The notes beneath the pieces were generated by a model. That model was given only the letters and a program-made list of their open reading frames with translations, was not told the DNA's origin and did not search any database. From assembly GCF_900078195.1 (NCBI RefSeq), contig NZ_FJVE01000007.1, positions 806,001 through 870,000 of the forward strand: a DNA stretch of 64,000 nucleotides, given 5' to 3'. This document shows positions 1 to 64,000 of the stretch, one piece after another; position 1 is the first letter of the stretch, and the number at the start of each line of letters is the position of its first letter. The stretch is from Clostridium sp. Marseille-P299. Lineage in GTDB: Bacteria > Bacillota > Clostridia > Lachnospirales > Lachnospiraceae. The position numbers and the translations under genes were made by a program.

Positions 1-131
1 AATTTTATAAAGTATTGCATATTACTATGTATTGTAATATGAGAAAGGAATTTATTGGAATATGTATAAAGCTATTGTATAATATTAGTATTGCTTTTAA
101 TCATTATAAAATAAAATTGGGAGGGGTTCCT

Positions 132-836
132 ATGTTTGAAGAGTTTGGTGGATTATTTGGTTGGCTTCTTGTCTTTGCTTTTATGGGTACGATATTGAAC
201 TATTGTTTGAAAATTGTGAATAAACATTTTAGTAAGAATATTTCTGCTTTTCCCGTTGGGAAGAAGATTATGAAAGTACTGATGACTATGTTTGTACGTA
301 ATCACAAATACTTTGGTTTGGCTACAGTTGTTCTGTTGTTGGCACATTTTATTGCGCAGTTTACTAAGTTTGGAATCAATGTAACTGGATGTATTGCAGC
401 CATTCTTATGATTTTACAGGCATTGCTTGGTATTTATGCAAACGTAAAGAAGATGCCAAGAAAAGGCGCGTGGTTCATTGCACACCGAGTGATAGCGGGA
501 CTGCTTATTCTTGGGATTGCAATTCACTTAATTATTCCTAATGCATTTGATATAACGCCAGGAAAGGAAAATACATATCAGATATCTGATTCTGAAGATA
601 CTTCAAAATTACCATCTTTTACTTTGGATGAATTGTCAAAGTATAATGGAGAAAATGGTAATAAAGCATATATCGCCTATAAAGGTCTGGTCTATGATGT
701 CACGGATATTCCAAAGTGGAAAAACGGAAAACATAATGGTCAGAAGGCAGGAACAGATCTGACGGAAGTACTTAGTAAAGCTCCACATGGAAATTCTATC
801 TTAGAAGGTTTGACGATTGTAGGGAAAATAAAATAA
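132..836 (+). CDS. Membrane protein with C-terminal cytochrome b5-like domain
   Basis: A 234-residue protein, probably a membrane-bound haem electron carrier. Four hydrophobic segments (about residues 8-27, 60-77, 83-100 and 120-137) are followed by a soluble cytochrome b5-type domain from about residue 162 (FTLDELSKYNG...YDVTDIPKW). H201 (KHNGQKAG) and H219 (APHG) are the likely axial haem ligands. Histidines in or beside the membrane helices could hold a second haem; that is inference. The start at 132 follows GGGAGGGG at 119-126; the longer upstream frame has no ribosome binding site. The FAD oxidoreductase at 873 begins 36 bp downstream, so the two probably form one operon and one redox chain. 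Physiological partner unknown. Confidence 0.8.
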   Translation: MFEEFGGLFGWLLVFAFMGTILNYCLKIVNKHFSKNISAFPVGKKIMKVLMTMFVRNHKYFGLATVVLLLAHFIAQFTKFGINVTGCIAAILMILQALLGIYANVKKMPRKGAWFIAHRVIAGLLILGIAIHLIIPNAFDITPGKENTYQISDSEDTSKLPSFTLDELSKYNGENGNKAYIAYKGLVYDVTDIPKWKNGKHNGQKAGTDLTEVLSKAPHGNSILEGLTIVGKIK

Positions 837-872
837 TGTATTTTGAAAAAATACAGTGGGAGATGCAATGAA

Positions 873-2357
873 ATGAAAAAAATAGTAATTATTGGTGGTG
901 GAATCGCTGGCTTAACAGCAGGTATTTATGCCAGAAAGTCTGGATTTGAGGTAGATATATATGAAAAAAATCAGGTAGCAGGAGGACAATGTATTGGGTG
1001 GAATCGTAAAAATCATCATATTGATAATTGCATACATTGGCTGACAGGTACAAAACAAGATACAGGACTTCGGAAATTATGGGAAGAGGTTGGTGCATTA
1101 TCGCCAGATATTAAATTTGTTGAGAATGATAAATTTTACACGAGTTATCTTGGCAATCAATGCATAACACTTTGGAAAGATATAGAAAGGACAAAAAGAG
1201 AACTGCTGGAGTTATCCCCGGAAGATGAGCAGGAAATTAATACGCTTATTAAGCATGTAACCTATGCGGCTTGTTGCGAGATGCCAGTTAAAAAGCCAAT
1301 AGATATGATGAATCTGCTCGATTACATAGAATTGGGAAAAGCGATGGCTGACATGCAAAAGGTACTAAAAATGTATGGAAAAATAAATATGAAGGATATG
1401 GCGGATAAGTTTAAACATCCGCTACTAAAAGCACTTATAACAGATTATTTGCCTATAGAATATACGGCATCTTCCTTTATCGTGTCATATGCTACAGTTG
1501 CAAGTGGAAATGGAGATGTGCCTGTTGGTGGCTCTTTGGCAATGACAGAGCGGATTAAGGAACGATTTGAAAAGATGGGTGGAAAATTATATTGTAGCCG
1601 TGCGGTAAAAAGAATTGTAGTAGAGGGTAGCAGAGCAATTGGAATAGAACTAGAGAATGATGAAATGATTCCTGCTGACTATGTAATATGTGCAACGGAT
1701 ACTATGGAGATGTTTGAGAAGCTAGTTGGAAGAAAATATATGAATAATAAATGGAGAAGTTGCTACAACGATGAGCAGAATTATCCATTATTTAGTGGAT
1801 TTCAGGTTGCCTTTTCTATCGATACAAAATTTTATGATCACACGGATACCGTATTTTTTGATTGTGAGCCTTTCAAAATGAATGATAAAATGGTTCACCG
1901 TATGTCGGTAAAATCATACGAGTATGAGCCTACATTTGCACCAGAAGGAAAAACGGTATTACAAGCAAATATAATACAATATGATAATGATTACAGACAG
2001 TGGAAATCTCTAAGTAAAGAAGAATACAAACGAAAAAAAATTGAGTTGGCAAAAGTTGTTGAAGAACAAATATTAAGAAAGTTTCCTGAGTTGATAGGTC
2101 ATATAGAATTGCTAGATTGTTGGACCCCTGTAACATATGAAATATACTGTAATTCTTACCATGGTGCATATATGAGCTTTATAACGAAAAAAAATGTAAA
2201 GTCATTTCGTATGAAAGGTATCGTAAAAGGATTAAATAATGTTTTTATTGCTAGTCAATGGTTACAAGCGCCTGGTGGTTTGCCAGTTGCAGCCGCTACA
2301 GGAAAATTTGCGGTGCAGAGGATTTTGAAAAAAGAAAAACATGATTATATAATTTAG
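873..2357 (+). CDS. FAD-dependent oxidoreductase, phytoene desaturase/CrtI-like superfamily
   Basis: A 494-residue flavoprotein. The N-terminus carries a Rossmann FAD/NAD-binding motif (VIIGGGIAGLTAG, about residues 5-17, then an acidic VDIYEKN end of strand 2). The C-terminus has the second FAD contact typical of the amine oxidase/phytoene desaturase superfamily (GLNNVFIASQWLQAPGGLPVAAATGK). Length fits the family. Start ATG 873 is preceded by GGGAG at 858-862; an in-frame TTG at 843 has no such site. The substrate cannot be read from sequence, and in anaerobes these proteins are not necessarily carotenoid enzymes. The upstream cytochrome b5-domain gene could act as electron partner. A strong terminator follows. 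Confidence 0.78.
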   Translation: MKKIVIIGGGIAGLTAGIYARKSGFEVDIYEKNQVAGGQCIGWNRKNHHIDNCIHWLTGTKQDTGLRKLWEEVGALSPDIKFVENDKFYTSYLGNQCITLWKDIERTKRELLELSPEDEQEINTLIKHVTYAACCEMPVKKPIDMMNLLDYIELGKAMADMQKVLKMYGKINMKDMADKFKHPLLKALITDYLPIEYTASSFIVSYATVASGNGDVPVGGSLAMTERIKERFEKMGGKLYCSRAVKRIVVEGSRAIGIELENDEMIPADYVICATDTMEMFEKLVGRKYMNNKWRSCYNDEQNYPLFSGFQVAFSIDTKFYDHTDTVFFDCEPFKMNDKMVHRMSVKSYEYEPTFAPEGKTVLQANIIQYDNDYRQWKSLSKEEYKRKKIELAKVVEEQILRKFPELIGHIELLDCWTPVTYEIYCNSYHGAYMSFITKKNVKSFRMKGIVKGLNNVFIASQWLQAPGGLPVAAATGKFAVQRILKKEKHDYII

Positions 2358-2370
2358 ATTTATTATGGAA

Positions 2371-2405
2371 AAATCGAGACTTCTTACAGAGTCTCGATTT
2401 TTTTA
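2371..2405 (+). terminator. Intrinsic terminator of the cytochrome b5/FAD oxidoreductase operon
   Basis: Perfect 11-bp stem AAATCGAGACT / AGTCTCGATTT (2371-2381 and 2390-2400) with an 8-nt loop and a following T-run. It lies 13 bp after the stop codon at 2357. Confidence 0.9.
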
Positions 2406-2486
2406 TAAATATGAAGAGAAGGTGAACCCAATGCAAAAGTAGTTTTACTGTTAAACTCATTCTCTCTGATGTATACTTTTAAAAGA

Positions 2487-3374
2487 TTAGTTAAACTTAT
2501 TAAACTCATGAATCATATATTTTAAAAATATATCAGAAGCTTTTGAAAATACTTGATATTTCTTCCAAATAACATTTAGATTAGCTTCTAAAGGTGGATA
2601 CAAAGGTTTAAAGCAAAGGGGACTATCGCCTGTTGTATTAATTAATTTGTCAAGGCATAGAGCGTATCCCATACCTTGTTCCACTAGCAATGAAGCATTG
2701 TACACTAAATTATAAGTGGAAACAATATTTAGCATCTCAAAATCTTTACCTAGCCATTTTGACATCTCGTCATTCACTAGTGTTTGGTTTGAGGTGATGA
2801 TGGGGATATTCAAGAGGTCAGAAGGTTCTATATAATCTTTTGAGGCTAAAATACTATCTTTACGCATTAGCAAGCCCCAAGTATCTTTCGCAGGTATACG
2901 CATAAAATCATACTTGGTCACATCAATCGGATCAATAACAATTCCAAAATCGATTAAGCCTTTATCTAATTTATCTATAACATCATCACCATTACCACTA
3001 AATAGACGGTAACGAATATTAGGATGATTTTGCTGAAGTTCATGAGCTATTTTAGCGATTAATCTCATGGCATCGGTTTCACCACTACCGATAAAGACGT
3101 CACCGCCAATTATTTCATCCGTGGTATTAAACTCTGATTGCGTTTTATCCATCAAGTCAACAATTTCCTGAGCTCTTTTGCGTAAAAAAATTCCGTTTTC
3201 AGTAAGTGTAAGTTTACGATTACCACGTATAAATAATTGCTTTCCTAATTCTTTTTCTAAGTCCATTAATTGTCTAGAAAGTGTCGGTTGAGAAATATGT
3301 AATAATTCTGCAGCCCCTGATATAGTTTCTTCTTTTGCCACTGCAAGAAAATATCGTAGTACTCTTACTTCCAT
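2487..3374 (-). CDS. LysR family transcriptional regulator
   Basis: A 295-residue regulator of standard LysR length. The N-terminal winged helix-turn-helix is clear (VRVLRYFLAVAKEETISGAAELLHISQPTLSRQL), followed by a periplasmic-binding-protein-like effector domain from about residue 90. The start ATG (3372-3374) is preceded on the minus strand by AGGAGG. It is divergent from the acetyltransferase/flavin reductase pair at 3505 and 4082, with a perfect dyad between them at 3408-3434. It therefore probably controls itself and that pair. The inducer is unknown. Confidence 0.92.
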   Translation of the reverse strand: MEVRVLRYFLAVAKEETISGAAELLHISQPTLSRQLMDLEKELGKQLFIRGNRKLTLTENGIFLRKRAQEIVDLMDKTQSEFNTTDEIIGGDVFIGSGETDAMRLIAKIAHELQQNHPNIRYRLFSGNGDDVIDKLDKGLIDFGIVIDPIDVTKYDFMRIPAKDTWGLLMRKDSILASKDYIEPSDLLNIPIITSNQTLVNDEMSKWLGKDFEMLNIVSTYNLVYNASLLVEQGMGYALCLDKLINTTGDSPLCFKPLYPPLEANLNVIWKKYQVFSKASDIFLKYMIHEFNKFN

Positions 3375-3407
3375 GTTGAATACCTCCTTTTTTAAAATGT
3401 ATCACTT

Positions 3408-3434
3408 TTACATATGCCTTTCAAGCATATGTAA
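3408..3434. promoter_or_regulatory. Candidate LysR operator in the divergent promoter region
   Basis: Perfect 10-bp inverted repeat TTACATATGC / GCATATGTAA separated by 7 bp, midway between the divergent starts at 3374 and 3505. The size and position fit a LysR-type binding site, which usually contains a T-N11-A dyad. Assignment to this regulator is inferred from location. Confidence 0.65.
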
Positions 3435-3504
3435 TCATTTGATATAAGTATTTGTAATTTAAAAGTAGCAAAACTATAATATTTTAAAGGAGGAGCATAG
3501 AATT

Positions 3505-4068
3505 ATGGAACTAAAAGAGTTTTTAAAATATGTAAATAGTGGGTCACCTGTTCCAGTAAACTCGGAATTCCACAAATATATGATTAAACTTAGCAATGAA
3601 GCAATGAAGTTAACGGCTGAATTAAATAATACTTATCATGACCAAAAAGAGATAAGAGATATTTTTTCTAAATTAATCGGAAAACCGGTAGATGATAGCT
3701 TTTCTATGTTTCCACCTTTTTATACGGATTGTGGAAAAAATATTTCACTGGGTAGAAATGTATTTATTAATGCTGGTTGTCACTTTCAAGATCAAGGTGG
3801 AATAGTCATCGGTGATGGTGTGTTGATTGGTCCAAAGGTTATTCTTTGCACCCTTAACCATGATTTCAAACCCGAAGAACGTGGGACAACAATTCCGTCT
3901 CCTATTTTAATCGGGAAAAATGTATGGATAGGAGCTAATGTAACGATTGTTCCAGGGATAACAATTGGAGATAACTCCATTATTGCTGCTGGCTCAGTGG
4001 TAACTAAGAATGTTCCATCAAATACTGTAGTAGGTGGAGTCCCTGCAAAATTTATAAAAGAAATTTAA
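3505..4068 (+). CDS. Sugar/maltose O-acetyltransferase family (hexapeptide repeat)
   Basis: A 187-residue cytoplasmic acetyltransferase of the NodL/Maa/LacA family, normally a trimer that moves acetyl from acetyl-CoA to a sugar hydroxyl. The N-terminal helical cap (residues 1-60) leads into left-handed beta-helix hexapeptide repeats ([52 protein letters not shown]). The catalytic His is in the TLNHDF segment, and the C-terminus is the usual [20 protein letters not shown] at 3488-3496 supports the start. The flavin reductase begins 13 bp downstream, so they are co-transcribed. The acceptor sugar is not predictable. Confidence 0.9.
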
Positions 4069-4081
4069 AGGAGACATTATA

Positions 4082-4624
4082 ATGAATAAAAAAGTATTGG
4101 TTATTTCTACTAGTCCACGCAAATGTGGTAACTCAGAAATATTAGCGGATGAATTTATAAAAGGCGCTCAAGAGTCCGGACATAAAATTGAAAAAGTAAA
4201 CTTATATGATAAAAATATTGGATTTTGTAAAGGATGTCTAGCTTGCCAAAAAACACAGCATTGTGTCATTGAGGATGATGCTAATTTGATAATACAAAAA
4301 ATGTTAGTAGCAGATGTTATTGTATTTGCTACACCTATTTATTTTTATGAGATGAGTGGTCAAATGAAAACTTTACTAGATCGAACGAATCCATTATATA
4401 CATCAGATTATGCATTTAGGGATATTTACTTACTGGCTACATCAGCAGATTATGAAGAAAATGCAATGGATGGTGCAGTAAAAGGGATGCAGGGATGGAT
4501 TTCCTGCTTTGAACGTTCAAACTTAAAAGGAGTTGTAAAAGGTGTTGGTTCGGATAGTATTGGGTCAATAAAAAATAATGAAAAAATACTCTTATCCGCT
4601 TATGAAATGGGTAGAAATATTTAA
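4082..4624 (+). CDS. NADPH-dependent FMN reductase/flavodoxin-like iron-sulfur flavoprotein family
   Basis: A 180-residue flavodoxin-fold protein. The FMN phosphate loop is TSPRKCGNSE (about residues 9-18). A Cys cluster GFCKGCLACQKTQHCVIEDD follows at about residues 47-66. It has the compact Cys spacing seen in flavodoxin-like NAD(P)H oxidoreductases, which in some relatives binds a 4Fe-4S cluster. The flavin-side motif ATPIYFYEMSGQMKTLLDR is intact. The gene is tightly coupled to the upstream acetyltransferase, and GGAGAC precedes the ATG. It probably reduces a flavin, quinone or xenobiotic; the real substrate is unknown. A second member of the family lies at 8442. Confidence 0.85.
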   Translation: MNKKVLVISTSPRKCGNSEILADEFIKGAQESGHKIEKVNLYDKNIGFCKGCLACQKTQHCVIEDDANLIIQKMLVADVIVFATPIYFYEMSGQMKTLLDRTNPLYTSDYAFRDIYLLATSADYEENAMDGAVKGMQGWISCFERSNLKGVVKGVGSDSIGSIKNNEKILLSAYEMGRNI

Positions 4625-4685
4625 CCTCTTACGTATATAATATTGCATTTGGAAATTTTATAACATAGGAGAATTTTAATATGCG

Positions 4686-4715
4686 CAGACACTCGAAAGA
4701 GTGTCTGTTTTTATT
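4686..4715 (+). terminator. Intrinsic terminator
   Basis: Stem CAGACACTC / GAGTGTCTG with a GAAA tetraloop (4686-4707) and a T-run. It ends the acetyltransferase/flavin reductase operon. Confidence 0.9.
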
Positions 4716-4922
4716 TTATATAAGAAAAGAAAATATGCTTTGTCCTATCATTAAAAAATCCCTTCGTTATGCAAATTTATTATAAGAAATAAAAAATATA
4801 GCTTCGAACTACAATAGAAGAAATATAATGTTATATCAACCAAATATTAGTAGAATTGTGTAAAGATTTCATGTATAATGAGGAGTCGGTTTAAAGAATT
4901 AAATACGGAAGGATAAGGTAGG

Positions 4923-7004
4923 ATGAAAAAGTTAAGTAGTAAAATAGTTACTGCTATATTATTATGTTCAGTATTAATATCAGCTATTGTAGGTATTACA
5001 AGTATATTAAAGTCTTCAAGTGTTATTGAAAGAGAAGCAAAAGATAAGTTGTTAAATTTAGCTTCCAGTCGAGGGAATGAATATGCGATACAAACTTCAA
5101 AGGTTGAAAATACGGTAAATGAATTAGCAAATATAATAATAGAAAGTATAGATGTATCTAGAGTTAAAGACGATAATTATTTAGAAAATTTTGAAAAAGA
5201 ATTGGGTAATATTTTAAAAGGCTTGGGAGATAGTAATGAGAAAATTTTAGATGTATATATGAACTTTGATCCTAAGTTTACTAGTGGCAACAGAAATTTT
5301 GACGTATCTTATACTTACGACGAAATCAAAAAAGAAAGTGCTGTCGCTACCAATTCATATGAAGTGGAAGATTATAAAGAAGATAATGAAGATTTAGCAT
5401 GGTATTATGAAGCGATAACGGCGAAAAAAGGCGTATGGTCTGATATATATGAAGATAGTCTTAGTGGAAAAGAAGTGATATCCTATACAATGCCCGTATA
5501 TTTTAATTATAAATTATTGGGGGTAACTGGTATTGATATATCCTTTGAAGAATTAAAGAGCTTAATACTAGCTACAAAAGTATATGATACTGGCAATGCT
5601 TTTTTATTGAATGAATCCTATAATTTCGTAGTTGATCAAAATAAAACCTCTGAAGATAATTTGAGTACTATGAATGGCGGAGAATATAAAAATATAACCG
5701 ATGAAATGAGTAAAAATCAATCTTCAGTGATAGATATAAAGTATGAAGGAAAACAAAGTTTAATGGCTTATTATCGAATGGATAATGGTCAAATAATTGG
5801 TATTAACGTACTACGTTCAGAAGTATTAAAAGATTTATATTCGATGATCTATGTTAATATTTTAGTCATTCTTATAGGGGTGTTAATCTCTGTAATGGTG
5901 GCTCTTTATATTGGTAAAAGAATTGCCAAACCAATTGAAGAATGCTCCAAACATATGGGCATATTAGCAAAAGGTGATTTAACTAGGAATATATCGGATA
6001 AATATTTGAAAATGAAAGATGAAATAGGAGTGCTTTTAAAATCATCCCAGTCAATGCAGGATGGAGTAAGGAATCTTATTAAAAATGTACATAAGGAATC
6101 AAATACTTGTAAGCTTGCAGTAGAAAATGTTGGCGGAAATATGGTTCATCTAAACATTGGTGTAGAAGAGGTATCAGCTAGCACTCAAGAATTGTCTGCT
6201 GTTATGGAAGAGACAGCTGCATCAGCCGAAGAAATGAAGGCAACTGCACAAGTGATTCAAAATGCTGTACAAGGTATAGCAGAGATTTCAAAAAATGGCT
6301 CCATTGAGGTTTTAGAGATTAATAAAAGAGCAATTCATACAAAAAATAGTGTTAATGATGCACAAAAAAAAGCCAATGAAATTTTACTAGTGACGAAAGA
6401 AGAACTAGAAAGAGCAATTGAAAATTCAAAGGTAGTTGATAAAATAAGTACTTTATCTAAAGTTATCATGGAAATTGCGGAGCAAACCAATTTACTTTCT
6501 TTAAATGCAAGTATTGAATCTGCACGTGCCGGCGAAGCGGGAAGAGGATTTGCAGTAGTAGCTGATGAAATTAGAAAATTAGCAGAGCAATCCAAGGATA
6601 CAGTAGTTGATATTCAGAAGGTAACAGCTCAGGTCACATCATCAGTGAATGAACTTTCAAATAGTTCAAGTAAATTATTGAATTTTGTATCCAATGATGT
6701 TCAAAATGATTATAACACATTGCTTCTGGTTGCAAATAAGTATAGTGAAGATGCAATATTTGTAGACAACCTTGTTACAGAGTTTAGCACTACTTCAGAA
6801 GATTTATTAGCTACAATTGATGATGTGTTAGAAATAATTAGCGGAGTAGCGAATGCGGCGAATGAAGGAGCCATTGGAACATCAAATATTGCTCAAAGGA
6901 TAATGGAAATCACTATAAAGTGCAATGAGGTATTGGAATTAACAAAAAAATCAGGAATTAGTTCAGAAAGATTAGAAGAAGAGATTTTAAAATTTAAGAT
7001 CTAG
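4923..7004 (+). CDS. Methyl-accepting chemotaxis protein
   Basis: A 693-residue chemoreceptor. Layout: transmembrane helix about residues 7-29; a large extracellular sensor resembling a double-Cache domain ([36 protein letters not shown]...[13 protein letters not shown]), 30-300; second transmembrane helix about 305-327; HAMP; then a coiled-coil signalling domain whose tip is essentially canonical ([20 protein letters not shown], then [18 protein letters not shown]). The tip would contact CheA and CheW. No C-terminal CheR/CheB tether pentapeptide is visible. Cache receptors commonly sense small organic acids or amino acids; the ligand here is unknown. The gene is monocistronic, and no chemotaxis or flagellar genes are nearby. 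Confidence 0.95.
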
Positions 7005-7261
7005 CAATTAAAATGTTTATTTGCGAATTATCCCTAAGGAAAGTTCTTCTCTATTAAAAATACTTTTAATATGGTAATTGCAATCTTATTATTTATTCGG
7101 ATAATTGTTATAATTATTAAAATATGATATTATATACTGATAAATTACAAAAGATGATATTTATGAAGGATGAAAAATAGTTATAAGATGAACTATAGTA
7201 TATGATTTTGATGTTCTCTTATAATTTATATTTTTCTGAATTGACCAAGAAGGAGACAGAA

Positions 7262-7708
7262 ATGGGAATTATTACAAAAGATATGGATTTTAATATGGTG
7301 TTAAATGATTTAAGCAATTGTTGTTTGACTGAAGGAGTGTGTGGTAATTGTTCTAAGCCTGACTGTATAGTTGGTTATGCTATAAATAGCATTAATAAAT
7401 GCTTTAAAAATGATGTTACATATGTAGAAAATGGTCAAGATGGTATACCGTATGTTGATTTCAAGGTATATGATGAAGAAACATTAATAAAAGGAATTGC
7501 TCATATTTTGAGAATGTGCAAATCATGTAATGAAAATCATTTTGACAATTGTATCATTAATGTTGTTCGTAATTGCTATGAGATAGGTTTATTTGGAGAG
7601 ATCCAATCATATGAAGGTAGTAATTTTAGATATTTGAATCAGATTCATAATAGTAATCCTGAGATAGCTGTAAGAATAATTGATGAATTCCATAATCCTA
7701 AAGAATAG
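7262..7708 (+). CDS. Conserved clostridial Cys-rich protein of unknown function
   Basis: A 148-residue soluble protein. I know similar clostridial proteins only as conserved hypotheticals. Cysteines cluster at residues 20, 21, 27, 30 and 35 (NCCLTEGVCGNCSKPDC) and again in MCKSCNENHFDNC and NCYEIG, spacing that could bind a metal or Fe-S cluster; this is inference. No signal peptide or transmembrane segment is seen. Start ATG 7262 is preceded by AAGGAGAC at 7250-7257; the frame is open upstream to 7202 but without a ribosome binding site. Single gene between the chemoreceptor and a terminator. Confidence 0.7.
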   Translation: MGIITKDMDFNMVLNDLSNCCLTEGVCGNCSKPDCIVGYAINSINKCFKNDVTYVENGQDGIPYVDFKVYDEETLIKGIAHILRMCKSCNENHFDNCIINVVRNCYEIGLFGEIQSYEGSNFRYLNQIHNSNPEIAVRIIDEFHNPKE

Positions 7709-7732
7709 AGGGAATTTTAAATATATGGAATG

Positions 7733-7764
7733 TAAATAAAATAAATAAAATAAATAAAATAAAT
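7733..7764. repeat. 9-bp tandem repeat (TAAATAAAA)
   Basis: Three perfect and one partial copy of TAAATAAAA directly after the Cys-rich gene and before its terminator. It is one of about ten short tandem arrays in the window. Confidence 0.85.
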
Positions 7765-7773
7765 AGAAACTAT

Positions 7774-7810
7774 GCGGCAGAATTTTCATTTGAAATTCTG
7801 CCGCTTTTTA
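7774..7810 (+). terminator. Intrinsic terminator
   Basis: Perfect 12-bp stem GCGGCAGAATTT / AAATTCTGCCGC (7774-7785 and 7793-7804) followed by TTTTT. It terminates the Cys-rich gene and may also slow convergent transcription from the MerR gene. Confidence 0.9.
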
Positions 7811-7867
7811 TGGAACAAATTACTGTATCCCAAAATTCTTTCGATAAATACACTTGTTAAATTAGAT

Positions 7868-8296
7868 CTAAAATTCCAACTCATCGTCTGTATATGAACA
7901 GCAGGTCGGGATTGGTAAGCCAGTATCATAGGCCTCGCAAGCATCATGATAGTAATCGAGTTTGCGCTCAATCAAACGAAGATATTTTTGAAGATCTTCA
8001 ATTTGCTTTAAAACATTTTTTTTGTGGTCGATTAACATAAGGTTACGTTCGTGGAGTGTATCATTCCCTGCATTCTGCCAGTCTATAAAATGTTTTATTT
8101 CTTTAATAGGCATTCCAGTATTCTTAAGACAGCAAATGAGGGAGAGCATTTCCATATCATCTTTTGTAAAGATACGATTGCCTGATTTATCTCTTTTTAT
8201 ATTAGAGAGCAGTCCTTCACGGTCATAGTATCTTAATGTGTATGTTGTTAAATTCATTTTCTTAGCAGCTTGTGTAATGGTATAGTTCACTTTCAT
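7868..8296 (-). CDS. MerR family transcriptional regulator
   Basis: A 142-residue MerR-type activator. The N-terminal helix-turn-helix and wing are typical (YTITQAAKKMNLTTYTLRYYDREGLLSNIKRDKSGNRIF), followed by a dimerisation coiled coil (about residues 80-118). The tail contains a CC pair (PIPTCCSYTDDELEF). The true start is ATG 8294-8296, with GAGGTG just upstream; the frame stays open much further upstream but runs through the divergent gene. The divergent partner at 8442 is a flavin reductase. Both promoters carry the 19-bp -35/-10 spacing that MerR proteins correct by twisting DNA. The C-terminal cysteines could sense redox or electrophiles; this is inference. Confidence 0.93.
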   Translation of the reverse strand: MKVNYTITQAAKKMNLTTYTLRYYDREGLLSNIKRDKSGNRIFTKDDMEMLSLICCLKNTGMPIKEIKHFIDWQNAGNDTLHERNLMLIDHKKNVLKQIEDLQKYLRLIERKLDYYHDACEAYDTGLPIPTCCSYTDDELEF

Positions 8297-8318
8297 CACC
8301 TCATATAGTTTTGTACAC

Positions 8319-8349
8319 ATTATACAGCTTACACTTAACTCTAAGTCAA
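8319..8349 (-). promoter_or_regulatory. MerR-type promoter of the merR gene with internal operator
   Basis: On the minus strand: -35 TTGACT (8344-8349), 19-bp spacer, -10 TATAAT (8319-8324). The spacer contains the operator half-sites TTAGAGTTAAGTGTAAG. The over-long 19-bp spacing is the hallmark of MerR-activated promoters. Confidence 0.88.
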
Positions 8350-8382
8350 GGAGATTTGTGAGAATTTTTTTAATAAATACTA

Positions 8383-8413
8383 TTGCCTTACAGTTAAGTG
8401 TAAGTGGTATACT
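8383..8413 (+). promoter_or_regulatory. MerR-type promoter of the flavin reductase gene with internal operator
   Basis: -35 TTGCCT (8383-8388), 19-bp spacer, -10 TATACT (8408-8413). The operator CTTACAGTTAAGTGTAAG (8387-8404) lies across the spacer. The same 18-bp motif occurs inverted at 8328-8345 with one mismatch, so each divergent promoter has its own copy. Confidence 0.9.
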
Positions 8414-8441
8414 TGTCCTATCAACAAAGGAGAGTGAAATT

Positions 8442-9068
8442 ATGAAAGTAGTAGCAATTAATGGAAGTCCTCGTAAAAACGGAAATACAAGCCAAGCGCT
8501 TGGCGTTATGGCTAATGAGCTTGAAAAACAGGGAATAGAAGTTGAAATCATTCATATTGGTCAGCTTAATATTCACGGATGTATTGGCTGTGGATACTGC
8601 TGGACTTCTGAGGAAAATCATTGTGTTTTTAAAGATGACATTGTGAATGAGGTTGCCAAAAAAATGCGTGAAGCAGATGGCTTCATCCTCGCATCCCCTA
8701 CCTATTATGCAGGCATAGCAGGAACAATGAAGGCTTTTTTGGATAGAGTATTTTATACAAGTTCAGAATATTTCAAATACAAAGTAGCAACTTCTATTGC
8801 AGTTGTAAGACGAGCTGGTGGTGTAGATGTTGTACATCAGCTAAATAACTATCTTAACTTAGCTGAGACGGTTATGCCACCATATCAATATTGGACGATA
8901 GCATATGGCTTGGAAAAAGGAGAAGTTCATCAGGATGAAGAAGGTATTCAAACCATACGTAAAAATGCTCGATCAATGGCTTGGCTTTTAAAGACAATTG
9001 ATGCTGGTAAAGAGAAGATACCTCTTCCTGTAGAAGAAGAGCGTGTTATGACAAATTTCATACGATAG
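8442..9068 (+). CDS. NADPH-dependent FMN reductase/flavodoxin-like oxidoreductase
   Basis: A 208-residue flavodoxin-fold reductase. The FMN phosphate loop is NGSPRKNGNTSQ (about residues 7-18). A Cys motif HGCIGCGYCWTSEENHCVFKDD (about 46-67) matches the iron-sulfur flavoprotein-like group. The conserved flavin-side loop is SPTYYAGIAGTMKAFLDR. Start ATG 8442 follows AAAGGAGAG at 8426-8434; the longer open frame would begin inside the operator. Expression is probably switched on by the divergent MerR protein through the 19-bp-spacer promoter. It resembles an inducible detoxifying quinone or electrophile reductase, but the substrate is not known. Confidence 0.9.
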   Translation: MKVVAINGSPRKNGNTSQALGVMANELEKQGIEVEIIHIGQLNIHGCIGCGYCWTSEENHCVFKDDIVNEVAKKMREADGFILASPTYYAGIAGTMKAFLDRVFYTSSEYFKYKVATSIAVVRRAGGVDVVHQLNNYLNLAETVMPPYQYWTIAYGLEKGEVHQDEEGIQTIRKNARSMAWLLKTIDAGKEKIPLPVEEERVMTNFIR

Positions 9069-9071
9069 TAA

Positions 9072-9239
9072 ATCAGAAAGGGAAATATTGTTCCATTACC
9101 TAAGTCTGTTACACCTGAGAGAATTAGAAGTAATTTCGAGGTATTTGACTTTGAAATTAGCGCGCATGACATTGAGAAAATTGATAAGTTAACTGATTAT
9201 GGAAGTTCAGGGATTCATCCAGATAAAGTGGATTTCTAA
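9072..9239 (+). pseudogene. C-terminal remnant of an aldo/keto reductase
   Basis: An open stretch of about 55 codons with no start codon or ribosome binding site of its own. It reads [15 protein letters not shown] then [12 protein letters not shown]...[19 protein letters not shown] and stops. This is the recognisable end of an aldo/keto reductase: the IP.PKS.T..RI..N...FDF.L cofactor-binding region followed by the C-terminal tail. The N-terminal barrel, with its catalytic Tyr and Lys, is absent. It follows the flavin reductase directly, so an aldo/keto reductase was probably once the second gene of that operon. Confidence 0.75.
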
Positions 9240-9249
9240 GTTTTTTGGA

Positions 9250-9378
9250 TTCCTATCAAAGGACTTGATATCAAAGATGCCAAGAAGTAGAGAAGAACTA
9301 TTAGCAGTTGCAGGTTTTGGTGAGATTAAGGTAAATAAATATGGAGATGAAATTCTAAATATTGTGCGAAAATATTAA
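9250..9378 (+). pseudogene. Remnant of an HRDC-type (RecQ-like) C-terminal domain
   Basis: A second gene tail, 11 bp after the first. It reads SKDLISKMPRSREELLAVAG, then FGEIKVNKYGDEILNIVRKY, then stop. This matches the end of an HRDC helical domain (P.....L....G.G..K..KYG..IL..I), as found at the C-terminus of RecQ helicases and stand-alone HRDC proteins. An internal ATG (9277) lacks a ribosome binding site, so expression is unlikely. Together with the adjoining aldo/keto reductase tail it marks a deletion scar. Family assignment rests on about 30 residues. Confidence 0.6.
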
Positions 9379-9446
9379 TTAAGATAGTATTACGGTGGAA
9401 CGAATTGATTGTATTTATCGGTTAAAAGTTAATAAATACATTTAAG

Positions 9447-9485
9447 TAGCGGTTATAAAATTTGATTTTAAACCGCTATTTTTGT
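9447..9485 (+). terminator. Intrinsic terminator
   Basis: Stem around TAGCGGTT...AAAATTTGATTTT...AACCGCTA (9447-9478) followed by TTTTTG. It is probably the original terminator of the lost gene whose tail lies just upstream. Confidence 0.8.
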
Positions 9486-10110
9486 ATTGCAAAAAAGAAA
9501 ATCTGCTAGTGGTCATGAATTTTTTTCAATAATGCTAGGAATATTCTCAATGAACTGGTTACTCACTTTTATTTAGAAAAAACATGTAAAATAAAATCTT
9601 GAAAAATTTTTCACTAAGTTTTATAATAATGAAAAAAATGCAAATTGATTTTAAGATTTATAACTTTGATAGCTATTAACGCCCTGTGATAGGGGGGAGT
9701 TTAAGCTCTTTATTTCTCGACTTATTGTATGTTCTGATTTGAATTATTTATGTATTTTTTATAATATTGACGACCATAGGATCATATCGCGCCCTAAATA
9801 ATTACTTTAGTCTAAGTATATCCGTGTGATTTTATTAAATTGATGTACAGAATATTTTTAAATTCAGAGTCTAATTTATTAGTAAACATTCTTATTCTCA
9901 TTCTGATTATATCATCCAAAATTTTGATATTATGACATGCTTAGTAGTATATTAAATTACAGATAAGTGAGGTAATTCTAAGAAATTAAAATGCTTAAAA
10001 GCAGTTGTATTTGATAATAAACCTTTGTACAAGGAAGTGATTCACTATATTTATGGATAACTAATTGTATGGATAACTATTTATATAGATTTAATAGAAA
10101 GGTTGATGTG
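9486..10110. other. AT-rich intergenic region without a convincing gene
   Basis: About 625 bp upstream of the diguanylate cyclase gene. The only GC-richer patches are near 9682-9702 (CCCT / AGGGG hairpin) and 9769-9797. I tried to fit these to c-di-GMP and other riboswitch cores and could not. ATGGATAACT occurs twice just before the gene (10052 and 10069), without a ribosome binding site at either copy. Confidence 0.5.
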
Positions 10111-12243
10111 ATGATACATAATAAAATAGTTAAATTTATAAAAAGATATCGAATAGCTTTTATATTTATAGTAATTTTCTTAGGTGTATTTATTCAACCA
10201 AAGCATATCTACGCTGCTGAATCTACTATAGTTAGAGTCGGATATCCAGAGGTTACTGGTTTTACAGAAATCAAAGAAGGAGTTTATTCAGGCTACGCAT
10301 ATGAATATCTAATGGAGATTGCAAAATATACGGGTTGGGAATATGAGTTTATTGAAGTTAATGTCAAAGACATGCTTGAAATGTTAAGAGATGGGGAAAT
10401 AGATATTGCAGGGGGGATGCTTCAAAATGATTACACAACAGAGTTATATGACTTTCCTGAAGAAAATGCTGGTTTTACCTACAAAACCGTATCTGTTTTA
10501 AAGGATAATGACTCCATTAGTAGTTCTAATTATAATACACTGAATGGTATTAAAATTGGGTATTATGGAACTTCTAGTACAAATCTGGATAGCTTTTTAA
10601 AGTTTTGTGAAAATAATGGAATTAAAGATATTAAACTAATCCCATATACCGATGATGGAAGCAATCCTATGTTAGATGCATTAAAAAGGAAAGAGATAGA
10701 TGCCATTCTTGGAGGAAATTTATTAATACAAGGGGAACAAAAAATAGTGGCTACATTTGGAGCTACCCCTTACTATTTTGCAACTACAAAAGGAAATAAG
10801 GATATATTGACTGGGTTAAACTATGCACTTTCTAAAATAAAACAAAACAATGCAAGTTTTGAGCGAGAGCTATATAATAGGTATTTTCTAAATTATATTG
10901 ATCCTGTTGTTCACTTAACTCCAGAGGAGCAAGACTACATAAATAATATGACATCATTAAAAGCTGTCTATGTGGATAATTTTGCACCATTGCAAGATTA
11001 TAATCAGAAGACAATGAAAGCTGAAGGAACTTATATTGATGTTATGGAATTAATAGCTGAAAAAACAGGACTTAAATACAATTTGGTCAAAGTAAGTACC
11101 TATAAGCAGGCCCTTGAAATGATAAAGAATAAAGAAGCTGATATCATCATTGGAATTCCTGATAGTTATTCAAAAGCAATCGAATATGAATACGCACTGA
11201 CTCAAGGATATACAACAATTAGTATGGTGCGAGTTTATAATATGAATGGAAAGAGTAAAGAAGGAGAACAAATCCTTGCTCTTCCTGTGGGGTACATTTA
11301 TGATGAACTAGATGGTGAGTATGAAATTCGGTATTACGAAACCGTTGAGGATTGTTTAATTGCAGTAAACGAAGGCAAAGCAGATTTAACCTATGGGAAC
11401 AGTAATACTATATCGAATTATATCACCACAGGGTATTATACTAATTTATCCTTTGTTTTTGATGATTCATCATTACATATATGTATTGGGCTTTCAAAAC
11501 CAATCAATGTAATCTTATTGAATATTTTAAATAAATCTTTGTCCAGTATATCAGACAGTGAAATGAGTAACATTGTTTACACAAATTTACTGAGTGGAGA
11601 AAAAGCTTACACCTTGAAACAATTTTTTGTTAATAATACGATGTTTTGTATTGCTATTATTTTGTTAATTTTACTCTTAATTTATATTAATGTAAGAAAT
11701 GGATATAAGCGTTTAGCAGAAGATAAATTAGTGTTACTGGAAAAAACAAAGATAGATGCTTTAACAAGGGTATATAATCGTGTTACTGGTGAAGAACTAG
11801 TTACTGCTTCATTACAGAAAAATAAGGATTCCGAATATAGTGCTTTAGCCATTATAGATATTGATTACTTTAAGCAGATTAATGATTTATTGGGACACCA
11901 GAGGGGAGATGAGTTATTAATCGAATTTAGCCAAGTAGCAAAACAGGTATTTTCACCAACAGACATTATTTTTCGATTGGGTGGAGATGAATTTGTTGTT
12001 TTTATGACGAAACTTGAAACAAAAAATCTAGAAATTGTTGATAAAAAATTACAAGAAATTTGTAATATTATGAATAAAGAACTAAATTATATGGGAATCA
12101 GTCAAAAAATTTCTCTCAGTATAGGGGCTGTTATTACAAACCAAATTTGTGATTTTGATCACTTATACCAAGAAGCAGATAAAATGCTTTATGAAGTAAA
12201 ACGGAATGGAAGAAATGGATATAGAATTAAAAAGCTAGATTAA
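10111..12243 (+). CDS. Membrane diguanylate cyclase with two periplasmic-type solute-binding sensor domains
   Basis: A 710-residue sensor enzyme. An N-terminal signal/anchor (about residues 13-36, ending HIYAAES) is followed by two tandem extracellular SBP family 3 domains (about 40-260 and 280-505; VRVGYPEVTGFTEIKEG and LKAVYVDNFAPLQDY mark their starts). A transmembrane helix lies near 510-532, and a GGDEF domain occupies about 545-710. The catalytic loop RLGGDEF (GGDEF at 624-628) is intact, so c-di-GMP synthesis from two GTP is expected. The inhibitory I-site, normally RxxD five residues before GGDEF, reads SPTD: the arginine is missing, so product inhibition at that site is probably lost. 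Start 10111 follows AAAGG at 10098-10102; an in-frame ATG at 10069 lacks a site. Confidence 0.88.
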   Translation: MIHNKIVKFIKRYRIAFIFIVIFLGVFIQPKHIYAAESTIVRVGYPEVTGFTEIKEGVYSGYAYEYLMEIAKYTGWEYEFIEVNVKDMLEMLRDGEIDIAGGMLQNDYTTELYDFPEENAGFTYKTVSVLKDNDSISSSNYNTLNGIKIGYYGTSSTNLDSFLKFCENNGIKDIKLIPYTDDGSNPMLDALKRKEIDAILGGNLLIQGEQKIVATFGATPYYFATTKGNKDILTGLNYALSKIKQNNASFERELYNRYFLNYIDPVVHLTPEEQDYINNMTSLKAVYVDNFAPLQDYNQKTMKAEGTYIDVMELIAEKTGLKYNLVKVSTYKQALEMIKNKEADIIIGIPDSYSKAIEYEYALTQGYTTISMVRVYNMNGKSKEGEQILALPVGYIYDELDGEYEIRYYETVEDCLIAVNEGKADLTYGNSNTISNYITTGYYTNLSFVFDDSSLHICIGLSKPINVILLNILNKSLSSISDSEMSNIVYTNLLSGEKAYTLKQFFVNNTMFCIAIILLILLLIYINVRNGYKRLAEDKLVLLEKTKIDALTRVYNRVTGEELVTASLQKNKDSEYSALAIIDIDYFKQINDLLGHQRGDELLIEFSQVAKQVFSPTDIIFRLGGDEFVVFMTKLETKNLEIVDKKLQEICNIMNKELNYMGISQKISLSIGAVITNQICDFDHLYQEADKMLYEVKRNGRNGYRIKKLD

Positions 12244-12309
12244 GTTATATTCACCTCCAAAAACTATATATAGATGTTGCAAAAAGAAGAATAAAAAAGA
12301 GAATAAATT

Positions 12310-12365
12310 AGTTTAATAGAAAAGTAGAATTAAAAATAAGAATAAAACAGTTTAATAGAAAAGTA
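12310..12365. repeat. 39-bp imperfect direct repeat, two copies
   Basis: AGTTTAATAGAAAAGTA occurs at 12310-12326 and 12349-12365, each preceded by a similar A-rich stretch, giving a period of 39 bp. It lies between two convergent genes. Confidence 0.8.
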
Positions 12366-12380
12366 AGCTAAGAATATTTA

Positions 12381-12424
12381 TAAAAGAGGTGAAGCAAATT
12401 TAAATGCTTCACCTCTTTTATAAT
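12381..12424. terminator. Bidirectional intrinsic terminator between convergent genes
   Basis: Perfect 16-bp stem TAAAAGAGGTGAAGCA / TGCTTCACCTCTTTTA (12381-12396 and 12405-12420) with an 8-nt loop. A/T tails on both sides allow it to serve the diguanylate cyclase gene and the minus-strand ABC-F gene. Confidence 0.88.
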
Positions 12425-12427
12425 GTA

Positions 12428-14167
12428 TTAAAGTACTTTAATCAATGTCTCCAACTTTTCAGATAAATCTTTTGCAAGTTCAAAATTCTTATCTTGTAAA
12501 GCTACGGCTATTTTAGTTTCAATCTCTTTTTTCTTTTGTTCATTTTCCAAATAATCTTTATCAAAATGATTTGAATAAATCATCTTTCTAAATTTACGTG
12601 TGCTCATTTTACGAATCGTCTGATCCTCAATAATTAAAACATAATCTACACAATTTGCAATGGTATAAAAATCATGGGATACCATAAGAATTGCACCATT
12701 GTAATTTGCAATTGCAGTTTCTAGGGCTATTTGTGAATAAGTGTCTAAATGGCTGGTTGGTTCATCAAGAAGTAGTAAGTTCGCATTACTAGCTGCAATT
12801 TTAGCTAATTGAAGTATATTTTTTTCACCACCAGATAAAGCACCTATTTTTTGATTAAGTACTTCATTTTCAAAACCATAATTAATTAGGTAGGAACGAA
12901 TTTCATCATAAGTTTGAAAACCAGCATCTAAAAATTCATCAAAGATTGTATTTGATTCATTTAACATCTCGCCTTGTAACTGTGACAAGAAAGCAACTTC
13001 TATTCCGTCGTTGATTTTGATAGAATCATGATTATTTTTATAAATATCTCGAAGTAAAGTTGTTTTACCAGTACCATTTGGTCCAATCAAAGCCACTTTA
13101 TCGGTGGAGTTGATTTCAAAGCTTACATGTTCTAAAAGGGTTTCATCAAAGGAGACGCTATAATCATCAACAGTTAAAGCAGCTGTATCTTCAAGAACAT
13201 GATCTGTATAAAGCTTGATTTGTGGTTGCTTAATTTCAACAAATGGCGCTTTGATTCTACGCGCTTCTAATCGTTCTAAATGAGAAACTTTTGCATGTAG
13301 AGCTCGTCCTCTTGTGGCACAGGTATAATATGTTGCATTAAATCGCATTTGATCAACGATTTTTTTATTTCTCTCAATTTCTTCTTCTTCTGCAGTTACT
13401 TGCTCTTGTAACTCGATTTTACGCTGAAGTAATGCAAAGTTATAATCGATATACCGTCCATTAAACTCTTGGAGTTCAGTGTTTTCTAAGTGTATAATTT
13501 TATTAAAACAATGATTTAGTAAGTAGCGGTTATGTGTGATAACCAATAGTATTCCTTTGTGGGAATTAATTAAATCTTTTAAAGCGTTTAGTCGCTCAAA
13601 ATCTAAAAACACATCAGGTTCATCCATAATCATTAAGTCTGGATTTACTAGCATTGCTTTAATGACTTGTATTAATTTAAATTCACCGCCGCTAAGCTGT
13701 GATAATTTTAAATTTTCATGTCTGCCTAGATTTGCTAGATTCAGTTTTTTTGTAATATTGCTTTCAAAATCATTGCCACCAATTGCATCAAAGGAATCCA
13801 ATGCATTTTGGTACTTTTCTAATAAGGATTCAATATCAGAAGATGTTTCCATTTCAGTACAAAGTGAGTTCATTTCATTTTGCAATTTAGTAAATTCTTC
13901 TGATAGATATTCAAATACGGTAATATCTTCGGTTTTATCTAACTGTGAGAATTGGCTTACATAACCAATTCTGCAATTTGGGGAGATTTCTAACTTTCCA
14001 TCGTAGAGATAATTCTCAGGATGCATAATGAGATCAATTAAGGTACTTTTTCCAGTGCCACTGGTTCCTATGAAAGCACAATGTTGACCGTCTTCTAATG
14101 TAAATGAAATATTATTATATAGATCCTTCTGCGGAAATGAGTAGGATAAGTTTTCTACTAATATCAT
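12428..14167 (-). CDS. ABC-F family ATPase (ribosome-associated/antibiotic-resistance type)
   Basis: A 579-residue soluble protein with two ABC domains and no transmembrane segment. Domain 1 has Walker A GTSGTGKST, signature LSGGE and Walker B MIMDEPDVFLDF. Domain 2 has GPNGTGKTT, LSGGEKN and LLLLDEPTSHLD. They are joined by a charged linker (about residues 250-320), the interdomain arm that reaches the ribosomal peptidyl-transferase region in ABC-F proteins. Domain 1 departs from the usual DEPTNHLD. A C-terminal extension is rich in K and E. ABC-F proteins either tune translation or protect ribosomes from PLS-type drugs; sequence alone does not decide. The start at 14167 follows GAAAGG; the leader contains a dispersed palindrome (14188-14245). 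Confidence 0.9.
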   Translation of the reverse strand: MILVENLSYSFPQKDLYNNISFTLEDGQHCAFIGTSGTGKSTLIDLIMHPENYLYDGKLEISPNCRIGYVSQFSQLDKTEDITVFEYLSEEFTKLQNEMNSLCTEMETSSDIESLLEKYQNALDSFDAIGGNDFESNITKKLNLANLGRHENLKLSQLSGGEFKLIQVIKAMLVNPDLMIMDEPDVFLDFERLNALKDLINSHKGILLVITHNRYLLNHCFNKIIHLENTELQEFNGRYIDYNFALLQRKIELQEQVTAEEEEIERNKKIVDQMRFNATYYTCATRGRALHAKVSHLERLEARRIKAPFVEIKQPQIKLYTDHVLEDTAALTVDDYSVSFDETLLEHVSFEINSTDKVALIGPNGTGKTTLLRDIYKNNHDSIKINDGIEVAFLSQLQGEMLNESNTIFDEFLDAGFQTYDEIRSYLINYGFENEVLNQKIGALSGGEKNILQLAKIAASNANLLLLDEPTSHLDTYSQIALETAIANYNGAILMVSHDFYTIANCVDYVLIIEDQTIRKMSTRKFRKMIYSNHFDKDYLENEQKKKEIETKIAVALQDKNFELAKDLSEKLETLIKVL

Positions 14168-14187
14168 ATGATTACCTTTCTTTGTGT

Positions 14188-14245
14188 AAACAAAGTGTGC
14201 TATATAAGTACTTGCTTGCAAGGGTGTGTGAAGCACACTTTTGTT
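14188..14245. repeat. Dispersed palindromic element, copy 1 (in the ABC-F leader)
   Basis: ACAAAGTGTGCT (14190-14201) pairs with AGCACACTTTTGT (14232-14244), enclosing TATATAAGT and an inner CTTGC-TT-GCAAG hairpin, so the whole can fold as a branched hairpin. A clearly related element with the same order GTGTGCTATATAAGT...TTGCTTG...GTGTGTGAAGC.CACTTTTGTT lies at 27939-27999. Here it is in the 5' leader of the ABC-F gene, 21 bp before the start codon, and ends a 391-bp gap to the HD gene at 14560. Confidence 0.75.
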
Positions 14246-14559
14246 TTCTGTTATATTTTAAACGTTTGTATACTTTATTATGCCAAGCAAGGGCATTTTC
14301 AAGTCCATAAAATGATACCTTATAATTGGCGATTGTATGTCTTTATTATAAAGATTTGCTTTTTCGTTTTCCGTTTGATAGAATAACATTTTCTAGCGTT
14401 AATTTCAATCATTTCCTTAATATGTAGTCTAAGGAAATATGAAAAAGGGAATATATTTAATATGGTAATTAATGCGGATTTGTAATAAAATAAGAAAAAT
14501 TCGTAATAAGTCAAGAAATATTTGTTATAAAATAAAAAAATTCCAAGGAAAGGACTATT

Positions 14560-15123
14560 ATGGATACAAAATTATTTTTGGAAATATTGAAAACAACGGA
14601 GAAATTGAAATGCAATACAAGACACTCATGGACGTCTAGTGGGCGACGTGAAAGTGTGGCAGAGCATAGTTGGCAGTTAGCGATGATGGCACTGCTTGTT
14701 CAAGATGAGTTCCCAAATGCTGATATCAATAAGGTAATTCATATGTGCCTGATTCATGATCTTGGAGAAGCGATTACAGGGGACATTCCAGCATTTGAAA
14801 AGACTAGTGAGCATGAGGAAATTGAAAAAAAATCATTGATGGAATGGATTTCTTCGTTTCCTGAGCCATATCGCGAAAAATTCACAGAGTTATATAAGGA
14901 AATGGAAGCTTTACAGACCGAGGAAGCTAAGATATATAAGGCACTGGATAAAATGGAAGCGATAATTCAGCATAATCGGGCCGATATTTCCACATGGATT
15001 CCATTAGAGTATGAACTTCAGTTTACGTATGGAAAAGAGCAAGTGGAATTCTCAGACTACTTAAAGAGTCTAAAGGAAGAAATTGACCGTCAAAGCCGTG
15101 AAAAAATAGATAAACAAAATTGA
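14560..15123 (+). CDS. HD-domain 5'-deoxynucleotidase (YfbR-like)
   Basis: A 187-residue HD-superfamily phosphohydrolase. The metal-binding pattern is intact: TRHSWTSSGRRESVAEHSWQ (about residues 20-39, first His), CLIHDLGEAITGDIPAF (HD pair near residue 67), and DKMEAI (distal Asp). YfbR-type enzymes remove the 5' phosphate from deoxynucleoside monophosphates and help balance dNTP pools. AAGGAAAGG at 14545-14553 supports the start. The preceding 80 bp contain an imperfect duplication of TTGTAATAAAATAAGAAAAA. It is followed 135 bp later by the helicase gene, possibly in the same transcript. Confidence 0.88.
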   Translation: MDTKLFLEILKTTEKLKCNTRHSWTSSGRRESVAEHSWQLAMMALLVQDEFPNADINKVIHMCLIHDLGEAITGDIPAFEKTSEHEEIEKKSLMEWISSFPEPYREKFTELYKEMEALQTEEAKIYKALDKMEAIIQHNRADISTWIPLEYELQFTYGKEQVEFSDYLKSLKEEIDRQSREKIDKQN

Positions 15124-15258
15124 TGAAATTAGAGTTTTTAATTTAAAACAACCTTTTACTTTGGTCTGAAGCATGTAATATAAAATAACATGTAATATAA
15201 AACAGGTAGTATAGATGAACTAGAAACGATAAATCAGTAACATAGGAGAACAAGTAAC

Positions 15259-17187
15259 ATGTGTGCAAGATTAAAAGAACCTTTTGAATATAAAAATAGA
15301 GATGAGTTTCATGAGAAATTGGTGGAATGGATTGGTGATGTTTTATATGATATCCTTCCTGAACATGGATATGAAATCAGGGATGAACAGATTTTTACTG
15401 CATTTCAGATTGCAGATGCCATTTGTAATAATAAAATTCACTTAGCAGAAGCTGGACTTGGAACAGGTAAAACCTTCGCCTATTTATTATCAGCAATTCC
15501 TTATGCACGTTTTAGCAAAAAGCCAGTTGTAATAGCGTGTGCCACTACAGCACTTCAAGAACAACTTGCTGGCGATAAAGGCGATATAAAAACTCTTTTT
15601 AAACTACTTGGATTAGAAATTGATGCTCGAATGGCAAAAGATCCACGTCAGTATATCTGTGATGTGAAAGCAACTGAAAATATAAATGAATTTGATGAAA
15701 TGTCAAGTGAACTAAATGAGTGGATAAACAAAACAAAATTCGGAGAACGATCAGAAATTCCCATGGTTCCAGATTATATTTGGAAGAAAATTAGTTGGGA
15801 TGAGTCAATGCCATGTGAAACATGTCAAAATCGAGGTTTTTGTAAGTTAGTAAAGGCAAGAGAAGCTTATAGAACAACGCAGGATTTAATAATTGTAGAT
15901 CACGAGACCTTTTTCCATGATTTATGGACAAGAGAAGAAAGAATAATAGATGGGAAATTACCGATACTTCCAAGTTATTCAGCGGTTATTTTTGATGAGG
16001 GACATAAGATTTTGCTTCCTGCCGCAATGCAGGCTGGGCATCAAATAAATCAGGAAGAAATTCAAAATATGATTTCTTCCTTTGAAGAGATACAAGGTGT
16101 AAGGGAATCTTTAGAAACAATCACTGTCTCCTTGGATAATATATCAAATGAGTTTTTTGAAAATCTTAGTCAATCGGTAATAAAAGCTGAAAGCACAGAA
16201 CGATTATCCATACGTGTCAATGAGAAATTACTTAAATCTGCAAATCAGTTTCGTAAGACTTTGGATCATCTTCTTTTAGAATTACAGATTGAGCAAGAGT
16301 TATATATTGAGTCATTATCTCCGACTCACATTCAAGCGTTTGAAGGATTAATCGAAAGGGGTATTCTTGCTCTTAGTAGGTTTTGTAGAAATAATGGATC
16401 TAACGTAATACCTTGGGTAGATGTAAACGATGGAAGTTTTTGGGTTGTACCAAGGAATTTAAGTGAGTTATTAAATCAACATTTATATAAGAAAGGCTTA
16501 CCAGTAGTATTCACCTCTGCTACCTTAAGTAATGAAGGAAATTTTGATTATTTCATTCGAACGTTAGGATTAGAAATGCCAACAAAATCTAGTGTTGGAA
16601 GTCCTTTTGACATAGAAGATAAAGTAAAAGTTGATTTGTCTAAGTCCCAAAAAGGAGAGGAAGATACCTTTAATTCTCGTGTTGAAAAATTGGTTTCCCT
16701 ATTAAAAGAAAATGGAGGACGAGCCCTTGTTCTTACAAATTCGATGAAGGAAGTTCGAAAAATTAGAAAGAGAATAGAAGAGTATCAATTACCTTTTGAA
16801 CTTTTATGGGAAGATAAAGGAGAGCGAGGTTATCTTTTACGTAAGTTCAAAGAGGAGGAAACCTCAGTACTCATAGGTGCAAACTTTTGGGAGGGAATCG
16901 ATGTACCCGGTGATGCGCTAACCTTGTTAATCATTTGGCAGTTACCGTTTCCAGCACTAGACCCTCTTATTGAAGCACAGAAAAAGGAAGCAAAGATACA
17001 AGGCTTGGACCCAGTCACTACCGTTGATTATCCTGAAATGGGACTTAAGTTAAAGCAAGGGTGTGGAAGATTAATCCGTACTGAAGAGGATGAAGGTACC
17101 ATTGTATTCTTGGATTCTGTTATTGGAACCCCTTGGGAGAATATTGTTATGGGGGCTTTGCCATCAGGGGCAATCATTCAGAAATAA
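15259..17187 (+). CDS. dinG: DinG/XPD-type ATP-dependent DNA helicase with Fe-S cluster
   Basis: A 642-residue superfamily 2 helicase. Walker A is AEAGLGTGKTFAYL (about residues 64-77) and motif II is DEGH at 246-249. Four cysteines, C134, C186, C189 and C195, have the spacing of the XPD/DinG 4Fe-4S domain. Motifs V/VI are near the C-terminus (GANFWEGIDVPGDALTLLII and KQGCGRLIRTEEDEG). DinG relatives unwind 5'-tailed DNA and resolve R-loops. No N-terminal exonuclease domain is present, unlike Bacillus DinG. Start 15259 has AGGAG at 15244-15248. The metallophosphoesterase starts 36 bp after the stop, so both are likely in one operon. The exact DinG/YoaA subtype is uncertain. Confidence 0.9.
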   Translation: MCARLKEPFEYKNRDEFHEKLVEWIGDVLYDILPEHGYEIRDEQIFTAFQIADAICNNKIHLAEAGLGTGKTFAYLLSAIPYARFSKKPVVIACATTALQEQLAGDKGDIKTLFKLLGLEIDARMAKDPRQYICDVKATENINEFDEMSSELNEWINKTKFGERSEIPMVPDYIWKKISWDESMPCETCQNRGFCKLVKAREAYRTTQDLIIVDHETFFHDLWTREERIIDGKLPILPSYSAVIFDEGHKILLPAAMQAGHQINQEEIQNMISSFEEIQGVRESLETITVSLDNISNEFFENLSQSVIKAESTERLSIRVNEKLLKSANQFRKTLDHLLLELQIEQELYIESLSPTHIQAFEGLIERGILALSRFCRNNGSNVIPWVDVNDGSFWVVPRNLSELLNQHLYKKGLPVVFTSATLSNEGNFDYFIRTLGLEMPTKSSVGSPFDIEDKVKVDLSKSQKGEEDTFNSRVEKLVSLLKENGGRALVLTNSMKEVRKIRKRIEEYQLPFELLWEDKGERGYLLRKFKEEETSVLIGANFWEGIDVPGDALTLLIIWQLPFPALDPLIEAQKKEAKIQGLDPVTTVDYPEMGLKLKQGCGRLIRTEEDEGTIVFLDSVIGTPWENIVMGALPSGAIIQK

Positions 17188-17223
17188 ATAGATTTGAATT
17201 TAAAGGCTTATGAGGAATTGAAA

Positions 17224-17685
17224 ATGAAACGAGTAGCTATTTTATCAGATACACATGGACTACTTCGTGATGAAGTAAAAGAAGAATTAAAACAAGCAGA
17301 TGTAATTATACATGCGGGAGACATTAATACCCAGACAATTGTGGATGAACTGAAACGCTATGCAACTCTTTATATTGTCAGAGGGAACAATGATAAAGAG
17401 TGGGCAGAGGATATACCAGAACAACTTTTTGTTACAATAGAAGGAGTTCGATTTTTTATCATTCATAATAAAAAAGAGATACCAAAGGATTTAAAAGAGA
17501 TTGATGTTATTGTCTATGGCCATTCACACAAATATGGGGTAAATGAAGAGAAAGGAGTTTTAATGCTAAACCCTGGAAGTTGTGGAAAGCGGCGTTTTGG
17601 TCTAGAAATTACTATGTGTAATATGTCTGTTGAGAATGGGAGATATACAATAGAAAAGGTAGAAATTGTACCTGAGACTCAATAA
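17224..17685 (+). CDS. YfcE/MJ0936-family metallophosphoesterase
   Basis: A 153-residue calcineurin-like phosphodiesterase of the small YfcE type. All metal motifs are present in order: SDTHG (residues 8-12), HAGDIN, GNND, and GHSHKYG. Members cleave phosphodiester model substrates with Mn2+; physiological substrates are poorly defined. Start ATG 17224 follows GAGG at 17212-17215; an in-frame TTG at 17194 lacks a site. It is the last gene of the probable helicase operon and is followed by a strong terminator. Confidence 0.9.
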   Translation: MKRVAILSDTHGLLRDEVKEELKQADVIIHAGDINTQTIVDELKRYATLYIVRGNNDKEWAEDIPEQLFVTIEGVRFFIIHNKKEIPKDLKEIDVIVYGHSHKYGVNEEKGVLMLNPGSCGKRRFGLEITMCNMSVENGRYTIEKVEIVPETQ

Positions 17686-17704
17686 GAATGGTTAAATTCG
17701 ATAT

Positions 17705-17750
17705 AAGGCACTATCATTTATAGAAATATAAGTGATAGTGCCTTTCTTAA
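17705..17750 (+). terminator. Intrinsic terminator
   Basis: 12-bp stem AAGGCACTATCA / TGATAGTGCCTT (17705-17716 and 17733-17744) followed by TCTT. It ends the helicase/phosphoesterase transcript. Confidence 0.88.
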
Positions 17751-18054
17751 TAGAGACAGTCTTTTTATTGAGAAACAATAAGCATAATAAAAATCTAAAA
17801 GCAATTCTTAATCGCATACAACATTCTTTTCGTCAAATTCCTATTTCAAAATATAAAATAAGCAATAAACCTTCATGTACAATCGAAATTTCAAAAAACT
17901 TGCGATGTAAATAGCTTGTAACCTAGTTCATTTTTTAATATGATAAATTACAAATTTAACCATTTAGTGTGACGCATTAGCAAAGGAGGTGTGAAGAGTA
18001 GGGCAAGAAAGCCTAGGTAACCATGGAAACGATTTTTCAGAAAGAGGGAAGAGT
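17751..18054 (+). other. Leader region of the subtilase gene with a compact structured patch
   Basis: No gene is supported in this 304-bp stretch. The last ~85 bp (17968-18050) are GC-richer than their surroundings and contain GGCAAGAAAGCC (a GGC/GCC hairpin), then GGTAACC and CCATGG, just before the subtilase ribosome binding site. The pieces faintly recall GEMM (c-di-GMP-I) riboswitch elements. The order and spacing do not fit the consensus, so no riboswitch is called. Confidence 0.35.
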
Positions 18055-21000
18055 ATGAGAAAAAGAAAGCGTATTTTAGCAACTCTACTTGTGGTCATAT
18101 TAATAGCTACAGCAACCTTGAGCAATATTAAGGTATTGGCAGTTGAAGTAGAGGAGAGTAAGGCAGGTATTATAGGTTCTATTACTGAACTAGAAGGAAC
18201 TAAAAAGCTAGAAGATTTAAGTAAACAAATGGAGCAAATATCAAATTATCAAAAGAATATTGACTTAGGTTATTCCCCAGAGGATGAGGTAGAGATTATT
18301 GTTGAATTAAAAGAAGAATCTCTTCTTGATAGCTACATAAACAGAATACATATTAATAAAAGTAAAGAGAATATAACATTTGATAAATATGCCATTTCTA
18401 GTACAGGAAAGGCTTTAAATAGCAAACTTATAAAAAGCCAAGATTTAGTGTTGGAGAAGATAAATAATTTCCATAATCAAGGGAATATAAGTACAATTTA
18501 TAAGTATACATCCGTACTTAATGGCTTTTCTATTAAAGCAAGCTATGGTCTTTTAGAAAGTATCAAAAAATTACCTGAGGTTAAAAGTGCATATATCGCT
18601 CCAACATATGAGTTAATTAGCCCAACTATGACAGAGAGCGTTCCATTTATTGGAGCGGATAAGACATGGGCTGAACTTGGATATCAAGGGGAGGGGACAG
18701 TTGTTGCAGTAGTTGATACAGGTCTGTTTACAGAACATGAAGCATTTGAAATTCAACCTAGTTCTCCAAGAATATCGAAAGCTGATATTACTAATGTTTT
18801 AGCAACAGCAGATTTAAGTGTGAAAAAGTATGGCGCAATAACAGCGGATGATGTGTTTATAAGCAATAAGATCCCGTTTGTGTTTGACTATGCAGATAAA
18901 GATAACAATGTTTCTGGTGGAGATGATCACGGAACCCATGTTGCAGGTACGGTAGCAGCTTCCGGTTCTATTACACCAAAAGATGATGGAATCAAAGGTG
19001 TAGCACCAGAGGCACAATTAGTCATTTTAAAAGTATTTAGTGATACAGAATCTGGAGCTAATTCAATAGATATTTTAGCAGCAATAGATGATGCAACTAA
19101 ACTAGGAGTCGATGTTATTAATATGAGTTTAGGCTCTGGAGCAGGTTTTACATATGAAAGTGAATCGGGAATAGAAGAGGTTTATAATAGAGTCGTTGAA
19201 GGTGGTATTAATTTAGTTGTTTCAGCAGGAAATAGTTATAGTCTTAGCTATGCGAATAATAATGGTGGTAAGGCACTAGCTACTAATCCAGATACCTCAG
19301 TGGTTGGATCACCTTCTACTTATGAAGCTTCACTTTCTGTTGCTAGCGTTAAGAATTCAGGCATCTTTATTGAGTTATTTAAAGCTGGGGATAAAGAGAT
19401 TGTTTACACAGATAATGCATCAGGAGAAGATAAATTAGGGAATCTCATAGGAACCCATGAATTTGTTTATGCAGGTTTAGGAACAGAAAGCGATTTTGCG
19501 AATTTAGATGTAAAAGGTAAAATAGCTTTAATCAGAAGAGGTAAGATTACCTTTAATGATAAAAAAATAAACGCAGCCAAGGCAGGGGCTGCGGCGGTTA
19601 TTGTATTTAATAATGTTGCAGGTAAAATAAGCATGGCAATTGAAAATTATGATATTCCTGCTGTTTCTATAACTTTAGTAGATGGTGAATATTTATTAAA
19701 TTTATCAGAGAATAAGATAACAATTGATCCGTCCCTTAATATTGATGTGGCTGGTCAGGCGTCTGATTTTTCATCTTGGGGAGTAACACCTGATTTGAAA
19801 TTAAAACCTGAAATAGCAGCTCCAGGGGAAGGCATTTACTCATCTGTTAATTCTGGTTATGCAAGTATGAGCGGAACATCCATGGCAAGCCCACACATAG
19901 CTGGTGCTACTGCGATTATGAAGCAATATATGGATGATAAATATGGGGATTCATTCACTGCTTTAGAAAAAGAGATTTTAATTAATCAAATTCTTATGTC
20001 TACAGCAAAAGTAGTAACAAATGGTGAAGGGTTACCATATTCACCACGTAAGCAAGGCGCAGGTATGTTACAGGTGTATGGAGCAGTAACATCCAAAGCT
20101 TATTTATATGTAAATGGTAAAGATCGAACTAAAATTGAATTAGGCGATGATGTAGAGAAATCAGGCAGCTATGGGTTTGATTTTAATGTAAAAAATATTT
20201 CAGACACTGCTGTAACTTATACATTAGATACGGCTACTTTAACAGAAGCTATTGTAGATGGTATTTATATTGCCGAATCACCTAAAATGCTTACACCAAC
20301 GGTTACCATAAATGTAGTTGGCGGTACATTAGAAGGAAATCAACTTACAGTAGCTCCAAATACGGACGTGAAAGTGGAAGTGGCAATTATATTATCACAA
20401 GAAGATAAAGCTTATATTGATAGTAATTTCCCAAATGGTGAGTTTGTAGAAGGTTTTGTTTATTTAAATAGTGAAGAAGATGTGAATCTATCCATACCTT
20501 TCATGGGATTTTATGGTGATTGGACGAAAGCGCCGATTATGGATAGTTCCTCTTTATATGATGATGCAAGCTATTCACAAACCACGAGCGAAGCATATAA
20601 TTTTGTGTTTGGAGAATATGAATATAGACTTGGTGAAAATCTTTTCGCAGTATTAAATGGTATAGTTTTACCACATGATAAGAATAAAATTGCAATATCC
20701 CCGAATAATGATGGATTTTTTGATAGCGTAGATGCTGTTACTACAAGTTTACTTCGTAATGCCAGAACGATGGATTATACAATAACCGATAAAGATAATA
20801 AGGTGATTTATAATACAGTAATGGAGTATGATAGAAAATCATTTTATATATCATCACTTGATATAATGAATTATGCTTTAAATTTGGTTCCTTGGTATGG
20901 ACTGGATGTAGAAGAAAATGTTTTACCAGAGGATTCAATCTATACATATAAGATTACTGGTACACTAGATTATTCTAAGCATCCGGCAAATAATGAAAAA

Positions 21001-22623
21001 GATTCATGGGAATTCCCAGTAACCATTGATACTACCATTCCTGGCATCTTAGCTTCAACGATGTATGTGAAAGATGGTAGAAAATATGTTGACGTTGTTG
21101 TATCCGACAATCAATACGTTGCTTATGTAGGATTATATTCAATAAAGAAAAATGTATTAGATGAAGAATTAGATTTTAAATTTTTAAATGAGGATAATAA
21201 AGGTGCTGTTTCAACAATTACCTTTGATGTTACGGATTATAGTAATGCTATGTTTGGATTTTCAGTAATTGATTACGCTGTTAATGAAGGGGCATATGCT
21301 GTTAGCTATGATGTTAATAGTATAGAATTTGATCAATTAGAACTTACATTACAAGTAGGAGAAGAAACTGAATTACATGTAATTACTGATCCTGATGTTG
21401 CTACTTTTGTTACATGGGAATCATCCAACCAAGAGGTAGCGTCTGTGACAGATGGAAAAGTTGTAGCGCTTGCCATTGGTGAAACAGTTATTACAGCTAC
21501 AACGATTTTTGGAAAGACGGCTAGTTGTACCGTTACAGTTGTAGGAGAACCTAGCGTGATTCCTTCACCAAGTATAGAACCAACACCTAGTATTGACCCA
21601 ACACCAAGTGTAGAACCAACACCAAGCATAGATCCGACGCCAAGTGCAGAACCAACAGCAATCCCAACAGTAGAGCCAACAGCAGTGCCAACGGTAGAAC
21701 CAACAGCAATCCCAACAGTAGAACCAACAGCAGTACCAACGGTAGAACCAACAGCAATACCAACGGTGGAACCAACAGCAATACCAACGGTGGAACCAAC
21801 AGCAATCCCAACAGTAGAGCCAACAGCAATACCAACGGTGGAACCAACAGCAGTACCAACGGTAGAACCAACAGCAGTACCAACGGTGGAACCAACAGCA
21901 GTACCAACAGTAGAACCAACAGCAGTACCAACGGTGGAACCAACAGCAGTACCAACAGTAGAACCAACAACAGCGCCAACAGCAGCACCAACAGCGGCGC
22001 CAACAACAGCACCAACAGCGGTACCAACAAAGGCGCCAACAGCAGCACCAACAAAGGCGCCAACAGCAACACCAACACCGACCCTTACGATAGCGCCAAC
22101 ACCAACACCAAAACCTACGGTTCCAAAAGATTTATTAAAAGATGTGAAGATAGAATTATCTAGCAAAGAAACTATATATGTTGGAGATACAAGAGAAGTT
22201 GTTATAACCTTACCTGAAAATATAAAACAAGAAGTAATAACTACCTTCTATAAGAGTAGTAATAATAAGATTGCTACAGTATCAAAAGAAGGAAAGATAA
22301 TAACGAAAAAAGCAGGTAAAGTAACAATAACAGCAAGAGTTTCTATTGATGGTGCATCAAAGACAGTAAAATTTAATATTACTGTAAAAGCTCCTTATGT
22401 AAAGATTGAGAATATTCCTAAAAAAATTGTAGTCGGTAAGAGTTATACTTTAACTGCAAAAGCATACGGGGTTACAGGAGTTATTAAATGGAGTGTATCA
22501 GATAAAAAAATAGCAATTATTGATAGCAAGACAGGAAAACTCACTGCTAAGAAAAAGGGCACCACATATATTACAGCAAAAGTAGGAAAAGTAGAGAAAA
22601 AGATTAAGTTAACAGTGAAGTAA
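18055..22623 (+). CDS. Large secreted subtilisin-like serine protease with Pro-Thr linker and C-terminal Ig-like (Big2) domains
   Basis: A 1522-residue extracellular protease. Domains: signal peptide (residues 1-30); propeptide with inhibitor-I9 features (about 75-185); S8 catalytic domain with the triad D221 (VVAVVDTG), H292 (DDHGTHVAGT) and S609 (SGTSMASPH); a protease-associated insert (about 455-565) between His and Ser; a C5a-peptidase-like Fn3 region (about 690-1000); a Big2-like module (TLQVGEETELHVITDP..., about 1100-1165); a Pro-Thr linker of 13 near-identical PTA(V/I)PTVE octapeptides; then two more Big2-like modules. Architecture matches lactocepin/C5a-type cell-envelope proteases. 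No LPXTG or SLH anchor is present, so it is secreted or loosely attached. GAGGGAAG precedes the start. Confidence 0.93.
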   Translation: MRKRKRILATLLVVILIATATLSNIKVLAVEVEESKAGIIGSITELEGTKKLEDLSKQMEQISNYQKNIDLGYSPEDEVEIIVELKEESLLDSYINRIHINKSKENITFDKYAISSTGKALNSKLIKSQDLVLEKINNFHNQGNISTIYKYTSVLNGFSIKASYGLLESIKKLPEVKSAYIAPTYELISPTMTESVPFIGADKTWAELGYQGEGTVVAVVDTGLFTEHEAFEIQPSSPRISKADITNVLATADLSVKKYGAITADDVFISNKIPFVFDYADKDNNVSGGDDHGTHVAGTVAASGSITPKDDGIKGVAPEAQLVILKVFSDTESGANSIDILAAIDDATKLGVDVINMSLGSGAGFTYESESGIEEVYNRVVEGGINLVVSAGNSYSLSYANNNGGKALATNPDTSVVGSPSTYEASLSVASVKNSGIFIELFKAGDKEIVYTDNASGEDKLGNLIGTHEFVYAGLGTESDFANLDVKGKIALIRRGKITFNDKKINAAKAGAAAVIVFNNVAGKISMAIENYDIPAVSITLVDGEYLLNLSENKITIDPSLNIDVAGQASDFSSWGVTPDLKLKPEIAAPGEGIYSSVNSGYASMSGTSMASPHIAGATAIMKQYMDDKYGDSFTALEKEILINQILMSTAKVVTNGEGLPYSPRKQGAGMLQVYGAVTSKAYLYVNGKDRTKIELGDDVEKSGSYGFDFNVKNISDTAVTYTLDTATLTEAIVDGIYIAESPKMLTPTVTINVVGGTLEGNQLTVAPNTDVKVEVAIILSQEDKAYIDSNFPNGEFVEGFVYLNSEEDVNLSIPFMGFYGDWTKAPIMDSSSLYDDASYSQTTSEAYNFVFGEYEYRLGENLFAVLNGIVLPHDKNKIAISPNNDGFFDSVDAVTTSLLRNARTMDYTITDKDNKVIYNTVMEYDRKSFYISSLDIMNYALNLVPWYGLDVEENVLPEDSIYTYKITGTLDYSKHPANNEKDSWEFPVTIDTTIPGILASTMYVKDGRKYVDVVVSDNQYVAYVGLYSIKKNVLDEELDFKFLNEDNKGAVSTITFDVTDYSNAMFGFSVIDYAVNEGAYAVSYDVNSIEFDQLELTLQVGEETELHVITDPDVATFVTWESSNQEVASVTDGKVVALAIGETVITATTIFGKTASCTVTVVGEPSVIPSPSIEPTPSIDPTPSVEPTPSIDPTPSAEPTAIPTVEPTAVPTVEPTAIPTVEPTAVPTVEPTAIPTVEPTAIPTVEPTAIPTVEPTAIPTVEPTAVPTVEPTAVPTVEPTAVPTVEPTAVPTVEPTAVPTVEPTTAPTAAPTAAPTTAPTAVPTKAPTAAPTKAPTATPTPTLTIAPTPTPKPTVPKDLLKDVKIELSSKETIYVGDTREVVITLPENIKQEVITTFYKSSNNKIATVSKEGKIITKKAGKVTITARVSIDGASKTVKFNITVKAPYVKIENIPKKIVVGKSYTLTAKAYGVTGVIKWSVSDKKIAIIDSKTGKLTAKKKGTTYITAKVGKVEKKIKLTVK
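21652..21963 (+). repeat. 24-bp coding tandem repeat, 13 copies (PTA[V/I]PTVE)
   Basis: Thirteen in-frame 24-bp units encode the octapeptide PTAVPTVE or PTAIPTVE within the subtilase linker. Looser PT-rich sequence on both sides extends it to about 21563-22116. Synonymous third-base changes (cca aca gca gt/at, acg/aca, gta/gtg) show the copies are partly diverged. Because the unit is a multiple of three, other frames and the opposite strand also stay open; those long antisense frames are artefacts. Confidence 0.95.
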
Positions 22624-22723
22624 GAGCGTAAAATTATAACTGTAAAACAGAGTAGTATTTAATGTTATCATTAATTATTTTAGCCGTTCAAAGTTGAATA
22701 AGTGAAAAGAAAATGATTAAAAG

Positions 22724-22755
22724 AAGCGATTACATATGGTAATCGCTTTCTTTTA
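22724..22755 (+). terminator. Intrinsic terminator of the subtilase gene
   Basis: 10-bp stem AAGCGATTAC / GTAATCGCTT (22724-22733 and 22739-22748) followed by TCTTTT. Confidence 0.88.
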
Positions 22756-22832
22756 TCAGTGCGTTACTGTAAAAGTTTGAATGAAAAAGGAATATGAAAT
22801 ATTAAAAAGAAAAAGAAATACATTTTTTTCAC

Positions 22833-22861
22833 TTGTATATCTACGAACAGACGTTTATACT
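22833..22861 (+). promoter_or_regulatory. Candidate sigma-A promoter of the auxin-efflux-type carrier gene
   Basis: -35 TTGTAT (22833-22838), 17-bp spacer, -10 TATACT (22856-22861). It lies 37 bp before the start codon at 22898. Confidence 0.6.
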
Positions 22862-22897
22862 ATGGAAGATAAATATTTTGGAGGACGACAATAAAAA

Positions 22898-23821
22898 ATG
22901 ATAGCGTTATTATTAATGAAACAAATTGCAGTATTGTTTCTCACAATGATGTGTGGATTTATTCTTGTAAAATCCAAATTACTGAAGGCAGATAGTAGTA
23001 AAACCTTATCAGTAATTTGTATTTATATTCTTATGCCCTGTGTGGTTATTAATTCTTTTCAGATAGAGTATTCAAGTAGCATTAGAAATGGATTTTTACT
23101 TGCTGTTTTAGCGGCAATCATCATACATATTGTTCTACTTTTTCTCACATGGGTTTTGGGACGTTTTTTAAAATTAAATGTAGTAGAAAAAACATCTTTA
23201 ATTTATTCAAATGCAGGAAATCTTGTGATTCCCCTTGTTATGGCTGTACTAGGTAATGAATGGGTAATTTATGCCAATGCATTTTTATGTGTTCAGTTGT
23301 TAATATTATGGACACACGGACAATCTCTAATGGAGCAAAAAGTACAGTTCAACTGGAAAAAAATCATACATAATGTTAATTTAATAGCAGTATTAATAGG
23401 AATTATATTATTTTTTACGCAGATTAAAATGCCTGAAATTGTAGGTACTACAATGAGTAATTTATCTGCAACATTGGGACCAGTCAGTATGATGATGTTG
23501 GGAATGACAATGGCTCAGATTGAATGGAAAAAAGTATTTTTAGATACAAGAATTTATATTATTACAATACTAAAAATGATTGTTTGCCCAGCAGTGATAC
23601 TATTGATTTTAAAGTTTTCTCCACTTTCTACACTTGTACCAAATGGACAGACTATTTTATTAATTAGTTTGATAGCCGTAATTACCCCATCTGCGACAAC
23701 AGTAGTACAGCTAGCGCAGTTATATGATCAGGAACCTAGCTATGCAAGTTCAATTAATGTATTGACAACGATTGTATGTATCGTGACGATGCCTCTAATG
23801 GTAATGTTATATTTAAAATAA
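22898..23821 (+). CDS. AEC (auxin efflux carrier) family transporter
   Basis: A 307-residue membrane protein with about ten hydrophobic helices arranged as two halves of five. The AEC signature near helix 4 is present (IYSNAGNLVIPLVMAVLGNEWVIYANAFLCVQ). A matching half-repeat follows (SNLSATLGPVSMMMLGMTMAQ, and VITPSATTVVQLAQLYDQEPSYASSINVLTTIVCIVTMPLMV). Bacterial AEC proteins move small organic acids such as malate or malonate; the substrate is not predictable here. GGAGG at 22880-22884 supports the start. Single gene, ended by a hairpin terminator. Confidence 0.92.
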   Translation: MIALLLMKQIAVLFLTMMCGFILVKSKLLKADSSKTLSVICIYILMPCVVINSFQIEYSSSIRNGFLLAVLAAIIIHIVLLFLTWVLGRFLKLNVVEKTSLIYSNAGNLVIPLVMAVLGNEWVIYANAFLCVQLLILWTHGQSLMEQKVQFNWKKIIHNVNLIAVLIGIILFFTQIKMPEIVGTTMSNLSATLGPVSMMMLGMTMAQIEWKKVFLDTRIYIITILKMIVCPAVILLILKFSPLSTLVPNGQTILLISLIAVITPSATTVVQLAQLYDQEPSYASSINVLTTIVCIVTMPLMVMLYLK

Positions 23822-23912
23822 AATAAGAGGAAGTACCATAAAAAGCGTCTTTCTAACGAAAGATTTTAATATACAAGGAGAGAAACTGAGTTTCATCTCT
23901 GAAAATTCTGAA

Positions 23913-23980
23913 AAAATCCAGACTGTAGCCAGCTAATCTCCTTTGGAGGTGGTTGCCTACTGTCTGGATTTTATTTTGTC
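23913..23980 (+). terminator. Terminator-like compound hairpin after the carrier gene
   Basis: 11-bp stem AAAATCCAGAC / GTCTGGATTTT (23913-23923 and 23962-23972) with inner GTAG/CTAC and CTCC/GGAG pairings, followed by TTATTTTG. It lies where the N-terminus of the next open frame would have to start. Confidence 0.75.
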
Positions 23981-24008
23981 TAAATCAGTTACTTCCTACA
24001 CGATTTTC

Positions 24009-24512
24009 ATGAGCATTTCGAAATTCCCGTGTAGTCCTATGGTTCGTGATTTTTTTGATGAAACAGGCGTACCTATTATGTATATTGATTTAAATATGCA
24101 GATGCTAAAAGGGGCGAGAGAGTTATTTAAGAGTCTGGACAGCTTCCATGCAATAACTGTAGCTGCTTACGACATCATGGGAAGAATCTCGGATGTGCCT
24201 CTAACCACAAAATATTATCACCAAGAGCCAGAGAGTACTGCTAACTTTGATGGGCTATTTGGATTGGCATATCAGAGTGGTAGTATCGGATATTGTTTTG
24301 GAGAACAAAAAGATCACATGAGTACTCCATTAATACCAACAAATGAGCGTAGGGAAGAGTTAGCAAAGGAAGGAGCACCAATCATTGAAGAAATCGTAAG
24401 AAGACTGGATATGAAGAAGATTGTTGCAGATATGCGCTCGTTGCATGAATTTGAGCTAGGGGTCATGGAACGTTATCCTTGGATTCCAGCAGCATCTCAT
24501 AAGAATATATAG
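24009..24512 (+). pseudogene. Probable 5'-truncated gene of unknown family
   Basis: Open from 23943 to 24512, but its first 30 bp lie inside a terminator hairpin. Neither candidate ATG (24009, 24039) has a ribosome binding site. The protein from 24009 (about 167 residues) looks soluble and well conserved in composition (GVPIMYIDLNMQMLKGA, ANFDGLFGLAYQSGSIGYCF, ELAKEGAPIIEEIVRRL, MERYPWIPAASHKNI). That suggests the C-terminal part of a once longer enzyme. I do not recognise the family. It could be expressed by read-through, but a truncated remnant is the simplest reading. Confidence 0.5.
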
Positions 24513-24631
24513 AAGTTTATTTCTTCGGTCATGTTAGATTTTTATTAATCCTTAAGAATAAGTATATCAACTGAAAAAAATGTATAGAATGTAAATTATT
24601 TGAAGAGTATAACGAAACTCTTTCGGTCAAA

Positions 24632-24675
24632 AAAGACGGGGATATCTAAATTTGATAGATATCCTCGTCTTTGAT
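24632..24675 (-). terminator. Intrinsic terminator of the FUSC gene (minus strand)
   Basis: 17-bp stem AAAGACGGGGATATCTA / TAGATATCCTCGTCTTT (24632-24648 and 24656-24672), one wobble. On the minus strand it is followed by six T residues, so it mainly serves the minus-strand FUSC gene. Confidence 0.85.
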
Positions 24676-24719
24676 ATTTAATAAATAGAAAATCGTTATT
24701 CTATAAATTTATATATAAA

Positions 24720-26687
24720 CTAAATTTTACACATTAAGACAACATTATATACTTCAGAAACATGCTTTGTATAGTGATCCATTAACTGCATTAAGCTTTG
24801 TGTCTCTGCCAATGTATCTTCATAATTTACAACAGAAATTTCGTTTTGATAACTTCTGTTATATGGTTTTACTTGCATCATATGTTGAATTTTATTTAGA
24901 GCATGAACAGTATCAATTAATAATTGTTCTAACTGTTGTTTATCTTTGATATCAACTTTTTTGTTATTAATTAAAAATAATATTTGTTCTGCTTCTGATA
25001 TCATAAACCACGAAGCGGATAGTAGTTTGTTATATTGTTCTTTTTCGTTAATATCGTCAATGTTTTTTAAATACTGATTAATTTGATCATAAACAAGATG
25101 AAAATGAACTTGAGTATCGTAAATATAACCATAGCCAATCGGTTTATCTAAACTATCAACAAGCATCCGAAGATATAAGTTCTGATAATGAAATAGTAAT
25201 CTTATATTATATTGAAATTGATTTTTCATATTTGTAGGCAAAAAGAATTTATTTACGATAAGTACTAAAAATACTGCCACTACAACATATAGAAGACGCA
25301 GTCCTAATGCAATTGTCTGAGGGATTGCCAGGGTTGTTAACATTAGAGAATAACAAGTAACAAATACTGTATGAATCCATGTTCCAGGAACCTCTGTATA
25401 CATTCCGATTACCATAAGGCTTGCTATAATAAAATGCGATTCTGTATTGTGAGCACCAATTAGTAGAAAATTTATAATAATACAACCTAAAACTGTACCT
25501 ATGAATCTTGTCTTCATTCGATAAACACTGTCTTCATACGTTGGTCTTAAAAGGATGAATGCATTTAGTACAAGCCAATATCCATGTTCAGCTGGAATTA
25601 AAATATTATATAAAAATCCAATGGTAAGTACAATACTCAAACGTAATGCAAATCTCATTTCGAAGGAATCTAGACGCATTTGATAAAATATTTTTCTCAA
25701 TGGTTTTCTGAATTCTGGTAGCTGCCAGTCATACTGTGGCTTTTTTTCTTTCACATTCTTAAGATTTTCAAGAATTAGTAAAAACTGAAACAAGAAATTC
25801 TGAGCAAACACATAAACTTCTCCTTCATTTTTATCTGCATGATTTAATAAGAGCTGTCCTTTATTAAAAAGAGAATCCTGGGTAAAATTTTGTGTTCCTG
25901 CTTCTTCGATGTAATCGGCAAGCTCTTTTAAGAAATCGTACGTAGTTTTATTTAAATCTCCATCGTTTTGATGAGAATGATTTAAGAAAAATACAGCTCT
26001 TTCAAATAATAATGCAAACATATACTTGATTTTTCCTGCCCCATTGACTAGATATGTGATTCCTTTACTTTGATATGCCTCCTTATAAAGACCTTGTTGA
26101 ATCTGAAAAATCTCACTGGTAACAGTAGAATCCTCTTTTTGTTCCATCTTTGTACGTAATGCATTAGCCAATAGAATAAGGCCTTTTTTTGCAGTTTTAT
26201 AGTCCTGTGGCTTCTTTTTTAAATTATATAAAGTAATCGCTAAGACAAATACAGTCATAGCATAAGCCATAACCCCTGTTTGGTATAAAAGTCCGTTCCA
26301 TGAAATAGGCCTTAGCTGTAGGAATACAAAAATCATACAACTAGCGAAATAGCCAAGTTGATTAAAATGTGATGCTTGTATGAATACAAGAATAAAAGGT
26401 ACTGTTAAATTTAGAAGTATACAAAGTGGTATATTTAGAGTTGCAAAAAATGCAAGATACATCAGAATAAACTGTGTTATGATTAAATACGATAGACTCT
26501 TAATTGTATGCTGTTTTCTTATATTAGTTTTAAATAAAAGTGTAATGGCAGATATAATAATTGCAAATCTTATATTAAAGAAATAAATAATTGTATAAAA
26601 TAAAAAAAGAAAAAATAGAATGACTGGTAAAGTTACTAAAATTTTCTTCTTAATCTTTAAAAGTTTGTTTTTTACTCTTTCGTGCAT
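24720..26687 (-). CDS. FUSC family membrane protein (aromatic-acid exporter/YccS-like)
   Basis: A 655-residue inner-membrane protein in two halves. Each half has a cluster of hydrophobic helices (about residues 15-155 and 345-480) followed by a cytoplasmic helical domain. The second half has the FUSC signature (LRPTYEDSVYRMKTRFIGTVLGCIIINFLLIG). Relatives include AaeB, which exports p-hydroxybenzoate, and YccS/YhfK of unknown role. No membrane-fusion partner gene is adjacent, as expected for a single-membrane bacterium. Minus-strand AGGATA precedes the ATG. Two further FUSC-type genes occur at 42940 and 45115. Confidence 0.85.
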   Translation of the reverse strand: MHERVKNKLLKIKKKILVTLPVILFFLFLFYTIIYFFNIRFAIIISAITLLFKTNIRKQHTIKSLSYLIITQFILMYLAFFATLNIPLCILLNLTVPFILVFIQASHFNQLGYFASCMIFVFLQLRPISWNGLLYQTGVMAYAMTVFVLAITLYNLKKKPQDYKTAKKGLILLANALRTKMEQKEDSTVTSEIFQIQQGLYKEAYQSKGITYLVNGAGKIKYMFALLFERAVFFLNHSHQNDGDLNKTTYDFLKELADYIEEAGTQNFTQDSLFNKGQLLLNHADKNEGEVYVFAQNFLFQFLLILENLKNVKEKKPQYDWQLPEFRKPLRKIFYQMRLDSFEMRFALRLSIVLTIGFLYNILIPAEHGYWLVLNAFILLRPTYEDSVYRMKTRFIGTVLGCIIINFLLIGAHNTESHFIIASLMVIGMYTEVPGTWIHTVFVTCYSLMLTTLAIPQTIALGLRLLYVVVAVFLVLIVNKFFLPTNMKNQFQYNIRLLFHYQNLYLRMLVDSLDKPIGYGYIYDTQVHFHLVYDQINQYLKNIDDINEKEQYNKLLSASWFMISEAEQILFLINNKKVDIKDKQQLEQLLIDTVHALNKIQHMMQVKPYNRSYQNEISVVNYEDTLAETQSLMQLMDHYTKHVSEVYNVVLMCKI

Positions 26688-26993
26688 GTTATCCTATCCA
26701 TATATAATATATCTAGACATTATATATCTTAAATTATTACATATACATTCCTTTCTTCTGTACTAAAATCATCTCAAGCAATGAAGTTGGTTTCTTCTAT
26801 TGTTTGACATTTTTTTAACTCTGTATTAATTAAAGTTTTTCTATTATACCACAGATCGTAACAGAAATCTATTATCGAAAGAGCATTTTTTATCTTAATT
26901 AAGTGAAATTGGTTAGAAATATAGGATTTGTATTCAATGTATACAATAAATTTTTAATCGAAGTGATAAAAATGCTCAAGTAAGGATTTACTT

Positions 26994-27023
26994 CTTGACA
27001 AGTTGTTAAAAAAATAATAATAT
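26994..27023 (+). promoter_or_regulatory. Promoter of ahpC
   Basis: -35 TTGACA (26994-26999), 18-bp spacer, -10 TAATAT (27018-27023). It is the only strong promoter match in the 424-bp gap between the divergent FUSC and ahpC genes. The regulatory palindrome begins 8 bp after the -10 box. Confidence 0.72.
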
Positions 27024-27031
27024 CAAAACAT

Positions 27032-27052
27032 AAATAGTAATGATTACTATTT
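27032..27052. promoter_or_regulatory. Fur/PerR-type operator upstream of ahpC
   Basis: Perfect 21-bp palindrome AAATAGTAAT-G-ATTACTATTT with a single central base. The 7-1-7 core AGTAATgATTACT has the geometry of Fur-family boxes (PerR consensus TTATAATnATTATAA). It sits at the transcription start, where a bound repressor blocks initiation. In anaerobic clostridia PerR represses peroxide-reductase genes. Which Fur-family protein binds is inference. Confidence 0.75.
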
Positions 27053-27111
27053 TCAAAATAAGTCACTTTACAGTTTATATAAAAATTAAAATATTTAAGG
27101 AGGTCTAGATT

Positions 27112-27675
27112 ATGTCATTAATCGGAAAAGAAGTACAACCATTTAAAGCACAGGCGTTTCAAAACGGAAAGTTTATTGATGTAACGGAAGAAAATTTTAA
27201 AGGAAAGTGGAGCATCGTTTGCTTTTATCCTGCAGATTTTACATTTGTGTGCCCAACAGAGTTAGAGGATTTACAGGAAAATTATGAAGAGCTTAAGAAA
27301 TTAGGAGCGGAAGTTTATTCTGTATCAACAGATACTCATTTTACACACAAAGCATGGCATGATAGTTCGGAAGCAATTAAAAAGATAACCTATACAATGA
27401 TTGGAGATCCTTCTCATACATTATCTCGTAATTTTGATGTTTTGATTGAAGAAGATGGACTAGCAGATCGTGGTACTTTCATTATTGATCCAGATGGTAT
27501 TATTCAATCAGTTGAAATCAATGCAGGAAGCATTGGACGTGATGCAAGTATACTTATTAATAAGATAAAAGCGGCACAATATGTAAGAAATAATCCAGGT
27601 GAGGTGTGCCCAGCAAAATGGAAAGAAGGTTCTGCAACATTAAAGCCAAGCCTTGATCTTGTAGGTAAAATTTAA
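27112..27675 (+). CDS. ahpC: Alkyl hydroperoxide reductase subunit C (typical 2-Cys peroxiredoxin)
   Basis: A 187-residue thioredoxin-fold peroxidase that reduces H2O2 and organic hydroperoxides. The peroxidatic Cys is C47 in [17 protein letters not shown] and the resolving Cys is C166 in EVCPAKW. Length matches AhpC exactly. AAGGAGGTC precedes the ATG. The reductase partner AhpF follows at 28043 after a terminator, so the two may be partly uncoupled. A paralogue of the same length lies at 36154. Regulation is probably by a Fur-family peroxide sensor through the 27032-27052 palindrome. Confidence 0.97.
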
Positions 27676-27826
27676 AGAATCAATTATGATAAAAGTGAAA
27701 TGAAAAATTAACTCCTTATGAAAGAATATCAGAATAGAATGAAGGGAATTCTATTTAAAAACTTCTTTTAATAATATGACACGAAAGAATTGTGACATGT
27801 TGACAGGGTGAAAAGTAATTTCACTC

Positions 27827-27856
27827 AAAAAGAGGCCGCAATGCGGCTTCTTTTTA
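27827..27856 (+). terminator. Intrinsic terminator of ahpC
   Basis: Stem AAAAAGAGGCCGC / GCGGCTTCTTTTT (27827-27839 and 27843-27855) with an AAT loop and T-run. A small GTGAAA/TTTCAC hairpin lies just before it. Both separate ahpC from the ahpF-like gene. Confidence 0.85.
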
Positions 27857-27920
27857 AAATGATAGGAAATAAAAGCATAGATGTTTGATCCTAACATTTT
27901 AAAATCGCTCCGCTATGGAT

Positions 27921-27999
27921 GCGCAGCTGCGCGTGCGGAACAAAAGGTGTGCTATATAAGTTTTTGCTTGTGCGCGAGTGTGTGAAGCTCACTTTTGTT
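27921..27999. repeat. Dispersed palindromic element, copy 2, joined to a GC-rich palindrome
   Basis: GCGCAGCTGCGC (27921-27932) is a perfect 12-bp palindrome. It is followed by ACAAAAGGTGTGCT...AGCTCACTTTTGT (27940-27998), which matches the element at 14188-14245 in the order GTGTGCTATATAAGT, TTGCTTG, GTGTGTGAAGC, CACTTTTGTT. The outer stem has one mismatch. It occupies the leader of the ahpF-like gene, ending 44 bp before its start codon. Confidence 0.75.
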
Positions 28000-28042
28000 C
28001 TAGATTTTATGCTGCCTGTTGGCAGCGGATTGAGAGGTGATT

Positions 28043-29572
28043 ATGATACTGGATGCTGAAATAAAAGGACAATTGGCTGAGTATCTGAAACTCATGGAGA
28101 ATGAGATTTTGCTAAAAGTAAGTACCGGGTCAGACCAAATATCCAAAGACATGATGTCTTTGGTAAATGAATTAGCAGAAATGTCTCCTAAAATAAAGAT
28201 AGAGCAGTCAAGCTTAGAGAGAACTCCAAGTTTTAGTATCAATCGTATGGGTGAAGAAACAGGAATCACTTTTGCAGGGATCCCTTTAGGGCATGAATTT
28301 ACATCATTAGTATTAGCACTTTTACAAGTGAGCGGAAGAGCGCCGAAAGTGGAAGAACAAGTGATTGAACAGATTAAAGGAATAAAGGATAAATATAAAT
28401 TTGAGTCCTTTATTAGTTTAAGCTGTCATAACTGCCCTGAGGTAGTGCAAGCTCTTAATGTAATGAGCGTGCTTAATTCAAATATTTCGCATACTATGAT
28501 TGATGGTGGAGTATTTAAACAGGAAGTAGAGAGTAAGGATATCATGGCAGTTCCTTCTATTTATCTAAACGGAGAACCTTTTGGTAATGGAAGGATGACG
28601 CTAGAAGAAATACTTGCTAAACTTGGAAATACAAAGGATATATCTGAATTTCAAGAGAAAGAACCATATGATGTTTTAGTCATTGGTGGTGGGCCAGCTG
28701 GAAGCAGTGCGGCTATTTATGCTGCAAGAAAAGGCATACGTACAGGCGTTGTGGCAGAGAGATTTGGAGGACAGGTGAGAGATACTTTAGGCATTGAGAA
28801 CTTAATTGGTCTAAAGTATATTGAAGGACCTACTCTTGCGGATAATTTAGAAGCTCACGTTCGAGAGTATGATGTGGATATTATGACCTTACAGCGAGCG
28901 AAAGGCTTAAGTAAGAAAGATTATATAGAAATAGAACTGGAAAATGGAGCTGTTTTAAAGAGTAAAACAGTTATTCTATCTACAGGAGCACGTTGGCGTA
29001 ATGTAGGTGTACCAGGTGAAATGGAATTTAAGAATAAAGGAGTTGCATATTGCCCTCATTGCGATGGTCCACTTTATAAAGGAAAGCATGTTGCGGTAAT
29101 TGGTGGTGGTAACTCTGGAATTGAAGCAGCGATTGATTTAGCAGGTATCGTAAATCATGTGACGGTTCTTGAATTTTTACCAGAGTTAAAAGCGGATAAG
29201 GTGCTTCAAGAACGCTTATATTCATTGCCTAATGTTACGGTATTAAAAAATGTTCAAACGAAAGAAATAACAGGAACGAATAAGGTAGATGGTATTACCT
29301 ATGTAGACCGAGATTCGAATGAGGAACATCATATTGAACTTCAAGGTGTATTTGTTCAAATCGGATTGGTTCCAAATACCGAGTGGTTAGGAGACAGTGT
29401 GGAGCGTAATCACTGTGGTGAAATTGTAGTTGATAATCATAATGCTACCAATATACCAGGAGTATTTGCGGCAGGAGATTGCTCTAACGGCCCTTATAAA
29501 CAGATTGTGATATCTATGGGTTCAGGTGCAAATGCAGCATTAAGCGCATTTGATTATTTAATTCGAAATTAG
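28043..29572 (+). CDS. ahpF: AhpF-type NAD(P)H:peroxiredoxin disulfide reductase
   Basis: A 509-residue flavoprotein that passes electrons from NAD(P)H through FAD and two disulfides to AhpC. The N-terminal double thioredoxin-fold domain (about 1-200) has the redox pair C128-H-N-C131 and a cis-Pro loop AVPSIYLNG. The thioredoxin-reductase part has VIGGGPAGSSAAIYA for FAD, a second dinucleotide motif VIGGGNSGIEAA, the active-site C337-P-H-C340, and the C-terminal FAD motif GVFAAGDC. Length matches AhpF. Start ATG 28043 follows AGAGG; an in-frame GTG at 28037 overlaps that site. Confidence 0.95.
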   Translation: MILDAEIKGQLAEYLKLMENEILLKVSTGSDQISKDMMSLVNELAEMSPKIKIEQSSLERTPSFSINRMGEETGITFAGIPLGHEFTSLVLALLQVSGRAPKVEEQVIEQIKGIKDKYKFESFISLSCHNCPEVVQALNVMSVLNSNISHTMIDGGVFKQEVESKDIMAVPSIYLNGEPFGNGRMTLEEILAKLGNTKDISEFQEKEPYDVLVIGGGPAGSSAAIYAARKGIRTGVVAERFGGQVRDTLGIENLIGLKYIEGPTLADNLEAHVREYDVDIMTLQRAKGLSKKDYIEIELENGAVLKSKTVILSTGARWRNVGVPGEMEFKNKGVAYCPHCDGPLYKGKHVAVIGGGNSGIEAAIDLAGIVNHVTVLEFLPELKADKVLQERLYSLPNVTVLKNVQTKEITGTNKVDGITYVDRDSNEEHHIELQGVFVQIGLVPNTEWLGDSVERNHCGEIVVDNHNATNIPGVFAAGDCSNGPYKQIVISMGSGANAALSAFDYLIRN

Positions 29573-29605
29573 GACGGAATAAATAGAAAAATTATGTTAA
29601 AAAGG

Positions 29606-29648
29606 GCTATCGTAAAATAGGTTTTCTAATTTACGATAGCAATTTTTA
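29606..29648 (+). terminator. Intrinsic terminator of ahpF
   Basis: Perfect 11-bp stem GCTATCGTAAA / TTTACGATAGC (29606-29616 and 29630-29640) followed by AATTTTT. Confidence 0.88.
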
Positions 29649-29805
29649 TAACATTTTTTAGCCCTTAATATTGTTGATACTTAATTCTTTTTTCAAAATT
29701 TAAAAATTATTTTTAAACTAATTTTAAAATAACAACTTTTTAATTTTAAAAATAACAACTTTTTAATATGAAAGGATACTTAGCTAACTCTAGTCTCAGC
29801 TGATT

Positions 29806-31053
29806 CTAGTAGAAAAAAAAATATGAATCATTAACATTCTCTACATTGTATTTTTTACAGAGCTTAGAAAGAAATTCTTTTAACTTGGTTTTATTTTCAA
29901 TTACATTCTTTAATAGGGTATTTAGTTTTTCATCCTCCCTAAATGTGAGCTTGTTTTTTAAGTCGTCATAAACATGTAATATCACATTTCTAAAATTCTC
30001 TTCATCAAAGGGTAAGAACAAACATTGATCAATATAAGAATATACTTCATGCATTGGTACTTGTGAATTTATTAAATGATTGCACTTGATATAATACGAA
30101 TGGCCTTTTTCCATAACACAATACTTATACTTTGCCCATTGATCCATTCGAAAAGATAGTTCTGTGGATTCTTTTAATGAATGAATACATTTTATAGCGG
30201 ATAATTCTTTATCTTTAACCTCAAGCATGATATCTGCATTTAAATTTTTAATCCGCTTTATATAATCTAAAAAATTATCAGTAACAATCGTTTTAGAATG
30301 AGCACCTCCTTTTTTAATCTCATCCTGATCTGAATAATGTAATTTAACAGGTCCGTCTTTTGAAGACCAAGTATTTTTAACCAGAGATATGATTTCATTC
30401 CATGTTAATGAACATGGGTTAAGCTTATGATGAAGATTATCAAATACTACTGGAATTTTAATTTCATCACAGATGGAAAGAACCTCTTGTATCGTGTAGT
30501 TTTTATCATCATTTTCAATTACAAGTCGTTTTTGTAAGGAAGTGGATAATTTATAAAAGTTTTCTACAAATCGTTTCATAGCAATTTCTTTATCATTATA
30601 AACTCCTCCGACATGGAGTATAATCTTATTTGTGTAATCTACTTCTAAGGAATCTAGGAACTTGCAGTGATACTCCAAATCTTTAATGCTCTTTAAAACC
30701 ACAGCTTCATTCGGCGAATTTAGAACAGTATATTGACCGGGATGCATAGACACTCGTATGTGATGAGTTTTTATAAACTTACCACAATTAGAGAACTCTT
30801 CTTTAAAAATTTCCCACCATTTAATATTGTTAATGGAATGACTTGCAAACGGTATTGTATCTGAACTAATCCGAAACATGTAGATTTCGTTTTTAACATT
30901 CCATTTTAAAATATTCATTAAATCATTTAAATTCTCTTTTACACACTTTATAAAGATTTCCTCATTAAAATTTTTAAGTAGAAAGCTTCTTGTAGTTTTA
31001 TATGGTAGGGATATTGGAGTACATGCATAACCAATTCTATTCTTTATTAGCAT
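29806..31053 (-). CDS. uvsE: UV DNA damage endonuclease UvsE/UvdE
   Basis: A 415-residue TIM-barrel endonuclease that nicks DNA 5' to UV photoproducts. Family landmarks are clear: RIGYACTPISLP at the N-terminus, MFRISSDTIPFASH, RVSMHPGQYTVLNSPN, LHVGGVYNDKE, LVIENDDKNYTIQEVL, VVFDNLHHKLNP and KLHYSDQD. The conserved His, Glu and Asp that bind the metal cluster lie in these. It is longer than Bacillus UvsE (about 320), with an extra C-terminal region of about 100 residues. Minus-strand AAGGTG supports the start. The 5' leader holds a ~40-bp tandem repeat. Its place in a peroxide-stress neighbourhood fits a DNA-repair role. Confidence 0.93.
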   Translation of the reverse strand: MLIKNRIGYACTPISLPYKTTRSFLLKNFNEEIFIKCVKENLNDLMNILKWNVKNEIYMFRISSDTIPFASHSINNIKWWEIFKEEFSNCGKFIKTHHIRVSMHPGQYTVLNSPNEAVVLKSIKDLEYHCKFLDSLEVDYTNKIILHVGGVYNDKEIAMKRFVENFYKLSTSLQKRLVIENDDKNYTIQEVLSICDEIKIPVVFDNLHHKLNPCSLTWNEIISLVKNTWSSKDGPVKLHYSDQDEIKKGGAHSKTIVTDNFLDYIKRIKNLNADIMLEVKDKELSAIKCIHSLKESTELSFRMDQWAKYKYCVMEKGHSYYIKCNHLINSQVPMHEVYSYIDQCLFLPFDEENFRNVILHVYDDLKNKLTFREDEKLNTLLKNVIENKTKLKEFLSKLCKKYNVENVNDSYFFFY

Positions 31054-31080
31054 TCATTCACCTTCTTCTATATAAGAATT

Positions 31081-31211
31081 TATATAGCGCTGCATTAAAA
31101 GTATCTTCAATATACATTTTATATAGCGCTGCATTTGAAGTATTTTCAATATAACATTTTATATAGCGCTGCATTTTAAAGTATTTTCAACATAACATTT
31201 TGTATTGCGCG
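31081..31211. repeat. ~40-bp tandem repeat upstream of uvsE, three copies plus a fourth decayed copy
   Basis: Units start at 31081, 31120 and 31160 with TATATAGCGCTGCATT, followed by (A/G)AAGTAT(T/C)TTCAA(T/C)ATAACATT. A degenerate fourth start occurs near 31200 (TTGTATTGCGCGTGG). Each unit contains an AGCGCT palindrome. The array lies 28 bp upstream of the uvsE start on the minus strand, so it would be in the promoter or leader. Confidence 0.92.
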
Positions 31212-31266
31212 TGGGTTTAAAGCTTCTTTTATAAATTCCTTTATTGTCTATTACTTAGATGGATTT

Positions 31267-32145
31267 TTAAACATCAATAAAATTGATGAAAGCAGTCATG
31301 GCTGGAGTTAATGCCTTTCCTCTATGGCATATTAATTGTCTACATATTGTAATTGGAAAGTTCGAGTTAGAAATTGGTAAAATAGATTTTTCCATTAGTT
31401 CTTTTTGCACAACAAACTCAGGTATAAAGCCAATACCAGTTGAATTTAAAATAAGTTCTTTAATTACTTGCACATTACCAATTTCGTAAGTGGGAACTAT
31501 AAATTCATCTAATTTTGCGATAATATGTTCTAATTCTTTACGATAACTTATATTTTCTTCGGTAACATACAATGGATATTTTCTAATATCAGAGATACAA
31601 ACATTTTCATAACTTGCAAGAGGGTGATCGGAGGAAATATAAAAATTAGTGTTTACAGCAGACTCCTTTAATATAACAAGATCAGGACGCTGTATTTTAG
31701 TATCTAGTGTATAAACTAAATCTACCTCATTATGAGTAAGTAGAGAAAACATATCGGAGGTCACACCGGTTTTTATCACTATTTTTACATTTGCATATTG
31801 TTTCTGAAAATTACTTAGTATCTTTGGAAACATTGAGGTACAGATGGAATCCGCCATTGCAATTCGAATGGTACCAGAGACAACATCAGCAGATCCATTT
31901 AGCTGTTCGTCTAGCTCTTTCGTTAATAACTGGATATTTTGTGCATATTGCAGAAATTTTATACCATTTGTAGTAAGCGTAATTTTGTGCCCAATTCGGT
32001 CAAAGAGTGAATGGCCTAATTCTTTTTCTAAATTAATGATCTGGGTAGATACGGCTGATTGAGAATAACCCAGCTCAAGGGCTGCTGATGAAAAACTTTT
32101 TAGTTCAGCTACTTTTATAAAGGTATGTATATTTTTAAAATCCAT
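31267..32145 (-). CDS. LysR family transcriptional regulator
   Basis: A 292-residue LysR protein. Its N-terminal helix-turn-helix is MDFKNIHTFIKVAELKSFSS, then AALELGYSQSAVSTQI, followed by an effector domain of the usual length. The true start is ATG 32143-32145, with minus-strand AAAGGAG. The frame extends upstream to 32244 without a site. It is divergent from the sodium symporter gene at 32270, which it probably controls. A perfect dyad lies between them at 32205-32238. Confidence 0.92.
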   Translation of the reverse strand: MDFKNIHTFIKVAELKSFSSAALELGYSQSAVSTQIINLEKELGHSLFDRIGHKITLTTNGIKFLQYAQNIQLLTKELDEQLNGSADVVSGTIRIAMADSICTSMFPKILSNFQKQYANVKIVIKTGVTSDMFSLLTHNEVDLVYTLDTKIQRPDLVILKESAVNTNFYISSDHPLASYENVCISDIRKYPLYVTEENISYRKELEHIIAKLDEFIVPTYEIGNVQVIKELILNSTGIGFIPEFVVQKELMEKSILPISNSNFPITICRQLICHRGKALTPAMTAFINFIDV

Positions 32146-32204
32146 TTTTTCTCCTTTAGCATCTAAAATATTGATGATATCATCTAAATTATCAATTTTG
32201 TTTA

Positions 32205-32238
32205 TTCTATGTATTATGATATAGTACTTAACATAGAA
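32205..32238. promoter_or_regulatory. Candidate operator between LysR gene and sodium symporter
   Basis: Perfect inverted repeat TTCTATGT / ACATAGAA separated by 18 bp, spanning the symporter promoter region. A second, uninterrupted palindrome GATGATATCATC lies at 32173-32184 nearer the regulator start. Either could be a LysR contact site. Confidence 0.5.
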
Positions 32239-32269
32239 CATCAATATTAAAATAATGAGGATAGATAGT

Positions 32270-33607
32270 ATGCAAACGAAGAAGAAAGAAACGGAACATA
32301 AAAATGCAGTATTTGGTAGCAGATGGGGATTTATATTAGCTTGTGTTGGATCGGCAGTTGGTTTGGGAAATATTTGGATGTTTCCATATCGACTAGGGCA
32401 ATATGGAGGAGCGGCCTTTTTGATTCCATATTTATTATTCGTATTCCTTTTTGGTTACGTAGGTTTGTCAGCAGAGTTTGCAATCGGGAGGAAGGCGAAA
32501 ACCGGTACTCTTGGTGCATATGAGGTTTGCTGGAAAAAGAATAAATTTAGTAAAGCAGGAAAGACCTTTGGTTGGGTTCCTTTAGTAGGCTCTCTTGGAA
32601 TAGCAACAGGATATGCGATTATCATTGGATGGGTACTAAGATCTTTATTTGGATCTGCAACGGGAGCTATATTTGAACAAACAAGTGCAAATTATTTTTC
32701 CCAGGCTACAGGAAATTTTGGTAGCGTAATATGGCATATTGTCATTTTAGGACTAACCCTTCTTATCTTATTTACAGACTCAGTGTCACGAATTGAAAAG
32801 GTGAGTAAAGTGTTAATGCCAGTATTTTATATATTATTTATCATTTTAGCCATCCGAGTGTTATTTTTATCAAGTGCGGTGGAAGGATATAAATTTTTAT
32901 TTATACCAAAATGGGACGCATTATTACATATGGAAACCTGGATTATGGCCATGGGGCAGGCGTTCTTTTCATTGTCAATTACAGGTTCTGGAATGATTGT
33001 GTATGGAGCTTATCTTGATAAAAAAGAGAATATTGTTAGTGCTTCAATAAAGACTTCCATATTTGATACCGCAGCTTCTTTATTATCAGCACTAGTAATT
33101 ATGCCAGCTGTATTTTCATTTGGAATAAAGCCAACGACTGGTCCATCTCTTATGTTTTTAGTTATGCCTGATATCTTTAGACAAATGGCATTTGGTAGGA
33201 TAATAGCGTGTATCTTCTTCTTTTCAGTACTTTTAGCAGGAATTACTTCTTTAATTAACATGTTTGAAGCTGTCATAGAAAGCCTACAAAATAAATATAA
33301 GATATCAAGAAATATTGCAGCGTTTGCTAGTATTTCCATATCATTTATTATAGGGGTATTCTTTGAAAATGAGTTAAATGTAGGTAAATTAATGGATTTC
33401 ATTACGATTTTTGTAGTTCCATTAGGCGCAGTATTTGGCGCAGTATCGATCTATTATATACTCGGAAAAAATAAGATTGAAGAAGAATTAAATTGTGGAA
33501 GAAAAAAAGAATTACCGAAGGCATTTTCAATTATAGCAAGATATGTATATGTTCCAATTACTATTTTGATTTTAATTTTAGGTATTATTTATAAAGGCAT
33601 CGGCTAG
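32270..33607 (+). CDS. Sodium-dependent transporter of the NSS (SNF) family
   Basis: A 445-residue membrane protein with about eleven helices, typical of bacterial NSS transporters (LeuT/MhsT/TnaT type). These couple Na+ entry to uptake of amino acids or related compounds. The helix-1 signature is intact (WGFILACVGSAVGLGNIWMFPYRLGQYGGAAFLIPYLLF), with the unwound Na+ and substrate site. Helix 6 has WIMAMGQAFFSLSITGSGMIVYGAY. Start 32270 follows GAGG at 32257-32260; an in-frame ATG at 32255 has none. Single gene, controlled presumably by the divergent LysR. Confidence 0.93.
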   Translation: MQTKKKETEHKNAVFGSRWGFILACVGSAVGLGNIWMFPYRLGQYGGAAFLIPYLLFVFLFGYVGLSAEFAIGRKAKTGTLGAYEVCWKKNKFSKAGKTFGWVPLVGSLGIATGYAIIIGWVLRSLFGSATGAIFEQTSANYFSQATGNFGSVIWHIVILGLTLLILFTDSVSRIEKVSKVLMPVFYILFIILAIRVLFLSSAVEGYKFLFIPKWDALLHMETWIMAMGQAFFSLSITGSGMIVYGAYLDKKENIVSASIKTSIFDTAASLLSALVIMPAVFSFGIKPTTGPSLMFLVMPDIFRQMAFGRIIACIFFFSVLLAGITSLINMFEAVIESLQNKYKISRNIAAFASISISFIIGVFFENELNVGKLMDFITIFVVPLGAVFGAVSIYYILGKNKIEEELNCGRKKELPKAFSIIARYVYVPITILILILGIIYKGIG

Positions 33608-33689
33608 TTTGGAGATAAATTATAATATAGGATAGTTTTGGAATAAATCATAATATAAAAGAGAAGAAAGCTTCGCTTATATTAAAATG

Positions 33690-33743
33690 ACCCTGTGGGT
33701 TAGACACTTATAAAAACGGTGTCTAGCCTACGGGGTTCTTTTA
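33690..33743 (+). terminator. Intrinsic terminator of the sodium symporter gene
   Basis: Long 18-bp imperfect stem ACCCTGTGGGTTAGACAC / GTGTCTAGCCTACGGGGT (33690-33707 and 33719-33736) followed by TCTTTT. Confidence 0.88.
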
Positions 33744-33858
33744 ATTTAAGGACGGAGAAATCTTCTCTTTTTTATAGACTTAAATGTAGAAATGATTTGT
33801 TTTTCAAACAAGAACTGTATTATTTATAAGAGATAAAAAGTGTAAAAAAAGATTATAT

Positions 33859-33909
33859 TTTCAGAAAATAAAAAAATATGGTTGACTATTTTCTGAAATA
33901 TATTATAAT
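33859..33909 (+). promoter_or_regulatory. Candidate promoter with overlapping 12-bp dyad, upstream of the L25/Ctc gene
   Basis: -35 TTGACT (33882-33887), 16-bp spacer, -10 TATAAT (33904-33909). Perfect inverted repeats TTTCAGAAAATA (33859-33870) and TATTTTCTGAAA (33887-33898) flank the -35 box; the second arm covers the spacer. This could be an operator or a cruciform. The start codon is 274 bp downstream, implying a long leader. Confidence 0.6.
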
Positions 33910-33996
33910 ATAGTTATTGTAATATTTACTATTTATTATAAAATTTTTAAAAGATTATAAAATTATTTATTCTGAATAAAATTTAATAATAAAAAA

Positions 33997-34085
33997 CCAA
34001 CACAAAAAGATTATATTTTAAAAATTATTTTTTAGATCTAGCAATTATCTATGAATTGTTTAGATCTTTTAAATTTGTGTGTTGG
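33997..34085 (+). promoter_or_regulatory. Structured 5' leader of the L25/Ctc gene
   Basis: An outer 8-bp pairing CCAACACA (33997-34004) / TGTGTTGG (34078-34085) encloses a hairpin AGATCTA-GCAATT / AATTG-TT-TAGATCT (34034-34046 and 34054-34067) ending in TTTT. The inner hairpin resembles a terminator, so the leader could be an attenuator or a protein-binding site. It does not match a riboswitch class that I recognise. Confidence 0.45.
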
Positions 34086-34182
34086 ATAGGAAAAACTATG
34101 CTGATATTATTGATTTTCATTTCAAAGCAAATAGGGTTTTGAGAGGATTATCATGCAATAATTATTATTAAGGAGGGTTTTT

Positions 34183-34767
34183 ATGATGCAAGAAACCGCA
34201 TTAATGAACATTGAACCAAGAAGTAGTACAAGCAAAGGTGCAAATAAGTTATTAAGGAAAAATGGCTATATTCCAGGAAATATTTTTGGAAAAGGTATTG
34301 ATTCCATTTCAATCGCTGTTAGAAGAGACGAATTTAGAAAATCCTTAAAAGATTATGGTAGAAACGCTGTATTTAAGCTCGTAACACCGAATGGTGAGGA
34401 GTATACAGTAATGGCGAAAGAACTTCATATTGCACCGATTATTAATGAATTGTCCCATGTGGACTTTCAACTAGTATCCCTAACAGAAGGGGTGAAACAG
34501 GATGTAGTGATCAAGATTGTTGGTACAGAATTTCTTGAGTCTAAAAGATTACTTCTTAATAGCCATGTAGATATCATTCCAGTATTCGGCTTACCACACG
34601 ATATTCCACATGAAATTGAGATTGACGTGTCTAAATTAAATTCTGGAGATGGTGTTTTATTTAAAGATATAAAACTTCCAGAAGGCATTACTTCAGAAAT
34701 TGATCCTGAACTAAAAATAATATCCATAAAAGGTGCTAGGACTAGAGAAGCAGCTGTGGGTGAATAA
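34183..34767 (+). CDS. rplY: Ribosomal protein L25, Ctc form (general stress type)
   Basis: A 194-residue protein with an N-terminal L25 beta-barrel that binds 5S rRNA (about 1-95; RSSTSKGANKLLRKNGYIPGNIFGKG and HVDFQLV). A C-terminal TL5/Ctc beta domain follows (about 100-190; GVKQDVVIKIVG...LPHDIPHEIEIDVSKLNSGDGVLFKDIKLPEGI). The two-domain form is called Ctc and is stress-induced in Bacillus. AGGAGG at 34170-34175 precedes the start. It is monocistronic, far from its promoter, with a folded leader. In many genomes ctc neighbours pth, but not here. Confidence 0.92.
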   Translation: MMQETALMNIEPRSSTSKGANKLLRKNGYIPGNIFGKGIDSISIAVRRDEFRKSLKDYGRNAVFKLVTPNGEEYTVMAKELHIAPIINELSHVDFQLVSLTEGVKQDVVIKIVGTEFLESKRLLLNSHVDIIPVFGLPHDIPHEIEIDVSKLNSGDGVLFKDIKLPEGITSEIDPELKIISIKGARTREAAVGE

Positions 34768-34820
34768 GAATAATTAAATTTTAGATATTGTTAATTCCGT
34801 AATATTAACAATGTAGCCTA

Positions 34821-34884
34821 ATAAAGGGGATGTCTTAATATAGATTATTAATATAAATCTATGTAAGGCATCCCCTTTATCTAT
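34821..34884 (+). terminator. Intrinsic terminator of the L25/Ctc gene
   Basis: Long stem ATAAAGGGGATGTCTTA / TAAGGCATCCCCTTTAT (34821-34837 and 34864-34880) with an inner ATAGATT/AATCTAT extension. Confidence 0.88.
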
Positions 34885-34893
34885 TGTATTAAG

Positions 34894-34968
34894 TATAGTG
34901 GGAACGAATGATTGTCTCGTAGTGAGAACGAATGATTGTCATATAGTAAGAATTAATAATTGCTTTAT
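34894..34968. repeat. ~25-bp tandem repeat, three copies
   Basis: TATAGTGGGAACGAATGATT..., TAGTGAGAACGAATGATTGTC and the more diverged TAGTAAGAATTAATAATTGC follow one another at 34894, 34920 and 34944. The first two are nearly identical. They lie directly after the L25/Ctc terminator. Confidence 0.85.
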
Positions 34969-35300
34969 ATTATGAACATTTTGAAATATATGTTTTTCTG
35001 TTTCAATTGTACATAAAGAAAGTTCTTATGTATTCACTGGTTGTGCATAACTAACTTTTTGAGATTTAAGCGAAAAAAGATATAAAAAAATAGTGATATA
35101 AAAAAAGAGTTATTGTCAGTTAATTTAGTGGAAAGGAATATAGACGTGCTACAAAATGTCTGATATGATACAAATAAATAGTTATTGTGATGGATTCAAT
35201 TATAGAACCTTACATTTTAACGAAGACAAACATAATAGATTGGTATAATTTTTTATTACAGGATGATATAAAAAGAGGTGCAATCTAAGAAGGAGTTCAT
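34969..35300. other. AT-rich intergenic region, nothing identified
   Basis: About 330 bp before the FNR-type reductase. No open frame with a ribosome binding site, hairpin of note or recognisable RNA was seen beyond the AAGAAGGAG site for the next gene. Confidence 0.5.
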
Positions 35301-35996
35301 ATGAAGACACAAGTGAAAATTATTGATATTATAGATGAAGCAAAAGGAATTAAGACATACTTACTTGAAAAACCAGAGAATGAAATATGGGAGGAGGGTT
35401 CTCATATCCATATTGGAATTGTTGGTTTTGATGAAGGTGAGTTGCCAAATAAAAGCTTAGTTCGGCATATGTCTATCATGACGCTACCTACTGAGAAAAA
35501 ACTTGGCTTTACTACAAGAGTGCAAGAAAATCCATCTGAATTTAAAGACAAATTATCAAAATTACACGTTGGAGATGAGCTTGTTACCTTCAAAATAGGA
35601 TCAAGAATGCAATTAAGGCGCTATAATAGACCAATTGTTTTATTATCAATGGGTGTTGGAATTGCTACAATGAGACCGCTTATTCTTTCTTTTATCGCTG
35701 ATACATCCAACATTCCAGATTTATATAATGTGAATGTAGACTCATCAAATACTATCTATAAAAATGAATTGTCTTTGATTGAAAATGATCACTATAAGAA
35801 TTACTGGCTAAATTCTAGAGCGGACTTTTATAAGAAACTAGATCAATTAATAAATTTAGATAATCCAATTTACTATGTCGTAGGAAATGATGGATTTATT
35901 AAGGATATCATACAGCACTTACGATCTAGAAGTGTGGCTGATTCTGATATTATATTAGATAAGAAAGAAGAGGCGTTAGGATATTATTTTGATTGA
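35301..35996 (+). CDS. Ferredoxin-NADP+ reductase-type FAD-binding oxidoreductase
   Basis: A 231-residue protein with the two-domain FNR fold and no fused ferredoxin. The FAD-binding beta-barrel covers about residues 1-105, with the FAD contact RHMSIMTLP standing for RxYS. The NAD(P)-binding domain begins at LLSMGVGIATMRPLI (G-x-G-x-x-x-x-P) and ends YYVVGNDGFIKDIIQHLRSRSV. Electron acceptor unknown. It sits between L25/Ctc and the second AhpC, and each gene has its own terminator, so it is probably transcribed alone. AAGAAGGAG supports the start. Confidence 0.85.
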   Translation: MKTQVKIIDIIDEAKGIKTYLLEKPENEIWEEGSHIHIGIVGFDEGELPNKSLVRHMSIMTLPTEKKLGFTTRVQENPSEFKDKLSKLHVGDELVTFKIGSRMQLRRYNRPIVLLSMGVGIATMRPLILSFIADTSNIPDLYNVNVDSSNTIYKNELSLIENDHYKNYWLNSRADFYKKLDQLINLDNPIYYVVGNDGFIKDIIQHLRSRSVADSDIILDKKEEALGYYFD

Positions 35997-36018
35997 TAAA
36001 TATTAGATGTTTTCAAAT

Positions 36019-36064
36019 AAGGATAGGTAAAACGATTCGTATACGTTTTCCTATCCTTTTTTGA
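36019..36064 (+). terminator. Intrinsic terminator of the FNR-type reductase gene
   Basis: Stem AAGGATAGGTAAAACG / CGTTTTCCTATCCTT (36019-36034 and 36044-36058) followed by a six-T run. Confidence 0.9.
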
Positions 36065-36153
36065 TGATTTTGTCTTTTGATATACATGAATAATGAATAA
36101 AAATTATAGATAAGAAGATACTAATTTTTAAAATACATTCATGGAGGACAATT

Positions 36154-36717
36154 ATGTCATTAATTAATAAAAAACTAGATGAATTTAAAGTACAAGCTTA
36201 TCAAGATGGTCAATTTAAAGAAGTAACAAAAAATAGCCTTGAAGGGCATTGGTCTGTATTTGTATTTTACCCAGCAGACTTTACGTTTGTTTGCCCAACG
36301 GAACTTGGAGATTTAGCTGATAATTACGAAAAATTTAAAGAAATTGGCTGTGAAGTTTACTCCGTATCAACCGATACTCATTTTGTTCATAAAGCTTGGG
36401 CTGATACATCAGATACAATCAAAAAAATTAAATATCCTATGTTAGCGGATCCGACTGCAAAACTTGCACGTATGTTTGATGTTTTAATTGAAGAAGAAGG
36501 CCTAGCCCTTCGAGGAACCTTTATTGTTAATCCAGAAGCAACGATTAAAGCATATGAAGTAAACGATAATAGTATTGGTCGTGATGCAGATGAACTTTTA
36601 AGAAAGGTTCAAGCTGCACAATTTGTTGCTGCACACGGAGATCAAGTTTGTCCAGCAAAATGGAAACCGGGCGCTGAGACCCTTGCTCCTAGCTTAGATT
36701 TAATAGGTAAAATTTAA
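36154..36717 (+). CDS. ahpC: Second AhpC-type 2-Cys peroxiredoxin
   Basis: A 187-residue paralogue of the protein at 27112, the same length and easily aligned throughout. Peroxidatic C47 is in [17 protein letters not shown] and resolving C166 in QVCPAKW. No adjacent AhpF gene and no clear Fur/PerR palindrome were found upstream, so it may use another reductant and other control. The FNR-type reductase upstream, or a lost thioredoxin-like partner represented by the remnant at 36740, are candidates by context only. GGAGG at 36142-36146 precedes the ATG. Confidence 0.96.
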   Translation: MSLINKKLDEFKVQAYQDGQFKEVTKNSLEGHWSVFVFYPADFTFVCPTELGDLADNYEKFKEIGCEVYSVSTDTHFVHKAWADTSDTIKKIKYPMLADPTAKLARMFDVLIEEEGLALRGTFIVNPEATIKAYEVNDNSIGRDADELLRKVQAAQFVAAHGDQVCPAKWKPGAETLAPSLDLIGKI

Positions 36718-36739
36718 TAGATAAAAAAGTAATAATATT

Positions 36740-36835
36740 ATGAGTGTACCAGCAATTTTAATCAATAAGACTAAACTTACCTTTGGTGCTCAAAGCATTG
36801 AAAAAATCCTTGATTTAATTGACGAGGGAGAATAG
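36740..36835 (+). pseudogene. 31-codon remnant of a thioredoxin/glutaredoxin-fold protein
   Basis: A short frame reading MSVPAILINKTKLTFGAQS then IEKILDLIDEGE. It matches the end of a thioredoxin-type fold: the cis-Pro loop VPAILIN, beta-hairpin and last helix. The AhpF N-terminal domain in this window has AVPSIYLNGEPFG...MTLEEIL at the same place. The CxxC half is missing and no ribosome binding site precedes the ATG. It ends 2 bp before the MFS start codon and carries that gene's ribosome binding site (GAGGGAG). Confidence 0.6.
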
Positions 36836-36837
36836 AA

Positions 36838-38100
36838 ATGGAAAAACGAAAAATTCATTATGCATGGTTCATTCTATTAGGAGTTATATTGATTCGTGGT
36901 TTTGCTGGTGGCGGTATCAATATGACATCCGGTCTTTTCTTATCACCTGTTTCACAAGAGATTGGTGTAGGAATCGGTACTTTATCTATTTATTTAAGTA
37001 TTACATCTGTTGTAATGGTCTTGTGGCTTCCATTTGCGGGAAAACTAATTAACAAATACGATATTCGAATCATAGCAATCGTAGGAGCAGTTCTACAAGC
37101 ATTTTCTTTTATTGCATTTGGATTTATGCACACCGTGTACGGTTGGTATTTACTATCCATACCATACGCCATGGGAGCAGCCATCCTAGTAAATTTATTA
37201 GGTCCAATACTCATTAATCGATGGTTTGCAAAAAATGCGGGAATGATGATGGGAATTCAAATGGCATTTGTCGGCTTATTTGGAGCTATATTGCAGCCAT
37301 TTACATCTTCAATCATTTCACAAAAAGGATGGAGAAATGCTTATTATTTTATTGGTGGTTTAACATTTATAATTGTTATATTAACAGCTATTATCCTTCT
37401 TAGAAATAAACCAGAAGATAAAAGAATATCTGCTTACGGAGCGAATTCACAAGGCGCAACAAAAGCGGTGAGAAGTCAAGGAGATGATGTTGTAGAAATA
37501 TCAGAAGAGGTAGCTACTCGTTCTGCCTCCTTTTATTTATTACTTTTATTTATGGTAGCCATCACTGGTGTAGGTGTATTTATGCAACATATTCCCACCT
37601 ATGGTTCCTTATTAGGTTATAGCGTTAATGATACTGGAAAAGCCTTAGCCTATGCCTCCATAGGTAGTGCAATCGGTTCGATAGCAATTGGAATTATTAG
37701 TGATAAAATAGGTGGACTAAAGACTTGCTATGGAATGATTGGAATTGGAATACTTGCAATTCTCGGATTTTTAATGAGTGGAAATAACTTTATAATCTTT
37801 GGATTATCTACCTTTTTGAATGGATTAGTAAGCTCTAGTATTATGGTTTTAGCGCCTATTTTAACAATTAAATTTTATGGGCAAAAAGATTATGAGAAAA
37901 TATTTGCAAAGGTATCGATGGGTGCTCCGATTGCTTCCATCATTCTAATACCAGTGTATGGGTTTATATATGATTTAACAAAAAGTTATTTATTAGTTCT
38001 TATCGGAATGATTTGTTTGCTAATCATAGCTATATTTTGTATTACGGTCGGTTGGAAGAAAAGGTGTACTTCAGCTGGATGTCCGACATGGAGAAGTTAG
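36838..38100 (+). CDS. Major facilitator superfamily transporter (OxlT/MCT-like)
   Basis: A 420-residue, twelve-helix MFS protein of the oxalate/formate antiporter-like branch. The N-terminus IHYAWFILLGVILIRGFAGGGINMTSGLFLSPVSQEIG and the loop-2 signature PFAGKLINKYDIR are typical. The C-terminus ends CTSAGCPTWRS. Its ribosome binding site is inside the preceding thioredoxin-like remnant. A related MFS gene at 41473 is coupled to an amidohydrolase. The substrate here is unknown; small organic anions are usual for the branch. Confidence 0.88.
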   Translation: MEKRKIHYAWFILLGVILIRGFAGGGINMTSGLFLSPVSQEIGVGIGTLSIYLSITSVVMVLWLPFAGKLINKYDIRIIAIVGAVLQAFSFIAFGFMHTVYGWYLLSIPYAMGAAILVNLLGPILINRWFAKNAGMMMGIQMAFVGLFGAILQPFTSSIISQKGWRNAYYFIGGLTFIIVILTAIILLRNKPEDKRISAYGANSQGATKAVRSQGDDVVEISEEVATRSASFYLLLLFMVAITGVGVFMQHIPTYGSLLGYSVNDTGKALAYASIGSAIGSIAIGIISDKIGGLKTCYGMIGIGILAILGFLMSGNNFIIFGLSTFLNGLVSSSIMVLAPILTIKFYGQKDYEKIFAKVSMGAPIASIILIPVYGFIYDLTKSYLLVLIGMICLLIIAIFCITVGWKKRCTSAGCPTWRS

Positions 38101-38189
38101 GTTAGAAATGCTCTAGAGCAATTCTTGTGTATGTACGTGTTGTATCGTAAGGGGAAAAGTTTTTTAAAGTAATAAATTATTCTTTCATA

Positions 38190-38220
38190 AAAAATGCCGT
38201 CCTTTTTGGACGGCTTTTTA
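38190..38220. terminator. Bidirectional intrinsic terminator between MFS and superoxide reductase genes
   Basis: Stem GCCGTCC / GGACGGC (38196-38202 and 38208-38214) with T-rich tails on both strands, located exactly between convergent genes. Confidence 0.9.
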
Positions 38221-38610
38221 TTAAATATCAGTTTTCCAGAAACCATGCAAATTGCAGTACGCATAGGCAGAAATCGGGCGATCTCCTTCTGGAATTAGGA
38301 ATATTGCGACTGGTTCATCATTGGCTTTTAGATTCACTCTTTGACAACCTTTTTCAGTTTCAAGGTATACCCATTCAATGCTATGTTCCTCAGACATTGG
38401 GTGAGAAACACTTCCTACTTTTACTGTAACTTGATTTCCGTCTTTCTCAACCACTGGTAAATGCTTTTCTTGAGCACCTTCTGAGGTGTTTGCAGATAAT
38501 TCAGTTAATTTTGTATCATCGCAAGAGTAATTTTGCCTATTACCACTGATTTCTTCAATGACAACGTGGCATTTTTCACAGGAATAAAATTTTGGCTTAT
38601 TGCTTGGCAT
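38221..38610 (-). CDS. dfx: Superoxide reductase (desulfoferrodoxin type) with degenerate centre I
   Basis: A 129-residue protein that reduces superoxide to H2O2. The catalytic Fe(His)4(Cys) site is complete: H50, H70, H76, C119 and H122, with the conserved E48-K49 pair before H50. These align one for one with the well-studied Desulfovibrio enzyme, offset by one. The N-terminal desulforedoxin domain keeps C11, C14 and C30, but the fourth iron ligand, normally a second Cys in a CC pair, is D31. Centre I iron is thus probably absent or altered. A LysR gene is divergent at 38939. Confidence 0.93.
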   Translation of the reverse strand: MPSNKPKFYSCEKCHVVIEEISGNRQNYSCDDTKLTELSANTSEGAQEKHLPVVEKDGNQVTVKVGSVSHPMSEEHSIEWVYLETEKGCQRVNLKANDEPVAIFLIPEGDRPISAYAYCNLHGFWKTDI

Positions 38611-38938
38611 ATTAAATTCTCCTATAAACGTTTATTTGCACAATACTTTACTCATTGTTGTGCGTATATTGAGTTTAGATTCTCGTATTCATTATTTCTA
38701 ATACATATTATTTTATTCATTTATAATGCTTTAACATAGCATTTTCTAAAAGAAGATAGAGATAGACTTTGATAGTATAGGTTCTCAATTAAAATGCTTG
38801 ATTTAGATATTATTCTTATAGCTTCCTCTGAGTTTTCTATTTTAGATAAAAAGTGGAAGAGTTTTTCTATTGTATTATAAGTCATTTTATGGCAAAGTAT
38901 TATAGGAGAGATTCCAATTACTTTTCGGAGGAAAATAA
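38611..38938. other. Divergent intergenic region between superoxide reductase and LysR genes
   Basis: 328 bp. A dyad GCACAA (38638-38643) / TTGTGC (38658-38663), 14-bp spacing, lies 28 bp upstream of the superoxide reductase start and could be a regulator site. AATGCT / AGCATT forms a small hairpin near 38723-38741. No gene is supported. Confidence 0.4.
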
Positions 38939-39817
38939 ATGACATTTGAACAATTAAAATTTTATGTGGAAGTTTATGAGCAAGAAAGTTTTTCTTTTGC
39001 AGCTGAAAATCTTTCCATTTCTCAATCATCACTTTCCAAACAAATTAAATCCTTAGAAAATGAAATCGGCAACATTTTATTTGATACAAAAAATAAGAGA
39101 AAATTTATCATAACAGAAGCGGGCCATGACTTTTATAATCATGCAAAAAAACTTATTATGGAATATGAAGAAATGAAAAGTAGTATGAAAAAATATCTTT
39201 CATTAGAAAAGGGACATGTTTCTATTGCAAGTATTCCTGTGAAGAGTCAATATGGGATTATTGAAAGATTAACTAAATTTATTAATGATCATCCACACAT
39301 TAATATAAATTTTATGGAAGAAGACAGTGATACGATAATCAGTCAAATTCATAATAATAATATTGATGTAGGACTTTTATATGATTCTCCAAAACTTGAC
39401 GCGGTAGCAAATACTTTCACATTAGGACATGATGAATTTGTTGCTGTTGTTCCAAGTGATCATTATTTAAGTAATAGGAAGAAAATTAGCATTACGGATT
39501 TAAAGGATGAGCCGTTTATTCTATTAAATGCAGGTTCTGACTTATTTTACGCGGTAATTGATCTTTGTCAAGAGAATGGATTTACGCCACAAATTCGTTT
39601 CCAAAATACAAGAACAGCGACAATTGTACACATGATAGAAGAAACCAAATGTGTTTCCATATTAATAAAGAAAATAGTGGAGCCTATGGTTAATGATAAC
39701 TTAAAAATTGTACCGCTATCAGAAACAAAAAAATTAAAGCTTGTATTAGCAATTCCAAAGGGGAGAGCGATGAAGCCATCGTCATTAATTTTTAAAAATT
39801 ACATGCTGGAGAAATAA
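38939..39817 (+). CDS. LysR family transcriptional regulator
   Basis: A 292-residue LysR regulator with the helix-turn-helix MTFEQLKFYVEVYEQESFSF, then AAENLSISQSSLSKQIKSL, and a standard effector-binding domain. GGAGG at 38928-38932 precedes the start. It is divergent from superoxide reductase, although 328 bp separate them. It may instead control the amidohydrolase/MFS pair downstream at 40292. No cysteine pair characteristic of OxyR is evident, so it is not called a peroxide sensor. Confidence 0.92.
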   Translation: MTFEQLKFYVEVYEQESFSFAAENLSISQSSLSKQIKSLENEIGNILFDTKNKRKFIITEAGHDFYNHAKKLIMEYEEMKSSMKKYLSLEKGHVSIASIPVKSQYGIIERLTKFINDHPHININFMEEDSDTIISQIHNNNIDVGLLYDSPKLDAVANTFTLGHDEFVAVVPSDHYLSNRKKISITDLKDEPFILLNAGSDLFYAVIDLCQENGFTPQIRFQNTRTATIVHMIEETKCVSILIKKIVEPMVNDNLKIVPLSETKKLKLVLAIPKGRAMKPSSLIFKNYMLEK

Positions 39818-40291
39818 CAATATTATACTAATTATGGAATAAGAAGCTATAAATGTAAGAAAAATATGTTTTAAACTATAAGCAAAAACATATAATTTTT
39901 GATGGAATTATAAACCAAAAACATTACAAATTGGAATAATTAAAATAATATTACCAGTATAAGAGAGGAATCTAAATTCTATATAAAATGGTATTTATGA
40001 AGCGTTACGAATTGCCTATATTACATAAGAATTAAGGCTTAAACTCTAATTTAATATTTATATTTATTAAAGTTGAAATAGTATTTTTACTGTTTCAACT
40101 TATTTTTTTACAATATTTAAGTGTAAAATTTATACTCTAAAAATATTGTGTTATTCATTTTTGGAATATTGATATGAAAAGTTTGAATTGAATATAGCCT
40201 GAAACGGAGTATAATTCAGAATCGATGAAGGAAGTAATTCCGGAAGACTTCCTCCAAATGGAATAATTAAATATAAAAGGAGTGGGTAAAT
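39818..40291 (+). other. Intergenic region with terminator and short hairpin leader
   Basis: 474 bp. It holds a terminator at 40070-40109 (AAGTTGAAA / TTTCAACTT, then A and a seven-T run), which probably ends the LysR transcript. Closer to the amidohydrolase start is a hairpin GGAAGT / ACTTCC (40230-40235 and 40247-40252). No gene or known RNA was recognised. Confidence 0.5.
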
Positions 40292-41470
40292 ATGAATCAA
40301 ATATTAGAAATCGCAAAAGAATTAGAAAATGAATTAGTCGAAAACAGAAGACATATTCACTCTAATCCTGAAATAGGACTTGAATTAGAAAAAACAACAG
40401 AATATGTTGTTAGCAAATTAAAAGAGATGGGACTTGAACCTGAATATATTACGAAAACAGGTGTTATTGCCAAGATCGGTAAAGGCGATAAAACAATTCT
40501 TTTAAGAGCTGATATGGATGCTCTTCCAATGGATGAAAACGCAGATCTTTCTTTTAAATCTTGTAATCATAATGCACATTTATGTGGTCACGATATACAC
40601 ACTGCAAATTTATTAGGCGCAGCGAAAATTTTAAAAGAAAAAGAGTCTGAGCTTAAGGGAACAGTTATACTGATGTTCCAACCTGGTGAAGAAGTTGGAC
40701 AGGGTGCTAAGTCAATGATTGAGGCGGGATTATTTAAAAATAATAAAGTCGATGCAGCATTGGCACTTCATGTAAATCCAGAAATGGAACCAGGAAAATT
40801 AGAATATAAAAAAGGAGTTGCTTCCGCATCTATGGATGCTTTCCTTGTTAAAGTACAAGGAAAAGGTGCTCATAGTTCAACACCTCAGCTAGGAATTGAT
40901 CCACTAATGATTGTTAATACAATTTATACAATGCTAAATAGTTTAGTTGGTAAAGAAGCAGATCCATTCCAAACAGCAGTATTAACTATTGGTAAAATGG
41001 GTGGTGGTACAGCAGCTAATATTATACCAGATACAGCAGTATTAGAAGGTGGATTAAGATGTTTTGATAAAGAAACAAGAAATCATCTTTCTAAGAGAGT
41101 ATACGAAATCATTGATGAAGTGACAAAAACCATGAGAGGAAGCTATACTGTACAGAAATTCTACACACCTTCTGTAATAAATGATGCGAAATTATGTGAT
41201 GCATTGCATCCTTTTATTGAAGAAGTTGTTGGTGAGGGTAATGTAACGTTAAGTGAAAAGCCATTATCTGGAACAGAAGATTTTGCATATGTAAGTGAAG
41301 AAGTACCATCTATGTACTTATGGTTAGGTGCAGGTAAAAAGGATAACTATCCATTACACAATCCTAATGTTGTATTTGATGAAAGAGCTTTACCAATCGG
41401 AGCTGCAGTTCTTGCGAATTGTGCAATTCGTTGGTTAGAAGATAATGTTAATAATGGAGAGGAAGAATAA
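40292..41470 (+). CDS. M20 family amidohydrolase (hippurate hydrolase/N-acyl-amino-acid deacylase type)
   Basis: A 392-residue metallohydrolase. Family motifs in order: RRHIHSNPEIGLE, LLRADMDALPM, HLCGHDIHTANLLGAA (Cys and His metal ligands), FQPGEEVGQGAKSMIEAG (catalytic Glu), the dimerisation domain GKGAHSSTPQLGIDPL, and GTEDFAYVSEEVP. Such enzymes remove acyl groups from amino acids, or act on aminobenzoyl or indole-acetyl conjugates. The MFS carrier starts 2 bp after the stop, so the pair probably imports and hydrolyses one N-acyl compound. AAAGGAG supports the start. Confidence 0.93.
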   Translation: MNQILEIAKELENELVENRRHIHSNPEIGLELEKTTEYVVSKLKEMGLEPEYITKTGVIAKIGKGDKTILLRADMDALPMDENADLSFKSCNHNAHLCGHDIHTANLLGAAKILKEKESELKGTVILMFQPGEEVGQGAKSMIEAGLFKNNKVDAALALHVNPEMEPGKLEYKKGVASASMDAFLVKVQGKGAHSSTPQLGIDPLMIVNTIYTMLNSLVGKEADPFQTAVLTIGKMGGGTAANIIPDTAVLEGGLRCFDKETRNHLSKRVYEIIDEVTKTMRGSYTVQKFYTPSVINDAKLCDALHPFIEEVVGEGNVTLSEKPLSGTEDFAYVSEEVPSMYLWLGAGKKDNYPLHNPNVVFDERALPIGAAVLANCAIRWLEDNVNNGEEE

Positions 41471-41472
41471 AA

Positions 41473-42708
41473 ATGAATAAGAAGAAGCTTTTTTATGGAT
41501 GGTGGATTGTAATCGCATCCTTTATGATTATGACATTTTTATATACACCAATTGTTAACTTAGTTTCGCTTTATACAAAGCCAGTTACTGAGGAACTTGG
41601 AATTGGAAGAACACAGTTTAGTACGTATTACACAATTATGGCATTAGTTTCCATGGTTGCTTGCCCAATCGCCGGAAAATTAATGAGAAAAATTGATATT
41701 CGACTTTATTTAACAGTATGCACAATTCTTGGTGCATTATCATATATCGGATTTTCATTTTCAACAAAATTAGTTCATTTTTATTTATTAGCAGTACCAA
41801 TGGGAATATCCCTTGCAGGAGCAGCAATCATTCCTACTTCTGTTTTAATAACAAATTGGTTTGTTGAAAAACGTGGTCTTTGTTTAGGACTTGCATTAAG
41901 TGGTAGCGGTTTTGGTGGTATCATCTTAAGCCCATTAAACAACTGGATCATAACATCCTATGGTTGGAGAGCATCCTACCTTGTAACAGGAATTATGATT
42001 ATAGTACTTATTGTACCTTTTACATTATTTTTAATTAGATTTAGCCCAGCTGATCTTGGTTTAAAAGCATATGGTGATACTAAAGTTGTTATTAACGGAA
42101 AGGCTGGAGAATTAAAAGGTATTACTCAAGGTCAAGCAGTTAAGTCAGTGTCATTTTGGTCACTTTGTCTTGCTATCGTTGTTTCTGGTGTAGTTGTAAA
42201 TAGTATGATTGTTAACCTAAGCCCATACTTAACTGATATCGGTGCATCAGCGAATACAGCTGCTATGATTTTATCCTTAAGCTCAGCTATGGTTATACTT
42301 GGTAAATTGTTTGTAGGAAGATTTTTTGATAAATTAGGATTAAATTTAGTATTAGTCTTAATTTGTGTTTCCAATATCGCAAGCTTTGCATTTTTATTAA
42401 AAGGAAATTTAATTATTCCAGCTGTTTTATATGCAGTATTTACAGGATTCGGTGCAACAGCAGTAACCGTTACACCATCTTATATAACAGCATCCCTATA
42501 TGGTGAAAAAGAATATGGAGCAAAATATGGTATCGTTTCTTTATTCTCATCTTTAGGTGCAGCAATTTGTCCATTAGTATCAGGAATGATTTACAATATC
42601 AATAACTCCTATACAACACTTTTATATGTGCTTATTGTATTAGCTTTTGTAGCATTATGTTTATTCTTATTTTCTGTTAAGACAAAACCAAAGTTTGATG
42701 CTGAATAA
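41473..42708 (+). CDS. Major facilitator superfamily transporter, coupled to the amidohydrolase
   Basis: A 411-residue, twelve-helix MFS protein of the same OxlT/MCT-like branch as the one at 36838 (FYGWWIVIASFMIMTFLYTP, PIAGKLMRKIDIR, NWFVEKRGLCLGLALSGSGFGG). It begins 2 bp after the amidohydrolase stop, with GGAGAGGAAG inside that gene's last codons. It is therefore translationally coupled and probably carries the hydrolase substrate or product. A terminator follows. Confidence 0.9.
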   Translation: MNKKKLFYGWWIVIASFMIMTFLYTPIVNLVSLYTKPVTEELGIGRTQFSTYYTIMALVSMVACPIAGKLMRKIDIRLYLTVCTILGALSYIGFSFSTKLVHFYLLAVPMGISLAGAAIIPTSVLITNWFVEKRGLCLGLALSGSGFGGIILSPLNNWIITSYGWRASYLVTGIMIIVLIVPFTLFLIRFSPADLGLKAYGDTKVVINGKAGELKGITQGQAVKSVSFWSLCLAIVVSGVVVNSMIVNLSPYLTDIGASANTAAMILSLSSAMVILGKLFVGRFFDKLGLNLVLVLICVSNIASFAFLLKGNLIIPAVLYAVFTGFGATAVTVTPSYITASLYGEKEYGAKYGIVSLFSSLGAAICPLVSGMIYNINNSYTTLLYVLIVLAFVALCLFLFSVKTKPKFDAE

Positions 42709-42720
42709 TCAATTAATTGA

Positions 42721-42752
42721 AAAGCGGATCTTTTAAGGTCCGCTTTTTTCGA
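42721..42752 (+). terminator. Intrinsic terminator of the amidohydrolase/MFS operon
   Basis: Stem AAAAGCGGATC / GGTCCGCTTTTT (42721-42731 and 42738-42749) with a six-base loop and T-run. Confidence 0.92.
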
Positions 42753-42870
42753 CACTTTATTGGAAATAAAAGTATATTAAATCATTTCTTGTAAGGAAAG
42801 TTGATTTATTATATAACAGTGACTATGTCTACATAGTTTAGATGAGTGAAAAAGAAAAATAAATTTATAC

Positions 42871-42921
42871 GCAAGTTTGTGCTAATGCAACACAATCTTG
42901 CTATGCGCTAAGAAACTGCGC
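42871..42921 (+). other. Hairpin-rich leader of the FUSC gene
   Basis: GCAAGtTTGTG (42871-42881) pairs with CACAAtCTTGC (42891-42901) around a 9-nt loop and one T-T mismatch. A GCGC / GCGC pair follows (42905-42908 and 42918-42921). Both lie just before the GTG start at 42940. It could be a regulatory leader; no known class recognised. Confidence 0.4.
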
Positions 42922-42939
42922 AAGAAAGGGGATTAAAAT

Positions 42940-44937
42940 GTGATAAAAACGAAAAAGAAATCTAGATTGAAAGATAGTACATACTTAAAAAGAGTACATT
43001 CAATTCTCAACTTCCTAAAGCAATTCTTTGAAATGAAAAAAATACCAAGCCCATGGCAAAAATCTATAGGTATCGCAGTTTGTACGGGTGTGCCTATGCT
43101 TCTTGGTATAATATTTGATCAGGCACAATGGAGTTCCATTGGTGGTTTGGGAAGTTTTGCGTATTTATATGTTACCAATGAAACCTATTACAGGCGAGCA
43201 AAGAAAATGCTCTGTGTGGTAATCGGATTTACACTGACCGTGTTTTTAGGAACTTTAATTGCGCCATATCCAGCTCTTGTAGTAATTATATTGGGCCTAA
43301 TTGGTGCCCTTGCTACGTTTCTATATGGTGTATTAAGAATTCCAGGCCCAGCAGCAATATTTTTTGTATTAGTTTATTTAATGACAACTTCGATGCCTCT
43401 TGATCAGGGGGCTGCATTAGAGCGAGCTCTTATTGTGTTTTTTAGTGCATGCTTTTCATGGTTGGCTAGCATGGTTGTGGCTCCCTTTGACTCTCATGGC
43501 CCTGAAACTAAAATACTTAGAACTACTTATATGAGTTTGGCTGATTTTAGCTTTGCAATTGGAACAAAAAACGTTCATGCTGTAAGAAATCGTGTAGTGA
43601 ATCAGATGATGGAATCAGAAGAAACTTTACTAACTGCTCATATACCATGGAAACAATCGTTATTGTATAATAAGCTGCTACTTTTATATGAACAGGCAAA
43701 CCGTTTGTTTATTAAATTACTTGATTTATCCCGTGATAAAGAGCTTATTATTCCTGAAAATATCAGTCAAATTATTAAAATGATAGCGAAAGAAATTAAA
43801 TTAAAAAGAACTAAAATCAAAAATATTGAATTTAATTCAAATATAGATATTGCTAAGTTGCTAAAGAATGTCTCCAAGGAAGACCAATTAAAATACAAGG
43901 ATTTGATTGATGTTTTTTATGAGATTGAACATATTATGAATCTTCAATTAGAAGATGTTAAATTGGAATTAAAGAAATCAAAACGTTCTAAAAAAATAAT
44001 GCTGAAAGAAGCATTTAAGAATGAGTCAATTGTATTAAATAAAGCGATTCGCTATGGAGTAATACTAGCAATAGCAAGTGCAGTATCTTATATGGTACCT
44101 TTTTATAAACCGTATTGGATTCCACTCTCTTGTGCATCTGTCATGTTAGGAGCTACAATTATAGGTACTATGAATCGTGCCATACAACGGTGTGTAGGAA
44201 CTTTTATAGGACTTGGACTTGCAGCACTTGTATTAAGTTTAGAACCAAAGGGCTTCGAATTAATGATATTTGCTATGCTATTATCAGCAATTACGGAATT
44301 CGTAATTTTAAGAAATTATGCAATTGCAACGATTTTCATTACAACAAATGCCATACTTATTGCTGAGAGCAAAGCACCGTTTATCGATCCGGGAGTTTTT
44401 CTAAGTGCACGATTTATTAATGTTAGTATAGGTTCAGCAATAGGTTTAATAGGAACGTTTATTATGGGGCGCCATTCTGCTTCAAATCGTTTGAAAAATA
44501 TGTTGCTTAAATTAATGAATAGCCAAGTCTTAGTGATTGAAGAATTGGTAAGTAATAAAAGAGATGCTAAGAAACTCGCAGTTATTGTTGAAAAGATGGA
44601 AATCAACCTTACAAATTTAAAGCTCACTTACTCAACAGCCTTAGGAGAGATAGGAAGTAATAGAGAGCGCGTTGAAGAGATGAGTTCATTTGTATATTCT
44701 CTTGAATATATAAGCTATCTCTTAGAGCAAATTTATTTATTGAAAGGATTTTTAAATAGTTCATCGAAAGAAGTTTCTGCGTTGGTGGATGTATATGGAA
44801 CAATGATTTTGGCAATTGATGAGAAAAAGCAATATCAGCCTAAGGAATTGCCTATTATAAATGAGATACCAAAATTGTGTTATGAAGTTAACATCTTACA
44901 AGAAGTAATATGTAATAGAAGGATAAATGTAATGTAA
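42940..44937 (+). CDS. FUSC family membrane protein
   Basis: A 665-residue protein with two membrane clusters (about residues 45-180 and 375-510), each followed by a helical cytoplasmic segment. The second FUSC signature (YKPYWIPLSCASVMLGATII, then GTMNRAIQRCVGTFIGLGLAALVL) is canonical. It belongs to the aromatic-acid-exporter/YccS-like group. The start is GTG at 42940, overlapping an ATG-TGA at 42938-42943 and preceded by AAAGGGG. A smaller FUSC-type gene follows at 45115 with the same arrangement. Export of aromatic or otherwise toxic acids is the usual suggestion for the family; substrate unknown. Confidence 0.82.
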   Translation: MIKTKKKSRLKDSTYLKRVHSILNFLKQFFEMKKIPSPWQKSIGIAVCTGVPMLLGIIFDQAQWSSIGGLGSFAYLYVTNETYYRRAKKMLCVVIGFTLTVFLGTLIAPYPALVVIILGLIGALATFLYGVLRIPGPAAIFFVLVYLMTTSMPLDQGAALERALIVFFSACFSWLASMVVAPFDSHGPETKILRTTYMSLADFSFAIGTKNVHAVRNRVVNQMMESEETLLTAHIPWKQSLLYNKLLLLYEQANRLFIKLLDLSRDKELIIPENISQIIKMIAKEIKLKRTKIKNIEFNSNIDIAKLLKNVSKEDQLKYKDLIDVFYEIEHIMNLQLEDVKLELKKSKRSKKIMLKEAFKNESIVLNKAIRYGVILAIASAVSYMVPFYKPYWIPLSCASVMLGATIIGTMNRAIQRCVGTFIGLGLAALVLSLEPKGFELMIFAMLLSAITEFVILRNYAIATIFITTNAILIAESKAPFIDPGVFLSARFINVSIGSAIGLIGTFIMGRHSASNRLKNMLLKLMNSQVLVIEELVSNKRDAKKLAVIVEKMEINLTNLKLTYSTALGEIGSNRERVEEMSSFVYSLEYISYLLEQIYLLKGFLNSSSKEVSALVDVYGTMILAIDEKKQYQPKELPIINEIPKLCYEVNILQEVICNRRINVM

Positions 44938-45114
44938 TACATGATAAGAAATCATGAGTAACGAATGATTAAATATAATTTCATATGAAATGTTGAAGGA
45001 ATATAAAACTAAGTGAGCGTTGCCATTAATTATACCTTTCGTCAAGAAAATATATCTTGTAAATATGAGAAACCTATGATAATATTACCATTTGTTTAAG
45101 AAGGGGGAAGATAT

Positions 45115-46128
45115 GTGAGAAAGAAAATTTTATCAAATACAATTTTGTTTGGCACAATTTTATTATTTGTAAAAGTTTTTGAAAGAATTTTTGGCTCCAA
45201 TAATAACCTAGTTGCTGTAACAGTAATCATATCTATTTTAGTATTGATGCAAGAAGATTTAACGAAAGACTTCGCTAAAAACTTGACAAGATTGTTCTTA
45301 ATAAATATCATTTTGGGAGTATTTTCATATTTAGCAATTCTTAACATTTGGACCGGATTTATAGTAAATTTCATTGCTTTATCAGGAATCGGCTATTTTC
45401 TAAGTGCAAATATGAATAAAGTTATAATAGTTCCTTTTGGACTACAATATTTATTTATGCTATATACACCGGTGACAGGAATTGATTACACAAAAAGATT
45501 ATTGTGTCTGGGTGTTGGATCAGTATTGATTATGGCTGTTCAGTTTCTAATACATAGAAAAAACGATAGAGCTAAAGTAGAAAAAAGGGAACGAAATCAA
45601 TACGATACATTTGAATATATTCAATTATTTGAAAAATATAAAATAAATAAGGTAAGAGCAGCATATGCCTTTAGAATTGGCTTATTAACTGCGATTGCTG
45701 CGTTTATAGTAAGTTATTTTGAATTGCAACAGGGAAGATGGATTGTTTATACGATATTTTCATTAATAGAGTTATATTCAGAGAATTGTAAGATAAGATC
45801 AAAACAAAGATTGCAAGGAACAATTATCGGTGCGATAATTATATTGATATTGTTTATGTTTATTAAGGATAATACCATCCGAGGATTGATTGTTTTAGTA
45901 GGAGGATACTTAGATAGCTATACTACAAATTATAGAGATAAAATGATTTGTGTAACAATGTCTGTAGTTGCAACAGTTTCATTGGTTAATGGTACTCTTA
46001 TAACCGCTTTAGAGAGAGTTTTTTATGTATTACTTGGAATCATACTTGCTGTTATAGCAGATAAATTGATTTTTAATAAGAAATTAGCTGATTTTGAAGC
46101 CTCGCTTATTAATGAGGGTGAATTGTAA
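45115..46128 (+). CDS. Small FUSC-like/aromatic acid exporter family membrane protein
   Basis: A 337-residue membrane protein, about half the length of its upstream neighbour. It has an N-terminal helix cluster (about residues 10-145), a charged cytoplasmic segment, then a second cluster with the FUSC-type signature RAAYAFRIGLLTAIAAFIVS, QGRWIVYTIFSLIELYSENC, RLQGTIIGAIIILILFMF. The C-terminal cytoplasmic domain is missing compared with the larger proteins. GTG start within ATGTGA (45113-45118) after AAGGGGGAAG. It lies 177 bp after the larger FUSC gene; possibly one transcript. Could form a hetero-oligomer; inference. Confidence 0.75.
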   Translation: MRKKILSNTILFGTILLFVKVFERIFGSNNNLVAVTVIISILVLMQEDLTKDFAKNLTRLFLINIILGVFSYLAILNIWTGFIVNFIALSGIGYFLSANMNKVIIVPFGLQYLFMLYTPVTGIDYTKRLLCLGVGSVLIMAVQFLIHRKNDRAKVEKRERNQYDTFEYIQLFEKYKINKVRAAYAFRIGLLTAIAAFIVSYFELQQGRWIVYTIFSLIELYSENCKIRSKQRLQGTIIGAIIILILFMFIKDNTIRGLIVLVGGYLDSYTTNYRDKMICVTMSVVATVSLVNGTLITALERVFYVLLGIILAVIADKLIFNKKLADFEASLINEGEL

Positions 46129-46275
46129 TAGAATAAACGGAGTTGACATGGCTTAGCGAAAGTTTTATAGTAAGGTTAGAATATTTGATAACCATGTTGA
46201 AAATTATATATGAAGAATGTATATAATATATGGTTATCAATGGTTTAATTTTAATTTAAGGAGTAATTAACAGTT

Positions 46276-46503
46276 ATGTCTGAAGAAAATCAAGATATTA
46301 TAGATAAATACACAAAAATTTGTATATGTAAATCCATTAGTAAAAGTACGATGAAAAAGATTATTAGAGAAGGTGCGGATACCTTAGAAAAGGTTCAGAA
46401 GGCAACTTCAGCAGGAAGTGGAAGTTGTGGAGGAAGACGATGCACACCTAGAATATTGCAATTGTTAGAGGAATATAAACAAGAGCAAGAAAATAATATG
46501 TAA
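46276..46503 (+). CDS. BFD-like [2Fe-2S]-binding protein
   Basis: A 75-residue protein consisting of one bacterioferritin-associated-ferredoxin-like (BFD) domain. The cluster ligands are C16-x-C18 and C51-x4-C56 (CICKSIS and SCGGRRC), with the usual helical LEKVQKATSAGSGSCGGRRCTPR. Such domains donate electrons or serve as Fe-S modules of larger oxidoreductases and NADH-linked enzymes. Here it stands alone, so its partner is unknown; iron release from ferritin is one possibility. AAGGAG at 46258-46263 supports the start. A very long hairpin follows within 7 bp of the stop. Confidence 0.85.
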   Translation: MSEENQDIIDKYTKICICKSISKSTMKKIIREGADTLEKVQKATSAGSGSCGGRRCTPRILQLLEEYKQEQENNM

Positions 46504-46509
46504 ATTTTA

Positions 46510-46630
46510 AAGACCCGGTATATTGAAGTACATTTGTAACTGATTTCCCATTATGATTAAGCATTTATAACAGTTTTTTGGGAAGCCAGTCAAGAGCAGA
46601 TGTATTGAGATATATCGGGTCTTTTTTATT
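46510..46630 (+). ncRNA. ~114-nt near-continuous hairpin ending in a T-run; terminator or novel structured RNA
   Basis: AAGACCCGGTATAT (46510-46523) pairs over 14 bp with ATATATCGGGTCTT (46610-46623). TACAT/ATGTA continues the stem, then ACTGATTTCCCA (46539-46550) pairs with TGGGAAGCCAGT (46579-46590). A ~28-nt loop closes the structure and TTTTTT follows. It is far larger than a normal terminator. It could be a terminator, a processed small RNA from the 3' end of the BFD transcript, or a MITE-like relic. No known RNA family recognised. Confidence 0.55.
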
Positions 46631-46780
46631 TAAGTTAATTGGTATGCACTGGTATATAGTTGTCTCTGTTGTAGATAGAATAGGAGACTATTAGCTCATA
46701 CAAGAGAAGGTTTTTAATCCAGTTTTTATGTGCACTAAATAAATTATTTCATAAAAATTACCTAATTTTAAATTTAGTAA

Positions 46781-46808
46781 TTGACAAAACAAGCCTTTAT
46801 AATATAAA
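46781..46808 (+). promoter_or_regulatory. Promoter of the Cys leader ORF/cystine symporter transcript
   Basis: -35 TTGACA (46781-46786), 16-bp spacer, -10 TATAAA (46803-46808). Transcription would begin near 46815, leaving about 48 nt before the leader ORF. That is too little for an S-box or T-box. Confidence 0.65.
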
Positions 46809-46862
46809 ATAAGTCTAATTCATACTAAACCAATATGAATACAATATAAAAGGGGGATCCAT

Positions 46863-46940
46863 ATGAAAACTTTGACAGAAATTACGAAAAAAATCTTAAG
46901 AGAGGCTAGTACAAATTGTTGCTCCTGTTGTAGATTCTAA
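46863..46940 (+). CDS. 25-residue Cys-rich leader peptide upstream of the cystine symporter
   Basis: A tiny ORF with a strong site AAGGGGG (46850-46856) six bases before its ATG. It starts MKTLTEITKKILREAS and ends TNCCSCCRF, with four cysteines in five codons (TGT TGC TCC TGT TGT) just before the stop. The cystine-type symporter gene starts 99 bp downstream on the same strand, with a promoter upstream of both. Cys codons clustered at the end of a leader ORF suggest ribosome stalling when charged tRNA-Cys is scarce. GATTC at 46933-46937 (overlapping the stop) and at 46963-46967 can each pair with GAATC at 46981-46985, a possible switch. Regulation is inferred; the ORF and its site are seen. 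Confidence 0.7.
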   Translation: MKTLTEITKKILREASTNCCSCCRF

Positions 46941-47039
46941 TTTTAACAAAAAAGATAATTAAGATTCTTTGTAATGGATGGAATCAGACTATTTTAATAA
47001 TTTATATGTTAAAAGCAACAGAATTTAAGGAGGATAAAT

Positions 47040-48335
47040 ATGAGCACCGATTTTATAGCAATAGGAGCATTAGCAGCAGCACTTCTGTTAATCGGCATTT
47101 TAGTTTTTTTAAGTAAAAGAAAGGTGGATTTCGGTCTAAGAACGATTATAGCTCTTGTATTCGGATTGGTATTAGGAATCATCTTTGAAGGTCACACAAA
47201 TTTTATTAAACCAATTGGTACAGTGTATGCAAATCTAATTTCGGCTTTTGTAGTGCCACTTTTATTATTTAGTGTTATTTCTAGTGTAACAAATTTAGAG
47301 AATATAAATAAATTGAAAACCATAGGTCTAAAAAGCGCAGGCTTATTAGTCTTTACAACATTTATTGCATCAACAATTACGATAGTAATATCATTGCTAT
47401 TAAAAGTTGGTAAAGGTACTAGTATTACTCTACCAAGCGATTATGTAGCGAAGGAAGTTCCTGAAATTTCACAGGTAGTTATTGATTTATTTCCAAAAAA
47501 CTTTTTTAGTCAGGCTTCTTCGAATGCAATTGTACCAGTTATTATATTTTCACTATTTATTGGTATTGCGGTAGTATCTCTTTCTACGAAAGATCCGCAA
47601 GGTGTTAAACCTTTTAAAGATTTTATAGATTCGGCTTCGAAAATAATTAACACAGTTATTTCCTATATTATAGAATTTACACCATACGCGGTATTAGCTT
47701 TGGTTGCAAATGCGGTATCTAATAATGGCCCAGATAAACTAGTACCACTTTTATTTGTATTGATTGTAGCTTATTTATTGTGCTTCATTCAAACTTTTGG
47801 TGTAAATAGTATATTAATAGGTGCACTGGCTAAATTAAATCCGATAAAGTTTTTTAAACATATTTGGCCAGCACAGGTAATTGCTTTTACGACTCAAAGT
47901 AGTATTGGTACGATTCCAGCAACTGATAAGTGCTTGAGAAAAGCAGGGGTATCGGAAAGTATTTCTTCCTTTGTTGTACCTTTGGGAGCGAATGTTGGTA
48001 TGCCTGGTTGTGCAGGTATCTGGCCTACATTATTAGCAGTTTTTGCAATTAACGGATTAAACATTGAATATTCCATTGGGCAGTATTTCTTTTTAATATT
48101 AATTACTACATTAGTTAGTATTGGAACGGTTGGAGTTCCAGGAACATCTACGATTACTGCAACTGCAGTATTTGCTGCAGCAGGATTACCAATTGAGATT
48201 ATAGTAATACTAGCACCAATTAGTTCAATTGTAGATATGGCACGTACTGCAACGAATGTAAGTGCAGCAGCGGCAAGTGCATTAATTATTGCGAAGAATG
48301 AAAATGAGTTAGATATTGAAAAATATAACGCTTAG
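47040..48335 (+). CDS. tcyP: Dicarboxylate/amino acid:cation symporter, L-cystine (TcyP-like)
   Basis: A 431-residue DAACS-family secondary transporter (GltPh fold, eight helices and two re-entrant hairpins). Features: an N-terminal hydrophobic helix and FGLRTIIALVFGLVLGIIFEG, FVVPLLLFSVISSVTN, the serine-rich hairpin FTTQSSIGTIPATDKCL, PLGANVGMPGCAGIWPTLLAVFAI, and PGTSTITATAVFAAAGLPIE. The last two features and the N-terminus place it nearest TcyP/YdjN cystine carriers rather than glutamate carriers; the substrate remains an inference. AAGGAGG precedes the start. The Cys leader ORF upstream fits uptake of a cysteine source. Confidence 0.85.
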   Translation: MSTDFIAIGALAAALLLIGILVFLSKRKVDFGLRTIIALVFGLVLGIIFEGHTNFIKPIGTVYANLISAFVVPLLLFSVISSVTNLENINKLKTIGLKSAGLLVFTTFIASTITIVISLLLKVGKGTSITLPSDYVAKEVPEISQVVIDLFPKNFFSQASSNAIVPVIIFSLFIGIAVVSLSTKDPQGVKPFKDFIDSASKIINTVISYIIEFTPYAVLALVANAVSNNGPDKLVPLLFVLIVAYLLCFIQTFGVNSILIGALAKLNPIKFFKHIWPAQVIAFTTQSSIGTIPATDKCLRKAGVSESISSFVVPLGANVGMPGCAGIWPTLLAVFAINGLNIEYSIGQYFFLILITTLVSIGTVGVPGTSTITATAVFAAAGLPIEIIVILAPISSIVDMARTATNVSAAAASALIIAKNENELDIEKYNA

Positions 48336-48352
48336 TATTGATTTTATTTAAG

Positions 48353-48450
48353 AAATAAAAATATAATAGAAATAAATATATAATACAAAACAAATATATA
48401 AGAAAAATAAAAATATAATACAAAATCGAAATATAATAGAAATGATAGAA
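48353..48450. repeat. ~17-18-bp AT-rich tandem repeat, five copies
   Basis: Imperfect units AAATAAAAATATAATAG, AAATAAATATATAATAC, AAAACAAATATATAAG, AAAAATAAAAATATAATAC and AAAATCGAAATATAATAG run from 48353 to about 48439, with a partial sixth. They lie between the symporter stop and its terminator. Confidence 0.85.
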
Positions 48451-48465
48451 TAGTTTATAGTACTA

Positions 48466-48543
48466 AAAAGGAGTTAGATAAATAGCCAAGGTCATTTAAT
48501 TAGTAAATGACCTTGGACAAATAGCTAACTCCCTTTTTTATTA
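48466..48543 (+). terminator. Two-tier intrinsic terminator of the cystine symporter gene
   Basis: Outer stem AAAAGGAGTTAG / CTAACTCCCTTTT encloses a perfect 13-bp inner stem CCAAGGTCATTTA / TAAATGACCTTGG (48486-48498 and 48504-48516). A T-run ends at about 48539. Confidence 0.9.
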
Positions 48544-48661
48544 AAATAAAAGTATTATACCTTGAAACGCTAGCAATCAGGCTATATACCTAACAATTGT
48601 AAGCTTTTTTTTTGTCATGATTTAATTTCACAATATTCTTAGAAAAATACTTAAATTATAA

Positions 48662-51600
48662 CTACGGACAAAGTCTCAGTGGATATGCAGGATCATAAAT
48701 GGAATTAATCTTAATTGCATATGAAGTTCTGTCTTTAATGTCCTGATCGGTAATATAATGAATGTCTAGCAAACCATTGGTTTTATAACCAGTTTTAATG
48801 TAATTAATCTCAGATAAAGCCAAGCTCCAACCATCAAGCCACTGATTCAACTTTTCCTTTTCTTCACTTGTTCCATCAAAGTGAATTAATAAATCAATAT
48901 CACTGTTTAAACTAGCGGTGCAGTTATTAGTGCTACCAAATAAGTAGATCCCTTTTACAGAATAAGCTTTCATATCTAGTTGCTTTGCTATTTGTTCAGC
49001 CATATAATGACGCCATTTCCATCCATCTTCATCGGAATCACTGATTTCAGGAATTGTATGATAATCAGAATTTGATACAGCATTTATGGAAGAGGGATGT
49101 TCTAGATAAGCAATCGCCTTTTGTAGATCACCATTCATTAATATAACAAGTTCTTTATCAAAATACGTTTCATCTATATTTATTATTTTTACAACATCGC
49201 TGAGGTAAGAATATTTCGGTAAAATACTAGATAAGGCATTTTTTGAACTTCTAAAAAAAGCTTTATTAAATATGGAATCACTATCTTCTGGATACAGCGG
49301 TAGGTATTTAATATTTTCTTCCACAAGATCTTGGAAGAAGTGGGTACCAAAGGAAAGTTCGGGCTCATATTTTGATTGCTTACTGGCAACTTCAATTAGC
49401 ATGGCAGTATTATTAATGTCAGAATAAGCAACTGGAACTCCAAGTTTAATATCACCTCTACTTCCCCAACGGCCAGGACCCATTAAAATGAAGCTACGAC
49501 GAGGTAACAATTGGTTTAACTCATGGATTATATTTCGAATGTTTATATAATCCTCGTGATTTTCTAATTTTGAATATTCATATGGGTCAACGTAAACTAC
49601 AGTCTTTATACCTGTAACTTTTCCATTTGAAATATATTTGTTAGCGGTAAAAATGGTACTTTGGAAGGAAATATTAGTAGGAATAGCAACGATAGCATTA
49701 TCGTAGTTCTGACTTTGGGGTCTACATTGAAGTAAATAAAAATTCTTACCATCACTAGCAAATTCAATATCAACAGGATAACCAAGCTCCGTTTGTAGTA
49801 AAGTGAGAATGGATTTTACTTGCTTAACGAAAGTAGTATTTTTTATAAGTTTATCGAAGGTAATTAAAATATTGTCATTCTTATAATCTGTTGTGAGAGG
49901 ATTTGAGTCTATAAGGATATCATTTTTTAATACGGATGCGACTAGGCTTAGATATGGAATTTGATCACCATATTCTTTAATAAGCTCATGAATTGGTAGT
50001 GTAACAAATTGATTATTTTTCAAATCAATTAAATCCATATACTGAGGTGAGTACTTTAATAAATCCTGGGGTGTATTATTCACGCGAAGATTTGCCATAC
50101 CAGGGGAGAGTAGAAGCGGATAGTCTTCTCCTATACGATCGACAGCCCTTGTTCCTAAGCCCATAACCATTCGCAATAAACCATCTTCTCTCTTAATACG
50201 TGGGGACCAACGAAGTTCATTATTACTAAATGCAACACCAGCAAAGAGTGGAAAGTAGTATGTTCCTACCTTATAGCCTACAACTTCTTGAATCATGATT
50301 CCCATTGCCTCATTGCAATCAAGTAGATTATTTTTAATTCGATATTGTATGGAATCCGCATTAAAAATCGAGGCATAGACTTCTAAAATACCTTCAACTA
50401 ACATTTTCAAACGTTCCGTTCTGGTACCACTATTTGTTATAAAAAGACTTTTGTATTTTCCAGAAAATGAGGTGTCAAGCTGATCTTCAAGGAGACTAGA
50501 AGAGCGAATAATTAAAGGGAAATCTTCACAAGTATCAAGTATTTTATGAAGTTCGTTTAAAATATAAGGTGACATTCGAGAATGTTTCATCATCTGGATC
50601 ACTCTTGGATAACTGGTGCGGATTTCTATCATGTCTAAGTATTTGTGTTCATTTAATTCATCATATCCGTTATCCTCTAGTAGGAATCCAAACTCATCTG
50701 AGGAGATGTACCAAGTTTTTGGAATCATAATATTTTCAAATTCTTTATATTCATTTTTATGAGCTTCAATAATCTGGTTTGCTAGAAAGAATCCAGAACC
50801 TTTTCCACCAATCCTCCCAATACTTCTTGGGGAACAGATAAAATTATCAAGAAGTTTAAGAAAAGCTTCTACATGAACATGTTTATGGATTCTAGCAATA
50901 ACATTTGGGTTACTTGTGATAAAACGCCTTGTTAATTCTACTTTTAACCACCGTTTCGTTGCTTCGCTTGACATTTCATTATTATTTACTGCTTTTAAAT
51001 AAGAAGACAGTGCCCCTGAGATTTTTTTAACATCAGAATCTCTTTTATCAACTATTTTTATTAATTCATAGGTTTTGCCTTGATAAACCCATAAACTAAT
51101 GTAGTCATAAATTTGAGAATCCTCAAGAATTTTCATTGAACTCTCAAATAAAATTTTACTAAAGCGTATGATATCAACTTCAGGAAGTGCATCTAGCGGA
51201 AAATTAATCTCACTTTGTAGATTATATTTTTCCCAATTCATTTCCTTGAAAATAGTATCAACGATATTTGGATTAATTGAAGCCAAGAGAGCAAGCATTT
51301 TCTCGCAGACATATAGTAGGATATCAAGATCTGTTTTTTGCAATAAAGCAAGAATTGCTTCCCAGCGATTTCTATAATTGTAAATTAGAGAGGAGTCTTT
51401 TTTTTCAATAGTTTCAGAAATTCTTCTAGCAATAGTATTTAAAAGCCTGATTTCATGTTCTAAGAAAATAACATCATCCTCTTTAAAGGTGTGCATTGGG
51501 TACATTACTTTAATGTATCCTCGCTTTTTATTGTTTACGATAATAGCAGTATCTAAATTATTTCCATCTAAGATTATTGAGTCTTGATTGAAAATTAGAT

Positions 51601-51787
51601 CATCAAATTGAATCACTGCCTTGCAGCTATCTGTGTTTCGAAAGCCCATGGGTATGATGGACGTGATTTTTTCTAGACTTTCGTGTAGAGAATCTTTGGT
51701 TAATGACTCTTCAATTAAGTATAGGCATTCTAATTCTTTCGCCCTTTCTACCAAATCATCCTTAGATATTTTATTATATTGGTTCAT
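48662..51787 (-). CDS. PEP/pyruvate-binding (PPDK N-domain) protein fused to a C-terminal nucleotidyltransferase domain
   Basis: A 1041-residue soluble protein. The N-terminal part (about 5-130) looks GAF-like. A PEP-synthase/pyruvate-phosphate-dikinase ATP-grasp domain spans roughly 320-690 (IGGKGSGFFLANQI, PLIIRSSSLLEDQ, SFSGKYKSLF, VDIEFASDGKNFYLLQCRPQ). A conserved block follows (SFILMGPGRWGSRGDIKLGV, ELSFGTHFFQDLVEENIKYL). At the C-terminus an MNT-type nucleotidyltransferase fold has the GS...DxD motif (LFGSTNNCTASLNSDIDLLI). No phosphohistidine swivel domain or PEP-binding barrel is present, so it is not a complete PEP synthase. The start at 51787 follows AGGTGGG; an in-frame ATG at 51808 has no site. 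Function unknown. Confidence 0.8.
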   Translation of the reverse strand: MNQYNKISKDDLVERAKELECLYLIEESLTKDSLHESLEKITSIIPMGFRNTDSCKAVIQFDDLIFNQDSIILDGNNLDTAIIVNNKKRGYIKVMYPMHTFKEDDVIFLEHEIRLLNTIARRISETIEKKDSSLIYNYRNRWEAILALLQKTDLDILLYVCEKMLALLASINPNIVDTIFKEMNWEKYNLQSEINFPLDALPEVDIIRFSKILFESSMKILEDSQIYDYISLWVYQGKTYELIKIVDKRDSDVKKISGALSSYLKAVNNNEMSSEATKRWLKVELTRRFITSNPNVIARIHKHVHVEAFLKLLDNFICSPRSIGRIGGKGSGFFLANQIIEAHKNEYKEFENIMIPKTWYISSDEFGFLLEDNGYDELNEHKYLDMIEIRTSYPRVIQMMKHSRMSPYILNELHKILDTCEDFPLIIRSSSLLEDQLDTSFSGKYKSLFITNSGTRTERLKMLVEGILEVYASIFNADSIQYRIKNNLLDCNEAMGIMIQEVVGYKVGTYYFPLFAGVAFSNNELRWSPRIKREDGLLRMVMGLGTRAVDRIGEDYPLLLSPGMANLRVNNTPQDLLKYSPQYMDLIDLKNNQFVTLPIHELIKEYGDQIPYLSLVASVLKNDILIDSNPLTTDYKNDNILITFDKLIKNTTFVKQVKSILTLLQTELGYPVDIEFASDGKNFYLLQCRPQSQNYDNAIVAIPTNISFQSTIFTANKYISNGKVTGIKTVVYVDPYEYSKLENHEDYINIRNIIHELNQLLPRRSFILMGPGRWGSRGDIKLGVPVAYSDINNTAMLIEVASKQSKYEPELSFGTHFFQDLVEENIKYLPLYPEDSDSIFNKAFFRSSKNALSSILPKYSYLSDVVKIINIDETYFDKELVILMNGDLQKAIAYLEHPSSINAVSNSDYHTIPEISDSDEDGWKWRHYMAEQIAKQLDMKAYSVKGIYLFGSTNNCTASLNSDIDLLIHFDGTSEEKEKLNQWLDGWSLALSEINYIKTGYKTNGLLDIHYITDQDIKDRTSYAIKINSIYDPAYPLRLCP

Positions 51788-51846
51788 GCTGCTTACCCAC
51801 CTTTTCATGATATAAAAGAATGATAAAAAAGTAACAATGAAGTCCT

Positions 51847-51913
51847 AAAAAAAATCTCAAGAATTTTGAGCCTTATAGAGATAAAACATGCAACAAAATG
51901 CATGTTTTATCTC
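51847..51913 (-). terminator. Tandem hairpins terminating the glutamate dehydrogenase gene (minus strand)
   Basis: Read on the minus strand: first a 15-bp stem GAGATAAAACATGCA / TGCATGTTTTATCTC (51878-51913), then CTCAA-AATTC-TTGAG (51856-51870) followed by an eight-residue T-run. They lie between the gdh stop and the start of the next minus-strand gene. Confidence 0.85.
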
Positions 51914-52040
51914 ACATGTTTATATCGTTACGTCAGAAGTTTTTGCCACTTAGTAGGTACAAATTGAAACTGTGCCTCAAAAGGATCTGGGCTCGTTTGT
52001 TGTAAATAAAGAAGAATGTTGCTTTGCACAATCTTTTTTA

Positions 52041-53327
52041 TTATATCCAGCCACGAAGTTTTACAGCTTCGGCAACGCGATTGATTGCTATAACATATGC
52101 AGCATCACGCATATATAGATTCTTTTCTTGTGAAAGCTTATGTACAGCTTGGAAAGCACTGGTCATTTTTTGATCTAGTTTTTCTAAAACTTCTTCTTTT
52201 GGCCAGAAATAATTCATATTGCATTGAACTTGTTCAAAGTAGCTACATGTAACGCCACCAGCATTGCAAAGGAAATCAGGAATAAGATAAATATTTTTCG
52301 CTTTTATAATTTCATCACTATCTGGTGTGGTTGGACCATTGGCACCTTCACAGATTACTTTTACTTGATCACTAATCTTAGCAATTGTTGAAGGTGTTAT
52401 CTGATTTTCTAACGCACATGGTAGTAAAATATCAACATCCTGTGCAATCCATTCTTCTCCGTCTAACAATTCTAAGCCTAAGTTAAGAGCTTTTTGTTTA
52501 TTAATAGAACCAAAGGAGTTCTTTATGGATACCATTTGCTCTACATTAATGCCATTAAGGTTGCGGTATGTATATGACTTTTGGTCTTCGTTATCCCAAC
52601 AAGAAATTGCAATGATTTTACCACCAAGCTTTGTATAAAGGCGGGCAGCATACTCAGCAACATTACCAAAGCCTTGAATACTAGCAGTTGTAGTAGCAAT
52701 ATCAATATTTTGTGTTTTAAGTGCTTCTCTTAAGGTGTAAATAACGCCATAACCAGTAGCTTCCGTACGGCCTAAAGAACCACCCATTCCAACAGGCTTT
52801 CCAGTAATCGTTCCAGGATAATGACCACCATTGATTACCTCATATTCATCCATCATCCATAACATGTGCTGGCCATTGGTCATAACATCAGGAGCTGGAA
52901 CGTCACAAACTGGGCCCATAACCTTTGACAATTGTCTAACATACCCACGACATAGTCTTTCTTGTTCTGCCATTGACATATTATGAGGATCACAGATAAT
53001 TCCACCTTTAGCTCCACCTAAAGGAATATCAACAACCGCACATTTCCAAGTCATCCATAAAGATAACGCACGAATTGTATCAATAGTTTCTTGTGGATGG
53101 AAGCGGATACCTCCCTTTGCTGGACCTCTAGCATCGTTATGTTGGATTCGATAACCGTTAAATATCTTTGTTGTACCATCATCCATTTTTACTGGAATAG
53201 TAACATGAAATTCTCGACTTGGCTGTCTAAGTAATTCTCTAGTTGCTTGATCGAGATCTATTAGGCTGGCCACATTATCAAACTGTGTTTGAGCAGAAAC
53301 ATAAGGATTGTAAGTTTTATTTTCCAT
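52041..53327 (-). CDS. gdhA: Glu/Leu/Phe/Val dehydrogenase family; probable NAD-type glutamate dehydrogenase
   Basis: A 428-residue dehydrogenase interconverting 2-oxoglutarate plus ammonia and glutamate. Substrate-domain motifs: GYRIQHNDARGPAKGGIRFHP and the catalytic lysine loop VDIPLGGAKGGI. A Rossmann domain begins at IQGFGNVAEYAARLYTKLGGKIIAISC, and the C-terminal GGVTCSYFEQVQ segment is conserved. Length suits the hexameric NAD-dependent clostridial/GudB-RocG class. An acidic residue at the end of the second Rossmann strand was not confirmed, so cofactor preference is inferred. GAGG precedes the start on the minus strand. Monocistronic with a strong promoter. Confidence 0.92.
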   Translation of the reverse strand: MENKTYNPYVSAQTQFDNVASLIDLDQATRELLRQPSREFHVTIPVKMDDGTTKIFNGYRIQHNDARGPAKGGIRFHPQETIDTIRALSLWMTWKCAVVDIPLGGAKGGIICDPHNMSMAEQERLCRGYVRQLSKVMGPVCDVPAPDVMTNGQHMLWMMDEYEVINGGHYPGTITGKPVGMGGSLGRTEATGYGVIYTLREALKTQNIDIATTTASIQGFGNVAEYAARLYTKLGGKIIAISCWDNEDQKSYTYRNLNGINVEQMVSIKNSFGSINKQKALNLGLELLDGEEWIAQDVDILLPCALENQITPSTIAKISDQVKVICEGANGPTTPDSDEIIKAKNIYLIPDFLCNAGGVTCSYFEQVQCNMNYFWPKEEVLEKLDQKMTSAFQAVHKLSQEKNLYMRDAAYVIAINRVAEAVKLRGWI

Positions 53328-53398
53328 TTTTATACCTCGCTTAGTTATAGTTTTAGTTTCGCGACTGTCGCGTAGTAAAGTGTTGAAATATTGGTTTC

Positions 53399-53426
53399 AT
53401 TATACTATATATTGGAATATTGTCAA
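53399..53426 (-). promoter_or_regulatory. Promoter of the glutamate dehydrogenase gene
   Basis: On the minus strand: -35 TTGACA (53421-53426), 16-bp spacer, -10 TATAAT (53399-53404), a consensus match. The leader contains a short CGCGA / TCGCG hairpin (53360-53372). The rest of the 334-bp gap to 53662 shows nothing else identifiable. Confidence 0.8.
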
Positions 53427-53661
53427 TGAATTAACAAAATATTTTAGGAAAACATAAAACAAATTAATAAAATAGAATTAGTTTTATACATTTACGACTT
53501 TCAATTAAAATTGCTATATTGATATAGAAATAGAGTGCTAACTTTGATAAAATTAAATTACTGCATTACTCAAATATAGGTTAAATATAAATACGCAATG
53601 AAAACTTAAACTTAAGTTTAGCAAAAAGTATATTTAACGAAAAATAAGAAAGGATTAAAAA

Positions 53662-54762
53662 ATGAGAATGAAAAGAGTGGGAAAAATTTTAGGGATTGTG
53701 GCAGCCCTTTTTCTTATAATTATATTAATTTATGTAGCCTATGTTTTTCTAACCTATAAAAGAATTGAGGACAATCAATCGCTTTCTATTCATACAAATG
53801 GTGAGATAAAAGATGAGGCATTAGCATTGGATACAGAATATTCCATTGTAACCTATAATATAGGGTTTGGCGCATACTCCTCAGATTACAGTTTTTTTAT
53901 GGATGGAGGAAAATATTCTAGAGCTTACAATAAGCAAGCAGTTTTAGATAATATGAATGGCAGTATAGATGTTTTAAAAAAGCAAGACGCAGATTTTATG
54001 TTTTTACAAGAGGTAGATATTAAATCAACAAGAAGTTATGGGGTAAATGAGAGTACTATGATATTTGATGCATTCCATAATTCTTCGTCAGTGCTTGCCA
54101 TTAATTATGATTCCGCATACTTAATGTATCCATTTTTAAAGCCACATGGGAAGTCAAAGTCTAGTATTGTTACGATTTCAAAATTACCGATGGTTGATTC
54201 TATTAGACGTAGTCTACCAATTGATACATCTGTGTATAAGCTAATAGATTTGGATCGTTGCTATACGAAAACAAGAATATTAGTAGAAGATGGTAAGTAT
54301 CTATGTCTTTATAATGTCCATCTATCCGCATACACAAAGGATGAAAGTATTGTAAAGAATCAGATTAAGATGTTAAGTGAGGATATGAAAAAAGATTACG
54401 AAGAAGGGAATTATGTAATCTGTGGTGGAGACTTTAATCAAGATTTGCTAGGAAATTCACCAGCTATTTTTGGTACACCAGAAATTGAAGAAAACTGGGC
54501 AAAAGCTTTTCCTACGGAATTTTTACCAGAAGGATTTCAGGTAGTATATGATTATTTAAGTGATGAGCAAAGAAGTGAATTAATACCATCTTGCCGAAAT
54601 GCAGATCATCCATATAATGAAGAAACTACCTTTGTGACTATGGTAGACGGCTTTATTATTTCTGATAATGTGAAATTAAATCAGGTACAAACGGTGGATA
54701 ACGGTTTCTTGTATTCAGACCATAATCCGGTGAAGATGAAGTTTGAGTTAATGAAAAAGTAA
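53662..54762 (+). CDS. Membrane-anchored endonuclease/exonuclease/phosphatase (EEP) family protein
   Basis: A 366-residue protein with an N-terminal transmembrane anchor (about residues 7-30) and an extracellular EEP domain. Motifs: TYNIGFGAY (Asn of the metal site), FLQEVDIKSTRS (catalytic Glu), LYNVHLSAY, CGGDFNQD (Asp/Asn pair), DGFIISDN and YSDHNPVKMKFEL (terminal Asp-His). The fold cleaves phosphodiesters in DNA, lipids or inositol phosphates. The surface location suggests a phospholipid or extracellular nucleic-acid target; inference. AAAGGA precedes the ATG. Followed by a terminator. Confidence 0.88.
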   Translation: MRMKRVGKILGIVAALFLIIILIYVAYVFLTYKRIEDNQSLSIHTNGEIKDEALALDTEYSIVTYNIGFGAYSSDYSFFMDGGKYSRAYNKQAVLDNMNGSIDVLKKQDADFMFLQEVDIKSTRSYGVNESTMIFDAFHNSSSVLAINYDSAYLMYPFLKPHGKSKSSIVTISKLPMVDSIRRSLPIDTSVYKLIDLDRCYTKTRILVEDGKYLCLYNVHLSAYTKDESIVKNQIKMLSEDMKKDYEEGNYVICGGDFNQDLLGNSPAIFGTPEIEENWAKAFPTEFLPEGFQVVYDYLSDEQRSELIPSCRNADHPYNEETTFVTMVDGFIISDNVKLNQVQTVDNGFLYSDHNPVKMKFELMKK

Positions 54763-54773
54763 GAAAATAGATG

Positions 54774-54803
54774 CCAACCATATATTTAATATGGTTGGTT
54801 TTC
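54774..54803 (+). terminator. Intrinsic terminator of the EEP gene
   Basis: Perfect 10-bp stem CCAACCATAT / ATATGGTTGG (54774-54783 and 54789-54798) followed by TTTT. Confidence 0.88.
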
Positions 54804-54941
54804 GTTTACAATATTATAGTAAATGGTTTAACATTATGATAAAATATAGTAAAAACTGGAACAAGATTATAGATTCTAATAACTTAGGCAATAATCTGCA
54901 TAAAGATAAGTAATTATTTATTGAAGAAAACGGAGGAAAAA

Positions 54942-56345
54942 ATGAGAATTCACGAAGTGATGTATTATTTTAAGACATACCTGGTATTAGGAGTCATTGG
55001 CTTATTGGTATTAGGTTTTGTAGGTATTTTTGGTTATTTTATTGTATATAAAAAAATACTTGGAGGTAAAAAGAGTATTTCAAAGAAACAGGTTTTAATA
55101 GGAAGTCTATTGACGATATACATGATTATGGTGTTTGGTGTTACTTTTTTAAGTAGAGGTTCAAATTTTAAAGGAAGTATGAATCTTGATTTTCTTAGTT
55201 CTTATAAGGAAGCATGGTATTCCTTTAGTTTTAGGGATTGGCAACTTATTATACTGAATATATTTATGTTTGTGCCTTTTGGCTTTTTATTACCTTTACT
55301 TAATAAAAGGTTTCAAAAAGTACACTACACTTTGATTGCTACATTATTATTTACTGTTTTTATTGAATTGTTTCAATATGTAACTGGAAAGGGTATCTTT
55401 GAAATCGATGATATTTTTAACAATACATTAGGTGGTATTGTAGGGTATGGTATCATTATGGTTTTCATCACTGGGGTTGGAACAAGTAGAAAAAAAGGGC
55501 TTAAGATAGCTGGATATCTAACACCTTTTGTTCTTACGGTATGTGGTTTTATAGGCATGTTTGTCTATTATGAAAACAAAGAATTTGGTAATTTAGCAGT
55601 AAATTATATTAATAAAATGAATTTAAAAAACACAAATGTAATTTTAAATACGACTCTTAATGAAACTGAATCCATTGCTTCTGTATACAAAGCCCCTACT
55701 TATACCAAGGATGAGGCGAAAGAGTATGTAAAAGATATATTCAAACGTATGGAGATTGATGCACCAGAGCTAGAAATTGATGCTTATAGCGAGAATGCTT
55801 TATATTGGAGAAGAGGTGAGCCAACCTATAGTATATGGTTTTATAATATAGGCGGGACTTATAATTTTACTGATTTTTCTAGTTTTGATGATGGGGTAGA
55901 GCCTAAAGAGATCGATGAAGCAACCTTGTTAGAAATTTTAAATGGATATGGAATTAAGGTTCCTTTTGAAGCTGAATTTATAAAAGAGAAGAGCGGTTAT
56001 TATTCTTTTAGTGTTGATAAATATATAGATGGTGATAATCTAATTGATGGGGAAATTGACTGCACTTATTATAGTGATAATACAATCAAACAAATAAGAA
56101 ATAATTTAGTAACCTATGAAAAGACCAAGGATGTAACTATAAAAAGTGAAAGAGAAGCTTATGAAGAGTTACAAGATGGAAAGTTTCGTTATTATTCTGG
56201 TGATAATATAGGTGAGATTATAATCGATGGCGTAACTCTTGATTATGTAATGGATACTAAAGGTTTCTATCAACCAGTATATTCATTTTCATCAAAAATA
56301 GATGGAAATGAGATTCTTATAACGATTCCAGCAATTGATTCATAG
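54942..56345 (+). CDS. VanZ-like membrane protein with C-terminal extracellular domain
   Basis: A 467-residue protein. The N-terminal 200 residues contain about five transmembrane helices and the VanZ-like domain (LNIFMFVPFGFLLPLLNKRF, FIELFQYVTGKGIFEIDDIFNNTLGGIVGYGI). The remaining ~260 residues are hydrophilic and predicted outside the cell, with no recognised domain. VanZ relatives affect susceptibility to glycopeptides or lipoglycopeptides, but most VanZ-like proteins have no proven role. Start ATG 54942 follows CGGAGG at 54930-54935; an in-frame TTG at 54921 is not needed. Probably monocistronic. Confidence 0.85.
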   Translation: MRIHEVMYYFKTYLVLGVIGLLVLGFVGIFGYFIVYKKILGGKKSISKKQVLIGSLLTIYMIMVFGVTFLSRGSNFKGSMNLDFLSSYKEAWYSFSFRDWQLIILNIFMFVPFGFLLPLLNKRFQKVHYTLIATLLFTVFIELFQYVTGKGIFEIDDIFNNTLGGIVGYGIIMVFITGVGTSRKKGLKIAGYLTPFVLTVCGFIGMFVYYENKEFGNLAVNYINKMNLKNTNVILNTTLNETESIASVYKAPTYTKDEAKEYVKDIFKRMEIDAPELEIDAYSENALYWRRGEPTYSIWFYNIGGTYNFTDFSSFDDGVEPKEIDEATLLEILNGYGIKVPFEAEFIKEKSGYYSFSVDKYIDGDNLIDGEIDCTYYSDNTIKQIRNNLVTYEKTKDVTIKSEREAYEELQDGKFRYYSGDNIGEIIIDGVTLDYVMDTKGFYQPVYSFSSKIDGNEILITIPAIDS

Positions 56346-56367
56346 TTTTAGTACAAAGCATATAAAC

Positions 56368-56402
56368 AAGACACGCCTGGGAGTGGGTGTGTCTTATTTT
56401 AG
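56368..56402 (+). terminator. Intrinsic terminator of the VanZ-like gene
   Basis: Stem AAGACACGCCT / GGGTGTGTCTT (56368-56378 and 56385-56395) followed by ATTTTA. Confidence 0.85.
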
Positions 56403-56441
56403 AATATGAAATGAATTAGGATTTTATATAATACAGATTTG

Positions 56442-56567
56442 TAGTATAATAAAAGTAAAGTAATAAAAGTAAAATATAAAGGTAAAGTAATAAAGGTTTA
56501 GTAATAAAGGTAAAGTAATTAAGGTTATGTAATAAAGGCAAATTAATTAAGGTAATTTAATAAAGGG
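56442..56567. repeat. 14-bp tandem repeat, about nine copies
   Basis: Units of consensus AAAGTAATAAAGGT run without interruption: AAAGTAATAAAAGT, AAAATATAAAGGT, AAAGTAATAAAGGT, TTAGTAATAAAGGT, AAAGTAATTAAGGT, TATGTAATAAAGGC, AAATTAATTAAGGT, AATTTAATAAAGGG. All are 14 bp except one 13-bp copy. The AAGG core is kept while flanking bases drift. It lies between the VanZ-like terminator and the GNAT gene. Confidence 0.93.
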
Positions 56568-56686
56568 AATTCATGTAGCTTTTATGATTACATTAATTCA
56601 AATGGAGTATCATATAAATATTAAATGATAGTTACTTGTAACTATTAATAATGTAATTTTATTTTGTATAGAGAAAGGATAAGACA

Positions 56687-57010
56687 ATGAATTGGAACTA
56701 TAAAGAAAATCAAATTGTAAGTGTAGATGAAAATGGAACTATAATATCTCAGGTGGATTTTGTTAAGAAGAATAATGATACAATTGATATTGAGCACGTT
56801 TATGTCAGCCCTGAATATAGAGGACAGGGAGTTGCAGGTAAGACGATGTTAACGGTAGTAGGGTATTTAAGAGAACAGAAATTAAAGGCAACGGCTTCTT
56901 GTTCTTATGCAAATGGCTGGTTTCATAAAAATGAAGAAAAATATGTTGATGTAATTTCTCCTGAATTTAAAAACCAGGCAGCAGCTTGTAGAATTGATGG
57001 AAAACATTAA
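56687..57010 (+). CDS. Small GNAT-fold N-acetyltransferase (YjdJ-like)
   Basis: A 107-residue protein of the short GNAT subgroup. The acetyl-CoA pyrophosphate loop YRGQGVAGKTML (about residues 45-56) is canonical (R-x-x-G-x-G/A). The conserved C-terminal ATASCSYANGWFHKNEEK segment is typical of the YjdJ/GNAT_3-like family. The acceptor is unknown. AAAGGATAAG precedes the ATG. Single gene, ended by the GGGC/GCCC hairpin at 57134. Confidence 0.85.
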   Translation: MNWNYKENQIVSVDENGTIISQVDFVKKNNDTIDIEHVYVSPEYRGQGVAGKTMLTVVGYLREQKLKATASCSYANGWFHKNEEKYVDVISPEFKNQAAACRIDGKH

Positions 57011-57050
57011 TTTAAGATAACTAGTAAATAGATTTATAAAGAATAAAAAG

Positions 57051-57095
57051 AATAATTAGAATAATAGGAGTAATAAGAGTAATAAGAATAATAGG
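57051..57095. repeat. 9-bp tandem repeat, five copies
   Basis: AATAATTAG, AATAATAGG, AGTAATAAG, AGTAATAAG and AATAATAGG follow each other directly after the GNAT gene. Confidence 0.8.
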
Positions 57096-57133
57096 AAGTA
57101 CATGTTACAGTTCCTTTGTTTTAATAAAGATTC

Positions 57134-57149
57134 GGGCAAAGCCCTTTTT
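57134..57149 (+). terminator. Short intrinsic terminator
   Basis: GGGC-AAA-GCCC (57134-57144) followed by TTTTT. It probably ends the GNAT transcript and immediately precedes the structured element at 57161. Confidence 0.75.
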
Positions 57150-57160
57150 AAAACTATAAT

Positions 57161-57280
57161 GGCAATTTGCACAAAGCAAAAGAACGAATGCGTCTGTGGA
57201 AATGCGTTAGATGTTAGAACACCTTATGCATTGAAATCGAAGCAGGAGTCTTTAGAAGTTGTGCAGATTGCCCTTTTTTA
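57161..57280 (+). ncRNA. Candidate ~120-nt structured RNA closed by a 14-bp stem
   Basis: GGCAATTTGCACAA (57161-57174) pairs with TTGTGCAGATTGCC (57259-57272), 14 bp with one G-U, followed at once by C and six T residues. The 84-nt interior is markedly GC-richer than the flanks and has AATGC / GCATT among possible inner pairings. This is the shape of an independently terminated small RNA or an orphan riboswitch with terminator. It lies 200 bp before the GH18-LRR gene, in a 470-bp gap. I could not match it to SRP RNA, 6S RNA, tmRNA or a known riboswitch. Confidence 0.5.
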
Positions 57281-57480
57281 GGACGAAACTTTAATTTTAG
57301 ATTTTTAGGTAATAAGTATAAATGCTTTGCCATTTAAGGTGAAAAATGATTTGCCATGATATCAAGTACATTTTCTATTTACTTTTTAATATAAAAGAAT
57401 TATAGTAAAAATAGGTAAAATATCTCGGATTTTAAATTCTATACCATAGTGCCGAGTGTAATTATATAAGGAGGGATTCG

Positions 57481-59784
57481 ATGAATAGGAATTATTTTAA
57501 ACGATTTAAAAATAATAGTTTAAAGCAGCCGATGAAAAGCTTAGTCACATTGTGCATTTGTATGATATTAATAGCAACATGCATCATGCAGCCATTACCT
57601 GTTCTAGCAGATGAAAGCACCTCAAATGACAATGCAGCAGCTAAGAGCACAGTGAGAACTAAGAATCAAGGTGTGCTTCATGCATTTTACCCTGCAAATG
57701 CAACATTTTCTGAGAAGATGCAAACATACATAGATAATTTAGACTCCATAAGTTTTGCATGGAGCAGGATAGATGCTAAAGATTCAAGTAGTTTAAATAC
57801 TGTAAAAGGAAAGAATGGAAACTATGGTTTTTATTATCCGAACGATTATTTAAAACCGTTAGAATATGCAAAGAGCCAGGGAAAATCAATCCAGTTAAGT
57901 ATTTATATGGATGGTAGCGATTGTGTGAAATTACTACCTGAAGAGAGTAGCCGCTCAGCCATGGTATCAGCAATAGTAAATGCGATGCAGGAGGATCTTT
58001 CTCTGGGAAGTGGCCTTTATTATGATGGTGCAGTCATTGATTTTGAAGGACTTCGTAATACGGATGGAAATAATAAATCTATTCTTTATTATGGAAAGCC
58101 AATCAGCGATTATTATATTCAGTTTTTAAGAGAACTAAAAAATGAATTTGACCTCATAGGGAAAAAGCTATACGTAGCAGTAAATCCAGGATTGTATTAT
58201 GATGGTTATGATTATACAAATATCCTTACTATCGCAGACCGTGTAATTCTTATGGCTCATGATTATGAACCAACTGGGAAACTTCAAAAATATCAGATTG
58301 AACAGTATACAGGCTATGATGTATTAGAACCAATTAATAGTTTAGCACCTATAGAAATGGTAAGAAAAGCTTTAAATGAAATACAGAGTGCAGCAACAGA
58401 TTCTACGCAACTTTCCAAGGTATGGTTACAGATTACTTTTGACGCTGCTCAGTGGCAGTTTGATGTTAAAAGTGCAAAGGATTGGGAGACTCTAGCAGAT
58501 ACGACCTTAAGTAGAAGTAAAAGACTTACGCCATTATATAAATCAATTAAGGAACGTGTGGACAATACGGATGGTAATGGAGTGAATATAAGTTATGGGT
58601 ACAATAATGAATTACAAAGCCCATATATTCAGTATTATAATAAAGCAGATAAGTCGTATAATGTGATAATCTATGAGGATAGTAATAGTATCAGCGCAAA
58701 AATTGATTTAGCAAGAACTTATAACCTTGGTGGTATCTCACTTTGGAGTCTTTCAAATCTACCAGATTATAATGATACAACAGGGAAGAAGTTCTATCTA
58801 AATGGATGGGATACAATAATCTCTAAAATGATTTCTTATGATAAATTACCAACGGGAAGCAGTAAATATGTAAGTTTTACGGATGCTACAGTAGAAAAGG
58901 CAATACGAGAAAAACTTGGTAAAGCATCTGGTAAAATATCAACATATGAGTTACAAAACATTTATCGACTTAAGTTATCTACGGGAGTTAAGAGTCTAAA
59001 AGATTTAAGTAAGCTTACAAACCTAGAATATTTGGATGCTAGCGGATTAAACATAAAAGACATAACAGCGATAGGTAAGCTTACTAAACTAAGAGTACTT
59101 TACCTTCAGCGAAATGCAATTTCAAATATAACTGCCTTAAAAAATTTAAAAGATTTAGAGGTACTATCACTAAACGGGAATCAGTTAGTTTATATCAATA
59201 CACTAACTTCTTTAACTAAGTTACAAAAATTATATCTACGTGAAAATAAGATTATAAATATAACTGCTTTAAATAAACTAACTAACTTAGAAACTTTGGA
59301 ACTTGGGAAAAACAGCATACAGAAAATAGATAGTTTGAAAAAATTAAAAAACCTGAAGTACTTAGCACTGGATAACAATCAAGTTTCTGATCTTTCAGCT
59401 TTAAAGGCCTTGACGAATATAACGTATCTAGACTTATCAAACAATAAAATTTCGTCTATAAAGGCGATAAAAAGTCTAAGTGGACTTGAGAGTTTATATT
59501 TGCAAAGAAATACAATCAGTGATATTAGTACGGTTTCAGCTTTTAAAAAGTTAAAATCATTATCACTGAATGGAAATAATATTTCAGATCTGAAACCTTT
59601 GGCAAAACTTACTCTTTTAGAAAAGCTTTATTTAAAGGATAATAAAGTTAAAAGTATTGCCTCTTTAAAGGGGCTTGTAAATCTAAATGAGTTATATCTG
59701 TCGGGCAATGCAATTACGAATTACAGTGCTGTCAAAGCAGTATATAATAAAAAGGGTTTTTTATGTGATTTTAAAATTAACTAA
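57481..59784 (+). CDS. Secreted GH18-like glycosidase fused to a C-terminal leucine-rich-repeat domain
   Basis: A 767-residue exported protein. A signal peptide ends near ...LPVLADES (about residue 39). A GH18-type barrel (about 55-450) resembles the SleL/YaaH group that cleaves peptidoglycan or chitin-like glycans. Its catalytic strand is D182-G-A-V-I-D187-F-E189, keeping the proton-donor Glu and adjacent Asp. Residues about 485-755 form about eleven 22-residue leucine-rich repeats of the SDS22/internalin type (LTNLEYLDASGLNIKDITAI). LRRs usually bind proteins or glycans, so it may be targeted to a surface or to a foreign cell; inference. AAGGAGG precedes the start. Confidence 0.85.
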   Translation: MNRNYFKRFKNNSLKQPMKSLVTLCICMILIATCIMQPLPVLADESTSNDNAAAKSTVRTKNQGVLHAFYPANATFSEKMQTYIDNLDSISFAWSRIDAKDSSSLNTVKGKNGNYGFYYPNDYLKPLEYAKSQGKSIQLSIYMDGSDCVKLLPEESSRSAMVSAIVNAMQEDLSLGSGLYYDGAVIDFEGLRNTDGNNKSILYYGKPISDYYIQFLRELKNEFDLIGKKLYVAVNPGLYYDGYDYTNILTIADRVILMAHDYEPTGKLQKYQIEQYTGYDVLEPINSLAPIEMVRKALNEIQSAATDSTQLSKVWLQITFDAAQWQFDVKSAKDWETLADTTLSRSKRLTPLYKSIKERVDNTDGNGVNISYGYNNELQSPYIQYYNKADKSYNVIIYEDSNSISAKIDLARTYNLGGISLWSLSNLPDYNDTTGKKFYLNGWDTIISKMISYDKLPTGSSKYVSFTDATVEKAIREKLGKASGKISTYELQNIYRLKLSTGVKSLKDLSKLTNLEYLDASGLNIKDITAIGKLTKLRVLYLQRNAISNITALKNLKDLEVLSLNGNQLVYINTLTSLTKLQKLYLRENKIINITALNKLTNLETLELGKNSIQKIDSLKKLKNLKYLALDNNQVSDLSALKALTNITYLDLSNNKISSIKAIKSLSGLESLYLQRNTISDISTVSAFKKLKSLSLNGNNISDLKPLAKLTLLEKLYLKDNKVKSIASLKGLVNLNELYLSGNAITNYSAVKAVYNKKGFLCDFKIN

Positions 59785-59830
59785 GAAGTAAGGTTCCTAT
59801 TAAAATGGACTTTCTATAAAAAATACAAAA

Positions 59831-59972
59831 ATAGACATCTTCAAAATAGATATCTCAAAAAATAGATATCTCAAAAAATAGATATCTCAAAAAATAGACA
59901 TCTCAAAAAAATAGAAGTCTGAAAAAAATAGACATCTTAAAAAATAGATATATGAAAAAATCGACATCTTAT
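59831..59972. repeat. 16-17-bp tandem repeat, nine copies
   Basis: Units of consensus ATAGATATCTCAAAAA run from 59831. Copies 2-4 are identical, and later copies carry ATAGACATCT, ATAGAAGTCT or ATAGATATAT variants and extra A residues. Each holds an AGATATCT-type palindrome. It lies between convergent genes, next to a terminator, in the 271-bp gap at 59785-60055. Confidence 0.92.
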
Positions 59973-59973
59973 T

Positions 59974-60034
59974 AAAAAAGGCTGTTGCAAAATAGAGTTT
60001 TACATTAATAAAACTTTATTTTGCTTCAGCCCCT
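59974..60034 (-). terminator. Terminator of the AraC-BtrH gene (minus strand)
   Basis: Stem of about 20 bp GGCTG-TTGCAAAATAgAGTTTTA / TAAAACTtTATTTTGC-TTCAGCC (59980-60032). On the minus strand it is followed by CCTTTTTT. Possibly bidirectional, since CCCTTT follows on the plus strand. Confidence 0.85.
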
Positions 60035-60055
60035 TTAATTTTATAGTTCCAAATA

Positions 60056-61555
60056 TTATTCCGATAAATTTTCAATGATACGTTCTATAATTTCCATAGC
60101 TTTTGCTTCGTTTTTTGCTGCCTCATCAATTAGTTTAACCAGCTCTTTTCGAGTTTCAGGTTTTGCATAGTGTCTTAATAGGATTTCTTGATTCTCGTGT
60201 CTACCTAAAACTTCATTCATTTTCCTAGAACCGATGTAACTTACTTTAGAAAAATAATCTGCTGCTTCAAGGCATAAATCAATTACATTTTGTTGTCTCT
60301 TTCCAACGGATTTTAAATATTCTGCAGCATAGAAACGACCTTCTCCGGTCATGGTTTGGGCATCCATTTGGCACATAAAACGTTCTGTTAGTAAAGGTAA
60401 GGTGATATTCTTATCAAACTGTTTATCATCGGTCGTCCATTTGCCCCATATTTCATAAGCTTCTTGACCACATGCAATTTCACTTCCCAAGGCATCATCT
60501 TTCCAATCAATTGATGTTCTATTTTCAATATCAATCGCATTTTGCAAGATACTTTTATCATTTATCATTGCACTTTCGGTTTCCCCAATGGACATAAGCA
60601 TAGAAGTGCATGTATTTTCCCACCATTTATCGAACATAAAATATCCAGTTTCATGAAAAGAAACCCCATTGTTATATTCAGAGCGGTGTTGGAAAAAATT
60701 CCAGCCTAATAAGATTTCTCCATTCTCTTGATAACCTGCGATAATGCAAGCTTCAGGAGGGCCTATAATTCCAAGGGATATTACAGGACGACCTTGATTA
60801 ATTTCTTCTTTTATAAAATCGATAAAGCCTTGTTTATTACTATCTTTCCGCATTAAGAATTTATAATTGCGTCCAGCCGCTTGAAAAGAACGTTTAAACG
60901 CTTCTGTCCCATCCTCATAAATATAAACGATATCAACATTACCACCATCCCAGAATTTTTTATTAAAGCGTAGGCGAAATGCCGCTCCAGAAGCTGCCAT
61001 TAAGTATCCGTAATTGATGTCCTGGCCCATATAGTTTAAACACGATTTTAAACATGATGGAAAAGGAGTACATTCTTCCCATTTATACTCAACTTTAGGT
61101 ATTCCTAGAAGAATACAACTATCTTTTTCAATTTGTTTCATAACTACCTCCGATTTTGTTTGTAAAGGAGATGGAAGTTCAAGTATTGCGGGTGCATACA
61201 CACCTGAGGCTATTAGACGTCTACCCGCCCGTAATCTTTGTCTGCGAAACTCACGGGGAAGTAAACCGATTTCTCTTTTAAATGCACGAGTGAAAGCATC
61301 ATATTGCTCGAATCCATATTCTGAAGCAATACTAAGTAGACTATGATCTGTATGAATCAGGTCAAACGCTGCATAATTAAGTTTTCTTAAAAGAATGTAC
61401 CTGCCAATTGAAATTTGCATATTCTCTTTAAATGCTTTTCTGACATGGGAATAAGAATAACCTACCGCATTTTCTAAATCAATAGGATTGATTTCAGACT
61501 TCACTCGGTTTTCAACGTAGGTGCATACTGATAAAATCAATATTGAATAATCCAT
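60056..61555 (-). CDS. AraC-type DNA-binding domain fused to a BtrH-like domain
   Basis: A 499-residue protein. Residues 1-105 form an AraC helix-turn-helix pair at the N-terminus (IDLENAVGYSYSHVRKAFKE and ASEYGFEQYDAFTRAFKREI). A domain at about 150-360 resembles the N-terminal BtrH papain-like fold (CLKSCLNYMGQDINYGYLM, AAGRNYKFLMR, GRPVISLGIIGPPEACIIAGY, LLGWNFFQ), followed by a helical tail. BtrH moves an acyl side chain in butirosin synthesis, so this may be a small-molecule-binding or acyl-handling regulator. The start ATG 61553-61555 follows GGAG eight bases upstream; the long upstream frame lacks a site. Confidence 0.82.
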   Translation of the reverse strand: MDYSILILSVCTYVENRVKSEINPIDLENAVGYSYSHVRKAFKENMQISIGRYILLRKLNYAAFDLIHTDHSLLSIASEYGFEQYDAFTRAFKREIGLLPREFRRQRLRAGRRLIASGVYAPAILELPSPLQTKSEVVMKQIEKDSCILLGIPKVEYKWEECTPFPSCLKSCLNYMGQDINYGYLMAASGAAFRLRFNKKFWDGGNVDIVYIYEDGTEAFKRSFQAAGRNYKFLMRKDSNKQGFIDFIKEEINQGRPVISLGIIGPPEACIIAGYQENGEILLGWNFFQHRSEYNNGVSFHETGYFMFDKWWENTCTSMLMSIGETESAMINDKSILQNAIDIENRTSIDWKDDALGSEIACGQEAYEIWGKWTTDDKQFDKNITLPLLTERFMCQMDAQTMTGEGRFYAAEYLKSVGKRQQNVIDLCLEAADYFSKVSYIGSRKMNEVLGRHENQEILLRHYAKPETRKELVKLIDEAAKNEAKAMEIIERIIENLSE

Positions 61556-61751
61556 CTCCACAACTCCAATTTTTATAGTATTTTTACTGTTGTAATTAAC
61601 AATATAAAAAATAATATAACTAACGACATAAAAAATATTGAGTTTTAATGCTATGTTATTGTTACTTCCGGAAGTAAGTTCAGTATAACATTTTTTTCCA
61701 CAAACTTCTCGACTTTTTTGATTATCGTAAATCAAAATATAAAAGTAAGAT

Positions 61752-61923
61752 CAGAATTGTAAAAGTACATATTCAGAAGCACAAAAGTACATGTTCAAAA
61801 TTAAAAAAATATATTCAGAAGCACAAAAGTACATGTTCAAAATTAAAAAAGTATATATTCTGAATTACAAAAGGAGAATTTGAAAATTACGATAGTGCAT
61901 ATTCAAAATTACAAAATAGATTT
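61752..61923. repeat. 22-bp tandem repeat, eight copies
   Basis: Units of consensus CAGAATTACAAAAGTACATATT: CAGAATTGTAAAAGTAC(ATATT), CAGAAGCACAAAAGTACATG(TT), CAAAATTAAAAAAATATATT, the CAGAAGC unit again, then four more diverged copies. Six are 22 bp, two are 20 bp. The pair CAGAAGC.../CAAAATT... is itself duplicated with a ~42-bp period. It lies in the 646-bp gap between the divergent AraC-BtrH and rsmH genes, which otherwise shows no gene. Confidence 0.93.
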
Positions 61924-62201
61924 GCTTTAAGGTTAATAAATATTGAGTTCATAAATAGGTACCATTTTTAGTAGGTGCTATAGAAATATAGAGATGGTCT
62001 GAACTGCTTAATTGTGATAGAATATAGGGGTATGCTAATTTATCAAGAAAATTTTATATGCTACTAAAATATTAAGTGCGATAAAAGTAACAATGATAGT
62101 TGCATATGTTTGAACATTAAGCATTATTTAAAACGATACCAATAGAAATATAGATGTTTAATGTTAACAAAGCTAATAAAGAGAAATTGGAGAGGTATAT
62201 A

Positions 62202-63251
62202 ATGGAGAATCAAGAAAAAACACACAAGAGACGAGTTCGATATAAAGGAACTCATCCTAAAAATTATAAAGAGAAATATAAAGAACTAAACCCTGATAAA
62301 TATCCAGAAACAGTAGCGAAGGTAATTCGTAAAGGAAGTACGCCAGTTGGTATGCACATATCTATATGTGTAAATGAAATCATTGAATTTTTGCAAATAG
62401 AACCAGGTCAAATCGGGTTGGATGCGACGCTAGGATACGGTGGACATACATCTGCAATGTTAAAATGTTTAGAATCAAAGGGTCATATTTATGCTCTTGA
62501 TGTAGACCCAATAGAAATTGTTAAGACGAAAGAACGTTTAGCAGGTCTAGGCTATGGTCCTGATATCTTAACTATTAAGCAGCTAAACTTTGCTAATATA
62601 GACCAAGTTGCAGAAGAAGCAGGAAAGTTTGATTTTGTTTTGGCAGATTTAGGTGTTTCATCAATGCAAATTGATAATCCTGAGAGAGGTTTTTCATTTA
62701 AAACAGACGGTCCATTGGATTTACGTCTTAATCCTGAAAAAGGAATGTCAGTAGCAGAGTTATTAAGAAATGTTACTCAAGAAGAATTACAGGGAATGTT
62801 AATAGAGAATTCAGATGAACCTTATTCGGAGGAAATATCAAAAGCTATTATTTCAGAAATCAAAAAGGGAAATGATATTTCTACAACTACAAAATTGAGA
62901 GGAATCATAGAAGATGTTCTTAATTTTATTCCAGAGAAGGAACGCAAAGAAGCGATAAAGAAATCGTGTCAAAGAACATTCCAAGCATTACGAATCGATG
63001 TGAATAGTGAATTCGAAGTACTATATGATTTCTTAGATAAACTCCCTAATGTTATGGCAAAAGGAGGACGTATTGCTATTTTAACATTCCATTCTGGAGA
63101 GGATCGATTGGTTAAAAAGTCGTTTAAACAATTGTTGCGTGAAGGAGTATATAGTGAAATTTCAACGGAAGTTATCCGCCCTTCCGCAGAAGAATGTGCG
63201 ATGAATGGTCGTGCACGCTCAACTAAAATGAGATGGGCAATTAAAGCATAA
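62202..63251 (+). CDS. rsmH: RsmH-type 16S rRNA m4C1402 methyltransferase, N-terminally extended paralogue
   Basis: A 349-residue SAM-dependent methyltransferase. Motifs: PVGMHISICVNEIIEFL, DATLGYGGHTSAML (SAM loop), ALDVDPIEI, DLGVSSMQIDNPERGFSFKTDGPLDLRL, and FHSGEDRLVKKSFK. RsmH N4-methylates cytidine 1402 in the ribosomal P site. It has a basic N-terminal extension of about 45 residues (THKRRVRYKGTHPKNYKEKY). It lies outside the usual dcw division cluster where rsmH (mraW) normally sits, so it may be a second copy with shifted specificity. Start 62202 follows GGAGAGG at 62189-62195; an in-frame ATG at 62154 lacks a site. The cysteine desulfidase gene follows 24 bp downstream. Confidence 0.88.
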   Translation: MENQEKTHKRRVRYKGTHPKNYKEKYKELNPDKYPETVAKVIRKGSTPVGMHISICVNEIIEFLQIEPGQIGLDATLGYGGHTSAMLKCLESKGHIYALDVDPIEIVKTKERLAGLGYGPDILTIKQLNFANIDQVAEEAGKFDFVLADLGVSSMQIDNPERGFSFKTDGPLDLRLNPEKGMSVAELLRNVTQEELQGMLIENSDEPYSEEISKAIISEIKKGNDISTTTKLRGIIEDVLNFIPEKERKEAIKKSCQRTFQALRIDVNSEFEVLYDFLDKLPNVMAKGGRIAILTFHSGEDRLVKKSFKQLLREGVYSEISTEVIRPSAEECAMNGRARSTKMRWAIKA

Positions 63252-63275
63252 TTAAAGCAAAGGAATAAAATAGAT

Positions 63276-64000
63276 ATGGTATTAACAAAGGAAAAGTATG
63301 ACACATATGTAAAGATTTTAAAGGAAGAATTAGTTCCAGCCTTTGGGTGTACAGAACCAATTGCTATTGCATATTGTGCTGCAAAAGCTAGAGAAATTTT
63401 AGGAAAATATCCAGACCAAGTAGTGATTGAAGCAAGCAGCAATATTATTAAGAATGTAAAAAGCGTAATAGTTCCAAACACTGGAGGATTAAAGGGGATT
63501 CCTGCAGCAACAGCAGCAGGGATTGTGGCTGGAGATGCATCGAAAGAATTAGAGGTTATTTCTCATGTATCAGATGAGAAAAAAGAAGAAATTCGTAATT
63601 ATCTAGAAAATACACAGTTTAAAGTGATGCCATTGGAGGGCGGAGATAAACTAGATATCCGAATTACAGTATCTAGCGGAGAAGATACTACGGTAGTTAG
63701 AATCGCAAAACATCACACCAATCTTGTAAGAATAGAAAAAAATTCAGAAGTAATGTGGCAAGCGCAAGAAGATACAACGATTACAACGGATAAAGCAGAC
63801 CGAAGTCTCCTATCTGTTGAAGATATCATCCTATTTGCACAAGAGGTAACTTTATCTGATGTAGAAGAAGTATTAGAACGACAGGTAGAGTATAATTATA
63901 AAATTGCCGAGGAAGGGATGGCAAAAGATTGGGGAGCTAATCTAGGCAGTGTCCTATTAAATACACAAGGCAATGATATTCGTACAAGAGCTAAGGCTAT
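63276..64000 (+). CDS. cyuA: L-cysteine desulfidase family protein (CyuA/UPF0597), partial
   Basis: The first 241 codons of a gene that runs off the window end. It opens MVLTKEKYDTYVKILKEELV, then PAFGCTEPIAIAYCAAKARE, and has SVIVPNTGGLKGIPAATAAG. These are signatures of the L-serine-dehydratase-like, Fe-S-dependent cysteine desulfidase family (CdsB/CyuA/YhaM). C25 in GCTEP is a likely cluster ligand. The enzyme would convert cysteine to pyruvate, ammonia and sulfide. AAGGAA at 63260-63265 precedes the ATG. It is close behind rsmH, so co-transcription is likely. Together with the cystine symporter it suggests cysteine catabolism. Confidence 0.88.
   Translation, partial: MVLTKEKYDTYVKILKEELVPAFGCTEPIAIAYCAAKAREILGKYPDQVVIEASSNIIKNVKSVIVPNTGGLKGIPAATAAGIVAGDASKELEVISHVSDEKKEEIRNYLENTQFKVMPLEGGDKLDIRITVSSGEDTTVVRIAKHHTNLVRIEKNSEVMWQAQEDTTITTDKADRSLLSVEDIILFAQEVTLSDVEEVLERQVEYNYKIAEEGMAKDWGANLGSVLLNTQGNDIRTRAKA

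Follow-up and report, generated by a model that had tools for sequence, protein, structure and literature searches.

The question raised by this locus is whether a short cysteine-rich open reading frame (ORF) in front of a transporter gene acts as a cysteine-sensing leader peptide. The ORF lies on the + strand at 46863–46940 of a 64,000-nucleotide stretch of DNA, the window, from Clostridium sp. Marseille-P299. It is composed of 25 codons encoding MKTLTEITKKILREASTNCCSCCRF, follows the ribosome binding site (RBS) AAGGGGG (46850–46856, + strand) and carries four Cys among its final seven residues. The codons of Cys19, Cys20, Ser21, Cys22, and Cys23, TGT TGC TCC TGT TGT (46917–46931, + strand), constitute the proposed stall site. 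The stop codon TAA occupies 46938–46940, and 99 nt separate its end from the ATG of a symporter gene at 47040. The codon number, RBS, Cys content, and spacing given in the earlier note are all confirmed in the sequence.

The symporter gene (47040–48335, + strand) encodes a protein of 431 residues that belongs to the SDF family (PF00375, E 1.3e-107) and reaches no cut-off among the NCBIfam models. Sequence comparison finds transporters of aspartate/glutamate and of neutral amino acids as its solved relatives. Homologues P0003–P0012 stand at roughly 90% identity. The nearest proteins among plasmid records are general dicarboxylate/amino acid symporters at 35% or less, and annotated L-cystine transporters are at ~31%. 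At the position of the GltPh NMDGT motif, the window protein reads MPGCAGIWP and two compared annotated L-cystine transporters read QNGCAG[VI]YP. The symporter (GCAGIWP) thereby has the motif GCAG[IV][WY]P in common with the annotated L-cystine transporters, as it has SDF family membership in common with the TcyP/YdjN L-cystine symporters. The name "TcyP-like" given to it before holds for this motif, but the ~31% identity to annotated L-cystine transporters makes the relationship a distant one. The protein is probably a cystine/cysteine importer, a substrate that we infer from the sequence.

The leader and the symporter probably form their own transcription unit, as suggested by the flanking features. 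Upstream of the leader are a gene for a BFD-like [2Fe-2S] protein (46276–46503) and a repeat with a T run; downstream of the symporter, the next large ORF is on the opposite strand. The upstream repeat, located after the BFD-like gene at 46509–46624, is a large inverted repeat with 28-nt arms that are 79% complementary and 60 nt apart; it encloses a second hairpin and ends in a T run. A consensus scan places a promoter at 46781–46810 on the + strand with 11 of 12 matches, composed of TTGACA (46781–46786), an 18-nt spacer, and TAAAAT (46805–46810). Shuffled sequence is no poorer in promoter-like sites as a class (10 found, 11.8 expected), and the match by itself is no evidence of function.

Among 80 short ORFs with a Shine–Dalgarno (SD) sequence on the two strands of the window, this leader is the only one with at least three Cys in the last ten residues. 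In a Markov simulation of 40 one-strand windows, 7 of 2848 ORFs had at least three Cys in the last ten residues and one had at least four. That the leader is real beyond chance is decided by the relatives. A genome scan with the symporter yielded 107 relatives, and the analysis continued with the best 80 as loci; two (L021 and L039) had too little upstream sequence and were excluded from the leader count. A leader was scored when an SD-led ORF of 8–50 codons ended 5–260 nt before the symporter and contained at least three Cys in its last 16 residues, or a CC with at least three Cys. Such a Cys-run ORF precedes the symporter in 31 of the 78 loci, compared with 0–3.5% of mononucleotide shuffles per locus. 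This recurrence, together with the frequency of Cys ORFs in the window, rules out a chance ORF.

The leader is concentrated in one branch of the symporter tree, which contains 77 rows (L021, L039, L040, and L068 are not included). The window's clade comprises 41 rows with a support of 100/100, and 28 of them have a leader. The sister clade, which is the rest of the tree, has a leader in 3 of 36 rows (L042, L050, and L061; Fisher p 4e-8), and those of L050 and L061 are possibly chance matches. The Cys C terminus and its place before the transporter, whose absence from relatives was named beforehand as speaking against a regulatory leader, are thus both conserved. The N-termini of the leaders vary between lineages and the Cys codons stay, in runs such as CCSCCCCC, CCCCR, CCCCFF, and CCHNRC. 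The Cys count itself varies; in the most reduced versions, what is left is RCC, RCW, or one Cys followed by YYYF. In the Sedimentibacter and Butyrivibrio groups, residues beyond the Cys run are also conserved. The arrangement expected of an attenuator, a conserved translatable leader ORF with a run of Cys codons before a regulated gene, is therefore found here.

Some relatives lack the leader. Two clade members scored as leaderless, L037 and L043 (Bifidobacteriaceae), have Cys-rich ORFs just past the 260-nt limit. Leaderless close relatives are L007, L009, and L134 and, among the Butyrivibrio-type loci, L193, L194, and L195. Further searches for relatives mostly recovered loci already known. 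The automatic procedure found a leader in 4 of 24 loci in one search (without it were L134 (77%), L136–L138 (51–53%), and 16 others) and in 7 of 33 in another. In a third, three of seven loci had a leader; those without were L193, L194, L195, and the partial L197, the first three despite 93–96% identity to L026, a Butyrivibrio locus. The leaderless relatives in these searches indicate that the leader is often lost. The attenuator is apparently common but often lost within one symporter clade, and its output apparently differs between lineages.

The pattern TGTTGCTCCTGTTGY occurs at 20 places in 18 of 200 genomes of the family, with three matches in a backward control. Leaders in front of the symporter account for four of these places, in G001, G002, and G003; the other 16 are not followed by it, so this spelling of the peptide marks no regulon.

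Rfam gives no family match in the window, and in 40 of the 80 loci the interval from leader to symporter is free of Rfam matches as well; a Cys T-box, an S-box (SAM) riboswitch, or another Rfam element is rejected on these grounds, in agreement with the earlier exclusion of S-box and T-box. An attenuator with an intrinsic terminator is likewise rejected for the window, where the best hairpin between leader and symporter has −1.7 kcal/mol and the + strand scan finds no terminator.

The situation is different in several relatives. Of 30 leader loci examined, 12 have an intrinsic terminator that follows the leader and precedes the symporter. In five Butyrivibrio-type loci, the terminator has −19.1 to −22.4 kcal/mol, and its 5′ arm is predicted to pair with a segment of the leader at −24.7 to −28.2 kcal/mol (shuffle p 0.005–0.035). 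This antiterminator segment begins 17–19 nt past the first Cys codon, approximately at the edge of a ribosome stalled there, so a stall should favor antitermination. As modeled, these loci would be textbook attenuation. The same terminator/antiterminator layout is present in L027 and L038 (p 0.04 and 0.03), and seven terminator loci in all are predicted to form ribosome-position-dependent alternative structures at p ≤ 0.04. Antiterminator pairing is weaker in L033, L028, L029, and L031 (p 0.08–0.114) and was not found in L024 (p 0.9). Covariation among the five Butyrivibrio-type leaders amounts to one two-sided change, which was equaled in 105 of 500 shuffles.

The loci that lack a terminator are predicted to differ in how the leader acts on the SD of the symporter. 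L050 and L061 were left out of the structure predictions. The leaders of L162, L163, and L164, which did not reach the automatic threshold, were selected by eye ahead of folding, a choice that favors the sequestration reading. Among 21 no-terminator loci, nine show a predicted drop of at least 4 kcal/mol in the cost of opening the SD at one stall position, and 12, including the window, show no large predicted switch. The switch is significant against shuffles (p < 0.05) in L005 and L162 of the nine, and in L018 for a stall at the last Cys; the prediction for L005 varies with where the fold begins. In L015 and L018, the SD opens at 1.2 kcal/mol with a ribosome at the first Cys codon and at 7.3 kcal/mol without one. 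For L015, the value of 1.2 kcal/mol applies to the first two Cys codons and rises to ~7 once the ribosome is at the stop. The terminator scan also flagged a hairpin in L015/L018, which is read as an antisequestor. In L163 and L164, the stop regions TAAACTGTC and TTAACTGTC pair with the ribosome binding sites GGACAGTTTA and GGACAGTTAA at −13.4 and −13.7 kcal/mol, and one base pair is changed on both sides between the two loci, as seen by eye. L015/L018 and L162–L164 are thus also predicted to form ribosome-position-dependent structures.

The window and eight relatives constitute a group in which the Cys run carries an anti-SD element. The Ser codon within the run is TCC in nine of nine first positions, creating a UCCU; in the 24 long ORFs of the window, TCC accounts for 11.8% of 949 Ser codons. 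Pairing between Cys run and SD exceeds that of synonymously recoded runs at p < 0.05 in four of the nine loci, and the window has p 0.055. In L001, L006, and L003, the last from Lachnoclostridium phytofermentans, the SD cost is predicted to fall from 6.2–7.0 to 0.1–0.4 kcal/mol with a ribosome at the last Cys codon, and is still 4.8–9.0 kcal/mol with a ribosome at the first. No SD switch is predicted in L011, L013, L014, and L040; in these loci, recoded runs pair at least as well as the native Cys runs with AACAAC-like segments upstream of the SD. Across 18 loci, the leader end prefers its own RBS (permutation p 0.005, or 0.014 with a longer RBS segment; L014, L018, and L040 were omitted as near copies). 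Inside the nine TCC loci this preference is not significant (p 0.26).

In the window itself, the predicted partner of the leader end and the Cys codons is AGAATTTAAGGAGG (47020–47033, + strand), which is composed of the symporter SD AAGGAGG (47027–47033) and the segment preceding it. Folds and duplex predictions identify the leader end TAGATTCT (46931–46938, + strand) as complementary to AGAATTTA (47020–47027). The UCCU in the Cys-Ser-Cys codons (46923–46926, + strand), complementary to the SD, pairs with AGGA at 47028–47031; UAGAUUCU (46931–46938) pairs with AGAAUUUA (47020–47027), and UUUUAACA (46941–46948) with UGUUAAAA (47007–47014). Among its own and 17 other RBSs tested, the leader end pairs best with its own. 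Opening the SD is predicted to cost 1.8–3.3 kcal/mol in the free RNA and 0.6–1.6 kcal/mol with a stalled ribosome, a change that shuffled segments frequently exceed (p 0.885). The 5′ region as a whole has no folding advantage over shuffles (z −0.28), and the region from the Cys codons onward has some (z −1.75).

These folds also bear on a competition proposed earlier, in which two GATTC segments, at 46933–46937 (abutting the stop TAA) and 46963–46967, would compete for GAATC at 46981–46985. The segments are present, but the first GATTC is predicted to pair with AGAATTTA next to the SD and not with GAATC. The competition is therefore rejected as the main switch; the better-supported one, without a terminator, is between the Cys-codon/stop region and the SD region.

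The best explanation for the locus, and one we regard as likely, is a leader peptide that gauges charged tRNA-Cys and whose Cys-codon/stop region, once freed, controls the SD of the symporter. With ample Cys-tRNA, a ribosome would pass the Cys codons, terminate, and depart, and the freed region would fold onto the SD region and keep translation low. With scarce Cys-tRNA, the ribosome would stall on the Cys codons and mask this region, the SD would be left open, and the importer would be made. The basis in sequence is the ORF, the conservation of a Cys run at this position, the clade-wide association with the symporter, and alternative structures predicted in relatives, in which the Cys codons are positioned so that a stall would activate expression. 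From these we infer stalling itself, the direction of the response, the cystine/cysteine substrate, and an action in the window on translation and not on transcription. The Cys attenuator reading of the earlier note is accordingly supported as the best one by the conserved Cys run and its place before the symporter. Support for the sensor is good; for the window, the output is a best guess and probably translational. Translational attenuators of the erm type also use a ribosome stalled on a leader to free a sequestered SD. They differ in that the cause of the stall here would be amino-acid shortage, and in that the stall codons of the TCC group themselves carry the anti-SD.

An unlikely alternative is that a Cys-codon attenuator acts in the window by a route other than SD sequestration, through Rho-dependent termination, mRNA decay, or coupled translation of leader and symporter. 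The window has no terminator and a weak SD switch, and L011, L013, L014, and L040 are likewise without an SD switch. Terminator-less Cys leaders are also described in Actinobacteria, where Rho was proposed (PMC1262725). The SD is nevertheless suggested as the target by the UCCU and by the leader end, which is complementary to its own RBS, and SD sequestration is clear in the predictions for sister species.

Very improbable is the alternative raised in the earlier note, a small metal- or thiol-binding peptide made with the importer. The CC and CCSCC motifs could bind metal, and the residues conserved outside the Cys run in the Sedimentibacter and Butyrivibrio groups would suit such a function, but the Butyrivibrio-type residues overlap the antiterminator strand. 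Divergent N-termini and a Cys count that can shrink to a single residue fit it poorly, as do the preservation of TCC at the codon level and the RNA complementarities at the leader end.

The predicted transcript start coincides with an inverted repeat, ATTCATA-N9-TATGAAT, with perfect 7-bp arms (46818–46840, + strand). It could be an operator or a 5′ hairpin and hence a possible second layer of control. A motif derived from it matches 13 of 197 loci, several being copies of one locus; L001, L006, L009, L011, L012, L068, and L134 are among those matched, and L009 and L134 are leaderless. L007 has a near match by eye. L007, L009, and L134 keep a promoter and repeat like those of the window, yet their symporter begins at once. 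The repeat is probably an operator for a cysteine regulator, conserved even where there is no leader. Control by a transcription factor at this repeat only, with the leader an accessory or relic, would explain the leaderless matches; it is highly unlikely in view of the retention of the leader in most of the clade and of its combination with a terminator and antiterminator in some groups, and the two layers can coexist.

Several known systems resemble the locus in part. Cys-run leaders are described in mycobacteria, Propionibacterium acnes, and Bifidobacterium longum (PMC1262725), and polycysteine short ORFs in mycobacteria (Canestrari et al. 2020, as cited in PMC9094748), where PMC1262725 had already predicted them. 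The mycobacterial ORFs share with the window a short ORF with a Cys run near its stop, located before sulfur genes, for which cysteine-responsive attenuation is proposed (PMC9094748, PMC1262725). They are leaderless, whereas the window leader is clostridial, SD-led, and placed before an SDF symporter, and many of its relatives carry intrinsic terminators with antiterminators. The uORFC-8-2 motif before cysS in Rhodobacterales also has tandem Cys codons and, with a terminator, is proposed to act by ribosome-mediated attenuation (PMC8632094); it belongs to another phylum and another target gene, and the window has no terminator. A functional parallel is provided by cysP1 and cysP2 of Clostridium perfringens, SDF-type symporters with limited similarity to TcyP whose cysteine response is attributed to a Cys T-box (PMC2940859). 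A T-box binds tRNA directly, and the window has no T-box match. Clostridial cysteine control is described in the same paper through T-boxes and S-boxes, and a 2005 survey reports no aminoacyl-tRNA synthetase gene of Firmicutes under classical attenuation (PMC1262725). Our literature search, in which coverage of subscription journals was thin, recognized no report of a Cys-codon leader in clostridia. If true, the leader would be a further cysteine sensor for clostridia and would suggest what a still unnamed branch of the SDF symporters does.

Cys leaders also occur before genes other than the symporter. A family model for cysKM identified 25 loci (14 above the cut-off), none with a Cys leader. 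In L045, L047, and L052 (upstream of 1085, 471, and 1031, respectively), two tandem Cys-rich leaders precede a gene for a WCHN-containing protein, followed by the symporter; the WCHN-containing protein had no Pfam match in two of three tested. A terminator follows the first leader in these loci, and antiterminator pairing reaches significance in L052 (p 0.025) but not in L045 (p 0.209) or L047 (p 0.244). In L016, a Cys-rich leader, a terminator, and an antiterminator are found upstream of 4890, before a gene for an ABC solute-binding protein (PF00497), with antiterminator pairing that begins 20 nt past the first Cys codon (p 0.02).

A wider reading, which we offer tentatively and rate as somewhat short of even, is compatible with these observations, although the leaderless L193, L194, and L195 lower its probability. 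The Cys leader would be ancestral to one clade of clostridial symporters, with the sensor kept and the output swapped: loci of the Butyrivibrio type and others would use a terminator and antiterminator, and the window's lineage and Coprobacillaceae would use SD sequestration. In the window's lineage, the Cys-Ser-Cys codons would be both stall site and anti-SD, so that one 15-nt segment would serve as sensor and repressor. The tandem leaders and L016 would be hints of a broader cysteine attenuation regulon in clostridia, next to the T-boxes. If true, the symporters would form a natural series, with the same sensing codons leading to termination in some species and to translation in others, making the evolution of attenuators directly testable.

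Three further variants were observed in individual loci. In L017 and L161, the leader just before the symporter ends in RCYYYF, the RCCCCFF run of the sister leaders being now mostly Tyr; the function may have been lost, or a different amino acid may be sensed. L068 contains, by eye at 2618–2960, an ORF with Cys (TCARYVCK), a hairpin with a T run, a second Cys ORF, and the symporter, possibly a tandem version of the leader. In L010, about 60 nt before the symporter start, a hairpin-like GTATTGA...TCAATAC stands between an SD-like AAGGA and the ATG, an arrangement that is possibly a bridged ribosome binding site.
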